Shown here: positions 1 through 64,000 of the stretch, piece by piece
Layout of the letters: each line of letters begins with the position of its first letter
How positions within the stretch are numbered: position 1 is the stretch's first letter
Source: Antitrichia curtipendula
Taxonomy: Eukaryota; Streptophyta; Bryopsida; Hypnales; Leucodontaceae
Length of the DNA: 64,000 nucleotides
Assembly (NCBI GenBank): GCA_951230915.1
Contig: OX579636.1
Coordinates: 41,419,912-41,483,911, forward strand
Direction: 5' to 3'
Notes under the pieces: model-generated
The model's input: the letters and a program-made list of their open reading frames with translations, nothing else
Database searches by the model: none
What the model was told of the DNA's origin: nothing
Made by a program: the position numbers and the translations under genes

Positions 1-1830
1 CTTACCACTAATTTTTAATCTTTTGGATTGTGTCTGGGGTGCTAAAATATAAACAAAGATTGATTTGTGTGGCGCTTATAATTTAGTACACATTAAAGAA
101 GGCGATGAATGGAAGACAACTTTCCAAACAAAATATGGTCTCTTTGAATAATTTGTTATACTATTTGGACTTACCAATGCCCCCATTGTGTTTCAACATA
201 TAATGTGACATTTTCTAGGAATATCTTGATAATTTTGTGGTGGTTTACCTTGATGACATCTTAATTTTTTCAAACAAAGAAGTGGACCATGAAAAACAAG
301 CTCGTTTAGTTTTTAAACTTTGAAAAATGGGCCTTTATGCAAAATTAAAAAAATGTGAGTTTCACCAATATCAAGTAGAGTGTGTGGGATATATACTCTC
401 TCCATCTGGCGTATCAATGGATCCTAAAAAAATACAAACTACTGACCAATGGACAATACCTTCCACTCTTTGAGTCTTCATGATATGCAATATTTCCTTG
501 ACTTTGCCAACCTTTATAGAAATTTTATCAAGGATTACTCTAAAATTGAAACACTGTTGACATGTGTCATTGACAACCAAAAATTTATTTGGAATGATCA
601 AACACAAGAAACTTTTGATAATCTTAAAATAATTTTTTCTACTGCACCTAATTTGATGCATGCTGATTTGATCAAACTTTTTTTTTGAAATTGGTGCATC
701 ACTTATGCATTTGTAGCTATCCTATCTCAATATGGTGATAACTATTTTTACCCTATTGCATTCCACTATAGAAAGTTTACAACACCATAAATTAATTACA
801 AAATTCATGATAAATAATTATTAGCAATTGTAGCTTCTTTTGAAGTTTAGTGTCATTTTTTGGAAGATGCTCAACATCATATCATACTGATTATAAAAAC
901 TTATAATATTTTATGAAAGGTTTTAAAGGTTTTAAATCGACACTAGGCTTGTTGGAATATGTCTTTATCAAGATTTGACTTTGTTATTACTTATCGACCT
1001 AGTAGTCAACAAAGAATATTTGATGCATTATCACGACATTCTTACCTTGCTCCTAAAGAAGGAGATGAATATATGATCAATAAAAAACTATTATTCTAAA
1101 ACTTGAACACTTGAACCTCCATTCATTGATAAGCTAAAAATTTCTAGTTCTTGAAGAAATTTAAAAAGTCCTTAAATAAGATCCTCTTATTAGAAATATA
1201 AAGATAGAATTAGAATTAGAAAAAGTCAAGAATTTTGAATTTAGAGATGAATTATTATTTTATAAAGATTTGTTATATGTTCCTCTTGGAACTTCAAGAT
1301 TCTTCGGGCATGTCACAATTTTTCAAGTGTAGGATATTTTGGATATAACAAAAACATTTGAATTAATATTTAGAGACTATTGATGGCTGCAAATGTGTAA
1401 ATTTGTAAAAGATAATATCAAGTCATGTAGTATTTGTTCTTGTGCTAAATGCATATGCAATTGACTATATGGATTTTTGGAACCACTATCTATACCCAAA
1501 AGACCTTGGACATCATCATCAACCATGGATTTTATAGTTGATATTCTAATTAATATTCTAATTTTGCATAATTCTAATTATCTTTCTATAACATTTGATT
1601 ATTTGATCAAAATGTCACATTAATACCTTGTAAACAATCAATTACTAGTGAAATTACAGCAAAATTATTTGCTGACAACATTATCATCTCCATGGTCTTC
1701 CTAATGATATTGTCTCTGACCGAGGTCTACAATTTATTTTGAAGTTTTGAAAAATATTCTTTGAACTTTTAAAAGTCAAATTTAACCTTATCATCTTGAG
1801 ACCAATAGTCAATTTGAATGTTCAAACCAA
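1..1830 (+). pseudogene. Decayed Ty3/gypsy retrotransposon pol fragment (RT, RNase H, integrase)
   Basis: Translation in shifting plus-strand frames gives typical gypsy polyprotein pieces in the usual order. These are a reverse transcriptase block around positions 150-280 (FGLTNAP, then the catalytic VVYLDDILIF), an RNase H-like stretch around 700-1,050, and an integrase core remnant around 1,685-1,830 (HGLPNDIVSDRG, then NVQTNGQT). Many stops and frameshifts interrupt it, so no long ORF survives. The window edge cuts off its 5' end and no LTR is recognisable. It is an old, dead insertion. Family assignment rests on these motifs; the exact clade cannot be read. Confidence 0.8.
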
Positions 1831-1910
1831 TGGTCAAACAATATCTATGTTGTACTATTACTTACTATTAGTAGAGTTTGCTTAATATAATAATACCTTG
1901 CATTCATCAA

Positions 1911-2812
1911 CTAACCCCTAAAGGGCCAAGGCCTTTTTTCTGCCAAAAAACACTAAAAACTGCCATTTCTATAGCAAAGAGTAAAAAAATTTGAAAATTG
2001 TTTGTTTTGCACATCTAACCAAAGGATCTTACACCTAACTAGTATGAGAATGTGTGGAAAAAATTTCAGAATTTTTGAAAGTACAAATTGCAGATATCTG
2101 CATTTAAAGTAAAAAAAACAAATTTTCCAACACATTTTGGAACTAGATTTTTTGACTTTGAACATTTTGAACTTTAAAATCTTGAACTATAGAGTTTTGA
2201 GCTTTAATTCTTTATATGGGAGAATTGAGTTAAGAGTCTAGGTAAAAAAAAAAAAGTTTTAAATTAATTTTCATCCTTTAAAAAATTGTTAAATGGAAGT
2301 AGGTATGAGATAGAAGGAAACTCTAAAATATTAATGTCTTTTAGATGGAAATAAAATGCATTGATTTCAATGGTGAGATTGTTCTAAAAAGAAAAATAAA
2401 CCATGTGGAAATTTTGTTTTTGAAAAATTACAAAAATTGCATTAAAAAATGAAGCCTCAAGTTATTTTTTTCAAGAAGATGCTCTAATTGCCCGAAAACA
2501 AGATTGTCCATAACTTTCTCATAACAAATCCAAATGAAATGAATGAAAGCTTAACAAATAGAAAAAAATATAATTTATGAAAGAAAGATTAAAAAAAAAT
2601 AAGTTCAATATTTTGCAAATTTTGTTTTGCTGCCCACTCTTCCTTGTTTTGAGCTTATTTGGGCATAATTGTTGTTCTTGGGCACTGATTGAAAAAAAAA
2701 CTACATTAATGCAAAGCTAATAAATTTTCTATCTTCAAAAAAAGTTTCAAATAATCAAGACAATAATTTAGCCCGTAGGTACCTACCCGGAATCTCATTT
2801 GTCCCCCAAAGG
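1911..2812 (+). repeat. Dispersed repeat with TTAACCCCTAAAG-type ends, copy 1
   Basis: It starts with TAACCCCTAAAGGGCCAAGG and runs into a stretch resembling ttctgccaaaaaacact..aactgccatttct. The same start appears near 22,993 and 59,731 and, reversed, at the ends of copies near 43,637 and 51,857. The far end near 2,800 again has an AAAGGGCC block. The matching ends in opposite orientation suggest a TIR-type non-autonomous DNA element of about 0.9-1.2 kb. It contains no coding sequence; the small minus-strand ORF inside is AT-rich chance sequence. Confidence 0.5.
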
Positions 2813-4640
2813 GCCAACAATTACAAATAACAAATCAAGCCTTTGCTCTCCTTTGGACATTACAAATAATAATCAAGCTTTTACTCTCCTTTGTGCATAA
2901 AGCTTTCTGTTTGTGCCAATTTCGTGGCATTTGGACGTACTATATGAAAGTTATGGATTTTTTCAAATAAATAGATGAATTAAGTGATTTTTTATTTATT
3001 TTCAAAAAAATCATAACGTTCACTTTACATGTCCAAACGTTACAAAACAAAGCCCTATCCTCTTTCATACACAAAGCTTTCTATTTGGGCCAACAATGCA
3101 ACTTCTCACACTAATTAAAAATTAAATTAAATTATCTTTTATTTGAAAATAAACACCTTATTTTGGTATTGCATGTCCAAATGCCACCAAACAAAGCCCT
3201 TGCACTTATTTATGCCCCCTTTTGTGCATAAAGCCTTTTTGTTGTAGTAGGAACGCAACCTCTCACACTACGGTGTAAAAGTAATTGAATTTCAAAATTC
3301 CAATGAGTTAAAAAATCATAAAAAATCATAAATCATAAAATCATTATTTTTTTGGCTATGGTAGCAACACATAGCAAAAACTATATAAAAGTTATTGAAT
3401 TTCAAAGTTTTTAAAAATTTAAAAATTTAAAAATTATTTTCAGTTTAACATTTGTTGCAAATTATGGATTTTTAAAATTATTAAAATTAAAGAATTAAAT
3501 TAAATTATTTTATTATTATTTTTTATTATATTGTGGCAAAGAGACATGACATACTAGTCTATACCTTAAGATAGGTTGTTTGTTTTGTTTTATTTGATAC
3601 TTTGAAATCTAACTAACCGTGAGGCATCTAACAACATTTTTAGTACCAATCAAAAGTTCTTGGCAAGAAAGGGTGCACAGACTTTGTTTCTTGGTGTTTG
3701 GACAAATGTTGTGAAAGTTACTGAATTTTAAATTTTTTATGAATCAAAAATTGATTTAAGTTCTCTTTTATTTTGAAAAAATCATAACTATTACATTGCA
3801 TGTCAAAATGCCACAATACAAAGTCCTTACACTTTTTTGTGTATACAAATTTCTATTTGTACTAATTTCATGGTGTTTTGACCTATAGTGTGAAAATTCT
3901 GGATATTTTTTAATTAAAAAATTGAATTAAATAATCTTTTATTTTTGGAAAAATACAATTTTCACATCATATGTCCAAATGTCATAAAATAGAGCCTTTT
4001 ATTTGTAATAAGAACTCAACCTCTCACACTACGGTATAAAAATTAATGAATTTCAAAGTTCTAATGAATTAAAAAACTATAAAATTATTTTTAATTTTTT
4101 GGTTGTGGCAACGATACATGGCACACTAATCTATACTTTAAAATAGTATTTTTTAAAAAAGAAAAATTGTTTTATACATTAAAATCTAACAAATTATGAG
4201 GCATCTGACGGCACTCTTGGTACCTCTCGTTAGCTCTTGGCAAGGAGGAGTGCACGGGCTTAATTTTGGGGCGTTTGGACCTATGGTGTAAAAATTATTG
4301 AACTTCAAATTTTTATGAATTCAGAAATTAATTTAAATTATCTTTTATTTTGCAAAAAAACATAATTTTCATGTTGCATGTTCAAACACCACAAAACAAA
4401 GTCCTTGCACTCCTTTCAGCATAAAGCTTTCTATTCATGCCAAAATTATGGGGTTTGGAACTACGATTTGAAAGTTATGGATTCTTTTAAATAAAATAAT
4501 TATATTAAAATAATTTTTATTTTGGAAAAAATATAACTTTCACTTTGCATGTCCAAACGCTACAAAGCAAAGCTCTTGCACTCCTTCATGCACAAAGCTT
4601 TTGGACCAAGAATGCAATTTTTTACACTACAGTGTGAAAG
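2813..4640. repeat. Degenerate satellite-like array
   Basis: A phrase like gcatgtccaaacgctacaaa followed by acaaagctttctatttg recurs near 3,029, 3,172, 3,797, 3,966, 4,375 and 4,546. The copies are in pairs about 145-170 bp apart, and the pairs are 580-770 bp apart. Companion phrases such as ctctcacactacggtgtaaaa recur near 3,260, 4,020 and 4,620. This is a heavily mutated tandem array with a hint of higher-order structure. No gene is seen in it. Confidence 0.6.
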
Positions 4641-4643
4641 TTA

Positions 4644-4940
4644 TTGAGTTTCAAACTGTATGGCCCCCGCCTTGAATTCCCCTCTGAAAAACCAACAATT
4701 ATGCGATTTGAAAAAAAAATAACCCCCTTATGCAAAATCATAGCCGTGCGATTCAAAAAGAAAACACTATCTTCCTCTGAAAAATCATTAGTTGTGCGAT
4801 TCAAAAAGAAAGCAATAATCCCCTCTCAAAAATCATTAGCCGTGCGATTCAAAAAGAAAACAATAACCCCCTCTCAAAAATCAAAAGCCAAACAATTTGA
4901 AAAGAAAACAATACCCCCTGTATCATGTGATTTGACTTGA
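4644..4940 (+). repeat. 48-bp minisatellite that keeps an open frame
   Basis: About five units of 48 bp encode a 16-residue repeat with the pattern VRFKKKTxxPSQKSLA, for example AVRFKKKTLSSSEKSL and AVRFKKKTITPSQKSK. Because 48 is a multiple of three, the 98-codon frame stays open through expansion. The product would be very basic (Lys/Arg-rich). The unit sits at the end of the satellite-like array and has no promoter or homologue I recognise. I treat it as a repeat, not as a gene. Confidence 0.6.
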
Positions 4941-5961
4941 GAAAAAGCCGTTTGTACCTGCATGTGCCTGCCCTTCTTTCAAGATCAAGAGATTTCCAAT
5001 AGAGAATCAATGTAGACTAATATGATGACCCAAAATTTTTCACTCCAATGCATTCAAAATAATAAAGCATCTCCACCGCTATGTAAACATTTCACTAGCA
5101 ATCTACACATCATATGCATAGATCAATAGAATGGATGATTAAATAATTTGGATATTTAATATGCAATATTTTTTCATTTCAGTGTTAATGCAGTGATGAT
5201 TATGCTTTCAATTGCTGGTCTTTGAAAAATTTCAATTTTGAAATTGCGGCATAGAATACGTGCCGGTCCTTCAAATTTCTAATGGTCTACGTTCTAATTT
5301 GAAGTGTAGCTCTAATTTTGTGGAGTCTTAATTACAAAAAAATATATAATTGAAAGTGTAGCTCAAGTAACACACCCTTATGGCCATTAGATTTTGTTTG
5401 TTGCTAATCTGTTGTTTTGATCAAGGTCTTGAATAGTAGTAGATTATTTGCATCTTTTGTGTTGCATACATCCATGGGTAGTTTCATCTCATGTATTTTA
5501 AGGCTCAAGTGTCTGCATGTCAAGCTAAAAGAGATTCTTGGTCAATTTGCACAAGTCTTAATTTTTAGTTCTAGTAGATGTAATGAAGTAGCACAATAAT
5601 TATTGTTGGCATTTTGTATTGTTTCATGCTGCAATTTCTGACCTTGACATCTTCAAATCATATGGTTCTATATCAATCAGTTTTTATCAGGTAGGTACTG
5701 TCTAATAAGTCTCAATTTTCTGTATAGTGTCTAGAAGTCAATCATAAATGTGGATTACCCACCAATTAATGTCCAGTTCGTTGTTGTCAAAGTAGTATGA
5801 GACTAAGTTTATCATTAAAGCATGGAAGCATGATTGTTCAGATTATCAATAATGTTCCATGTTTTTGTTCTTAGTGCAGACTAGTCAAGATGTGAATCAT
5901 AAACTTGGTTCTTGGTTGTTGTTTTTGCGACACTAGTCTCTCTTGTCAATTATTGTGAGAA
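4941..5961. other. AT-rich intergenic stretch, no gene seen
   Basis: Only short ORFs without recognisable motifs are present (for example a 60-codon one at 5,417). No repeat structure is obvious. Confidence 0.5.
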
Positions 5962-6464
5962 ATGGGACCGCCCATGTTGCAAATTATGAAGGCAACAATC
6001 CAGAAAGGTAGGCACTTGGGTGCAGAAACAACAACAGAGTCTCAAGGAAAAGCAGATGCCACTACTATAAAACAGATTGCACACAATGAAAAGCAATTAC
6101 CAAAAAAAATCCAAGGAAAAGGCCTTTTACAGAGGTAAGAGAATTGGACTTGAGTGCCACTACTGCTGTGGAAAATTAGAACATTCCCCTTGAGTGTTTG
6201 AAGAAAATTGAACAATTAATTAAAAAAGAATGTGTCTCTGGGTTGTGCTCTATTGAACAAGGTGGCGCTCTATCCAAGCTCCATTTACAAATGGTTTGCC
6301 GCATTTTGGCATCCTCAGCTACCATGGTAAGTAAGAGCATCAAAAATTACTTCAAATGGGATAAAGCCAAAGCAACCCAAATTGACCACCACATTCTTAC
6401 TAAAACCCTTAGGAACACAAGTTTTCACACTTATGTTGGCATGCTTGGATATTGCATTAAAGAC
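5962..6464 (+). pseudogene. Rep-like (HUH endonuclease, Replitron-like) gene, left half, interrupted by a transposon
   Basis: The readable frame from about 6,140 to 6,464 has an E-x-G-G element followed by H-L-Q at 6,282-6,290. A Y-C-I-K element follows at 6,450-6,461. HUH endonucleases of Rep type carry a His-hydrophobic-His/Gln metal motif and a downstream catalytic Tyr with nearby Lys (YxxK); the spacing here fits. An in-frame TAG at 6,177-6,179 and a frameshift further upstream show decay. The frame is cut exactly at 6,464, the end of an 11-bp direct repeat. The downstream half resumes at 21,637 in the same codon phase. Assignment to Replitron-like elements is inferred from motifs, not from a search. 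Confidence 0.5.
6454..6464. repeat. Target-site duplication, left copy (GCATTAAAGAC)
   Basis: It is identical over 11 bp to 21,626-21,636. Such 8-11 bp duplications are usual for Mutator-like elements. Confidence 0.9.
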
Positions 6465-6575
6465 CAACGACGCTAGTTTGTGAGCCTAGAATTGCGAGCT
6501 TAAGAGCTGTGAGCGTCCATTTTGTGAGCCCAAAGATTGACTTTCAATAACTTTTAAATTTATTAGTGTTAGGAA
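6465..6575 (+). repeat. Left terminal inverted repeat of the giant MULE
   Basis: It pairs with 21,533-21,625 read on the minus strand. Shared blocks are TTGTGAGCCT, a run of spaced GAGC motifs, a TTTGTGA block and GTGTTAGGA, with gaps between. GAGC occurs five times in the first 60 bp, which could be repeated transposase contact sites. Confidence 0.8.
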
Positions 6576-7809
6576 AAAAACCCCGAATATATTTAAAAAT
6601 TCTAGGTAAGAAATAGTGGACCTATGACTGCGGACTTGCGGCCGTGGACCTATTACCGTGGATCTATGAACAGATTCAGAATATGATTTTTTTGCTTTCT
6701 ACACTCTTTATAGGTACATTCAATATATCGAACAATGACCTTTGATTATCCCATATTGATTGGAATTATAAATATAAGCTAATATAAGAATACTTTAGAT
6801 ACATGATTAGGCAAGCTTAAGATCGGCGTGAGTTGACTGCCACCCATCATTGTAGTAGACAATTACATCCCTCTTTACTTTAGGTACTTCATGTTTTTAA
6901 GTTCTAAAAATTATTTCTCATGATGACGTCTATTGCCATTTCATTTATTAATAGGGATACAACACAGAATTGGAATTTTCGAAATAAACTAATGTAAAAG
7001 GACTTAGAATAGTTGTTCACAATACCTGCGGATTAGTGTTAACCCTGTGTAGCACTTGGGGTCCCAGATGAGACACTTTGGACCTCCACATATAGCACTT
7101 GAGGCCCCAATCAAGACACTTGGGCCCACAAGTGTAGCAGTTTTTGTTCCTGCATTTTGGATGATCCTGTGAGTGATTTACAGGATTTAAAATTCAGTGT
7201 TAATCGTGCATCCAGGGGACCAAAAAGATTATCCTTTTTTAGATTGTAATGGGATTCCTAAAGATTTGTGGCAAATATTACTCTCACGAAATTGTGCTTT
7301 TGGTACCGAGACGCCAAATGAAGCCACAAAAGTATGGAGCAGTTTACAAATTTCTCGCTGGATTCTATCGCGAAGATATCCCCCTGAAATTCTTCTTTTG
7401 GTACCGAGACGTCTAATTCGGCCGCTAGACCTTGGTGCAGTTTAGAAAAGATTACTACGGATAAGTGTTAAAAAAACTCCTGAACGGATCATTTTTAGCT
7501 TATATTGTATATTCAGTGTACGTGCTTTGGCACCAAGTCTCTATAAAAATCCAATTTAATGCCATACATGGTTTAGTATTTATGACACATTGAAAGCACA
7601 CATTGCATTCATGAATCACTTTGGAATATGCACAAACAGGTCACAAAAGATAAAAATTGAAATACTGGATATACTTGCATTTTTTTAAGAATCGACAGAT
7701 TCAAGAAAGATGCTCATACATTAAAAGCATTTGCTGCTAATTGGATACATAGAGTCATCCAAATTCTAAGTATTCTAGTATAGCATATTCTAGCCCTCAT
7801 ACTGCAATA
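6576..7809. other. Left subterminal non-coding region of the giant MULE
   Basis: No gene is visible. Short internal repeats are present: variants of gtggacctat with ccgtgga near 6,620-6,665, alternating agcacttg/gacacttgg phrases at 7,050-7,140, and two copies of ttttggtaccgagacg near 7,298 and 7,396. It would form the 3' flank of the transposase gene. Confidence 0.5.
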
Positions 7810-10800
7810 TTAAACATTATTTTTAATCATCCCCGCTAATTGAAGAAGTATCATCACTTCATCCATACTCATGCTTGGAGCATGAATGAACTTGTCTTTC
7901 TTGAAGTCGGACTTGCACAAAAACCGGAAGATGTAATACAAATGTTTGCAATTGACATACTTCCCTCGCTTCCCAATGGATGTAGATATCATACCGGTAA
8001 AGTACAGGCACGTGCAAGCTGGGAAATTGCAGAGACTGATGCGATATATCATGTGGTGAGGTTCTACGCCAGATTGTAGAGTGATGACAGCTCCAAGTCC
8101 CGGATACGGCAAGATGTTCACACCAAGAATAATTCCGGTCACATTCCTGGCACTCTCCCATTGGTTGCGGTGATCATCAGTTGGTGCCCTGTCATTCCTC
8201 CGGATGCTTTTTCCATTCCGAATACATGGGGGCTTGTCAGCATGAGGTGGTCTTGCATAAGTCCATTCCATAACCTCAAAAAGGTTGGAGGAAGTGAATA
8301 GGCGTCTTGGAGACATAGACGGACGTTCCTGGAGGCGGAACCCTGCCTCCTCAAAGAGAATAATTTCCTCAGAGGTGAGGGCCGTGCCAATCAACACTGG
8401 CCAAATATTCGGGATTCGTGGTCGACTAAGGACGTGAGACCTCCTAGGTCCCATCACGCAACGCTTAATGTCGTCCGGGCAGAACCAGAACTCGTCTACC
8501 TCCACTCTTGTGCCTTTGAACTCGCGCTTCTGCCCCTTATACATTGGAGCAGCAGTGGCTCTGGAGCCCCTAACTATGGTCATTTTGCACTTCACTTCTG
8601 TCTGCGATTGAATGGCATGACACTTCTTCTTAGACTTCACAGAAAGACGAGATATGTGCCATTCTGAAGGGTCACAATCAGTCTCAAGTACATGCTTAAC
8701 ATGAGGGATTTCAGGAGTAGCATCAACTTGATTTGCATTTGAAAGATCAGTAGATCTACTTTGCACTCGGGGATGGGAGAAGTTGACCTTGTCCGGGCGA
8801 TGAGAATCACCCTCGGACCCAATAGGTACATCAGCCGGACGCTTAGAGGAACCAAAGACTTCCTCTCCTTCCAAATGAGGTATGCGCGTGCAAACCTCCT
8901 CAGCCCCGGGCATACTACATAGGGCGTCGGTGATTCTCTTTCCATCCATAGATGCAACTGCCCTCTTCAATTTCAAGTCCTGCCTAGATGGGCCAAATCC
9001 AGACGGGCCGCCATTTAGGTACACTCGAAAGTTTGTCATCTGCATAAAAGCTCTCACCCAATCGTCGCATGTCGCGACGTATAAGTCTGTGCCGCGCTTC
9101 CCAGATGCTTGGAGCCACTTGTTGTGTATTGTTTCAGATAAATTGCAAGAAGGCATATCAGCCAATTCATTTGAGGACATTTCCTGCAAGACTTAAAGAC
9201 GTCATATTATATATAACACAGAAATCAAACCTCAGTCTGTAGTCATCTTGAGCAAGTGTGAAGTACTTTAAATAAAGTAAGAAACTAACCGTTTCCATGA
9301 AACCACCCCACTGTCGATATCTGAAGTGCCAGAATGCCAACCAGAGCTCAAGCTCCCTCAGAGATTCAGTAGATGCTGCACCGGACGAGTACCACCATGC
9401 CTTGATCTGCAAGTATTTACTTTCAGCCTCCTCTAATGTCTTTGCATCCTTGTATGATCTACATAGCCGAACATGCTGACATTGCAACTCCCGCTTGATA
9501 AGTCTCTCAGTGTGGTGCTTCATGGAGGTTGCCCAATGAAAAAGGCACGTCCGTTCCCGATCAATCATCTTGTCCTTCGGGTTGCCAGTGCTGTACACGA
9601 TTCGAACAGCATTCCAATTCGCTTGAGCACCATCGGCCATGAAGCCTTTGAAGTTAGGATTCGGGAAGCCGTTCTTCTCCATCACTCGATTAAGGCAACG
9701 CCACATGATGATTTGACCTTTTGTATCTTCTGATTGCATATCGCATACTGCAATTGTCATCACCTTGCAATAGGCAGAGTCGTAAACATGGCAAGCGATA
9801 GTTGTCCAACCTTTGACACGTTTGACATGATCAAACATGAGCCAGGAATTGGCCAGATCTCCTCCTACTTGCATCTGCCTGACGAGGTCGACTCCGCTGC
9901 CTGGGCCATCCACGAGCATCTTGAAAAGGTACACCTTCTCTTGTCCTTGTCCAGGGAATACACTGTCATGAATGAACTCCATTTTCGCTTGTTTTTTCAT
10001 TGCCAATATGCGATCTATCTCCCCTCCTCCACTGCCGGTGTTGCGGAAGGACGCAATGATGTTCCGAACGTTTGGCGAACTGAGCACCTGGAACTTGTCC
10101 ATAACATCATCCAAGGCCTTCCCTCTTAGCATTTCCTTCGGGCCGTCACCTGCATGAACAAGGAATGTGTCCAAAAACTCTTTACTAGCAGCCACTGCAA
10201 TGGCGGACGCTTTAGCAGTAGAAGCCTTTTTTACTTCTTTCTCGATGAGTCCAGAGATGGTGTTAATGGAATCTCTACACAGACCATCTGCGACAAGGTG
10301 GTTATGATTTCCTAGATGAATGCAAGCCCTTGTCATATCAGCCACACCAATAACATAGTAAATTCGAGCGTCACAGAAATTTACACAAGTCGGTGTCAAT
10401 TTGCACACTCTACAAACTACTGTAGAATCTTTAGGAGGATTCGTCCCCACTTGGAATGGAGTACTAGTGTTCCCAATCCATTCTGATTCGTTCCTTTTGG
10501 AACACCTCTTCAAATAATCGCAGGCACTGTTACTGCAAGCCAAGTAACCAGCACAGGAAGACTTCTTAAATTTCAAACCTAAATCATTGTGAATGTTTGA
10601 AGTCATGGTACGACACCAAGTATGACCATCGTAGCGTTTATCCATGCCATTCATGTTCTTAGAAGAACACGAAGAAGCGGATGATGTGCATGGAGGCAGT
10701 TCAAAAATAATATCACCATCGAAACTCGTTGGGAGGAACTGGACCTTCTGGTGATCAGTGGTTTTAAAATTGAGATGGGCTAGCTCATTTCTAGACCCTC

Positions 10801-11449
10801 TAATACTTGCCAGTTTATGGATGCACTGCATCACACTAGGGAATGAACGACCACTTGGATAGAGAGGAGGGCGTGAGAGGTTTGAACTAGCAGGACTACT
10901 TTCACGAAGAGAACAAGACTGAGATGCAGAAGGCATTGTCGAAGTTTCTGGTGGGAATGATACCATTGGAGAACTACGGCTCATATATGACATCCCGTCC
11001 TCGGAGTCGCTTGACAACTCAACTATTGGACTTGAAATTCCCTCTCGAGGTACAGGAACGTTACCGCTTCCCGTCCCATCATATGACTGAAGATGACACC
11101 CTGACTTGACTTTTACTACTCTAAGAAACGGAGCCTGTGCAGTTGATGCATCAGATTGTGGTGTCAACAAACCTGAAGAAGCAGCAATTACATTAGACAA
11201 CAATCCAAATGCTCTGTAACGACCCATTGGCAGAATCCACAAATTCCCTTGGTCAGTTTGAGTCTTAGACATAAGAACAGAGTGAAGAAGACTTCCCGAC
11301 TCTGATAGAATCTCCTCCTCGACGTAGATTGAGCACTGAGAGAAACCATACCGGACGTGAATCAAGTGGCTTGTAATCTCTGCTACACCATCAGCATTCA
11401 GACGCAGAAGAAGAGGAACTTCATGTCCATCAGCTCTAATGGAAGCCAT
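7810..11449 (-). CDS. Mutator-like (MULE) transposase with zinc-finger and SWIM domains
   Basis: Two exons, 11,449-9,290 and 9,183-7,810, join in phase 0 across a GT..AG intron (9,289-9,184), giving 1,177 aa without a stop. I chose the ATG at 11,449 (MASIRADGHE); upstream codons are open but start in AT-rich sequence. Residues 130-220 are Ser-rich. A Cys/His cluster follows at about 299-383 (C299, C305, C310, C346, C349, C355, C359, then HLGNHNH), resembling WRKY-GCM/FLYWCH-type fingers. The MULE DDE core has D540 (LMFD) and D606 (FMADGAQANWNAV), then C635-x2-H638, with a Glu-rich helix at 695-701 likely to hold the third acid. A SWIM finger lies near the C-terminus (C1110-x-C1112 ... C1132-x-H1134). 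It would act in the nucleus, binding the terminal repeats. The intact frame suggests recent activity. Confidence 0.85.
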
Positions 11450-12287
11450 GATGCCACAATTCAAGAAATGAGGCAGTACGAAAAAAAAAATAACAACCAA
11501 AAACCGGCAGACATATCGGTCAGGACTTGAGAACCTAAGACCTGTATATAGAACGAGATCTTTGATGTTCAACTATAACCTTAAAGTAATTTGAATATGA
11601 TTGCACATGAGAATACTCAAATCCTAGAGTAGCGGCGCATACGTTCGAATTAAATGACAGTGAACATGAGATTTTGTGATCCAAGCAATTGTAAATTTTA
11701 GTCTGCACTGACATGTATCAGAGAACCTACATATAGCGCACAATGAAGGCCTTTGATTTCTACAAAATCATAGAAGATATGAATCATGAATACGATCCCA
11801 GTACTTAGACGGAAAGATATTAATGATTTAGACGAATATGTAATTGTGTACGTATAGCGGATGAAGGTGAATAAGGCTATCAATATAATATGAGAATCCA
11901 CTAAGATCAATTTAGGTAACCTAAAAAGAGTTCCCACGGAAACGGATATCCTCCATCAGGGAAATATAAGATTTGTGAATGATAAGTAATGACAATGACT
12001 GGCACGTACTACGATTCATTACGTCAGAAGACAGCCTTCCACCATATAAATGGTAACATCGAGGAATGAAAAGCTCTTTCAAAATTGATGATGATGATGT
12101 CCAGTAGCTTCAAATATAAAGTAGGTCCTGCAGTATGTAATCTTATAGAACTAAAGTAGTGGAGCAGATCTCTTAGATGCTAATGCGACCATCAACATCA
12201 AGCACTGATTCAAGTAGGGGAAAGAGATGCAAGAGAAGAAAAAGTAAGCTGTATTTCTCTACTTCCAGAGAATTAAGGTGATTTAGA
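11450..12287. promoter_or_regulatory. Divergent intergenic region between the transposase and the ParB/methyltransferase-like gene
   Basis: About 840 bp separates two genes that start in opposite directions, so both promoters should lie here. I could not single out a convincing TATA box; the short minus-strand ORFs are chance. Shared control of the two genes is inference from layout. Confidence 0.45.
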
Positions 12288-13214
12288 ATGACTAGGTCGA
12301 AACAAGCACGGAAGGTGTTATTAAGTAGGGATCCAGAATTTGGGACGAGGGAGCACATCCAGGAAGGAACAATCCTCGACAAGCCCCTTTTTGGAGAATC
12401 AGCAAATTCTAATAACCCGTTTATGCAGAGGAATCGTGACGTTGATGAGGCTGCCCAAACGCAGGGCATCATTTCTGTAAGTAAATAAAAAATCTGCGCG
12501 CCAGTCTTACTAAGTTATATGCTAAGTCGATTTGTTTGAGAATTTCCCTGTGTGAGGATGACAGATGCTTGATCTGAATTGTGTTATGCTCTAAATCAAG
12601 GCTGTTCCAGTATGGGAGAAAAATAGTTAGGGGCGCATAACCTTTAAAAAAGTCAAGTAGTGTCGATTCTCATCCACCCGACACCGGACAGAGAGATAGG
12701 GTTCTCAAGTCGATGACGGTACTTCGCTTGAAATTCGAGAACCTCTTCCGATACCTCCACGCGAATTCGATACCTCCATGCTCTTCGTCTCATAGTCAAA
12801 CTGACGACGGATCGAGGTTTTGCAGGCTGCCGAAATGGACACGAGGAGCGGGAGAGCAAATCTTCGCCGCGGGACACCAGCAACCGCCATCCATGTTGTA
12901 CTGCAACAAGATCCCCAAGCGGGGGAGTCTGAGGTTAGTTTCGCTTCCATCCATCCGCTATTCCCCAGGCTGGGACAATCGCTTTGGAATTTGGTGTCGA
13001 GGGGTTTAGGACACGGTGCGATCTTGAGGTTTCGATTTCATGCAAGATGTCCCCGCCCCTGGAACAATCCCGTGAAGATGATGTCCCCTCCGCACGTCCA
13101 GCCTCGCGAGTAAAGGATTAGGGTCGCCGATTAGCGCTGCAGCAAAGGAAGAGAAAGAACCGTCTCTCCTAGGGTTCAGTTTCCGGTATAGCTTCTCGTT
13201 AGGGTTTCTGCGTC

Positions 13215-16200
13215 TCATCGTTGCACCATCTCGGGGCTGATCAGCTCAGCTCCGCGCAGCCTTCACGTGCTGAGGCATCCGTTGGGTCTTGTTCATCGGC
13301 ACGTCAAGCCATCGACTCAACTTTAGGGAGACGGTTATTCGGTCGTGCTTGAATTTCGAGACGACGCACTCTGTCCGGCCAATCCATCGCGCGTATTGGT
13401 CCCACTATATCTGACCCTCGACCATCTTCACGTCGGCGGGAGGGAATCATCCAGGGTCCGCGCTCGGAACAGGTGCCAAAGTCCTTACCCCCCCTTCTGG
13501 TCGTTTTCTTCTTTCCCTTGAGTTACGATTTGTAGTTCACGGTCCTCATCCCGTAAGAGGATCCGGTCGGCAAAGCTCTCGTTAGCGAGAGACGTGAAAC
13601 CAGTGCACCATCTCGGGGCAGTTCAGTTCAGCTGGGCCGAGCCTTTGTGAGCTGAGGCGTCCATTAGGTCTTGTTCCCGGATCCAAAATCCCTGAGTGGA
13701 GCTTTAGGGCGACGATAGATAATCTGCGATGGAATTTTGGGACGAGGCCGCTAATTTAAGTCACTCCCCCGGGCAATCCAATCCCAAGAAATCTGGCCCC
13801 GCCATAGCGTCTCGTCGGCGAGAGAGAAATTGCCAAGCTCCCCTCTCGGGATAGGTTCTAAATTCCTTACCCCGCATCTGGTCGTGCTCGTCTTTTCTCT
13901 CAGTCAGAAATTGCGGTTATCGGTGCTCATCACGTAAGTGCACCCGTTCGGGGAAGATCTCTTTAGCGAGAGATGTGAAACCAGTGTTCCGTCTCGGGGA
14001 TGATCAGTTCATGTGGCCCGAGCCTTCACGAGCAGACACGTCCAACGGGTCTTGTTCTCCGCCACCATATGCCTCAACTCAGCTTTAGGGTGACGATTGT
14101 TTTTCGGTGACGGAATTCCGGGACGAGGCTCGCTGGTTTACGCCACTCGCTCGCGCGTATCATTCCCAAGAAATCTGACCCCGCCAGAGCGTCTCGTCGG
14201 CGAGAGAGAACCTGCAAGTCTCACCACTCGGGACAGGTGCCAATGTCCTCACCCCCGAGTCTTGTCGTCGTCGTTTTTTCTTTGCGTCAATATTTATTTC
14301 TTCATGGTCTTCTTCCCGTAAGTGGAATCAGTCGGGAGAGCTCTCGTCAGCGAGAGACAGGACAAGAGATCACCATCTCGGGGCTGATTGGTTCAGCTGG
14401 GCGGATAATTCGTGAGCTGAGGCGTACATGGGGTCCCGTTCTCCGCCACCGTATGCCTCCTCTCAACTTTAGGGGACGATAGTTTCGTTGTGACAGAACA
14501 TCGGGCCGAGGCACGCTGGTTTCAGCCCTCCCTCGCGTGTATCGTTCCCAAGAAATCTGACCCCGCCAGAGCGTCTCGCTGGCGAGAGAGGAATCGCCAA
14601 GCTCCCCGCTCGGGACAGGTTCCAATGTCCTCACCCCCACTTCTTAACATGGTTGTTTTTTCTTTGAGACAGTAATTGTTGTTTACGGTCCTCTTCCCGT
14701 AAGTGGAGTCGGCCAGGGGAGCTCTCGTTAGCGAGAGACTAGAAACAAGATCACCATCTCGGGGCTGATCAGTTCAGCTGGGCCGAGAATTCGAGAGTTG
14801 AGGCGTCCGGGGTTCTCTTTAACCGCCACCATATGCCTCAGCCCAGCTTTATGGCGACGATAGATTTTCAGTGACGGAATTCCGGGACAAGGCACTCTGG
14901 GTTCAGCCACTCCCTCGCGTGTTTAGTTCCCAAGGAATCTGACCCCGCCAGAGCGTCTCGTCGGTGAGACAGAACCTGCAAGGCTCACCGCTCGGGAAAG
15001 GTGCCGATGTCCTCAAGGGTGGTTCTTGTCGTGGTCGTGTTTTCCTTGAGTCAATATATATTGTTCATAGTCCTCGTCCCGTGAGTGGAATCGATCGGGG
15101 GAGCTCTCGTTAGCGAGAGACAGGACACAGGATCACCATCTCGAAGCTGATCGGTTCATCAGGGCGGAGAATTTGTGAGCTGAGGCGTCCATGGGGTCCT
15201 GTTATCCGCCACCATATGCCTCCCCTAAGCTTTAGGGCGACGATTGATTTTGTGTGATGGAATTCCGGGACGAGGCACGCTGGTTTCAGCCTCTCCCTCG
15301 CGTGTATCGATCCCAAGAAATCTGACCCCGCCAGAGCGTCTCGTCGGCGAGAGAGGAATCGCCAAGCTCCCCGCTCGGGATAGGTTCCAAAGCCCTCACC
15401 CCCGCTTCTTAACGTGGTCGTTTTATCTTTGAGACAGTATTTGTTGTTTACGGTCCTCTTCCTGTAAGTGGAGTCGGCTAGGGAAGCTCTCGTTAGCGAG
15501 AGACAAGAAACGAGATCACCATCTCGGGGCTGATCGGTTCAGCTGGGCGGAGAATTCGTGAGCTGAGGCGTACATGGGTTCCCGTTCTCCGCCACCGTAT
15601 GCCTCCTCTCAACTTTAGGGGACGATAGTTTTGTTGTGACAGAACATCGGGCCGAGGCACGCTGGTTTCAGCCTTCCCTCGCTTGTATCGATCCCAAGAA
15701 ATCTGACCCCGCCAGAGCGTCTCGTCGGTGAGAGAGGAATCTCCAAGCTCCCTGCTCGGGACAGGTTCCAAAGCCCTCACCCCCGATTCTTGTCGTGGTC
15801 GTATTTTCTTTGAGTCAATAATTTTTGTTCCCGATGCTCTTCCCGTAATTGGAATCGGTCGGGGGAGCTCTCGTTAGCGAGAGACAAGAAACAAGATCAC
15901 CATCTCGGAGCTGATCAGTTCAGCTGGGCGGAGAATTCGTGAGCTGAGGCGTTCGGGATTCTCTTTATCCGCCACCATATGTCTCAGCCCAGCTTTATGG
16001 CGCCAATATATTTTCTGTGACGAAATTCCGGGACGAGGCACGCTGGTTTCAGCCTCTCCCTCGCGTGTATCGTTCCCAAGAAATCTGACCTTGCCAGAGC
16101 GTCTCGTTGGCGAGAGAGAACAAGCAAGGCTCCCCACTCAGGACAGGTTCCAAAGTCCTCACCCCCGATTCATGTCGTGGTTGTAATTCCTTTGAGTCAA

Positions 16201-16340
16201 TATTTATTGTTCACGGTGCTCAGCCCACAAGTAGAATCGGTCGGGGGAGCTCTCGTTAGCGAGAGACGTTAAACCAGATCACAATCTCGGGGATGATCAG
16301 TTCATATGGCCCAGTCCTTCACATGCTGAGGTGTTCTCTT
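13215..16340. repeat. Tandem array of about eight 382-bp units with paired palindromes
   Basis: The palindrome CTCTCGTTAGCGAGAG marks each unit at 13,576, 13,957 (degenerate), 14,341, 14,722, 15,104, 15,487, 15,868 and 16,250, so the period is 381-384 bp. A second palindrome-like element (GTCTCGTCGGCGAGAG) recurs with the same period near 13,808, 14,190, 14,572, 14,954, 15,336, 15,718 and 16,100. Units also share the phrases ccatctcggggctgatcagt, accgccaccatatgcctc-like and cccaagaaatctgaccccgc. The array is GC-rich compared with its flanks and lies between exons 2 and 3 of the cargo gene. Small ORFs within it are repeat shadows. Confidence 0.92.
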
Positions 16341-16779
16341 GATCCCGTTCTTTGTCACGTTCCAAGTACCAATAACTTCCGTCATCTCATGAACGAGAGA
16401 AACAACTCTACCCCGCCTTAATGGAACACACACGATCAGTTTAGGCTTCTTCAATTAGGACTTGGTTTCTCTACCATGTCCGACTGATCTTAGCTAATCT
16501 ATGTTGTTCTCCTCTTTCTTGAATGTTCCAGTGTTGTCATTCACCAGTTTTAATCGGCTTAGAACTAATTCCTCTTCGTAATTCATGTACATTACTCAGA
16601 TGGTGGAGGTACCAGAAGAGAATATGGTCGGAGGCACTGCAATAACCGAAGAGGTATAAATCGGGAGCGAGTTATTCCTTCTCGTGTTCTTTGTAATTTA
16701 CTCACTTAAGTTTGTGTATCACTGTGCGTTTTCTGGTTCGATCTCAATCCTTACATTCTTGTGCTTGTATGTTGAAAAG

Positions 16780-17714
16780 GGTATTGTCATCTCGGCATCA
16801 GCAGCTCCTACATCGGATCAAACACTATCTGATGACCAACCTCAGATACTGGGTTCCGACGAGGCAGATGGGGATATAGGCGAGGGCTGTGTACCAGATT
16901 CGGGGAAGTTTGCGGGAGGTGAAGATGCTATACGGGCAGCGTAGAAGTTGGATTTTGTGAATACAATATCCAGTTTGCGTATTGCACCGGCCAATCTCTC
17001 TCGCATGAGAATCCCCTTGTGCCGTCTGGTGCCCATGCCTATGGTGAGGCCTACATTGTCTTGTGACTTGACTAAATTGGAACATGAGTTCGTCCATGGG
17101 TATGAGGAGGGAGCTCGTGTTTTCTATGTGTCGGTTTCAGATGAGGAGGGGCGCTCGGGAGTGTTCTCAGATGCAGAGAAGGTCGACTGGGTCCCCTTTG
17201 GAACATTGTCAATGATGATTTCAATGTCCAGTTGGGGGAACTTCCAGAGCTCCAAATTCCGGTAGATGCAAAATTCTACGTGTGCGACGGCAACCACAGG
17301 CGTATAGCATGGATGCGACATATTTCTCGACTGCATGGTGATGAATTGGATTGGCACATAAGTGTGGATTCAATCATTTTGGATACCAGAGGACGAGTTG
17401 GAGCCACAATGCAGGTCATGCATGACATCAACAAGTGAGTCTCATTCCCATTTCATAATTTAATGTTTGTAGTGTTTTCCTTCAGGCCCACCTAAAACTT
17501 AACTTGACCTTTTTTTCTCTTTAGGCACACCGAAAATTCGCACGTAAAGACTAATCTGGTGCATACATTGTATCGAGTTCGGAAGTACGGTACCCTGCCC
17601 ATTGAGAAGTTCAATGACCTTCTTAGTAAAGAGGAACAGAAGACCTGCCAGCAGAACATACGGAAGACCTGGTACTCCATGCCTCTTGAGGTCTTCACGT
17701 CTTTCATTTTTCAG
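16780..17714 (+). CDS. ParB/sulfiredoxin-like domain exons of the cargo gene
   Basis: The signature is D-G-N-H-R-R-I-A-W-M at about 17,283-17,315. It matches the G-x-x-R-x-x-A box of ParB N-terminal/Srx domains, which in ParB bind and hydrolyse CTP or act as nucleases. It is preceded by a strand-like VDAKFYVCDG and followed by HISVDSIILDTRG and VMHDINK, then a helical exon (KFNDLLSKEEQ). In bacteria and phages ParB-like domains are found attached to DNA methylases, which supports the fusion. The exon has a TAG at 16,942 and needs one extra C near 17,195 to enter the domain frame. Function in a plant transposon is unknown. Confidence 0.65.
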
Positions 17715-19629
17715 GTAAGATTTTGTTTTATGCTTCTGGTTTTTCTTGTCTGGGCTGTTTATCACATTTTCAACTCCATTTCATGTTCTCATGTACCAGA
17801 AATTGTCTAATGTGTTAACTGAGAACAATTTTTTGTAGCAAGAGATTGCGGTAGCTTCGGACCTTGCTGTCCGCAAGTATCATGAAGACACACCTACGGA
17901 GGAGGTCACGAACGAAGGCGTGGCAGCAGCTATGCGTGTTTCTACCAGGGATGCAACTGGTAATCTCTACAAAAAGCTATCCAAGATTGTCGCCGTCGCC
18001 AACCCTACGTTAGGTGATGAGTGGCTGCTGGAGGTATTTCTTCTGTTCTATTTTGTTGTTCTACTTTTTGGCTGAGCTCTCCTCCTCTCCACTTTAGTGA
18101 TTGATTTTCATCAGGTTTTGAGTTCACTAAACTGATTTTGCTTCTTATTAGATCGAACGACACTGGAGTCTGTATACTGTTCCGGAGCTGACCTTGGACA
18201 AGCTACAACTAATAGCTACATCAAATGCTCATGTCAACCACAAGGTGAAATGGTTGAAGTGGATTAATTCATCCGCTCCCACCCGTGAGGCCCGACGCTT
18301 TCCACAGCGTCCAGCAAATGACGACAAACTCAATGCTTTCTTATCGAAGGCCTGTTGGTATGCTGCGGTATGTTGTTCATATGCATCGTGCATTTCCATC
18401 GCATTTATCGATTTCTCTTATTTAGTTTGAGCCATATTTGACTAATCTCTTGTCAATTCTACAGATTGAGGATAAAGCCTCTGAGATGTTTGACAGCATT
18501 ATCCGAGCCGACAACATTCAGGTGCATATGGATGTAGCCGCGGAGCCTGAGTCTATTCAAGAATACATAGAAGGTTGGCGGATGAGGTTGTGGGAGCATG
18601 CGTTCGTGGGAGTGTTTAAGGGGGCCGACGCCTTCAAGAAGTCAGACTCGTTTAAAGACTTCAAAGGCTCTATCCTTGTGGTGAAGAGGATAATTTATAG
18701 GTATTTACTTTGCCTCTTTGGGTTTTGTTGGATATTGTGTTGAGATTGTTATTCCTTTAATCATCTTTTCTTGATGAATTGTTTATGGTCCTCCAGGTAT
18801 TTCAAGTTTGAATTGTATGCAAAGAAAGCCATCGCCAAGGCTGATTTGCCGCCTTTCCTCAACACATGGCTCGATCGCTCATCTCCCGACTGTATGTTCT
18901 CGGCTATTCAAGTGAAAAATTGGACCAGCGGTCACCTCCAAGCCGGTGCTTGGTATTTGGAGTGCAGCCAGGGTTACATCCCCCCCCAGGAGTTGGCTCT
19001 TTTCAGCAATATCAAGGAAAGTGCAGTGGTAGAGCCCGAGTTTGACGAATTTGCTGGTATGGACGGTGAAGCACGGGAGAAGGCCATTAAGAGGCGTGAA
19101 ATATCCGATAAGAAAAAGAAGATGAAATGGGAAGAGGCAATGAAGAGGACGGAGGAGACAGCACAGAAGAAGAAACTACGACAAGAGGAAAAGGCCAAGG
19201 AAGATGAGGCCAAGGGCAAGCAAAAGGGGAAGAAGAGGAAAGCAGAGACACCAAATGCCGAACAAGCGACAAGTGATGGCCCTATGAAGGAGTCTTCATC
19301 AGGATTTTCGCTCACCCAGGAGCGCTTGATGCGTGGCTTGCCGCTCCATGTTGTTGACTTGGATTCGGTGGCTCCTGTCGATCAGTGCATCTTGAATGAG
19401 TCCGTCTCTAGTTTACTTGGAGTCGACAATGGTCCTTCTCCTGGCGTCATCGATTTTGTTGTGGCTTTTTTAAACAAGGTGGTGCCTCTTTTTCCTTGTA
19501 TATTTCCTTTTTGCTTGTACAGTTGTATGGTTTATTTACAAGTTTCTAGACGTTGCCCTGATTTTTGCTTCGTGTTCATTAAATTCTGAGATTCTTTTTA
19601 TTTTATTTGTAGAGGAGGTTCAATCTCCT

Positions 19630-19712
19630 TGTTTGTTAGAATTGGTCGGGGTCCAGAACGTTGTTGTTTATAGTGTTCTCTCGTCGCCGAGATGAAACCA
19701 GTGGAAGACTAC
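19630..19712 (+). repeat. Stray fragment of the 382-bp repeat inside an intron
   Basis: It reads ggtcgggg, then ctctcgtcgccgagatgaaa with ccagtgg. The array has ctctcgttagcgagagacgt with gaaaccagtg. This partial copy lies in the intron between exons 9 and 10 of the cargo gene. Confidence 0.55.
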
Positions 19713-19965
19713 TCTTGCAATGACACAATGTTTTATATCTATGCCATCGCGTCCCCACTTCAGATGTTCTTTGTTTATTTCATAGAGTCACCAATTAGCC
19801 TTGAAATGGGTAAGTCTAAATTTTATTATGAATCCTACTTGTGCAAACTTTCACTTATGGATCCTAGACAAGATACTAACAATGTCATTGAATATTTTCT
19901 TTTCGGATTTTGTCTCCTTTGGTCTAATTTCTCTCATTTTCTTTGCCGTCTTTTCATGTGTGCAG

Positions 19966-20984
19966 CATGCCGCCGGCAAGGATCGATTCTTTGACAATGC
20001 TTTGGCCAAGCGTCCCGCTGTCAACTTGATTGTTGTTGATGTTCCAGAGGGCCTACCTATTCCGGGCATTTCCAATCCAGAAGCCTCCGTTCCATACTGG
20101 AATCAGTTCTCGGAGGAAAAGCTTCAAGCCGTCTTTGACTTTGCTGATACCTTTCTACACGACGGGGGGGGCTTCTTGTTATGTACCCATACAGCCGACC
20201 CGTCAAGTCATCCGTTGTTAGTCTCGCCAAATCATTTGGTTACCATTTACAGATTGATTGGTTCGTCATGAATAGGCTTCACCTGGCTCTAGCCTCGGAC
20301 ATCTCCAAAACGGTAAAATCCTAAACCATTCTATGATTTGGAGGTTTTAATCATAAATTTGATTGTTTTCGCCATCTGATATAATTTTGTATTTTTGTGC
20401 AGACTATGCGTTTCAACATGTCCCTTTATGTCAAATCTCGGAGTGGAAGTTCTAAATCCAAGTTCACGTTCCACTTCCTTCCTGCTCACGAAGCAGTTGG
20501 CGTCAACGTAGCCAAGGATGATGTTCTCCAGAATTGTTGCGGGAAGGACGATGTGGCAATGAATGGCAACATTGCCTGGCGTGGTCCTCGGGAAAAGGAT
20601 CGTGCCTTCATGCAGATGCTTGTTGAGGCAACAACTTTGCCTGGTGACGTTGTCATGGACTGCACCGCGTCTACAGGTTAGATGTTCTAGTTTGTTTTTT
20701 TCCGATGAAGATTTTTTCACGCTCTACTCTCTTTGTTGAATTCTAATCCGTCTTCTTTTGTTCTCTCTATATCATTGCAGGGGCAAGCATTTATGCTTGC
20801 CGAGCTACTGGTCGCCACATTCTAGCCCTGGAAGAAGATAAGGCGATTTTCATGGCCTTGCTTGCTCCTCTCATTCGTATACCTGTGAACGCAACACCTG
20901 TACCTATGCTCCCTGCTCCTCCTGTTGCTGACCTTGACGATGAAGAAGTGGAGGTCCGCCATATTGTGAAGACCTCACGATTTA
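19966..20984 (+). CDS. Beta-class DNA methyltransferase-like domain exons of the cargo gene
   Basis: Motif order is IV-like then I-like, as in beta-class amino-methyltransferases (N4/N6). In exon 10 the strand NLIVVDVPEGLP stands where active enzymes have D/N/S-PP-Y/F. After a G-run frameshift (20,164-20,171) the frame reads LLVMYPYSRPVKSS. Exons 11-12 carry an AdoMet-site-like segment, LPGDVVMDCTASTGAS followed by ALEED, which parallels GDxVLDPFxGSGT..E. Because the catalytic PP-Y and the F-x-G-x-G residues are both changed, normal methyl transfer is doubtful. It may have become a DNA-binding or AdoMet-sensing module. The assignment is from motif pattern only. Confidence 0.6.
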
Positions 20985-21532
20985 GTAAGTTTGCCTTTAT
21001 TTTTCTTAATTCTTTCTATGTGATTTCATTTTCTCATCCATACTAATATTCTGTTGTGTCCCTATTTGTAGGCAACTTGCGCAGATGAAGGATTCTACCC
21101 GTAAATCTTGTTTTGCAGATCCTGCATTCTTCCGAAGCCCACCTAGACCGTTTCAGCTTCCGTTGTATGCTGAGGCAGTAGCTAGACAATTCCTGAGCCA
21201 TGACCCTAAACCGCCTTCTAGGATCAGCTCCATAGATCCTCGTGTTCTGATGTTCATAGATGACTCCACTAAAGAGTCTGATGGTCAGTCATCAGACTCT
21301 GATGAGAGGTCTACTTCCAGATCTTCTAGCAGTATTCTTTATGAAGATACTGCATGACACTTCTCTGCTATATCTTAGTATAGCTGTGATACATTTTGAG
21401 GACATATTATGTGGTATTTTTTCCCGTTATATGATATACCGCCCCATTTCATATTTACAATGCTTTCATTTTTTTATTTTTTTATGTTCAAAATTATAAT
21501 TCCACCCTAAATCCTGAATCCACGGTCATGGG

Positions 21533-21625
21533 TCCTAACACCTATAATCACTGAAAATTACTTCACAAATTGGAGGCTCCTAGGCTCCTGGGCTCAGGCT
21601 CCAAGGCTCACAATATAGCACCCCC
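21533..21625 (-). repeat. Right terminal inverted repeat of the giant MULE
   Basis: Read on the minus strand it begins GGGGGTGCTATATTGTGAGC and continues with four more spaced GAGC motifs, matching the left end. On the plus strand this is the conspicuous run of AGGCTC repeats at 21,573-21,610. Confidence 0.8.
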
Positions 21626-21636
21626 GCATTAAAGAC
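21626..21636. repeat. Target-site duplication, right copy (GCATTAAAGAC)
   Basis: It is identical to 6,454-6,464. The codon frame of the interrupted Rep-like gene passes through it unchanged. Confidence 0.9.
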
Positions 21637-22375
21637 AAAGGAAAAGATCATTTTGACTATGTGCATTGCAATGTCACCCTTGAACAAATAAGGCGTTGAA
21701 GAGTATGTGAAGCATGGCATTCCATTTGCAAAGAACAGAGTTATATTGACTCACAAGAACCTCATTGAGAGGGTTGCGTCATTCTTCAAATATAAAATGA
21801 AGAAACAATTGGGAAATACTCTTCTCAACGATGTTGCGATCTGGGCAGTCTATGCCCTTGGCATTGTAGGTGCTACTTGTTTGCCAAGGTGGAATGGAGT
21901 ACAACAGAGCCTCAATGCTCTGGAAGTGTATGATGCAACCAGATAGTATCACTATGGAAGATGTGACTCAAAAAAATTTTAAGTACACAAATATAGGATC
22001 TTGGCTTGCATACTTGGAGTGCAAAAGACTAGCATCAAACTTGGATGATGCTCGAAAAGGTGCACAATGCAAGTATGCGATTCCAAGTACTCTCCTATCC
22101 AATGGTTTTTCTTCTGAGAATTTTGATGATTTTTGTTTTGTTATATGTGGCTTCAAAATGACATTTTTCCTTACTTGTAGGAACTATTTTGGGTGAGGCA
22201 CAACAACAAGTGGACAATGTCATTGTATTTGATGATAGTGATTATGGGATTGCATGTCCTATATAGTTGGCGGAGAGTGAGAGTGAAGATGGTGCAAAAA
22301 GTGCATGTGCTCTTATATTTAATCTAGTGGTTTACGGTGACCAAGATGCACTTAATAGTCTTCTAGTGTAATTAT
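21637..22375 (+). pseudogene. Rep-like gene, right half (downstream of the transposon)
   Basis: From 21,637 the frame that ended at 6,464 continues for about 20 codons to a one-base frameshift near 21,685. It then runs as EEYVKHGIPFAKNR and KNLIERVASFFKYK with helix-rich content, shifts again near 21,890 (NFKYTNIGSWLAYLECKRLA), and ends in an acidic stretch to about 22,365. The C-terminal part has no domain I recognise. The several frameshifts and an in-frame stop near 22,265 show it is dead. The pairing with 5,962-6,464 rests on the shared duplication and frame phase. Confidence 0.55.
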
Positions 22376-22992
22376 GACCATGGAAATACTTCTCGTGTTT
22401 CCTGTAATATATTTCAATGAAATATAAGGAAATGAAAATCATTTTCGGCCAATGATGGTGTGCCATGTGTGCAAAATTTATTGTTTGACTACCCTACTAT
22501 TGCATTTGTACATGGTTTTACACTATTATTATCACCTCAAAAGACGCAATCATTTATCAAATGAAGTTATGAAATGAAGGTATCCAAGTGCAATTATAAC
22601 TAATTGCTTCAAATATTTTGAATGTTCCTTGACCCAAAATTACGTCATTTTAATAAAAATAATTTAATAAAATAAGTTAGACCTTTGAAAGTTGAAGAGT
22701 TGTCTTTAGACACAAATTAATTTATATTATTTTTGTATATTCAAATAATTTGTGTGTTCCTTCATCCACAATTGATTTTTTAAAATTACTTTATATACGT
22801 AATAAGAATAGGTCTTTCCTACTCTTTGTTTTACTAGTGACGTCTAGCTAAAAGTTTAAATTTGTAGATGAAAATTTTAGGATTTGAAAATTACCGTGCA
22901 ATGTTACAAATATTTAGTATTTTTTGTAAAAATTACAAATATTTAGTCTATAATTAGTTTTAGAAAGAAATACCCCCATGTCCTTTTTCTTT
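22376..22992. other. AT-rich intergenic stretch, nothing recognised
   Basis: No ORF, repeat or site stands out. Confidence 0.5.
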
Positions 22993-23900
22993 AATCCCTA
23001 AATTTCCATGGCCATTTTCTGTCAAAAACACTTAAAATATTTGAGAGCAAATTTTCTAAACATTTAATTTTTATAGCATGTGTAAGCCTAGAATTTTGCT
23101 CTAGGCTTGTATAAAAATGTGTAGAAGAAATTTGACCAATGTATGAAAAAGTTTGACCAAGTAAATTGTAAGATATTTGCACTAAAGTGAAGCAAATAAG
23201 TGTTTTTTACACCTTGCTATACTAGATTATAAGACTTTGAATTCTCTTACCTTACAATTTTTTCACTAAAGATTTCAAATGAAAAAAAATTAAGTTCAGG
23301 AATTGATTTGAGACTTTAGGAAAAAAATTCAATAACAACTACTTGATTTTCATTCTTCAAAAAATTGTTAATGGAAGTAGGTACCATATTGAAGGAAAAA
23401 CTAAACCAATAACAATTTTAAGATAGACTTGAAGCGCACTAATTCCAATGGTAATATTATTTTAACATGCAATCTAAACCTTGAGCAAATTCTTATTTCT
23501 AAAAATTGCTCGGGGGATGCACTTAGTTCTACTACAATAAACCACATGCAAACAAGTGGTTTCTAATCAACTATAATTTCAACCTAAAATTTTGAGCATT
23601 GTTTAATAATGACTAGGTTTCTATTGCCAAAATTCCAACTCAAATAAAATATGAAATGATTTCTAGAAGACGTTGAAAATGAACTAAAATGGTATATTTT
23701 TCAACTCAAATAATTATAGAGAACACATTTAGAAGACCATTGAATCAATATTCAACTCAAATGGGCTTTCAATAGAGAATTATTTTTAGGAATTTTTTGT
23801 TCAATTTTTTAGACAATTGTTTCTTATATAATATAGGGGGGTGAAAGTTATTTTTCAGTTCTATAGTGTATCATTTTACTTCAAAAATTTATAACTAATT
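22993..23900 (+). repeat. Dispersed repeat, diverged copy 2
   Basis: It begins taatccctaaatttccatgg with ccattttctgtcaaaaacact, parallel to copy 1. Internal phrases tggaagtaggta and gaaggaaa also match copy 1 near 2,295-2,325. Its far end is not resolved. Confidence 0.4.
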
Positions 23901-24219
23901 ATTATTAATAAATAAAAATATCAATAATTCAAAACATAAACTTTCAAATTAGGAATTTTTTATTTTTTATTTAAAAATAATAATAATTCAAAAAGTATAT
24001 AGAGGTTTTCTAGTCCTTGGATTCCTGCAATAATTGGTTTGGAATTCATGGTAGTTGTTTTTTAGCTAATGTTTGAATTGTTAGACAAAACTATATTCTA
24101 TAACTAAAGAGTAAGAGATAAAGTATATTCACCTATTAATATTATTGTACCAAAAGCAACACCTACATTTGGACCAAATAGCAACACAAAAACCTAAATT
24201 TTGATCATAGAAGATGTAT

Positions 24220-24399
24220 ACTAGAAGAAACATGTTTTTTTCTTTACGCATTATTTTGGACGTCCACTTTTTCGGACATCAACCATAACATTAAGATGCT
24301 AGTTTTGACATCAAAACTAGCATCTTAATGTTATGTTTGATGTCCAAAAAAGTAGACATCCAAAATAAAGCGTCAAAAAAAACACAGGTTTCTTCTAGT
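24220..24399. mobile_element. Foldback MITE, about 180 bp
   Basis: The ends are ACTAGAAGAAAC and GTTTCTTCTAGT. The arms stay complementary almost to the middle (cataacattaagatgctagt with tagcatcttaatgttatg). The whole element can fold into one long hairpin. It carries no coding sequence. The flanking duplication is unclear, so its superfamily is not set. Confidence 0.75.
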
Positions 24400-24949
24400 G
24401 TGTATACAATTAAAACAAGAAAAACTAGGAGAGCCTAATTTTGTTTTTTAGTAATCTACAAACAATATTTTGAAATTTCATAACTTATTCATATGTTGTC
24501 TAAATAATTGGTATGCTAAAGTGTGTTGGGATTATTTTTCACTTGCTGATAAGATCCAATTGACAAAAATTATATTTATAATAGTAAGTGTCCTCAAATA
24601 CTATTAATGTTGATTATGGATATACTTATTTTAGATGATGGAATTGCCTGTAGAAAAGAGATTCCCAAACAAATCATAATAACCATATATTTTATAAAAG
24701 ATACAAAATATAAACTTTTGGTGTAATATGTGATAAATATATTAGTGAACTAAGAGAGAAAATTTATAGAGCAAGATCAAAGATTTATATACAACTTTGT
24801 GAGCACAGCGAAATTTTTGGTTTTTGACTACTTGTCTTTAGTAGTGTAGAAAGGAGTCATTTACTACTTGTCTTAGGAATTAAACGGAAAAGGAATGATG
24901 AATGAACAAGTAGATGAAGGATTTTAAAAGCTATGAATAGATTAGATCG
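24400..24949. other. AT-rich spacer, nothing recognised
   Basis: No coding or repeat signal found by reading. Confidence 0.45.
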
Positions 24950-27030
24950 GAAGAGTGACAAATTGTCTTAGCATCGGTTGATATTTCAGGTCTCACGCCT
25001 TTCCAGTAGTTTAAGATGGACAAATTGTCAACTTCTTCTCTCTCATTCTCTCGGTTATTTTTTCTTGCGTCTTAAGTGTCATACTGTTCTTGTAAATTGT
25101 GAACTCCTTCAATTCTCTAATACAAATTGTCTTTTTGAAACTAATTGTCCAGCACAGGAGTGCTGCGGTGAATCTTTGTAATCCAATGATTGGATTATTT
25201 GTGTGTGTGACAAATTGTATTGAAGTTGTAAAACAATCCAGTGATTGGATTGTTTAATTCTGTGATTGATATTGTAACAAATTGATGAGTTAATTCTAAA
25301 ATCTTTCATTGTGTGTTATGTATGTGATTGCGACAAATTGTGAGTGTATAATTGTATGAGAAATTGCGTTTGATCAATTTAATTGGAAGTCTTGATTGTG
25401 TTATGACTAATTGTCATACGAATTGCATCTCTAATTCTAGTCCATTGAACTGTGAATTTTCAATATGGTTTTCATTATAAATTCTTGAATTTAGTGAATG
25501 ATATTTGTGTAAAACAAATTGTCAATTGAGCGTTGTACTTGGATACTGGCTCTGGAACAATTTGTCAACTACGGAATTGGAGCAGCCGGACGAAAAAATT
25601 ATCTATGGAAATCAAGCTCGGTGCTGGATCGTGAAGGATCAACTGAAACAATTTAACTGGTAAGTAATTCGTAAACAAATTGTTTGAATTACAATTAGCT
25701 TTATAATGTTATTGGACTAGTTGTTTTTGAATTGAAATTGAGATCCAGAATTAGGAAATCATGTGAAGATTGATAATAAATCAATTGATTGAAATATCCT
25801 GTTGAACGGATTTGTGAGAGACAAATCGTCATTTGAATATGAATAAACTATTCATCATGTTGTTGTAAAAACGACTATAATGTAAACTGTTTTAAATTAG
25901 TGTATAAGAAGAAGTGAGTGTAGACAAATTGTCGTTGTAATTGATATGAATTGAATATGATAAAATCAGATTGAAATTATAATTGTATAAGGAATGAAAT
26001 AATTAATTCTATGGATTTCTGTGACTCAAAAACAAATCCATATATGTGAAATTGATAAGTGATAAAAACAATTTGAGTTGTGTAATTCGAGAAATTAGTA
26101 TATGTGTTATATATTAAGACTAATTGTCATGCTTGATGTATGTACTAAGCTGTGAAATTGCTTAAGACAGAGAAGGACCAGCGGTGTCCAGACAAATTGT
26201 CATTATAAATTGAATTATACTCTAAATCTGAATTATGTATGTCTGTGAATTGTGATTGATTGTATTTGTTTATGATCGATATGTGTGAGAATTAAATTGT
26301 TTAATCCTACAGTGAGTGATAGTATCAAGAAATTTTTATTGAGCGTGATTAATAAATTTGTCAAGAAATTTAAATTTCTCGATTGGAAATTTACAAATTG
26401 TCTTTTGAACCCTAAGTGTTAAGACTGAAGCAATTAAACAAATTGTCAAAGACTGAGTTTGAAGAGTTGAGCCGAACCAGAGATTAGTTCAAATATGAAT
26501 TCAGTGAATAGAATAAGTCCTGTAAGGATGAATGTGTAGCATGACTAATTGTCTTACCATTTAGCACAGAGTGTGTGAACTAGTTGTTGTGTAAAATTGA
26601 ATTGGAGCCACTTGGTAGATAATAGTATAGTTTAAATGAATTAACTCTGTTCTTAGTCACGACAATTAGTCTGAGGATCAGTTTGAGTGATTAAGACTAA
26701 TAGTCAGATGCTTTGGTTTGTTTCTTGAAATGAATTGTGTACTTTGACGAATTGTTGTAACTGTGCAGAGTTTACTAATTTGGTGAATGCATTGCAATCA
26801 TGCCCTTGCATTTAGTTAGAGACAAATTGTTGTAGGACTGGGACTGGTTTCTACTCATCTAAATTTGTGATTAGGCTAGTAAATAGTGACTGGACAAATT
26901 GTCTTGGTAACGCAAATCACCAATAATTAAGGAACATGGATACAACTATATAAATATATTATTATCTGCATTTGTCTAGTAAGTAGATCATGCGCATGAC
27001 AAATTGTGGTCAAACCTGACAAATTGTTGG
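24950..27030. repeat. Field of dispersed near-palindromic GACAAATTGTC motifs
   Basis: GACAAATTGTC occurs exactly at 24,957, 25,019, 25,923, 26,191 and 26,893. GACTAATTGTC occurs at 25,405, 26,118 and 26,543, and its reverse complement at 26,661. One- or two-base variants lie near 25,121, 25,209, 25,332, 25,513, 25,557, 25,674, 25,820, 26,392, 26,437, 26,695, 26,746, 26,821, 26,998 and 27,018. The spacing is irregular (20-150 bp) and the DNA between is not repeated, so it is not a simple tandem array. No ORF spans it. Confidence 0.7.
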
Positions 27031-27567
27031 AACTCTCCCCTAGAACACTAGGCAGGACTGAGACGGCATTTCATGCGTCCATAGCATTATTTAAAGGACT
27101 GGCAACCAAATTATACAAATGGGTATAAGAGTGAATGTATGTTTTCTTTGTGTTTGTGAAATATTATAGTAAATCCCATTCCAATCTTAAATACAAGTGA
27201 CTTTAGTCGCAGAGACGTTAGACTATTTAACTATTCCCTAGATTTTGAACCCCTATACTAGTTCTCTGGGTATTTGCAGAAGTAGCAAAACTTAGACTAC
27301 AAACTTTATAAAATATCACTTGACAATATTTAAATAAATCTGAAAACTTTTGATAGTGGAAAAATTAAACACTCTACTTCTACAATTTCATATGTATCCC
27401 TTCATTTTCACACCGTGATCTCCCTTTGTCAAGTCACTAGTAACACTAATGTCCAGTGTTTTTATTTTTGTTTCTTGTCCAATACTTTGGTGGCATATTT
27501 TTGGAAATGCTTATGGGTTATGTGGCTCCATGTGTGTTTTGGGGATGCAACTGAAGGTGGCCTCTAA

Positions 27568-28167
27568 GTGGTGGATTTTGAAGTGAGGTGGCATTTTCTA
27601 GACTTTATGCAATTGAAGCATTGGCATTTATTTTTTTCCGCATGGGTTGAATTAGGCTTGCACGTCCAAAAATTTGTTGTCATTCAGGCATTACTAGCAA
27701 TTTTCAACATAGAGGAAAGGCATCCACAACATGAAAAAAGAATTCCAATTGGCAACAAGGATTTCTATGTGAATGAAATCATGAACCAAAAAGCAAAGTA
27801 TATTAGAAAAAGAGTACATATTTATAATGCTTGAATGGAAACAAGAAACGGAAATCATTTAAAATTTTGTACATTGAAACACACTCCCGCATCTCTATCG
27901 TGCAAAGCCTTGGACAATTGGACTTGCACAACACAAAACACACTCCGACGTCCAAGTAAGAATTTGTCCACATTGAGATCAGTACATGTCTTTCATAAAT
28001 CTACACTTCAAAAACATAGTAATCATGTACAAAGTTTTGGACCTGCAAAAGAAAACACACACTCCGATGCCCAAGTGAAAAACTGTACTCATTCAAATCA
28101 TTTCAAGCAATGGGGGATGAAAGTCAAGAATGCTTACCAAAAATTGGCGATAAAACAAAGTAGCTAG
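27568..28167 (+). other. Unrecognised ORF broken by one stop
   Basis: A frame of about 200 codons is open except for a TGA at 27,832-27,834. It contains IFNIEERHPQHEKRIP and a second half with imperfect internal repeats around acacactccgacgtccaagt (27,940 and 28,055). It matches no family I know. It could be a decayed gene or transposon piece, or a chance frame. Confidence 0.25.
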
Positions 28168-28443
28168 AGTACATTGAAAGATCTGAAGTACTCACAGTTC
28201 ACCACATTAGAAGTAATGTACAGAAACATAAAGAAGAACAAAGCTTCATTGAATGCATATGATGGGTAAAGCAGATTCCATGACCATGCACGGATGATGG
28301 AAACAAAAGCACCCTATGTAGAGAGCACCATCTGAGCATCTCACTAGCAACTCAATCACCATGCATGGATGAGAATTGCAACACTACGCAAAGCTACTAC
28401 CACGCCCAGCTAAAAGAAGAACTTCCTACCCTAACACTCCATA

Positions 28444-31400
28444 TCATTGTCGCTCAGTTGACCTCAGCCACTGCTGGAAACAATCTTCATACATGAATGT
28501 GCTCAAAGTATACACTTGTTGTGCCTTCATGCCAACAACAACGGCCAAGTTGGCATCCAACTGATTGCGAACTTTGTCTTTGAGAAACGTCAAGGCAGAA
28601 AAGCACCGTTCATCTTCTATAGAGCCCAACACATGGATCATTGCAATTTCAGCGAGTTTTATGTACTCACTAAAATTTGTGGCCAGTGCAGAGTTAGCAT
28701 CAAGGGACCTCCAAAGCTTCGTCAACGGATTCACAAGAAACGGGGGCTCCATAGCGGTCATGGCATTTGATAGCATGGCCAGTTTAAAAAGGCTTTGCTG
28801 GTACTCCAGATCAAAACAATCCAAGAGAGGAGGCACAAGCTTGCTGCCATCCTTTCCATAAACCCACTTCGGCTCTCCAAAATTCTTCTTGATAACATCC
28901 AGGTGCTTGCGGAAGGTCACTTCACATCCGGATTGGAGCCAATATTGGGGATAAACCACACCCAAGGCGTCCATGACTTCATCAACAGGGAATCGTGACT
29001 TAAGCTTGTCAAGAATCTACATGGTCGCATCTACAAGGGCCACAGTCAGAAACAAGTACTCCAAAATCAGAAATCACAGTATTTGACTAAAAAAAAGCGG
29101 CTTGCCAATACCTTCGCTTGTTGCAATATCTTCACCTGCTGCCTTACCTTCACTTGCTACATTACCTTTAAGGTGGTGGCCAAGCGGCCACCCAAAAAAA
29201 ATTTGCAGAGCAAGAAATACCTTACCACTTATCTGAAGCTCCTCGGCCGTAGCTACCTTTACATGTGCTGGACCTCCTCGGCAGGAGCTACCTTTACCTG
29301 CGCGGAACCTCCTCGGCACTGACTACCTTCACCTGCGCAATGTGGTGGCCACACGGCCACCCAACCAAAAAATAATACAAACGAAAGAAAGAAAAGCACA
29401 CAAAATTGCACACATACTACTTAGAGCTATAAGCTACTACATTTACCTTTACCTGCACAATGTAATGGCCCCAAAACCACACCAAAAAAACGAAATTGGA
29501 AAAGCAAAGATCAAACCTTCTCACATACCGATTACCTTTAGTTGTAGCAATAGCCCTTCACATGTACAAATTGGTGGCCACAGGAGTACATACCTTTGCA
29601 CTCATTCTTTAAAACCCTGACAATATCTGCAAATGATTCGCGAGTCACAAACTGGCCCTCATGCACCGCAAACACGGTGTGATCTACTACACAGAAGGCC
29701 AACTGCGAAATCTGGCCAGCAACGTTAAGGTCCATCGGCAAGGCCACCCACTTCAAGTGGATTTGTTCATGTCTACATTGCTCAAGCTGGTTAAAGAACT
29801 AGAATTCGTCAGTCACAAACGCCTGCTCTAAATCAACATAAAACTTGTACAGCTCGCCCTGACATACATGTAGAGCTGTGACAAAATCAAATATGAAAAC
29901 ATCCCGCTTCTGGGCAAACAAGACTAGATGGTCGATGCTCTCTAGTAATGGCAGGAAGTACGACATTCCCAAGACAATATATGGATCAATCAACTTGGAC
30001 AGCACAGTTTGCGCCTTTGCCCGCACACGCTTTTGCGTCACAGACACAACGCACCAAAAAGTCAGCTCACGCACTTGCAAGAGAAGCAAAGACAAGAAGA
30101 ATTACATGTGTTGAAAACAAAACAAAACAAATGAAGTAAAGTCTTACCGTTTCCTTGTTGTTATTTGCATCTACGTCCATCTTCGCCACTGTAGAACGGT
30201 ACTCGCTCAATAGCTGCCTAAGGGGTTGGATCAAGGAAACCCAACGCGTGAATACATTTTTTAGAAATTTCAAGCCTTTTGTTTCCATCATCAATGCAAG
30301 GGCGTGGAACTTTGCAAACTTCTTCGGACTGGAGGCAAAGTAATTGTGACAAACTTTGAGCAAGTTCTCTATAGCTGATATGAGGTCCAAAGAAGACAAC
30401 CTCTTGAATGCCAAGTTGCACCTATGCGCCATGCAGTAAACGCCTTGAAAAAACGATGCATGCTTACTTTGCATTTGTTTGGTCACTCCACTCTTGTAAC
30501 CCTGGAAAGTGGCAACTCCATCTGCGCCAAAGCAAATTAGCTTGCTTGCAATGGCGTCGGCACCTAAGCCTGCCTTCAAAATCAATGCCGAAGTGATTAG
30601 AGCAATCAAATTGTCACATGAAGCCCCTTCGGACTCCACTTTTTGTAACACTATGAGCATAGGCACGCGAGTCCAGTTCTGGACAACGTAGCAATGGACT
30701 GCCACATAAGTGGAGTTGTCTACTGCAGTAGTTTCATCAACAGTCATTGCAAGGAACTAGGCAGATTGGATAATTGCTTTCATTCTATCTTGTACAGTTT
30801 GCTACATCTGAGCGGCCATGATCCAAACCGCCCCATTAGTCCAGTGCATCTTCGGCAAATTAGAAATGGAAAGCAGCTCATATATGGCAAATCGAGAAGT
30901 GAAATTGGCCATTGGTCTGCCGTCACTAAGAACCTGGAATAACGTGGCGAGTTGCAGAAGCTTCTTTTTTTGACTCAATAGAATTGTTCAAATTCACCTA
31001 CTCCAAGATAGTAGTCGGGCGCTTGGCTGCATACAACGCCATGTTTTTTTGGCGCTTCCACCTCTTCTCGTGTGTTTGCAGAGTGTATAGCTTCAGGCCC
31101 ATGACGTAAGGCTTCTTCTCCATCTCAGTGCAAACCCAACATCGCACTATGTGAAGCACGCCATCAGATGCCAACACCATCTCCGCCTACACATGTTTCG
31201 CTGACCACTCCATTTGGAACTTCCACGTGAGGTTGTAATTGTTCTTCTTCCACTTAGGGGGAAGAGGGATCTAAAAATCGTCATCTACAGAGAATTCCTT
31301 GCTCTCGGAGGAGACTTGGAAGTTGGCTGCTACAGCGGAATCGTCGCTGGACAGAAGCACCGGGGCTAGAGTCGTGTGCACCACTACTAGATAAGCGTTG

Positions 31401-31510
31401 TTGTGTTGTGACGCTACCTCCATAGATGCATCCACAGACACAGGTGCCTCGCGGGCGTAAAGGCCATCGCCACCATCGCCAACTGCTTCCAAACGGTCAA
31501 ATTGGGTCAA
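28444..31510 (-). pseudogene. Decayed hAT-type transposase gene
   Basis: On the minus strand the order is as follows. First is a Cys-containing N-terminal region near 31,180-31,000 (RCWVCTEMEKK..HEKRW). Next is a transposase core exon ending at 30,155 (AMTVDETTAVDN, FGADGVATFQG, CMAHRCNLAFKRL). A middle exon runs from about 30,085 to 29,600. Last is a C-terminal hAT dimerisation exon (28,974-28,444; AMIHVLGSIEDERCFSALTF). The splice donor after KETV (near 30,150) and the acceptor near 30,085 look sound. In-frame stops at 29,799-29,801 (TAG), two TAGs just upstream of the core Met (about 30,758 and 30,810) and others make it non-functional. Short GC-rich direct repeats (ggtggccacacggccaccca type, 29,170-29,500) lie in an intron. 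Confidence 0.75.
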
Positions 31511-33101
31511 ATGTACTCCCCATCATTGCCACAGCATCCCCGTTGTCTTGATTGCGTGACTGCAGGAAGTAAGCTTGCATCGTCGTCTTTTGCCGCCCCT
31601 TGTTGTGTCCCCTTGCCTCTATTAGTTGCTCGCTCTACAATTTTTTTTTGCTAAAGCTTGCTTTTCTTTCTCCAGTTCGGCAAATTTCTTCTCCCTCTAT
31701 GCTATAGCCTTCCGCAAGGCCAAGACATTTGCCACAACAGCCAACCCAACATCAACAAGGCCGGAGTCTCCCATCCCCTACACGGCAATTTCTGAAACTT
31801 GGCAATGCAAATCACACAAAAAGACAGCCCTCAACAGCTCAACCCACTCCCGTCAGAACCATAGTGAAGCAAATACCGAATTCACAAACAACAGCAACGA
31901 AATTGAAGAGAAGAACTCAAATTTTAAGGCAGCCACTGAATCCTAAAACCTTAAGCAGGCAGAATTGGCGAACCTTTATTGCGCCTACGCACAACCGCAA
32001 GGCGCAAAAACTGAGTGCAATTCAGTTACAAGAAATCTCCAAAACGACGGCACACACAAGCCTACCTAAACCTAGAATTAAATGCAGGCGGCATATGGAC
32101 GCGGTGGCGCCTCAACAGATGGAATCCATCTTGCCTCTGGAATCACCCATCCAGCGAATGAACGTGACAAACAGAGTGCGACATCAAGTAACAGGTACAT
32201 CGGGGCTTTCATACACAAATTATAAAGAACATTTGGCCGTTTAGCACCTTCCATTGAAGCTAATTTGGCCTTATTCACAACAGATTAACATGTAATCAGA
32301 CTTCCCCACGATTTCATCTGCAAAGTCATGGGCAACATGGGTTCTGGCAATTCAGAGCTCCTTGGCAAAAGAAATCATCAAATGCATGGAATGTGGAAGA
32401 AGGTGGTACAATCGCTAGTGACGGCGAGGCAATCGCGTCAATCATGGTGGCCTTGGTGACTTGATGTCCTGGAATTTTTGGGCGGCCAGTGACTATGCAC
32501 TGACAAGCGTCATGGCAATATGGCCTTTTTTTTAAAAATAAAACACTTTTTTTCCTACACCCTTGAGCTTGCCCTTTTTTCTGTGGGGCAAACGTGCATT
32601 TTATTGCCCAAAAAAACCCACTGCTAATGTCCAATGGAACAAACAAGAAGAAAACATTGCTTGGCTAAAAATTTGGTCCGTATTGCAATGCAATGGATGA
32701 AAAATAGACGGACCTTTAGTATTGCATCAAAATTGTGGATGAAATTTGATCCTAAAGAAGAGTGGATGAAACCTTGGATGAAAAAGAGATCCTTTTCCGT
32801 GACATGAGGTTCCATAATGACAAAAACCATTCGACATAATAAATTTGGCAAATTTCTAACTTTGGCACCTACCGTGAGAAAACCCTAATCGTTTCGTTTG
32901 CTCTTCTTCTGTTTTTTCACTTCCCTTCGTTTGGTGTTCTATCTGTTCGATTGTGGGTTGGGAGGAGTGTGCGGGGTTAGGAGTTGATGGGCTTGTTGGG
33001 ATTTTTTTTTGGGTTGCTAGGGTTTTGCAGCTGTGAGCTGCGTGTTAAGCTTTGTAGCACCGGAGCCAAGTCTAGAGCCTTGGGAGAGTGATCGATCAGC
33101 G
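31511..33101. other. Spacer between the hAT remnant and the ERD2-like gene, including its likely promoter
   Basis: No supported gene. The last 230 bp (about 32,870-33,101) is GC/T-rich with pyrimidine tracts, as expected for a 5' UTR and core promoter, but I see no clear TATA box. Confidence 0.45.
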
Positions 33102-34959
33102 ATGAGGAGAACACGGAATCCTGTGCAGACGGCAGTATGGTGGGTGAAGAAGCAGCCTCCGAAAGTGAAAACGGCTTTGGCAGTGTTGTCCGGCATTGCG
33201 GTGCTCATCTTTTTGCGATTCGTTATTCGCGATCACGACAATTTGTTCGTGGCCGCAGAATTTACGCATGCTGTTGGTATCGGATGCCTAATCTATAAGT
33301 TGACGAAGGAGAAGACTTGTTCAGGTCAGCTTTTTAAATTAGAAGAGACTTTTTTTCTAGAGCATCGCACTTGAATACCTATTTTTCTCAGAACAGGGCA
33401 ATTGAACGGGGCATGAATGATGTTTTATTTGAGTGCAGGACTGTCACTTAAGACACAGGAGCTCACCGCTATATTCTTGATGGTGCGGCTCTATTGTAGT
33501 GTGGTGATGGAGTTCGATCTTCATACTCTCCTGGACTTCTGCACATTCCTTACAACTGCGTGGGTTATCTACATGATGCGGTTTAAGCTGAAGTCGACGA
33601 CTTCGAACGATCTTGACAATCTTCCCATGTATTATATTGTGAGTTAGTCATTTCGTCTTGATGATACTGAGAAGCTCAGCTGTGGTCAATGCTAGAGATG
33701 TTCTTCATTGAGAGCAATGTTATCCCATGTGATATTCAGTTCTTGTATCTGAACATAGGGAGTGGATTATGTTTTGGATTATCAGAAACAATCTCATTAA
33801 CAATTTCAAATTTTTTTGGTGTGTCTGCAGCTGGCTCCATGTGCATTACTGGCCGTTTTGATTCATCCAGGAACATCCCATCATATTGTCAACCGTGTGT
33901 TGTGGGCTTTCTGTGTGTACTTGGAAGCGGTGTCGGTCATGCCCCAGCTTCGCGTTATGCAGAACACTCGGGTATGTGTTGTGATTTTCTTTGTGTTTTT
34001 GAAAGAGGTTCGGTAATTCGATCTACCAGATGGACAGTTACTGTCATGTTCTTAGATCCTGGGTAAATATTTTCTATGTTCTCAGATCCAGTAGCTGTCT
34101 GTTGGTCAAGATGACCTTTCTTTACGTCCCAATTGTTCTCAGTTGTTGAGTTCAAAATAGCTAAATTTACTTGAGAGGCATTCCTCTGTGACCTTCAGTT
34201 TATGTAACATCACGACGATCTAGTTTGTAGACATTTAATTGCAGTTTCCAGGGTTTAACCGTTCCTATATTGATTTGCAGGTTGTTGAGCCTTTCACAGC
34301 TCACTATGTCTTTGCTCTGGGTATTGCACGGTTTTTGAGCTGTGCTCACTGGATTCTTCAGGTAAACTTGCTGTGCCCCAGTTTTTCCGTTTGTCTGTTT
34401 TACATCCCACTCCAAAAGGAAGTGAGAAGTTCGTTACATTCACTTTCAGCTCCACCTCGCAATCCTTAAACTGGGGGAGACGCCCTTCAAGTTGCAAGAG
34501 AGTCAAATAGTTGGTGCAATGTACCTACATGTTATTTGCTTTTTGAATTCTGTAATACTAAGGAGAAATATACTGTGTTCAATATATGCCCTTTTTGACC
34601 CTCAGGTGCTAGACGGACACAGCTTCCTGCTTAATACACTAGGCTATGGGTTATGGCCTGGAATGGTGCTTCTTTCGGAGATTGTACAAACAATTATCTT
34701 GGCCGACTTTTGCTACTATTATGTTAAAAGGTACGTGGAGTACATCATGCAGATGATTAACTTGATGCTTAGAGGAATGCATGTTTTGTTTCCCATATGT
34801 TCTATCGATTGAGCGTTAACTTTAGAAATAGTTGACGTTGTCGTGCATTGCAGAGTATCATTGACCAGACTTTATGATTCTAACTCTTGGGGGTGTACGT
34901 TTGATGACAGTGTAATGGACGGCCAGATGATGGTGCGGCTTCCTTCCGGTGTAGTTTAA
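33102..34959 (+). CDS. ERD2-like protein (ER lumen protein retaining receptor family, plant ERD2-like branch)
   Basis: Six exons, 33102-33324, 33439-33638, 33831-33971, 34281-34361, 34606-34730 and 34911-34959, give 272 aa. The start MRRTRNPVQ is followed by a basic stretch and a first membrane segment (TALAVLSGIAVLIFLRF). That extra N-terminal segment is typical of the plant ERD2-like group rather than canonical 215-aa ERD2. Family hallmarks are present: DHDNLFVAAE, KTQELTAIFL, HPGTSHHIVNR, EPFTAHYVFALG, GYGLWP and the C-terminal VRLPSGVV. About seven hydrophobic segments imply a Golgi/ER membrane protein. Canonical members retrieve K/HDEL proteins; the role of the ERD2-like branch is less clear. 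For the last exon I used the acceptor at 34,910 because it gives the usual short tail. An upstream AG at 34,852 would insert about 19 residues. The gene looks intact and is the clearest host gene here. Confidence 0.95.
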
Positions 34960-36679
34960 TGTCAGGCCACTTCAAATGTATGATTAAGTTAGAGACACAA
35001 AAAGCGGATGATTCGACTTCTTTCCTTTACACCAGATGCTCATTCTAGCTCAAGCCCTGCTCTGACTTGCAGTTTCTGGGCCCATGCTAGCTTCTTAGGG
35101 TTCAGTTGTGGTAGCACGTTGACATGCTCGCTCGCTCACTCACTCGACCATTTGGCTCGAGAAGGTTGAATGTATTATGAAGGTGCTGATCTTCATGTGA
35201 TGGTTATCACAGTTGGCTGTACAGCAGTTGCCAGTGGCATCAAACATAATTGAGAGAGTACTTGTCAATTTTGTTCTGGAATTATAGTTCTTCTCGGAAT
35301 AGATTATTGGATTGAACCTGGACTGAATTAAGTTTTATAGTCATCGAAGTCTTCGATTATTTGGTCGATTGATTTGAGTGTCATATGCTGCTGGTTGAAT
35401 TGAACCTAATACATTTTTGTGTTTGAGATAAATATTCTGGTCTGTATACCAGTATCAAGAAGCAATCAGAAGGTGACTGGTGAAGTTGATGTGGTTCACA
35501 CAGATCTGCTTTACAAGTGATGCAGTCTCACTGCCAATTAGTTCTAAAGTATGTACACCTAAACGTGATTAAAGATTCATCTCAGGCATGGTGCTCTTCA
35601 TTAGACTGATTGGAATAGGATTTTAATGCAAGTTAACTTGCATTTTCTGAACATCTTATGAATAACTATGAACTTTCAAAGTGCTGATCACAGATGAATC
35701 CAAATTCAACCCTACAGTCTCATGTTGGCTCTCATGTTCTATGTTCTCAGGTTGCTCTCATGTTCAGATTGTGAAAACTTTAGGGTTTCTTTTGGTTAAG
35801 GTTTGCAATTGTCTGAATAAGCACTTCAGCATAGTTCCTATTAAGTTGTCCAAGTCCGAATAAGCATTTGCGTATTAAGTTCAATTTTTTGTTGGTTATT
35901 TTTGGGAATTACATGGGGAGTCCTGACTCTCTTAGCATGCATTTTTTGGACACAGTATGACTAAACTATGAATTTTTGAAGTGCTGAACACAGGTGTAAT
36001 CAAAATTCACCCTTGGCTCTCATGAATTTTATGCATGAATGTTTTGGGGTCAGTTTTGTAAACAGGTCACAATTAGTTGTACTTACCTTACTGGAGCCAA
36101 TCCACCAAAGCAAATCTCTCTCAAGTATACAGCACGGATTCTCGGTTGTCTTGAAGACAATGAACTCTTTCTTTCCTGACAAAGAGACATCTAAAGAGAA
36201 GGACCGATGTCTGCAACACTTATGTACAAGGCCGACTGTGGTAGGTCCGAAACAAGAATGGATTTGGTGCTCACAAAATCTTTTAGAAAGCAAGAGGCAA
36301 AATTCACTACAGACGTGTCTGAAGAAAGCACCAGATATGTCTGCAGTTTCTACTAGATTGGAATACTGGGGTCATTGAAAATCAATTCCCAGCTTCAAAA
36401 TTGTAAGAAACAGAATGTCTGCCTGAATGTCTTTCATGAGCGCTCATCATCTACTTCATTTGCATCTCGCTTTGTAGAGTGTTAAAATTGCCGGTAGACT
36501 TCGCACTTATGTGATAACTCACTTGTGTATATGAGCTGACTTCCCGTAACCCTTACGTTGTTGATGGAACATACCCTTGATGCTTGGTCGAAGAAAACAG
36601 CGTCTCGCGACGCCGTGGCAGAATTTTTTTCTTTGGATTTGATTTGAAAGTAGGACTTGTTTTGTGGATGCGCGATTGG
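34960..36679. other. 3' flank of the ERD2-like gene; small local duplication
   Basis: No gene is supported. Two stretches near 35,665-35,760 and 35,965-36,030 share the phrase aagtgctgaacacaggtg and a nearby ggctctcatg, a diverged duplication about 300 bp apart. Confidence 0.4.
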
Positions 36680-37018
36680 CTAACTGCTTCTTGAGAATGT
36701 TCGTCGAAGTGCCACTGTGCGTGCATTCTTAACAATGGAGGACAAGGTCTGGAACATCGATTGCGCAATGGCGGCCCTCACCTGCCCTCGTCTTGGACCT
36801 GCAGGCCTTCGTGGTGCTGGCGGCAGCTGACGGCGCTTGATCGCAGGCCTTCTCTCGTTAATTCTCTCGTTAAATGCAACGAGGTCCCGTGCAATGTGCC
36901 CGGTTCGCACCTCCACGTCTCGCACTCGCACTGCAGGCGCTGTTCTTGGTCTTTCAAACCCTCGCAATGCAACGCTCTCTGACATTCTCCGCTCCATCTG
37001 TGATCTACTTCTTACCAA
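36680..37018 (-). CDS. Small basic protein family, diverged long member (copy A)
   Basis: 112 aa. The C-terminal 45 residues carry the family core in the form GPRRGQVRAAIAQSMFQTL followed by SSIVKNAR and end in TFSRSS. The N-terminal 65 residues (MVRSRSQMERR..) are unique, Arg-rich and include Glu/Asp, unlike the compact copies. An internal Met (MERRMSES) could be the true start. Its flanks do not match the duplicated blocks further right, so it may be the older, single-copy form. I do not recognise the family. Function unknown. Confidence 0.5.
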   Translation of the reverse strand: MVRSRSQMERRMSESVALRGFERPRTAPAVRVRDVEVRTGHIARDLVAFNERINERRPAIKRRQLPPAPRRPAGPRRGQVRAAIAQSMFQTLSSIVKNARTVALRRTFSRSS

Positions 37019-38868
37019 ATTGCGGTAACTGAATCACAACTCCCTGCAGAAATAATTTCGAAATGCGAAAGTTGCTCCGAATGCGTGAACACCGCCTACC
37101 GCCATGGCCTTTCACGACACACTCGAATGACTTGGTGACGATTCGGTCGAAAGCTTGAGCAGCAAGCGCCCGCTCTCGTCAAGTTCAGTTTCTCTGTTCC
37201 AATGATCTCACAATTAAGTATGTTCCGGGGTTCGTTAAGGTCTGAAGAGATTCGTACCTCCTCCCATCTCCCTTCAAGAAAACCCAATAGACTTCTCCTC
37301 TCTCCTCCTAAATTGTCGTAGAAGTCAACAAAATAGTATTGAGAAATGATATTCTGGCATAATACAATTTCGTCAAGCTTACATTTCAGCGACGTTTCGA
37401 AATTATTTATTCCTCGGATGTTGCGACTCATATACTACGAAAATAAGCTGTTGACGCATGAAAGCTGTGCGTAAGCAAAGCTTGGGCCGCACTCTGGGGT
37501 GGACATTAAACCGTGAGAATTATTCAAGTGGGACCAGCAATCAGTGGCTGCGCCAGCACTTCGCGTTTCTGTCAACTTAAATAAGTTTCAAGTCTACCCC
37601 AAACGTGACCTAATCACTTGACTCCCACTGCCCAATTAAAATGCAACCTGGTTGCATCTTTTTGTCAATGTGATCTCCCATGTCCTTGCAAGGTGGACCA
37701 TGCTCACGAACATGGCTGCGACTCGGAAAGCGAGCTTCAAGGTAGCGTTCACACTCATAAAAATTCCATTCTCCTTACTGTCCAATTTGACTTCAACCTT
37801 GGTGATAAATTTGAGGATTGGCGCATTTTCCTCGGAAAATGTGGAGGGAAGCACTTCGGTAGACATGAAAGCGAGATGCGATTGTTATCTCTCTGTCAAA
37901 TTCCTAGAATATGAACGTTTGAAAATCCCGTCAGTCCCGTCAAAGCAATAGACCTAGTTGTCGCGCATATCTTCTGTAAGGTAACTACATCTATTACACC
38001 TATTACAGACACCTCCAACATTTGCTGACCTAATTGCGACACAAGCATCTAAGAGAATTATTTACCTTAATTCTGAAATTGTGTTTTCGTCATATTCTGG
38101 TCACAATGAGGTCAGCGTCACAATTAGGAACTCCTACCTTATGCATTAGCGTTCTGCTATAACTTGTAGTGCACGACAAGTTCACCAATTATCAATGAAC
38201 CTGCACCAAGTGATGGTACGACTCGAAACTAGGATGGAATCATCGTACGTATGCCTACAACTGTCAGTGAACAGTGAGTGTCAGGTCTCGTCAGCTCGCG
38301 AGAACGAGCACCGGAAGCTTCACGAAGGTACAAAGAACAGGGTAAGAAAATTCAGTGTGTAGCTCTGAATAACAGAAGTCAACAGCTGTATTAATCTTCT
38401 TCAAATATGCTACTCATACATATCATTCAAAGAACAATTCTACAGTACATCTAGTGTCAGTGCCAGCAAACTGATCATCACGTTCGAGAGGATTAGTTTG
38501 ACTTTTACCGGCCGCTGCAAGCATCGAGTTCAAGACGTGAACGCTTTCTGCAAGCATCGTACAGTAAATGAGTTACGGCAAATGCATGGTTAGTTAGAGC
38601 GAAGGTGCGGAAGAAGCTCGATAGGAACGATAGCGTCCACGTTTTAGAAATGGCATCGAACGCCTCCATTGAAATTCCATTTCAACTTAATCTATTTAAG
38701 AGGCTTCTCGCAGCAGTCTTGCCATAGGGATTCTTTGCACTCCACAATAGTCCCCCGCAGTTTAAGTTTCAACTTGAAATTTTACTAGAATTTGGATTTT
38801 TTTTTCAGCTCATTGGAGACCAAAACATCAAAGCAACGGAGGTAGGAGGGGTTTTCGTGAGCAGCGCA
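37019..38868. other. Intergenic, no gene supported
   Basis: Short overlapping ORFs near 37,620-37,950 have no recognisable motifs and lie on both strands. Confidence 0.4.
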
Positions 38869-39012
38869 ATGGACAGGCCGCGAATGCGAGTCAGGCGAGG
38901 TCAAGTGAAAGCGGCTATTATTCGCTCTGTGCTGAACGCACTGATGTCGATATTCCATAGAATTCGTTCTGAAGCGTCTCGTCGATTTGTTTCCTTTCAT
39001 AAGCTGAGCTGA
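38869..39012 (+). CDS. Small basic protein family, short plus-strand member (copy B)
   Basis: 47 aa starting MDRPRMRVRRGQVKAAI and ending FVSFHKLS. The core VRRGQVKAAIIRS aligns with the other copies, as does the following hydrophobic stretch (VLNALMSIF) and the RIRS box. It lacks the N-terminal MAA.. segment and the Ser-rich tail. It carries two acidic residues (D2 and one E). The frame is open upstream for about 20 codons but has no better Met. It may be a diverged functional copy or a fading one. Confidence 0.5.
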   Translation: MDRPRMRVRRGQVKAAIIRSVLNALMSIFHRIRSEASRRFVSFHKLS

Positions 39013-40254
39013 AGCGGAGGGAATGAGCACTCAGGATAAATCTTACATTAATATGAAGAGATTCATCAGGATCGATAAATTCTTGACTTCTGCCCTCCGG
39101 TGGATTGAATTGCATCGCGAGGTGTTTGCATCCAAAAATCCCGCTGTTGGCTGATATGTACTCATCTTCTGCACCATGCAACGTAGCTGCTTGTGAAGCC
39201 GAAGTGTCCTTCATGCCAAGATGCAGCACGGACATCAGAAGTGTGCATGCTTTGCAGGGTGATGTTGTGATATGGCCGAGGATTAAAGCACCCGCATTCA
39301 CAAACGTCAAAATTTGCGGCATGATAGCAGGGACAATAGATTAAGCGAACAGTTCAAATCTGTGCAAGCATATAAGAAAATTAGTATCCCTAATGATGGA
39401 GGATGGCACCTCCGAAGGACTTTCATTGCGCTTCGTTCTGTATAGAAAATATTCAGAAAAGATCAAGGAGTAGTGTCTTTATGAAGAAATTTTTGTAGTC
39501 AGGACTTCTGTACAAAGCACCGAATGCAATACAATACTCTTTTGTAATTACCAAACAGGTGTCAAAGAGAATGTTTTATCTCGGCACAAGTTCTCATTGA
39601 TCACTGCTGGATAACATTGCTGTGAATGTGTGCAACACTCGTGATGTTCACGATGTTCCAAGTACAAAATGTTGGACTATTTGGACTAAGCTTGCACTCC
39701 GAGCTTCAGTCCGACTCAGTAATCACCAGCATAGGCAATAATTTCCTGGGTAACAAGAAGAATGTGGAATTGGAATGTGGAATGTGGAATTGGATCCAGT
39801 TCGAATTGGTGCACTCCATAAATCCTAATTCTTATTACATCTTGACTAGAACTGGGCCATTGACATGCCATTTTGGCAATGATCCAAAGTCCTGCGGAAC
39901 CACAAAGCTTCAGGCTGCAATCACACACGGGTACAATTATTGTCTCAAAATTAAGAGCACTTGCGAGATACATCATTGCACGCATTTCCTCGTCCTTTTC
40001 AAACAAATCAAAATTTACGAAGTATTATCTTTCATATCGTACTGTTACATCAAACGCCGCGATGTAATTATTAATTTGTAGGAAAACTGTAGCCCGAAGC
40101 ACGCCAGAACAGAACAGAACTAGAGCAGCAAATGGATCAAGATTTCAAACTCAGACTGGTCAGAATGCAGATCGACAGCAGGCATCCTCATACACCATAC
40201 ACGGCCCTGCGGATCTGAGAAGCAGATAATTCAGAGTAGTCACGCTTAAAATGT
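39013..40254. other. Intergenic, no gene supported
   Basis: ORFs on both strands are short and without motifs. A microduplication of ggaatgtggaat occurs near 39,760-39,790. Confidence 0.4.
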
Positions 40255-40766
40255 AGTCAAGTGAGGAATCAAGTTCTCATTCAATCAGTATTTCAATGTA
40301 ACAAAAAGTGACCGCATACAGTGCAGATCGGGAACATTTGCGCATCCAGAGGCCTCCTCCAGATGCCCCTAGGCTCTATCATTGGATTGCTGTCTTTCTA
40401 CTGTGCAAACTAATTCTTCCTCAGGTCTCTGCTTCTTTAATTCCCTGAAGTGTCTCGACATTAGATTCCTTCACTCTACGGCCGGCAGCAATGCAGCCAT
40501 GGCGTGAAAGTCACCGTACTCCCCGCACCTCAGCCGACACCGTGACACCAGAGCAACGTCCGCGCGGTCGAGTGGAGGCTCCAAACAAGAACTCCTCTTG
40601 TGCATCTCCGACGTCCCCCGATGAAAGCAAGCTTCGAAGGTGCGAGCTCCACATCAGGCCATAGCCGAGCGCTCGGCAAAGGAGGCCATTGCAGAAGCAG
40701 AGTCGCGAAATTCTACAATTGCGAGTACTCGACGCCAGCAGAATTAAACGGCTTCGTCATTCGCAC

Positions 40767-40964
40767 TCAATTGCTGCTGCTCCACGAGAACGATCGCCGA
40801 AGCGACCGACTCGACACGGCGGAGCGGGCGCCCTGCACCACAGAGCTCAGCGACTGCAGCAAGCTGCGAGCGATGGCGGCCTTCACTTGACCCCGCCTGG
40901 GCGCGGCTCTTCGCGGCCTGGCCATGGCGCTAGCTCTGCTGCATACTCCGTGGTGAGCTGCCAT
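40767..40964 (-). CDS. Small basic protein family, subfamily 1 (copy C)
   Basis: 65 aa from the ATG at 40,964 (MAAHHGVCSRASAMARPRRA). I chose this start because the MAA.. N-terminus is shared by copies C, D, E, F, G, H and I, while sequence further upstream diverges. Then come the core APRRGQVKAAIARS, a hydrophobic LLQSLSSVVQGARS segment and a Ser/Arg tail ending FSWSSSN. It has about 12 Arg/Lys and no Asp/Glu. The composition resembles organelle transit peptides or cationic membrane-active peptides, but that is only composition. A TATA box lies 160 bp upstream. Function unknown. Confidence 0.6.
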   Translation of the reverse strand: MAAHHGVCSRASAMARPRRAAPRRGQVKAAIARSLLQSLSSVVQGARSAVSSRSLRRSFSWSSSN

Positions 40965-41125
40965 CTCGAACAACAACAATCTCTGCAGGCTGCAATCAAC
41001 AAACACAGCGAGATGGAATGCCACAACAGACTAGTATCACTCAAAGGCGAGAGAACTCCGTCAGAGCAGGATTGCGAACGGAAACTGCTGCGATGAGAAA
41101 TAGTTAAACTTACCGGCATTGAGGG

Positions 41126-41133
41126 CTATATAG
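41126..41133 (-). promoter_or_regulatory. TATA box of copy C (CTATATAG)
   Basis: It lies about 165 bp upstream of the copy C ATG, in the same place as TATA boxes of copies D and H. Confidence 0.55.
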
Positions 41134-41400
41134 CGCACTGAAGGGAGAACCGGATAAGCAGAGAATTCGGTCAAGAAGCTTGGGCTGCAAGCTGCTTCGG
41201 GAGACTGGGCTGACTGGCGCCTTCGCTGACGCTTTCGCAGTAGTGCCAACTGGCCCTGGCACCAAGGATGGGTGACGATCGTGACGTGGATGGTGGTGGC
41301 GGGAGGAGCAGTTATAGTTATCATGGATTTGTAAATTTTCAGTTCCGACAGCTGGCTTCTGGTCAATGATCTGTCTGTGTTTTTATTGTTTTACCGCCAG

Positions 41401-42483
41401 GACATCATTCCCTCCGTCAGAGAGTGTAACTGATGAGGTATCATTCTTCATTATACCGCAGGGGTTTATTTAATGTTTTCTCAAGATCAATGGTAAAAGG
41501 ATCGAGATGTATAAAATTATAAACCACCCGGAGATAAAGCTAGGGGCAGATCGAGACTAAGGTAGGAGCACCCATAAGCGTCAATTTAAGCAATAGTTGG
41601 AGGCAAATTTTTCTAGAAAAAATATTCATTCAATATTAGGAATTGAAAGTCATGAATTTTCAAAAAAACAAAAAGGGAATAAGGCATCTAATTTCTTCAA
41701 ATTTTCAAAGTAGAACTCCCTAGGGCACCCGAAATCACATTGTAATAAATCTGCCTTGATTCAAGTGCCCAAATCTTTAAATATCATAGTCCACCAACCA
41801 CAATTAAGCACAATTTAAGGGCACTCTACAGTCCAAGCATAGGAACATTCACGCTTATGGATGTTGCTACCTTATTATCACAAAGAAATCAAACCATCTT
41901 AACTTAAGTTTTTCTTTGCTCGTTTTACACTTGATTAAAAAAAATCCCCATACAATGTATCCATACTCCTTCAGACAAGACCAAATGTACTATAATTTGC
42001 CTTTGCTAAACACCATCATTACCTATTAACCTTTGAATGACAAGCTCGTCACCGTGAAAATCATAGGTTTTGATATAGTATGAATTATTGGCTTAAAATA
42101 ATGCAAAAGTATTCATTGGAAATCAAACTATTGTAGATGACCTTCGCTTTTCATACAAAATTTGGAAGATGAATAGTTGTATTGTTGTCCTACATAGAGA
42201 GATTCTTTGCCATTCATCAACGTCCTTAGCATTGTTTATGGGTTAAACACATATTCATTTCTTGAGATCCACAATGTCCATGATGTGAGCCCTCTAATAT
42301 TTTACCTTCTTTGTGCATCATGCCTCAAAACACTTTCTAAAAGATGTTACTCAAAGTATTAATTTTTTTGAAACCTTTTTCGAATTAGCCAAGAATTTCC
42401 TATTCTATGCAAATGGCTACAATTTACACAATCCTTACCTAATGCCCAAATGTCGTTTCAAAATCTAAGGACAACTTTACCTC
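41401..42483. other. AT-rich intergenic stretch, nothing recognised
   Basis: No gene or clear repeat found. Confidence 0.45.
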
Positions 42484-43637
42484 CTACAATCCTATTGGCC
42501 CTACGGGGGCCAAAATGCGACTTTGGGTAGGCTCATATGGTCTCAATATTCATCATAATTTACTAAAACTTTTTGTTAAGCTAGAAAAACACATAAGCTT
42601 CTTGGGAATATAATTTTTATTTCAATCAGCGCCCGGAAGTAAAAGTTATTGTACAAAAAGCCAAAAATAGAGGTCAGTGGGTAGCCCCCCCCAAATTTTA
42701 AGAAGCCAAAAAAATAACAATAATATTTTTTTCCTAACACATTACTCCCTCCGTCCCAAAATGTTCTTCCTGTTGGCCTTCATTTTTTGTCCCAAAATGA
42801 TCTTCCTGTTGTACTTTGTGAACTACAAATTGGTCAAATTTAACTTTTGGTTGTTCTCTAGGACTAACAAAACAATTCCAAGCGATAGTTCCCCCTTCAT
42901 CTATGCAATCACTAATCAAAAGACAAATAAAATGGTTGAAGGGGTCAATCAACACTTTTTGTTTTTATTTTTTGCATCTCTTTGAATATTATCTAATTGA
43001 AAGAGATGAAGGTTTTGGGAGGCAAAATATAGGTCCACATATGGTCTTTGACTTATACTAACTACCCACAAAATGACGACCTCACACTCAATAATTAAAT
43101 AACCACTGGTGTTCCTTGAAAATACCCCAAAAATTTCACTTTTCAATAATCCAAAACTACACTTTAAAAAGGGCTTCAAAACTCAAAGTTTCAAGGGCAA
43201 TAAGAGTGCACCAAACTCCATATGTCGTGCAAAACAGGCTTTAAAAATGTTATTTTTAGTCTTAATCCGGAACATTTTGTCTAACAAGAAGATCATTTTG
43301 GGACGGAGGGAGTATATTTTTGTCTACATGTAAAACTTTGAATCATTCTATTTGAACTAGTGACGAGAAAGTCATGGACGACCTTGCTTTTTCGGGCAAT
43401 CTAAAGATGTTCTTGAAAAAACTTTCTTGTCCAACTTGGAATGCTAATATCTTCCAATCCGTACGGTCAAATTTGATGAATTTTTTACCACATGATCTCG
43501 GGCAAGTGAAGTACAAGATCCAACGGTTAGATTCTTAAAAAAATGTTTTTTTTCTTCTTTCTTGGGTGAATGCATCAGAAATGGCAGTTTTGAGTGTTTT
43601 TTGACAGAAAAATGGCCTTGGGATTTTAGTGGTTAAA
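42484..43637 (-). repeat. Dispersed repeat, copy 3, split by a Stowaway element
   Basis: It aligns by eye with 58,990-59,512 through ccaaaatgcgactttgg, ctcatatggtctcaatattc, atgctaatatcttccaatcc and others. Its right end is gccttgggattttagtggtt plus aa, the reverse of the TTAACCCCTAAAGTCCC start. Its left end also contains a ggccctacgggggcc block. Confidence 0.7.
42745..43312. mobile_element. Stowaway-type (Tc1/mariner) non-autonomous element, 568 bp, TA duplication
   Basis: The ends are CTCCCTCCGTCCCAAAATG and its inverse, CATTTTGGGACGGAGGGAG, flanked by TA at 42,743 and 43,313. CTCCCTCCGT is the classic Stowaway terminus in plants. Near the left end the stretch tcccaaaatgntcttcctgt is duplicated. 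It encodes no transposase; its small ORFs are chance. The related repeat at 59,262 shows the uninterrupted site. Confidence 0.9.
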
Positions 43638-45500
43638 TAATGATCTATCATTCAGTCGAAGGTTAGCTGGCACTTCCGGACAGACGTTCAAGGTTCAGAA
43701 TCAGAGACTGAATCGATGTACTCCTGCCACCTTCTGCCACTGACTGGGGCCATCGTACTGAACGTCCAGCCTCCCAAAAAACACGAGAAACTTGCACTCC
43801 CAAGTTTTTGGGTACAGACAGACTCCGAAGTCCAGAACCATCAGTCAGGGATGCATGTGAAGATATTTCCAAGTGCTTTGAGCACGTGCTTGATTGCGTA
43901 TATTTCGCACGAGGAGTTCGAGGAGTTCGAGGAGGTAAGAGCATCATCGTGTTTGCCTTGGAACAGGAACTGTCAAGTGGGTTTGTCACTTACGTTGGCT
44001 TGAATTTGGAGGGACTTGCCTGTACTCCCTCAAACTTGTCAGATGGAGATGATAGATAATTAGTACATTTACAGTGGAGTTGCCCCAAAATGTGCAAAAT
44101 TTGGTTCCAATGGATAGCCATGGTGGTGGCGCTTGGCTCGTCTTCGCCCCCCCCCACCCACTTTGAGGGCCCTCATACGAGCTTGGAATGGGCAATAGTC
44201 GACCAATGGATAGGACACACATCATGGCTTCTCTTTGTCTTTGTATGGTTGCACCAAGCTAGGTCCTTTGCATAAGAATAAAAAAGGCATGTACGTGGGA
44301 TGTTTCTCACTCTGTAGACCTCAACTAATACATTCAAAGGCTCTAATTGCAATGCCTTGGAGGCAAATGGGCTCTTAAATTCACTTTAAAAATGTGTTTA
44401 CAACTTGACATATGAAAATTGTCTAATCAAATTGTATACAATATGGAAATTTTTGGGAATGATCAATTTAGATAGGGTTGAGTGTAGTTGTTTGATTGTC
44501 ATCTAGGTATAAGGATGAAGAAGAAAAGAACAATATTCCTTGAAATAGTTATTTTTAGCACTTAGATATCAAGAAGTGATGTATTAATCCTTTAATGTTA
44601 CAAAGGACTCATAGAGTGCAATAGAAATGAAGAATGCATTTATTCATCATGTGATTGGATCATTTTTTGGTTGACTACATTGGTGATAAGCTTTGCCTTT
44701 TTAGTGCCATATACTTGAAACAAAACCTTATTTGGCAACAAGTCAAAGATGGATTTTTTCACTTTATATGATATTTTGCCAGAGTTTTATAATTCTATTT
44801 GTTCTATATTTGTCACTTTCTCCAAGTAAAATGATAGTTTAAGAAATTATCCAATTTAGTTAATATGCTTGCACCACCAATCATCCATCCAAATTTTCTT
44901 CATTTTCAAAGATCTAAAAGTCCCAAATTACACTCAAAATTGCACACAGAGAGAGAAAAACTCCAACCAGATCACCTGAATTCCCACAATTGGCTCCCAA
45001 GAGAAAGTGAACAAGCGACTCTCAAACAATATACCTTTGCTCTCAAAATTGCATTACAAAAAAGGTACTAAAAACACCCTTGTTCTTACTCTTGAACATA
45101 CACTATCAAGAGAGCTGCAGCTAATCTCTTCGGCAGCTTAGTCTCGTTAGGTAGAAACTAGAATCACCGGAAATCAGCTGAGATATCAGCGGGGGCCACT
45201 CGAATCAAGACGTCGTTAAAAGCATTCGAGTCAGAGCGCGTCATGCACAGAATTTCACATTGATCAATACTTCATTAAGTACCCAACTGCTAAATCTACA
45301 CATTCTCAGTCAATTCTGCGATAACACTTCAGTACACCAGTACTACACACATTGGATTGATTGCAAGATAGGCACAACAGTACAGCACAGTGATGAATCA
45401 AGCAAGCATTTCAAGCATCGTGGGACACATGATAGCCGTTTTTTGCGAAGCACTAACATTGCGCTGAAATCAATCCCGTAACCATGATATTTTCGATTGA
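43638..45500. other. Intergenic, no gene supported
   Basis: Overlapping ORFs on both strands at 43,660-44,060 have no family motif. A 9-bp unit (gaggagttc) is repeated near 43,910-43,935. The rest is AT-rich. Confidence 0.4.
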
Positions 45501-45997
45501 ATTGGACATGACACGATTACAAACAGCCTTGGTGACTTAGTTCAACACTCGATCACACCAAGTTTTTAGCCGAATCAAAACAATGTCGAAAAGGACATTC
45601 TCTACGAAACGTTGCAGCCGAAGTGCAACACACAGATGACCATCATCGTCGAAACAGTAGAGCACCCTCAGAAGGCCCTCCGGACCGCCATCATCAGGTG
45701 CGCCCACGGTCAAATTCTTGAGCTCCACCTCTTGACTAGAAAACTACACTCAGTCTCTTGATCTCACAGACGGTGGCAAAAATTGTAACAAAAATAACTC
45801 AATAGCGAACCCTCACAATAGTTGGAGGATCCCCTCCTCTATGCGCACGCACGACACTGCCGCGACATGACCTCCACAGTGTGATTACTCCATCGGTGTA
45901 TTCCATCATCGGTGATGTCATTGTATGTGCTGCTGCAAAAATTGGCTTGGACGGAAGCATCGCCCAGACGCACCTCCTTTCGATACTGCCACATTAA

Positions 45998-46198
45998 TTA
46001 GCTCCTCAGCAACGAGAACGATGATGATCTTCGCGACAATACAGAGCCCGCCACCGAGCGCGTTCTGTGGAAGACCGAGGCGATGGAGTGTAGCATCGAG
46101 CGAGCTATGGCGGCCTTCACTTGGCCTCGCCTGGGTGCGGGCCGGTACTGCCTGCCCATCCCCCCCAGAGCCAAACTTCCTCGATGCGACGCTGCCAT
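45998..46198 (-). CDS. Small basic protein family, subfamily 2 (copy E)
   Basis: 66 aa from the ATG at 46,198 (MAASHRGSLALGGMGRQ). The core PAPRRGQVKAAIARSMLHSI is followed by ASVFHRTRSVAGSVLSRRSS and a short tail. No acidic residues. The 3' flank (45,540-45,780) matches those of copies F and I, with a gagtgtggaac-like phrase, gaaggccctc and agtctcttgatct. The TATA region at the expected place (about 46,380-46,390) is altered to ttctctaatgaagcg, so expression may be reduced. A G-rich tract, gggggcgaaggggg, lies further upstream at about 46,558-46,590, as in F and G. Confidence 0.6.
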   Translation of the reverse strand: MAASHRGSLALGGMGRQYRPAPRRGQVKAAIARSMLHSIASVFHRTRSVAGSVLSRRSSSFSLLRS

Positions 46199-46965
46199 AG
46201 TAACTACGTCGCCTGCAAATAAAAGAGCTTTGATTCGAACGCTGCTTGCGAGATTGATCAAGAAACAATTCAAGTAGAGCAGATTGCTTGAATTGCGAGA
46301 ACGGAGACGTAGTGCAGTAAGTTGGAGAAGATGTGTGGGGAATTGGTTGAAGAATGACACACTTCGCCGCCGGGGCAGTTCTCTAATGAAGCGATAGCGG
46401 TGAATGCGCCGTGACATTCGGATGAATGTGGTCAAGGCGGTTGCTTGACCATTTTCCTTTTCTTTTCTTGACACAAATGAAAATGCTTGACCAGCCTTTG
46501 CATGGAGGCTTCATCTTCAAGCATCTTTTGGCTCATCGGGAGTAACGCAGAGCAAGTGGGGGCGAAGGGGGCGAAGGGGGCAGTGGGGTCCGCTGCGTCA
46601 GCATTTGACCCGTCCTTCTCCAATCAGAAGTAGTTGGCGGTATACATTGAATCCGTCGGCGCACATGAACCCCATATCCTGAATTCCTGATATAAAGGAG
46701 AGCAGGAGAATGTTTTGTTAAAAGGTAACAATTTGCCATGTGTTTCCATTTCAGTACGCCGTTTTGGGATACTAATCCGCTCCACGTTCACATAACATTG
46801 TATAACCAGTCAATGGTCTTCTCCATGCTGGAAAGATATTATGTTTTGGTAGATGCCTAGGAAGGGACTTATCAATTAATTGGAGTTGGCTGAGGAGCCA
46901 TCAATAAGACAATTTTGTTCATTGCAGGGTCTCTTTTTCAAGTTCAAGATCTCCAAAAAAAGGGA

Positions 46966-47196
46966 CCAGGGAAGATTGACCCCTGTATTGCCCCATCAAA
47001 GGGTAAATGTAAAAATTGCCCCTTATTTTGTGCCGCTTAAATTTTGTATTTCTTCACGCCTTCAAACTAATTTGGGGCCTCTGATTGCAAATATGAATTC
47101 AAAATTTGAAAATTTTATCATGTGCAGCAAATAAAAAATTCGAATGTTTTCTGGAGGGGTAAAACATGGGGCAATACAGGGGTCAATCCTCCCTGG
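46966..47196. mobile_element. MITE, 231 bp, with about 30-bp inverted ends
   Basis: The left end is CCAGGGAAGATTGACCCCTG plus tattgcccca. The right end is its inverse with one mismatch near the tip. Both flanks contain a tccaaa..ggga phrase (about 46,951 and 47,200), possibly a decayed target duplication. No coding capacity. Confidence 0.75.
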
Positions 47197-48840
47197 CCTT
47201 CCAAAGGGACCCCTGCCTCAGGGCTAAACAATGTTACGGAGTCAGCTTGAATTCTTGAACGCTGACCTCTTTAATTTGATCGCGGCGAATCGAAATCGCC
47301 ATTCTATTCCCCGGGAATATTAACTGTCGAGCGTGCTCCAGCTACCACGGAAGTGCTGCTGTTTGCTGACTGCCGGATTACGTTTAGCGCGCATGCACTA
47401 GGCTGATTAGGTTGACCATGGCGGCCGTTGTCGAAAGTCAAAAGCCGAACTAATTAAAGGAATTGGATTGACGACTCCATCAGATCGGGGAATAGTAGCC
47501 AGTAGTATGGTGAGTTTTTCGCTGAACAGGATTGGCGTTCTAATGAGGGACCTTATTACTCCATTTCCAGCCCCCAATTTCTTCTATTTGATCCGCAGAC
47601 ACTTGAATGTGACAATCTTGGCAGTGTGAACATGATACATTAACGAACACTACCATCTCAGCAGTACAAACTTGATTTTCCAACCCACTACAGTAGTTGA
47701 TTTCAACAGTTCTAGCCCTTGGGAAAAGATTTCTACATGGTCCAGCAGGTGGTATAGTAAAAAATGAAGGGCAAGGTACTGAGCCCACAATGGCCTTCAG
47801 ATGGTGCATTTGCCAGTTGGCCCTACTGATGAGTAGGTTTTGACAGATTTCTCTGAGCTGTTCACGAACGAGCTGCAATCGATGTTCAGCCGTTCTGTGA
47901 AACTGAAGCTGTTCAATCAGCTTATCAGCTACGTCATCATCTCCTCGTCACATGGGCCAACAGTAGATCATGATGACGCTTTGCTTGGCCGGCTTCTGGC
48001 AAGTTCGCATTGCTAATCCAGAAGACCTGCTACCTAGAATCTTGCGTCTATTGCGTCAAACCTTCACAACATCTCAATCCACATCACATTACCCAGCAAT
48101 GCAATTGGGGCATAACATTCTTGAGGATAAAGGCTTGGTGTCCGTTCTAGAATGGCACTAGAATAATTCAATCTTTTGTGCCGTGGGAGGCAATGGAAAG
48201 CATACGGCAGTCGAGAGCTCCAACAGCTTCCAATCATTTTCAACAGTGCAAAGAGGGTCACAATAATGCGAAGGGGCCCAACCCCTGAAGTACAAGAAAG
48301 TTATGGGTTGTCTTTGGTGGTCATGCATGTAGACAGACTACTTTGTAATTGTTGGGTCAGGAGAATCATCATTTGAACTGCGTTTCAGTTTCACGCATTG
48401 CGTGCAGTTAGTTTAACGCACAAATGCTGATGCAATCCACCCATATGACCTTCTGGCTTAATGTTAAGAGCGTTACCGAGCTTCAGGAATAAATAATTTC
48501 TTATAGTGATGTGCTTTCTTCACATGTTCAAAATGTTAAGACAATACCATGAGCACAGTTCCAAGATTCTACAGTAACTCAAACAACATAGTTCGCTATG
48601 AAAACAAACAAACAAGTTTGGCAGCATCAATGCGACGATAAGTCGCAACGGGCAGGGTTAATAATTACTGTACACACCATCAAGTTCGCAGACCATCTCA
48701 GTTCTCTTAGGGATCAACACAACAGAGCTAGCACTGCTAACCTTGAATTGAGACAGTGAAATTTATTCAAGTCCCAGGCTCCCAGCGCTGCCAAACAGAA
48801 CAAAGCCAGCGACAGAAAACAATGTTCCAAACGTACCAAA
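47197..48840. other. Intergenic, no gene supported
   Basis: Minus-strand and plus-strand ORFs of 60-112 codons at 47,540-48,380 show no motif or splice pattern that I can support. Confidence 0.35.
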
Positions 48841-49484
48841 GGCCTAAGTGGCCGGCAAGCAAATTGATGCAAGCACACTCATTTACAGTCAGGATTCTGC
48901 AGTGAATGCAATAAATTCAGGGCAGACAAGAGGCAAATGTAATCAAGAGATTAATCGAATTCTCATTCAATCAGTATTGCAAGGTGACAAAAAATTTGAC
49001 CGCACATAGTGCAGATCGGGAACATTTGCGATTTCAGAGGTCTCCTCCAGATGCCTCTAGGCTCTATCATTGGATAGCTGTCTTTCTACTACGCAAACTA
49101 ATTCTTCCTCAGGTCTCTGCTTCTAAGTGAAGTGTCCTGAAGTTCGATTCCTTCACTCTACGGCCGGCAGCAATGCAGCCATAGCGTGAAAGTCACAGTA
49201 CTCCCCGCAGCTCATCCGACATCGTGACACAATAGCTACGTCCACGCAGTTGAGTAGAGGCTCCAAACAGGAAGTCTTATGCATCTCGACGATCCCCTGC
49301 CGGGGTAATGCTTGCTCGGCGAATGCACACTTCAAATGTGAGCTGCACAGGAGGCCACACCCGAGCGAGTTGGAGGCCATTGAAGAAGCAGAGTCGCGAA
49401 ATTTACAACTGTGAGTACTTGACACCAGCAGCATCGGCATCACTGTCAATTCGGAAGGACATGGCGACAGAAGCACGCCGTCAC

Positions 49485-49676
49485 TCAATTGCTGCTGCTC
49501 CACGAGAACGAGCGCCGTAGCGACCGGCCAGACACGGCGGAGCGGGCGCCCTGCACCACAGAGCTGAGCGAGTGCAGCAAGCTGCGAGCGATGGCCGCCT
49601 TCACTTGACCTCGCCTGGGTGCGGCCCTTCGCGGCCTGGCCATGGCGCTGCTGCAAACTCCGCGTTGGGCTGCCAT
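49485..49676 (-). CDS. Small basic protein family, subfamily 1 (copy D)
   Basis: 63 aa (MAAQRGVCSSAMARPRRAAP, then RRGQVKAAIARSLLHSLSSV, ending SFSWSSSN). Twelve basic residues and no Asp/Glu. One Trp near the end is shared with C, F, H and I. The segment QVKAAIARSLLHSLSSVV would form an amphipathic helix. A TATA box lies about 220 bp upstream and TACCGCC is nearby (49,881). A second frame over the same DNA is also open for about 190 codons, but it lacks a conserved start. Family not recognised. Confidence 0.62.
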   Translation of the reverse strand: MAAQRGVCSSAMARPRRAAPRRGQVKAAIARSLLHSLSSVVQGARSAVSGRSLRRSFSWSSSN

Positions 49677-49895
49677 CTCGTGCAACGATCTCTGCAAAAA
49701 CAGCGAATGCGCGATAACCAACTGGCAGCACGACTGAGGAGATCTAGAGAGCTTGGCGAGGAGGATCGGCCTAGAAAGAATGCCGCAAGAGTCTGTCAAC
49801 TGGGCAAAGCGAGGAAGATGAAGATCAACTGGCTAGAGAACTCAGAGGACGATCACCAAAATTCTGCGATGGGAACTGGGTACCGCCAGCAAGGG

Positions 49896-49903
49896 CTTTA
49901 TAG
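49896..49903 (-). promoter_or_regulatory. TATA box of copy D (CTATAAAG)
   Basis: It reads CTATAAAGCCC on the minus strand, followed after a short gap by TGGCGGTACCC, a pairing also seen upstream of copy H. Confidence 0.55.
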
Positions 49904-50200
49904 CATTCGGCGCTGAGAGAAGCTGAGCTTGGGCAGCAAGCTTCATCAGGGAGTCAGGGAGACTGATGAGGAGGCCTTCGCTGACGCTTTCACAGTATGT
50001 CAGCTGGCCCACATTCCTATCCTCCAGGACTGTGCCCATTGCCCAAGGGATGGGACGACGGAAGGGTGGCGGTATTTCTGGACCCATTCCCACTGGCAGG
50101 GGCAGAAGGGCAAAACCGGAGATTTTACCGGTATGCCGGTGTCTGTGTGACTGTCTGTGATTCTCTACAGTAGAATTGTGTTTTATACCGCCAAATCATT

Positions 50201-50932
50201 TTTTTTTCTGCACCCCTTCTTCAACATGTGATCTGCTCTGTTGGTAGACCAGTGGCCTGCAATCTGAAGGGCAGTTTAAATATACTCACGTATGAATCAT
50301 TGTGGGACAATATCAACTTTAATTTAGTATTCTGATTTTACAGCCACCATTTCAAAATTTGGGCAAGTACTAGTGAAGTCCTCCATTGGGCTTCATAGAC
50401 TAGCGAGATGACTTTTGAGATGACTTCCGAGAGACTTTGGAGATGGTCTTTAGACTTAAGTCCTCTTTCGAGTCAAGTTTGTCATTAGTCAAAACTAGTT
50501 CTAAATTATTTAATAGTGAAGTGAAGTTTTACCTTGTGCAACGAAACAATTTTGACCATAGGACAAACCAATATGGATATCAGTGTATCCTTTGGGATAT
50601 ATCAATACATACAAACATCTAAGCTTTAGAAGTAGCAAGGAATTGAACTGGTCCCCTACTATGTGTGAAGTGGCCATTACTTGACATTGGGGCACTCAGA
50701 CCCCTTACATCACGCATGCACATGTAATGTACATATTTTCATTTATACCAACCACCTTATGGGAGAGATAGTTGTAAATCACCAATTCTCAATAGCAATC
50801 AAGATCCTAAACATTGCCTCAAAATTATGAACAAATAAAAATGACAATGTTTTCTTCTTCTTTTTTGAATTCATTTTTTTTGTTGGAATGGCAACTTCTT
50901 CATTTGAAATTGCTATTGAGATTTCTACAATC
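50201..50932. other. Intergenic, nothing recognised
   Basis: AT-rich with short ORFs only. Confidence 0.4.
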
Positions 50933-51857
50933 TTAACTCCTAAAGTCACATTATCCCCATAGAGGACAAATGGATTTCAGATAAGTTCTTTTGAGTACAA
51001 TTTTTGTCAAAAAAATTTGAATTATTTGTAATAGAAAAGAAATTATTGATTTTTTGGAAATGTATAATTTTTTATTTTAATCAATGCTTGGGAAAAAAAA
51101 ATTATACTGTAATAAGTCCAAATTTCAACTTACTAAAACACAAAAGAAATCCACAAAAAATTGAAATTAATTTTTAATTTTTTTTTCATAGATTGTATTT
51201 TTGTCCACTACATGGAAGGCTTTGATTCATTCCATTTGGATTTGTGATGTGAAAGTTATAGAACATCTTGTATTGTTGGCAATTAGAGCATCTTCTAGAA
51301 AAAATAATTAGTAGGATTCATTTTTGAGCTCAATTTTCATTTTTTTTCAAAAATAAATGTTGTACAGGGCTAACTTGGATTGTTAGAACAATCTCACGAA
51401 TTGAAATAGTGTGTTCTAATTCCATCTTAGAGCTATTAACAATTTAGTTTCTCCCTCTATTTCATATCTACTTCTAACTTAACAATTTTTTAAAGAATGA
51501 AAATTACGTAATTTTTATTGGATTCTTATTTTAGATTCTCAAATCAGCTCTTCATAACAATTTTTTTGATTCAAAAGTATGCAAAAATTTCAAGTTACAA
51601 GGATTCAAAGTCCCATAAACTAATTTCATACAATGCCAAGAAAACATATTTTCTTCACTTTGAATGCATTTATCTTGCAATCTATGAGCTCAAAGTTCTT
51701 GAAATTTCTTCTCCACATTTTCATACTAATCTATTGTAGGATCCTATGTTTAGATATGCAAAAAATGCCATTAAATTATTTTTTGCTCTTTATACTAGAA
51801 AGGATAGTTTTGAGCAGTTTTTGACAGGAAAAAAAAGGCCTTGAGACTTCAAAGGTT
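50933..51857 (-). repeat. Dispersed repeat, copy 4
   Basis: It starts ttaactcctaaagtca and ends gacaggaaaaaaaaggcctt plus gagact. Internal phrases tgtatttttgtccac and tttgattcattccatttgga match copy 3 near 43,315-43,355. It has no MITE at the site occupied in copy 3. Confidence 0.55.
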
Positions 51858-53460
51858 ATGGCTCAGTCTTACATATATGTTCAACAATCTTCTAGTGAAG
51901 TCACAAGTAAGGTTACATTAGTGATTTGAGGAAAATGCCTTTAGGGGCTTGAATTTCATACACCATAAGTCATATGACAAAGACAAAGAACTTATATTCT
52001 AATTAGTGAGAATTATTGGTTCTAGACAACGGCTACAACAAACGTGAAGAATAAAATCCTACGCAATAATGAACTAATACCACAATACCATAACCATTTG
52101 CACAATTGTTGCTTGTTGTTGGTGTGATGAAAGTGTTAGCAAATCACCCTACTCTAAAGCTTCCTCTAATACAAGGATAAATGATAGAGTTTTCAATACT
52201 TACATAGTGTAATTTTCAAGATAGGAGCACTATTAGAGCACCTTCCAAGAATTCAAACTTAAAAAATGCATAACTAAGTAAAATAAACAAACCCTCATCA
52301 AACCTTTGGGAATTGTCACACCCAAATTCAAAAATTATTCTACTCTATTACCATCACAATTTTTTTTCATATCACAAGAAGCTACTAACAAACATGATAA
52401 TCGAGAGAATTGCAAGTGTGAAAAGGATTGTAGACCACCTTTGGAACTTGTGTAACCCCCGAAGACTTCTTCACCATTCTAGAACTCCATCAACAATTCC
52501 AAACTCTCACATGACGAAAGAAAGGATGACTGTATTGCTGCAAAACGGACCCGTTCTTAAAAAAAAGATCTCTGCTTTCCTAACCAATAGTGTAGTTTTT
52601 CAGCACAGGACGGAACTATTTCTTTTTCTTTCACAAATCAAAAGGAGCTTCCACTCTCACTCTTTTTTTTTCTTTTGGGGTGCAAAAGAAAAAAATAATG
52701 AAAAGAAGCTTCCACTCTTTCATGACGCCCTTTGGGAGACATGAAAGAGATCATGTGCAGCCTGTTACAAGCAGTTGTGTATAACTTTCACTCAAAAACC
52801 CATGGTGGGTGCATTGTCCGTATGTTTCAAAGAACAAAACAAAAACGAAAACCAATATGGTGGGTGGAACTGAACGTCACGCTTTTTTTATTTTACGCTG
52901 GGGTCCAGTGTCACGGCAACTGGACAGTGACGGAGGTACAAAGTACCGTGAAGATATTCGCATACTGAATTTCGCACATGCATATATCGTTTCTTAGTTT
53001 CCAGAAGTTTCAGGGAATGCTGCATTGAAAATTCTCAAACGAAGGCTGACCTGGTCTTTCCGTTTCGACATCTAGAAAAGCATGATAATTGGAATGGTTT
53101 TCTTATCAAGACGTGAACTTGACGTCAAGATCGAGAAGCGTTCAACCAAATTCCTTCCCATGGTAAACGCAGCGAGAAGTGACGAGTGACACATAACCTG
53201 GTTGGGTTTTTGGTTGGCCATGGCGATCCTGGTCGCACTAATTGTGTGATTGTCGTTTATATTCAATTTTCTTAATTCTGGACATTGTAAAGCTTTACGC
53301 TTTTCAGACTCTTTAGGTTTCCTTTCAAAGTGCATCACGTTCAGAACGTGACATTTGGGTACACGATGACAGCAAGATTTCAAAATTCGTCGTTGATTAA
53401 AGTATGAAAACTTAGACTTGTACACGTACGGTTTGAGTGACTTTTTCAAATTAGTGTGAA
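51858..53460. other. Intergenic, no gene supported
   Basis: The 143-codon ORF at 52,313 is Phe/Lys/Ser-rich low-complexity sequence without motifs. I see no gene. Confidence 0.4.
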
Positions 53461-54134
53461 CTGTTGGAAGTTAGCGTGGAGCAACACAAAGGATTTAAGT
53501 GCATTCTATATTCCGTGGAAGCGTTCAGCACAGAAAACTGCACAATGGATTCCGCAAGCGAGGCGCAGCACAATTGGACTATCAATTGCAAGCATTCCAA
53601 GCATCGAGAAACTTTGAAACACACGATGGAATTTCCCCAAAAGCACGAATGTTCAGAAATGAGTGGCCATGATTTCAATTAAATGGGCGTTATACAACAA
53701 GCTTGATCGTTCCACACAAGCTAAGCGTTGGTGAAAGCCGAATCATACAATGTCAAACAAGACATTATCTAAAGAGTTCGCAGCTAAAGTGCGACACGCA
53801 GAAGACGATCATCTTCGAGTCCCTCCGAAGGCCCTCTGGCCGCCATCATCTAGGCGCGATCTCGGTCGATTCTTGAGCTCCAGCTAGCTCTTGATTATAT
53901 GTCTACACGCAGTCTCTTGATCTCCAGAGAAAAATAGTGGCACACTCGAATGGCCCATTAATGAACCCTTGCACTAGTTCAGCATCCCGCGTTGGTGAAA
54001 ACCTTCTCCTTAAAGCGAACGACACTGCCGTGACAACTCCATTGAGTGAATTAATGCCGCCGGGAATGTAAATGTGCAGCTGGAAAAATTGGCTTGAAAT
54101 GAAGCATCGCTCAGATGCACCCCCTTCAGCCACA
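53461..54134 (-). repeat. 3' flank of copy F, shared with copies E and I
   Basis: Phrases such as cgaaggccctctggccgcca, agtctcttgatct and gccgaatcatacaatgtc recur near copy E (45,560-45,770) and, in reverse, after copy I (63,000-63,240). The duplication unit is therefore larger than the coding part. Confidence 0.6.
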
Positions 54135-54335
54135 TCAGCTGCTCTGCCACGAGAACGACGATGACTGGCGCGACAAAACAGAGCCCGCCACCGAGCGCGT
54201 TCTGTACACGACCAAGGAGATGGAGCGCAAAATGGAGCGAGCGATGGCGGCCTTCACTTGGCCTCGCCTGGGTGCTGCCCTCCGCGCACAGCCCATCCCC
54301 CTCCCAGCAACACTGCCTTGATGTCCTGCTGCCAT
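54135..54335 (-). CDS. Small basic protein family, subfamily 2 (copy F)
   Basis: 66 aa (MAAGHQGSVAGRGMGCARRA, APRRGQVKAAIARSILRSIS, LVVYRTRSVAGSVLSRQSSS, FSWQSS). No acidic residues. The ATG at 54,335 is set by the shared N-terminus with G and I; upstream codons in this frame run into the CT microsatellite and are not credible coding. Its TATA box is about 500 bp away because the leader contains the 313-bp microsatellite. Copies G and I have about 440 bp and 190 bp in the same interval. Confidence 0.62.
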   Translation of the reverse strand: MAAGHQGSVAGRGMGCARRAAPRRGQVKAAIARSILRSISLVVYRTRSVAGSVLSRQSSSFSWQSS

Positions 54336-54383
54336 TGCAATGCCTCTTCTCAACACCTGCACGCTGCAATCACTCCGCAAACA

Positions 54384-54700
<317 letters not shown>

Positions 54701-54835
54701 TCAAGAAACACTACTGGCTGGTTGAGCGAAATTCAGATCACAAAAGAACTAAAAGTAGAGCAGATCGCTTGAATTGCGAGAGAGGAGTTGTGATGTGGTG
54801 AAGAATTGGTTGGAGAATGTCACAACTGGGTTGTT

Positions 54836-54843
54836 CTTATAGA
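54836..54843 (-). promoter_or_regulatory. TATA box of copy F (CTATAAGAAC)
   Basis: It reads CCTCTATAAGAAC on the minus strand, identical to the box of copy I. The interval upstream, cttgaactccaagccatc and ctgccttgacc, is also shared with I and G. Confidence 0.6.
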
Positions 54844-54969
54844 GGGGTGATGAGTGGCGCAGTGAATGTGGTGGTGGATTCGTGTTGGTCAAGGCAGTGC
54901 TTGACTGGGAGGGCGTCCAGATGGCTTGGAGTTCAAGCATCTTGATGCTGCATCATTGGGAGGGGCGAC

Positions 54970-55005
54970 GAGAAGGTGGGGGCGAAGGGGCAGGGACAGA
55001 GGGGC
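54970..55005 (-). promoter_or_regulatory. C-rich tract upstream of copy F
   Basis: Plus-strand gtgggggcgaaggggcaggg. Comparable tracts lie upstream of copies E (46,556), G (57,072) and I (62,307, opposite strand, same orientation relative to the gene). This may be a regulatory or quadruplex-forming element. Confidence 0.45.
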
Positions 55006-55695
55006 ATGCAGCCAAGCCACGTTTGTTTTTTTCTGTCACTCTCCTACAATGTAGAAGCAGTTGGCGGTACACTGTTCAACCTCAGATGCTTGTTCCGAAA
55101 TCCGAATATCCTAGTTGGCACTGTTCTCAGCTAGATTCGGTCTCTGTTCTTTTTTTGCCCCCGTCCTCATCAACGCACTGCAAGAAGTAGGGATGCACGG
55201 AAGCTAATTCAATTAGGGCCCTCCGCAGTGATAACACTAAGAGCATCCCCTATGGTCCTTCAAATGGTTACTCATTTTTTAATTCATAACAGAACATTCG
55301 CCAACAAAAGGAACCAGTATTTTAAGCAAAAATTGTGAGCAGGCAGATCGAGATGGTTATCAATCAGGATTCAGCCCTAAGGACCTAAGAATGCCCCTGA
55401 ACTAGATTAGAAACGTCGCATTAGTTAATATAGAGTAAAATTCAAGTAGCAATACAATGAGAACAAATTACAGACAGCTATGGTATGAGCATCCATTATC
55501 GATAGTGTTTGCAAAACCGTCCTATCTACTGGTGGTTGACAGTACGAGGAACCAAAATTTCAAACAGCAGTAGATAGTGACGGTACAAGTCCAAACTCTG
55601 TTGATAATTGGTGCATAAACCATTTACATTCGATCCCAAACACGCCGAAACAGAACGTACCAAGCAATGGAAAACAACACTTCCAGCTAAACATT
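55006..55695. other. Spacer, no gene
   Basis: A TACCGCC-type motif (ggcggtac) occurs near 55,062 as upstream of other copies. The string agagcatcccctatggtc at 55,240 resembles a MITE end but has no partner here. Confidence 0.4.
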
Positions 55696-56303
55696 AGAGT
55701 GGCAAGCAAACAAATTGATGCGAGCACACCCATTCATAGTCAGGATTCCTCTGTGAATGCAAGAAATTCAGGGGAGACAAGACGCAAATGTAGTCAAGAG
55801 AGAAATCAAATTCTCATTCAATCAGGGTTGCAACGGGACAAAAAATTTGAACGCACACAGTGCAGATCGGGAACATTTTGCGCATCCAGAGGCCTCCTCC
55901 AGATGCCTCCAGGCTCTATCATTGGATTGCTGTCTTTCTACTACGCAAACTAATTCTTCCTCAGGTCTCTGCTTCCTAGTCAAGTCTCCCGAAATCGGAT
56001 TCCTTTTCCCTACGGCAGCAATGCAGCCATGGCGTGCAAGTAACTTTAACATCCGCGCAGCTCATTCGTCCACGCAGTCGAGTGCAGATTCCAAAGAGGA
56101 ACTCTTGTACATCTCGAAGCAAAACTGCCTAGCATAAGCAAGCTTCCAAGGTCTTCGAGCTGCACATTCGGCCATAGCCGAGCGCTCGGCAAATCGGGAG
56201 GCCATTCAAGAAGCAGAGTCGCGATATTTACAATTGTGAGTACTCGACACCAGCAGCGCCAACATCATCGCCATTTTTCGCAGAGCAGAAAGCACGCCGG
56301 CAC

Positions 56304-56501
56304 TCAATTGCTGCTGCTCGACGAAAACGAGCGCCGAAGCGACCGGCCAGACACGGCGGAGCGGGCCCCAAGCACCACAGAGGAAAGCGAGTGCAGCAAG
56401 CTGCGAGCGATGGCAGCCTTCACTTGGCCTCGCCTGGGTGCGGCCCTCCGCGCACAGACCATCCCCCTCCCAGCAACACTGCCTTGATGTCCTGCTGCCA
56501 T
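56304..56501 (-). CDS. Small basic protein family, recombinant member (copy G)
   Basis: 65 aa. The first half (MAAGHQGSVAGRGMVCARRA) is that of subfamily 2. From LLHSLSSVVLGARSAVSGRS onwards it is subfamily 1. No acidic residues. The tail reads FSSSSSN, so the Trp found in C, D, F, H and I is lost. The leader holds a triplicated 39-bp unit, and a hairpin MITE sits at the TATA box. It is probably an unequal-crossover or gene-conversion product. Confidence 0.6.
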   Translation of the reverse strand: MAAGHQGSVAGRGMVCARRAAPRRGQVKAAIARSLLHSLSSVVLGARSAVSGRSLRRSFSSSSSN

Positions 56502-56633
56502 TGCAATGCCTCTCCACAACACCTACAAGCTGCAATCACTCCGCAAACAAAGAGAGCGCTCGCTGGTCGAGAGAATGATCAAGAAACACTGGCTAGTTGA
56601 GCGAACTTCAGATCACAAAACAGATTCAAGTTT

Positions 56634-56750
56634 GAGCAGATCGCTTGAATTGCGAGAGAGGAGATGTGGTGTGAGCAGATCGCTTGAATTGCGAGAGAGG
56701 AGATGTGGTGTGAGCAGATCGCTTGAATTGCGAGAGAGGAGATGTGGTGT
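56634..56750. repeat. Three perfect 39-bp tandem units in the leader of copy G
   Basis: Each unit begins gagcagatcgcttgaattgc and ends gatgtggtgt. Starts are at 56,634, 56,673 and 56,712. Copy F has a single similar unit near 54,758. Confidence 0.95.
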
Positions 56751-56809
56751 GGTGAAGAATCGGTTGGATAGTAACACAATTGGGTTTATCGTGAGTTGGG
56801 TTGTTCTTA

Positions 56810-56939
56810 GAGCATCCCCACTCCAACACGGGGAAGCAACACTTCAAATGGTCTGAACCATCGATCTTAGAAGATTTTCTAAGATCAATGGTTCAGACCA
56901 TTTGAAGTGTTGCTTCCCCGTGTTGGAGTGGGGATGCTC
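56810..56939. mobile_element. Tourist-like foldback MITE, 130 bp, TTA duplication
   Basis: The two arms of about 63 bp start GAGCATCCCCACTCCAACAC and pair with one mismatch around a 4-base loop. Flanks are TTA (56,807-56,809) and TTA (56,940-56,942). A 3-bp TTA duplication is typical of PIF/Harbinger-derived MITEs. Copy F preserves the empty site, gttgttcttatagagg. Confidence 0.9.
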
Positions 56940-56945
56940 TTATAG
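56939..56945 (-). promoter_or_regulatory. TATA box of copy G, rebuilt at the MITE border (CTATAAG)
   Basis: The TATA sequence is retained upstream of the MITE because the target duplication TTA is part of it. Transcripts starting downstream would pass through the hairpin. Confidence 0.5.
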
Positions 56946-57160
56946 AGATGAGGGGCAGTGAATGTGGTGGTGGATTTGTGTTGGTCAAGGCAGTTGCTTG
57001 ACTGGAAGGGCCTCCAGAGCTCCAGATGGCTTGGAACTCAAGGTGGTCCATCATTGGGAGGGGCGATGCGAAGGTGGGGGCGAAGGGCGAAGGGGGCAGG
57101 GTGGGCCATGTCAGCCACGTTTGTTTTTCCTGGCACCCACGTACAATTAGAATCATTTGG

Positions 57161-57580
57161 TGGTATTATACTGCTCATCCGAGGTGGCACTGTTTTCAGC
57201 ACTAGATTCGTTTCTGTTCATTTATTGACCCCGTCGTCAATGCAAGATGAATTCAATTAGAGCATTTTGCAGTACTATCCCTAAGAGGCTTTGAATGCCC
57301 TAGAGGATTTGCCAAGAAATGAGATCCTTTATCCCTCACTAATGGGCTTACCACCGCCATGGGGCTATTGCATTCTAATGACTACAGTGATGTGTGGGCT
57401 CTCTCTAGTAAGCCCTTCAAAAGGAAAAGACAAGCGGCAAAATGTTGTCAAGATTGCACGCTTACTCTCTTTCAATGTAGAGTTGGTCGTCTTGCCATCG
57501 TCTGTTTCTTTTTTGAGGAATGAGGTGGTGCGACTTTGAGTTTTAGTGGAGGGGTTCTCATACATGCTTCAAACGCCAAT
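57161..57580. other. Spacer, no gene
   Basis: A 82-codon plus-strand ORF at 57,291 has no recognisable motif. Confidence 0.35.
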
Positions 57581-58620
57581 TAGTTTAGAGGGCCAAAATT
57601 TAACTCACACTACATCAATTTGTCCTAATATTGTATGTTACAAAAAATTAAATTTATAAATGGCATCATTTCTTGCAAGGGAAAAACATTTTTACCTATT
57701 ATATGTATATTGGTACTATTCATGTTGAAGAATCTTCACAAATATCATTGGTAAAAAAATTCCTCTCTAGTTAATCCAAAAAGGATTAAACAATGGATTT
57801 TTTTTGGCAACATAGCAATTTTGGACAACTCACTACAAAAGGAATTTTTCATTTTTTTTCTTTGAAATTTTTACACAACATATGACTAAGAAGAAGCTTT
57901 AAGGTGCTACGATTTTCATTAATTTTGACTACATGGTTAAAAAGTTATTGTATGATATGTAATTTGCATTGTTTATTAGGCAACTCAAAGGTTCATGAAA
58001 TTTCTTTAAAAATCACTTTTAAAAAATAAATAAAAATTGAAATTGGTTTTCTAAATTTATATGTATTTGGAAAGCTTTTAATCATTTCATTTTGGTTAAT
58101 GAGATGAGAACTATGAGGGTTTTTAGTTTATGGGTAGTTATCAAATCTCTATTCTATTATAAACTCTGAAGTCTTTTATTTAACTCAATTTTCAATATTT
58201 TTGAAAAAAATAAAAGCATTGGATGTAGATTGTTTATTACAACATTAAAAACACTGGTATTGGCACTTTTTAATTTCATAACTAAACTCTTAACAATTTT
58301 AGTATTTAAAGTTGTGCTCTACTTCTTTCTACTTACTGTTTTTTTCAAGCATGAATATGAAAATAATTTTTGTTTGAAATTTTTTATAGGTTTTCCCAAT
58401 TTATTTCTTCAACATATTATGGAAGGTAACAAGTTGTAGGATCTACACATTTTTTTGTAAAATTTTTGAAAGATGAAATCTAACCATTTGGAAAGAGTTG
58501 AAAATGTTTGTTTTTCAGGGACTTGATCTTGCAATTGGTAAGGTTTCTTATTTTGAAATTTTATAATTGTAGGTCTGAGTACTAAAGCAGTTTTGGACCT
58601 AAAAACATGGAAAACCTTTG
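57581..58620 (-). repeat. Probable strongly diverged copy of the dispersed repeat
   Basis: Phrases aagcttttaatcatttcatt and gttaatgagatgagaact parallel tttgattcattccatttgga and gtgatgtgaaagtt of copy 4. The ends are not clear. Confidence 0.3.
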
Positions 58621-58989
58621 GAGGTTAAAAGTTATAACCATATGAAAAATCATTTCATAACAAACACTAACACGACAAATCAATAAAATTTGGTGAAGTG
58701 TAGAAAGATTCTAGTATAAACGTCAATTTCGTTAAAATGGCATATGAAATCCGCCACTTTGTCTGAACATCTAGGACAGATATAGATGTAAACCCGCCGA
58801 AGTTCCGGAATGCCGCCATTTTAATGAAATTCACGATTATAACACTTACTCACACTAATTATGCAAATCTTCGTGGTGCCAAAGTTCCTTGTTTTACTAG
58901 AGCCAATAAAAGCTTTAAAAATTAGGAAGAATAATCAAGGGAATGTATTTTTGTATGCATAGTGGATCATATGACCTTTGATAGCTCCT

Positions 58990-59512
58990 TAACCCCTAAA
59001 GTCTCCTTGGCCTTATTGGGGCCAAAATGCGACTTTGGATAGGCTCATATGGTCTCAATATTCATCATAATTTACTAAAACTTTTTGTTAAGCTAAAAAA
59101 ACACATAAGCTTAATGGGAATATAATTTTTTTTATTTCAATCAGTGCCCGGAAGCAAAAGTTATTGCACAAAAAGCCAAAAACAAAGGTTAGCGGACAGT
59201 CCAAAAAAAATCACAAAAATTAAAAAAAAAATTAAAAAAAAAAAAAAAATTCCTAACACTTTATATTTTTGTCTACCTGTAAAACGTTGAATCATTCTAT
59301 TTGGACTAGTGATGAGAAAGTTATGGACGATCTTGTTTTTCGGGCAATCTAAGGATGTTCTTGAAAAAAACATTCTTATCCAACTTGGAATGCTAATATC
59401 TTCCAATCCGTATGATCAAATTTGATGAAATTTTTATCACATGATCTCAGACAAGTGAAGTACAAGACCCCACGGTTAGATTCTTTAAAAAAATCTTTTT
59501 TTTCTGAGGAGA
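58990..59512 (-). repeat. Dispersed repeat, copy 5, with an empty Stowaway site
   Basis: It begins taacccctaaagtctccttg and continues in near identity with copy 3. At 59,252-59,275 it reads cctaacactttatatttttg, where copy 3 holds the Stowaway element. It is cut off after the run of T at about 59,510. Confidence 0.75.
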
Positions 59513-60284
59513 TACAGTAGAATCGCCAAATTTTCTCTTCTGGTTTACAATTACAAATACTGATTTCAATGTTACTGTTTCAACGTTGTCTAACAGAATG
59601 ACAATGACCCTTAAATACGATTCAATAATTAACCAAATTTTTTTACAAGAATCAAGAATCTATACTTTCGTGAATTTGTTGCAAATCACAAATTACAGGA
59701 CGTAAGTTTATCATTGTAAATATCATTATTTAACCCCTAAAGTCCCAAGGTCATTTTTCTGTCAAAAAAAAATCAAAATTGCCATTTCTCCTGCATTCAC
59801 CCAAGAAAGCAAGAGAGGATGTTCTATCAAATGTGATCCTGCTTTCCAGAATTTGTAACTCTAACAAACTGAGCAGAAGCATCCTCGCCTCAAGTTTCAG
59901 GAAACATACTCGGTTCAGGAACTGACAATTCCGAACAAAGACATTCTTCCATAAAACAATACTCCCTCGAACAGAAAGCTGTGCAACTGCTGCGGTTGAT
60001 CAAATCATCTCATCTGCATACCAGTGTGACAAGGAATGCTTTATAAATGCAGAAGGAAACATTCCTCATTCGCAACCAGAATATTGGAGAGCGAAGGAAA
60101 CAGCAATTCAAAGCAACAACTATTGATAGTTCGTGCACACACCCTTCGCATTTAAGTCCAAGCACGCCAAAACAAAACACAGTGAACACCGGAAAACAAC
60201 ATTTTTAGCTTAACATTGAGTGGCAAGCAAGCACTCATTTTTCAGAATTTCAGCAGCGGAAAACAGCAGTTCCAGCTTAAAATT
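59513..60284. other. Spacer with an inverted end of the dispersed repeat
   Basis: At 59,730-59,815 the sequence ttaacccctaaagtcccaag with gcattcacccaagaaagc is the reverse complement of the right end of copy 3. No gene is seen in the rest. Confidence 0.5.
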
Positions 60285-60891
60285 AAGTGGCCGGCAAGCA
60301 AATTGATACAAGCACACTCATTCACTGTCAGGATTCCGCTGTGAATGCAAAAAATTCAGGGTAGACAAGAAACGAATGTGGTCAAGAGAGAAATCAAATT
60401 CTCATTCAATCAGTGTTGCAAGGTGACAAAAACTTTGACCGCACACAGTGCAGATCGGGAACATTTGCGCATCCAGAGGCCTCCTCCAGATGCCTCCAGG
60501 CTCTATCATTGGATTGCTGTCTTTCTACTACGCAAAATAATTCTTCCTCAGGTCTCTGCTTCCTAGTGAAGTCTCCCGAGATTGACAGGAATGCAGCCAT
60601 GGCGTATAAGTCGCATTACTCCGCCCAGCTCATCCGACGCCGTGATACCAGAGCTACGTCCACGCAGTCGAGTCGTGGCTTCCAACAAGAACTCTTGAAT
60701 GTACATCTCGAAGGTTCCCTGCCGAAGGATCACTTGCCCGGCGAAAGCAAGCTTCAAAGGTGCGAGCTGCACATCAGGCCATAGCCGAGCGCTCTGCAAG
60801 AAGCAGAGTCGCGATATTTACAACTGTGAGTACTCACAGCGGCATCATTGTCATTTGGCAGCGACTAGCTTTCAGAGAAGCACGCCGTCAC

Positions 60892-61083
60892 TCAATTGTT
60901 GCTGCTCCACGAAAACGAGCGCCGAAGGGACTGGCCAGACACGGCGGAGCGGGCCCCAAGCACCACAGAGGAAAGCGAGTGCAGCAAGCTGCGAGCGATG
61001 GCCGCCTTCACTTGACCTCGCCTGGGCGCGGCCCTTCGCGGCCTGGCCATGGCGCTGCTGCATACTGCGTGGTGAGCTGCCAT
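60892..61083 (-). CDS. Small basic protein family, subfamily 1 (copy H)
   Basis: 63 aa (MAAHHAVCSSAMARPRRAAP, then RRGQVKAAIARSLLHSLSSV, ending SFSWSSNN). It differs from copy D at only a handful of positions. No acidic residues. A TATA box lies about 165 bp upstream, with TACCGCCAG at 61,231. Confidence 0.62.
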   Translation of the reverse strand: MAAHHAVCSSAMARPRRAAPRRGQVKAAIARSLLHSLSSVVLGARSAVSGQSLRRSFSWSSNN

Positions 61084-61245
61084 CTCGAACAACAATCTCT
61101 ACAGGCTGCAATCGACAATACAGCGAGGAGGATGAACTAAGCAAGAACGTCACAACAGTGTCACTCAAAGGCGAGAAAACTCAGAGCAAACTCAGAGCAG
61201 GAATGCAGAATTGCTGCGATTAGATTTGGGTACCGCCAGCACTAG

Positions 61246-61253
61246 ATTTATAC
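61246..61253 (-). promoter_or_regulatory. TATA box of copy H (GTATAAAT)
   Basis: It reads AGTATAAATC on the minus strand, at the position homologous to the boxes of C and D. Confidence 0.5.
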
Positions 61254-61510
61254 TGGTGAAGCTCACGAGACGTCTTCTCCAAGAGTGGTCGTGGTCTTCA
61301 GCAGTCCTTGAGCTGCAAGCTTCGTATATTCTATGCGAGGGGCTCCTTCGTTGACGCCTTCGCTCCGGCATCAGCTGGCCCACCTGCCACCCCCTTGGAT
61401 TCCGTCACCCTGGCATTCGTGGCCAAGGGAATGGCTGGCGGTATTTTGGGCGTTGTCCTGATTGGTGGGGAGAGCATCTAGCGGCGGAATCTGTCTGTGA
61501 TGACCACCTC

Positions 61511-62250
61511 CGTCAGATTTTAGATTCTTGTTGGTTATACCGCCGAGATATTCCTTCTGACCATCTGAAATGCTGAATAATTATTGTTTTCATACATATC
61601 CGTGCTGACGCCGGATGATGTTCACTGCAACTTCTGAAGCAAGTTCACCTTAATATCTGCCAAGCAGAAGAATTCGGCTGGGGGGTCTGAGTGAAGCCAC
61701 TTTCAATGTAGGCAGACTTTGATTTTCTGAAAAGAACGTTGCGAGTCCGTTGTTGATAACGTAGAATGGATACACCACCACAAACTGTCAAAGAGGCGGG
61801 GAGTAGCCATCCTTCTTTATTTTACGTTTTTTGCTGGGGTGGCTCGGAGAATTTGGTTGCCAATTATGGCAAAGTTCACATAATGTTTTTGTTATTTTGG
61901 TGGCTACAATAAAAGTATCTTGAAATCCTAAACACATCTTCAACAGAAGTTCTCGAAAAATTTGGCTAAGGTAACTACACTTAATGTGAACTTTTTGTAT
62001 AACCATCCCACGTAGAGTTTTGCTTAGAATGAAAGTCTTTCCAACATGAGAACCCAGGGTTGAACCACCTAATATTTTGCATCATTGGAATGAAAATCGA
62101 TGAGAGGAAACTATAGAAAAAATGCATGTCCAAAATCCAAATGTGGGTAGACTCAGTCGAGGGAGACGAGTCCTTCACGGACTGGCAAGAAAGACGCAGT
62201 CATGCCTCGTGCTTTATAATAACTTCGTGAGGTACGATATCGCCACCCCA
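61511..62250. other. Spacer, no gene
   Basis: A TATACCGCC motif lies near 61,535, like those upstream of D. No ORF can be supported. Confidence 0.4.
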
Positions 62251-62255
62251 CCCCC

Positions 62256-62307
62256 CTCTGCCCCTGTCCCCTGCCCCCTGCCCCCTGCCCCCTGCCCCCT
62301 GCCCCCT
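62256..62307 (+). repeat. CCCCCTG short tandem repeat
   Basis: The 7-bp unit ccccctg is repeated about six times, followed by ttaaagtacc and then the C-rich tract upstream of copy I. Confidence 0.9.
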
Positions 62308-62336
62308 TAAAGTACCTTTCGCCCCCTTCGCCCCCA
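62307..62336 (+). promoter_or_regulatory. C-rich tract upstream of copy I
   Basis: It reads cgcccccttcgcccccacct. The same tract in the same orientation precedes copies E, F and G. Confidence 0.45.
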
Positions 62337-62500
62337 CCTGCACGGCAGTCACGACAATCACGGCACCACTTCCAATGCGCACAACAGAATGATGCTTGAA
62401 GAGGCTTGAAGATTCTTGAACTCCAAGCCATCCTAGATTCCTAGTCAAGCAACTGCCTTGACCCACACGAATGTCACGGCACACTCTCTAACCCACCCCT

Positions 62501-62510
62501 CTATAAGAAC
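62501..62510 (+). promoter_or_regulatory. TATA box of copy I (CTATAAGAAC)
   Basis: It lies 195 bp upstream of the copy I ATG and is identical to the box of copy F. Confidence 0.65.
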
Positions 62511-62695
62511 CTACTGGCGGCGACATTCTCTGCAGATTTCACCACACGACTTCAATCTCCGTCTCTCACGATCCAAAGCGATCTGCTCTACTTGAACTTT
62601 CGCTTGATCATTCTCTCAGCCAGCGAGCTCTCTAGCTAGCTTCATTTGGGGAGGGATTGCAGCTTGCAGGTGTTGAGGAGCGACTTGTCAGTGCA

Positions 62696-62896
62696 ATGGC
62701 AGCAGGACATCAAAACACCGTTGCTGGGAGGGGGAGGTGCCGGACGCAGAGGGCCGCACCCAGAAGAGGCCAAGTGAAGGCCGCCATCGCTCGCTCCATG
62801 CTGCACTCCATCAGCTCGGTCGTCCTCAGAACGCGCTCGGTGGCGGGCTCTGTTTTGTCGCGCCGGTCGTCGTCGTTCTCGTGGTATAGCAGCTGA
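62696..62896 (+). CDS. Small basic protein family, subfamily 2, plus-strand copy I
   Basis: 66 aa (MAAGHQNTVAGRGRCRTQRA, APRRGQVKAAIARSMLHSIS, SVVLRTRSVAGSVLSRRSSS, FSWYSS). No acidic residues. It is the cleanest subfamily 2 unit: TATA box, CT-rich leader (about 190 bp), ATG, stop and conserved 3' flank, all without insertions. It is inverted relative to the other compact copies. Confidence 0.65.
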   Translation: MAAGHQNTVAGRGRCRTQRAAPRRGQVKAAIARSMLHSISSVVLRTRSVAGSVLSRRSSSFSWYSS

Positions 62897-63250
62897 TGTG
62901 GGAGAAGGGACTGCATCTGGACGATGCTTCCTTCCAAGCCAATTTTTGCAGCAGCCCAATGGCAGCGAAGTATGCTCGCAGTGGGCCATTTGAGTGTGTC
63001 ACTATTTTTGTCCACACCATGGAGATCAAGAGCGTGAGTGTAGATATGTAATAACGAGTTGGAGCTGAAGAATTGACCGAGGACGCGCTTCGATGATGGC
63101 GGCCAGAGGGCCTTCGGAGAGGGCTCTGCTTTGAAGATGATAGTCTTCTGTGTGTTGCACTTCACCGTGCAACTTTTAAGAGAATGTCCTTTTTGATGTG
63201 TGGTTTCCACTCGAGTTGATCGAGTGTGGAACGCTCAAGCCTGTTGTAAT
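62897..63250 (+). repeat. 3' flank of copy I, shared in reverse with E and F
   Basis: It contains tggcggccagagggccttcg and cttttaagagaatgtccttt, the counterparts of flanks at 45,600-45,700 and 53,760-53,860. Confidence 0.55.
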
Positions 63251-64000
63251 CTCGTTACGCACACATCAGTTAATTGAAAATGTGACGTTGACGCACAATT
63301 CTGAGTACTTTCGAGAGATTTCACGTGTCCAAAATGTTATCACTTTTTGAGTATCTGGATTGATGAATTATGTAGTCCTTCTTTGCATCCAAAAGGCAGT
63401 GCTGGTACATATAAATCCACCTGTGCACCCTGTCATTGTAAAACTTATCTCGTACTGTGAATGTATGACGCCCGCTATCGATTCCAATGTCCCTTTCGAG
63501 GGGTTGATAGTGTTGGATTGAACTTGCAAGTTTGTGATTCTGTAGACTTCGATTATCTATTAGCAGGAATAGTGCTGAAGGCCGAAGGCTGCAAGCTTCA
63601 GCGCCACAATGTTGAAAAAGAGTAGAAGATACGTTTTAAACTTTTGTGTTTTGAGTTGTCAGCTGTATGAATCAATGAAGAAGATTGAAGATAATGCTGC
63701 AAAACTAATAAATGCTACATACTTGTCAAGCAACGAATTCCAATTTGTGGTTACAGATTTGCCAAGCACTAGCTCAGTTACAGATTGCCACGCACTAATT
63801 TCCATGTTGTGGAAATTAGTACAACACAGTGGATATTATAGCCCACACTAATTAAATATTTTACAGAGTGTATCTTTGTAAATTAGGGCGCCATGCAGAA
63901 ATCAGATCACTTCCAAAACATTTTCCGAGTTCTGGCACTGCTGCATTCGCCATGAAATTGATCATTGAATATTCTTTTTGATGAAACCGCTTTTCACAAC
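63251..64000. other. Intergenic, no gene supported
   Basis: A short inverted repeat, ctaatttccatgttgtggaa followed by attag, lies near 63,797. The 80-codon ORF at 63,609 has no motif. Confidence 0.4.

Follow-up and report, generated by a model that had tools for sequence, protein, structure and literature searches.

The segment from 6465 to 21626 of the window (the whole stretch of 64,000 nucleotides of Antitrichia curtipendula that was analysed) is a transposon with two divergent genes. It is best explained, with somewhat more belief than doubt on our side, as a Mutator-like element whose second gene encodes an accessory protein, which would bind the palindromes of an array located between the genes and thereby counter silencing by the host. 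A preliminary description had proposed a cargo-carrying Mutator-like element with a ParB-like and methylase-like second gene, and this is supported by the analysis reported here.

Boundaries and insertion site

The boundaries were assigned by comparison with other copies of the element in the same genome:

6465..21626: whole transposon, 15,162 bp (both ends common to nine of ten sister copies and to the subfamily copy C7)
6455..6464: target-site duplication, left copy, CATTAAAGAC (comparison with sister copies)
21627..21636: target-site duplication, right copy, CATTAAAGAC (comparison with sister copies)
6465..6490, plus strand: left imperfect terminal inverted repeat, followed by TGTGAGC repeats; a similar start is found in the relative on contig 218
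21601..21626, minus strand: right imperfect terminal inverted repeat (comparison of end against end)
6180..6464, plus strand: left part of the interrupted host frame, a replitron HUH frame (PF21859 profile)
21627..21699, plus strand: right part of the same frame (PF21859 profile)

The left end begins with CAACGACGCTAGTTTGTGAGCC and the right end, read inwards, with CGGGGGTGCTATATTGTGAGCC. The terminal inverted repeats are imperfect, with 17 of the first 26 bases being identical, a match that was equalled or exceeded by 8 of 200,000 random pairs drawn from the element. The inverted ends proposed previously are thereby borne out, and both ends are present in nine of the ten fetched sister copies of 97–98% identity. 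For the tenth copy, C1:37.30, only the left end lies within the 19.8 kb fetched, and its second gene is 22 kb off.

Both flanking GCATTAAAGAC copies were found as described, but what had been taken for a perfect 11-bp duplication is one of 10 bp, the 11th base being the terminal G of the element itself. Since a G follows CACCCCC in 10 of 11 copies regardless of the sequence of the left flank, the transposon was set to 6465–21626. All 11 copies with both ends seen, the window included, possess a 9–10-bp target duplication of their own.

The element has a GC content of 45.8% in comparison to 30% in the flanks. Judged by the PF21859 profile, the insertion target is a replitron Rep frame with an HUH domain. 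On its own, the left flank reaches a score of 40.3 bits, whereas both flanks joined reach 60.2 bits over profile positions 11–120 of 128, so that the replitron model spans the junction with a gain of 20 bits, in agreement with the earlier claim that the host frame resumes across the duplication. By eye, the interrupted Rep frame in these AT-rich flanks contains an additional frame break just downstream of the junction, and a Ty3/gypsy-like reverse transcriptase/RNase H fragment lies at 446–688 in the AT-rich flank. A further feature of the window is a 314-bp run of the AG dinucleotide at 54383–54696 (157 copies).

The family and its sister copies

A search of the own genome with a piece of the transposase yielded at least 42 matches, at least 32 of them over the whole query. 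Among the matches listed, 14 full-length ones have an identity of 97–100% and 18 of 92–93%, and two partial ones at 74% are located on contig 218. Ten of the 13 other copies of the 97–98% group and one copy of the 92–93% group (C7) were compared. In the sister copies both genes lie inside the common boundaries, so that the outcome named previously as a refutation, boundaries that leave out either gene, did not arise.

For the pairing of the two genes, 40 transposase places (42 rows listed, two second pieces dropped) and 40 second-gene places (41 rows, one 41-bp piece dropped) were used. Among the matches listed, 35 of the 40 transposase places have a second gene no more than 50 kb away with the side and strand expected, and 31 of the 32 full-length places are paired at a distance of 5.8–28.6 kb. 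At the unpaired full-length place, C6:24900109, the N- and C-terminal parts of the second gene are kept and the middle is missing. Four more transposase places are without a match to second-gene DNA, namely two partial copies and both places on contig 218. At one of the latter (the C218 relative), comparison at the protein level revealed a second gene that is likewise divergent from the transposase gene. The transposase of this relative is 72% identical on amino acid level and its second gene 40–80% depending on the piece, some pieces spanning introns. In several lineages, the second gene is a regular constituent of the element.

For three second-gene places no transposase was found among the matches listed, and one of these is L031 (C9:8566000–8572500). 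This diverged copy has lost the intergenic space together with its palindromes, and its second gene adjoins a transposase fragment.

The transposase gene

Inside the element the following features are located:

7810..11449, minus strand: putative Mutator-like transposase gene, 1,177 amino acids, exons 11449–9290 and 9183–7810, open in this copy
13222..16350: tandem array of 382 bp between the divergent genes, with TCTCG-N4-CGAGA 15 times at zero or one mismatch
16600..21357, plus strand: second gene, 11 exons, about 1,100 amino acids, broken in this copy
16600–16653, 16780–17434, 17525–17714, 17839–18033, 18152–18367, 18465–18700, plus strand: exons 1–6 of the second gene
18797–19478, 19966–20312, 20403–20676, 20781–20988, 21072–21357, plus strand: exons 7–11 of the second gene
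17205..17434, plus strand: ParB-like part with the motif CDGNHRRIAW (motif and sub-threshold DndB match)
19966..20988, plus strand: methylase-like part, exons 8–10 (DVPEG at the motif IV position, DCTASTGAS at the motif I position)
19679..19692: single palindrome TCTCG-N4-CGAGA within intron 7 of the second gene, a site shared by 8 of 11 copies

The transposase gene contains one intron of 106 bp, as seen in comparison with homologues, and among the 12 copies examined it is uninterrupted in that of the window only. Previously, it had been called an intact MULE/SWIM transposase. Here, the large minus-strand gene is open indeed, but neither Pfam MULE (PF10551) nor SWIM matched any of 18 sequences at E values up to 10. 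These are the protein of the window and 17 homologues from metagenome or assembly contigs, which cover exon 1 and show no Pfam domain; exon 2 with the SWIM region is covered by the protein of the window alone. Solved structures in the PDB and the viral collection gave no match to the transposase either. Among the sequences reaching these positions, 13 of 14 have D540 and 11 of 11 have D606, and CxxHW is present in 9 of 9. In exon 2, a SWIM-like CxC(19)CxH and the E in CNLSE..HNKW were recognized by eye. These residues presumably correspond to those of Mutator transposases.

According to a survey, Mutator-like elements have target-site duplications of 8–11 bp (PMC6446971), a range that includes the 9–10 bp found in each of the 11 copies for which both ends were seen. 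Some MULE groups have no terminal inverted repeats; here they are present with 17 of 26 bases identical. Based on duplication length and motifs, the superfamily is most probably Mutator-like. That the element belongs to another DDE superfamily would fit the missing Pfam and solved-structure matches (0 of 18 sequences for Pfam). The 9–10-bp duplications and the motifs (D540, D606 and CxxHW, together with the E and CxC(19)CxH seen by eye) argue against it, and we regard it as very unlikely.

The second gene is conserved but its methylase motifs are altered

The second large gene with ParB-like and methylase-like parts, as described before, was recovered as a multi-exon gene on the plus strand. 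In its splice model the GT-AG sites hold in nearly all copies, and exons 10–11 were set by the copies C7 and L031. The copy of the window carries an in-frame stop and a frame break in exon 2 and a frame break at the poly-G of exon 8, the two frame breaks being of a single base each. Under the splice model, every copy examined (11 of 11) has a stop before exon 11. The poly-G run of exon 8 (20164–20171) varies in length and make-up, from 8 to 23 bases in the 10 copies read.

The only homologue among 7,993 candidates scored is the Ceratodon purpureus protein P0018, with 31% identity over 89% of the query. P0018 matches PF01555 with 30.4 bits at a cut-off of 26.7, and this model matches all three members of the second protein, that of the window with a score below the cut-off. 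Furthermore, a profile of three sequences matches CcrM over positions 688–902 (215 positions, E 3e-4), with motif IV followed by motif I, and in NCBIfam and PHROGs P0018 is matched in its methylase part only. The ParB-like part displays the DGNHRR motif and a weak, sub-threshold match to DndB; no match to Pfam ParB or to a solved structure was obtained for it. Searches of the viral collection and of prokaryote genomes with the second protein gave no match. An alignment search for further homologues found none at E values up to 0.001, and since it missed P0018 too, it is uninformative.

Active amino-methyltransferases carry (D/N/S)PP(Y/F/W) as motif IV and FxGxG as motif I. At the motif IV position, the second protein deviates from this consensus: all 11 copies have DVPEG, as does the C218 relative, whereas L031 has DVPKG and the Ceratodon protein DTPFD. 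At the position of motif I stands DCTASTGAS, from which a single copy differs by one change. Compared with the consensus, both methylase motifs appear altered, yet the domain is conserved. Due to these deviations it is doubtful to speak of a DNA modification module, as was done initially, although a methylase-like domain is present.

Between the window and C7, the second gene shows a dS of 0.265 and a dN of 0.034 (dN/dS 0.129), and the transposase a dS of 0.165 and a dN of 0.036 (dN/dS 0.219). For C7 against nine other copies, the dN/dS of the second gene is 0.129–0.159. Divided by parts, it amounts to 0.125 for the N-terminal and ParB-like part, 0.094 for the middle, 0.146 for exon 7, 0.125 for the methylase and 0.189 for the tail. 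Purifying selection acts on every part of the second gene. Inside the 97–98% group the ratios are higher (0.28–0.74 for the second gene, 0.36–0.56 for the transposase), as expected, because copies decay after insertion. Such decay is also contained in the values between the groups, and therefore the true constraint is probably stronger.

A palindrome kept in dissimilar arrays

The array lies between the start codons of the transposase and the second gene; its palindromes had not been mentioned in the preliminary description. In the window, 17 matches to TCTCG-N4-CGAGA with at most one mismatch were found versus 0.98 expected, a number reached by none of 100 shuffles. Fifteen of them are inside the array, at distances alternating between about 149 and 233 bp. 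In the remaining 58,860 bases of the window there is one exact palindrome, the one in intron 7 listed above.

In C7, an array of nearly the same period is present, its unit consensus being 58% alike to that of the window. Outside the array the likeness of the two copies is 82% in the spacer towards the transposase gene, 75% in the other spacer (170 bp compared) and 89–90% at the ends. The best conserved 24 bases of the array unit contain the palindrome.

The palindrome was discovered in the window and C7, so that contig 218 and the copies L035 and L036 serve as independent tests. L035 and L036 form a third group and are 94% alike. The array of L035 has a period of 387 bp and showed no blastn match over 100 bp to the arrays of the window and C7; the intergenic regions of L035 and L036 hold 16 exact palindromes each. 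In the C218 relative none of the arrays of the other groups is present, and seven exact palindromes are located between the genes. With near matches included, seven consecutive sites (three exact, four with one or two mismatches) follow each other at 136–140 bp. Separately, intron 6 of the C218 second gene (L033 2774–3069) contains three palindromes at distances of 139–143 bp, one exact and two with one mismatch.

Altogether, the five intergenic regions hold 12, 13, 7, 16 and 16 exact palindromes; in a Markov control with 300 sequences per region the mean was 0.003–0.027 and the maximum 1. Among perfect inverted repeats with 5-bp arms and gaps of 0–20, TCTCG with a gap of 4 ranks first in all five regions. 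No palindrome was found in the terminal 300 bp of either end, nor in L031 with its lost intergenic space. Hence, the sequence of the array differs strongly or wholly between lineages while TCTCG-N4-CGAGA is kept.

Proposed mechanism and alternatives

In the proposed mechanism, the minus-strand gene encodes the transposase, which presumably recognizes the TGTGAGC-rich ends, and insertion of the element produces the 9–10-bp duplication. The product of the plus-strand gene would be an accessory protein belonging to the ParB-like/methylase-like class that algal transposons are known to carry. This protein may bind the palindromes as a dimer via its ParB-like part, possibly together with the middle part, and, by analogy to VANC on VANDAL elements, the bound protein might keep the promoters of the element active against silencing by the host. 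The altered methylase domain would probably be used for binding or for sensing of SAM, not for methylation. Several observations weigh against this reading: the DndB match of the ParB-like part is below threshold, the second gene is interrupted in all 11 copies and these show decay of the methylation type, L031 contains no palindrome, and Pfam MULE does not match the transposase. A more far-reaching version can be put forward only tentatively, as we consider it unlikely in its full form: a parS-like array and its own ParB-like clamp in a eukaryotic transposon, the clamp loading at TCTCG-N4-CGAGA and spreading along the element, a catalytically retired methylase domain keeping silencing off, and array and protein co-evolving. 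If so, the body of the array would be free to turn over while the palindrome stays fixed.

The most serious alternative, rather unlikely in our opinion, is that the palindromes serve the divergent promoters, with either the transposase or a transcription factor of the host binding to them, and that the second protein acts elsewhere. The position of the array between two start codons would fit this, and no direct tie links the site to the second protein. On the contrary, no palindrome lies in the terminal 300 bp at either end, the place at which a transposase has to work, and this makes the transposase the less likely binder. Moreover, extra sites occur in intron 7 (8 of 11 copies) and, as a short series, in intron 6 of the C218 relative, and ParB and VANC are precedents for pairs of a site and a protein. 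It could also be assumed that the second protein has methylase activity on N6-adenine or N4-cytosine and marks the DNA of its own element, as proposed for an Ectocarpus protein. The domain is real, judged by the PF01555 score of P0018 (30.4 versus 26.7 bits) and the CcrM match (E 3e-4), and its part of the gene is under purifying selection (0.125). Motif IV (DVPEG, DVPKG or DTPFD in place of (D/N/S)PP(Y/F/W)) and motif I (DCTASTGAS) nevertheless speak against catalysis, and this makes an active methylase improbable; the Ceratodon form may be active, because it has kept the aromatic residue in DTPFD.

That the element picked up the second gene by chance as a passenger, or that two elements lie side by side or nested, is hardly credible and was rejected on the basis of boundaries, pairing and dN/dS. 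Many Mutator-like elements do pick up pieces of genes, the second gene is broken in this copy, and three second-gene places are without a transposase match among the matches listed, including L031 next to its transposase fragment. Against this, common ends and duplications enclose both genes, the genes co-occur in several lineages and the second gene has a dN/dS of 0.13. The preferred reading is that of a two-gene transposon with an accessory protein acting at the palindromes.

Comparison with known systems

The closest known arrangement is the 21.5-kb element Sola1-1_Ec32 of Ectocarpus, in which a 1,104-aa protein with ParB-like and N4/N6-methylase domains is encoded opposite to the transposase (PMC12477816). 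Similar proteins of green and red algal transposons are cited there, and it is suggested that these proteins bind and mark their own element. The moss element resembles this in the similar size of the protein, the two types of domains, the location inside a giant DNA transposon and the strand opposite to the transposase. In contrast, the carriers described there are Sola1 and, in red algae, giant EnSpm elements, and the carrier here is a putative Mutator-like one; in addition, altered methylase motifs and a palindrome array are described here.

In the VANDAL elements of Arabidopsis, silencing is removed by an accessory protein, which binds to non-coding repeats that diverge fast (PMC10398659). 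The likeness lies in a Mutator-like element with an accessory gene and in non-coding tandem repeats that diverge fast but retain a short motif, although the VANDAL targets are short motifs and here a 14-bp palindrome is found. To our knowledge, VANC is neither ParB-like nor methylase-like. Bacterial ParB proteins carry a DGNHR-type motif, and their parS sites are palindromic, about 14–16 bp long and present in several copies. Both traits recur here in similar form, but no Pfam ParB match was obtained and no ParA partner was seen.

Genes of chromatin- or DNA-modification type are carried by other transposons as well, MuDR included, with other enzyme families: SET histone methyltransferases in Phytophthora MuDR and oomycete HarbingerS elements, and TET/JBP in fungal transposons, as given in PMC12730594. 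The second protein of the window differs from these in the type of its domains. Retrotransposons with cytosine methyltransferases have reportedly been found as well (PMC5890265).

Among the matches listed from titles and abstracts of the open literature, no ParB-like or DNA-methylase gene was found in a Mutator-like element, nor was a palindrome array together with a ParB-like protein in a transposon. The words methyltransferase and methylase are absent from the main text of the Mutator survey (PMC6446971). The preliminary description regarded the system as unfamiliar. This holds for the Mutator-like carrier, but the pairing is not new in kind, since ParB-like/methylase accessory genes have already been reported from algal transposons (PMC12477816). 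New would be the putative Mutator-like carrier, the altered yet conserved methylase motifs (DVPEG, not DPPY) and the palindrome kept in dissimilar arrays. To the algal picture this adds selection on the gene, an altered yet conserved methylase centre and a candidate target site, by which the suggestion of binding and marking becomes testable with one protein and one 14-bp site. It also hints that prokaryote-type systems of a site and a protein may serve transposons against silencing by the host.

Probable traces of host silencing

The decay of the copies suggests that they were methylated by the host in the plant-type manner, because it is biased to C-to-T changes in CG and CHG contexts. Any protection was thus not lasting, given this footprint and the fact that none of 11 copies has an uninterrupted second gene. 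Of the differences from the majority sequence, 361 of 472 and 356 of 495 are changes of the type C-to-T or G-to-A, and per site their frequency in CG and CHG is three to four times that in CHH.
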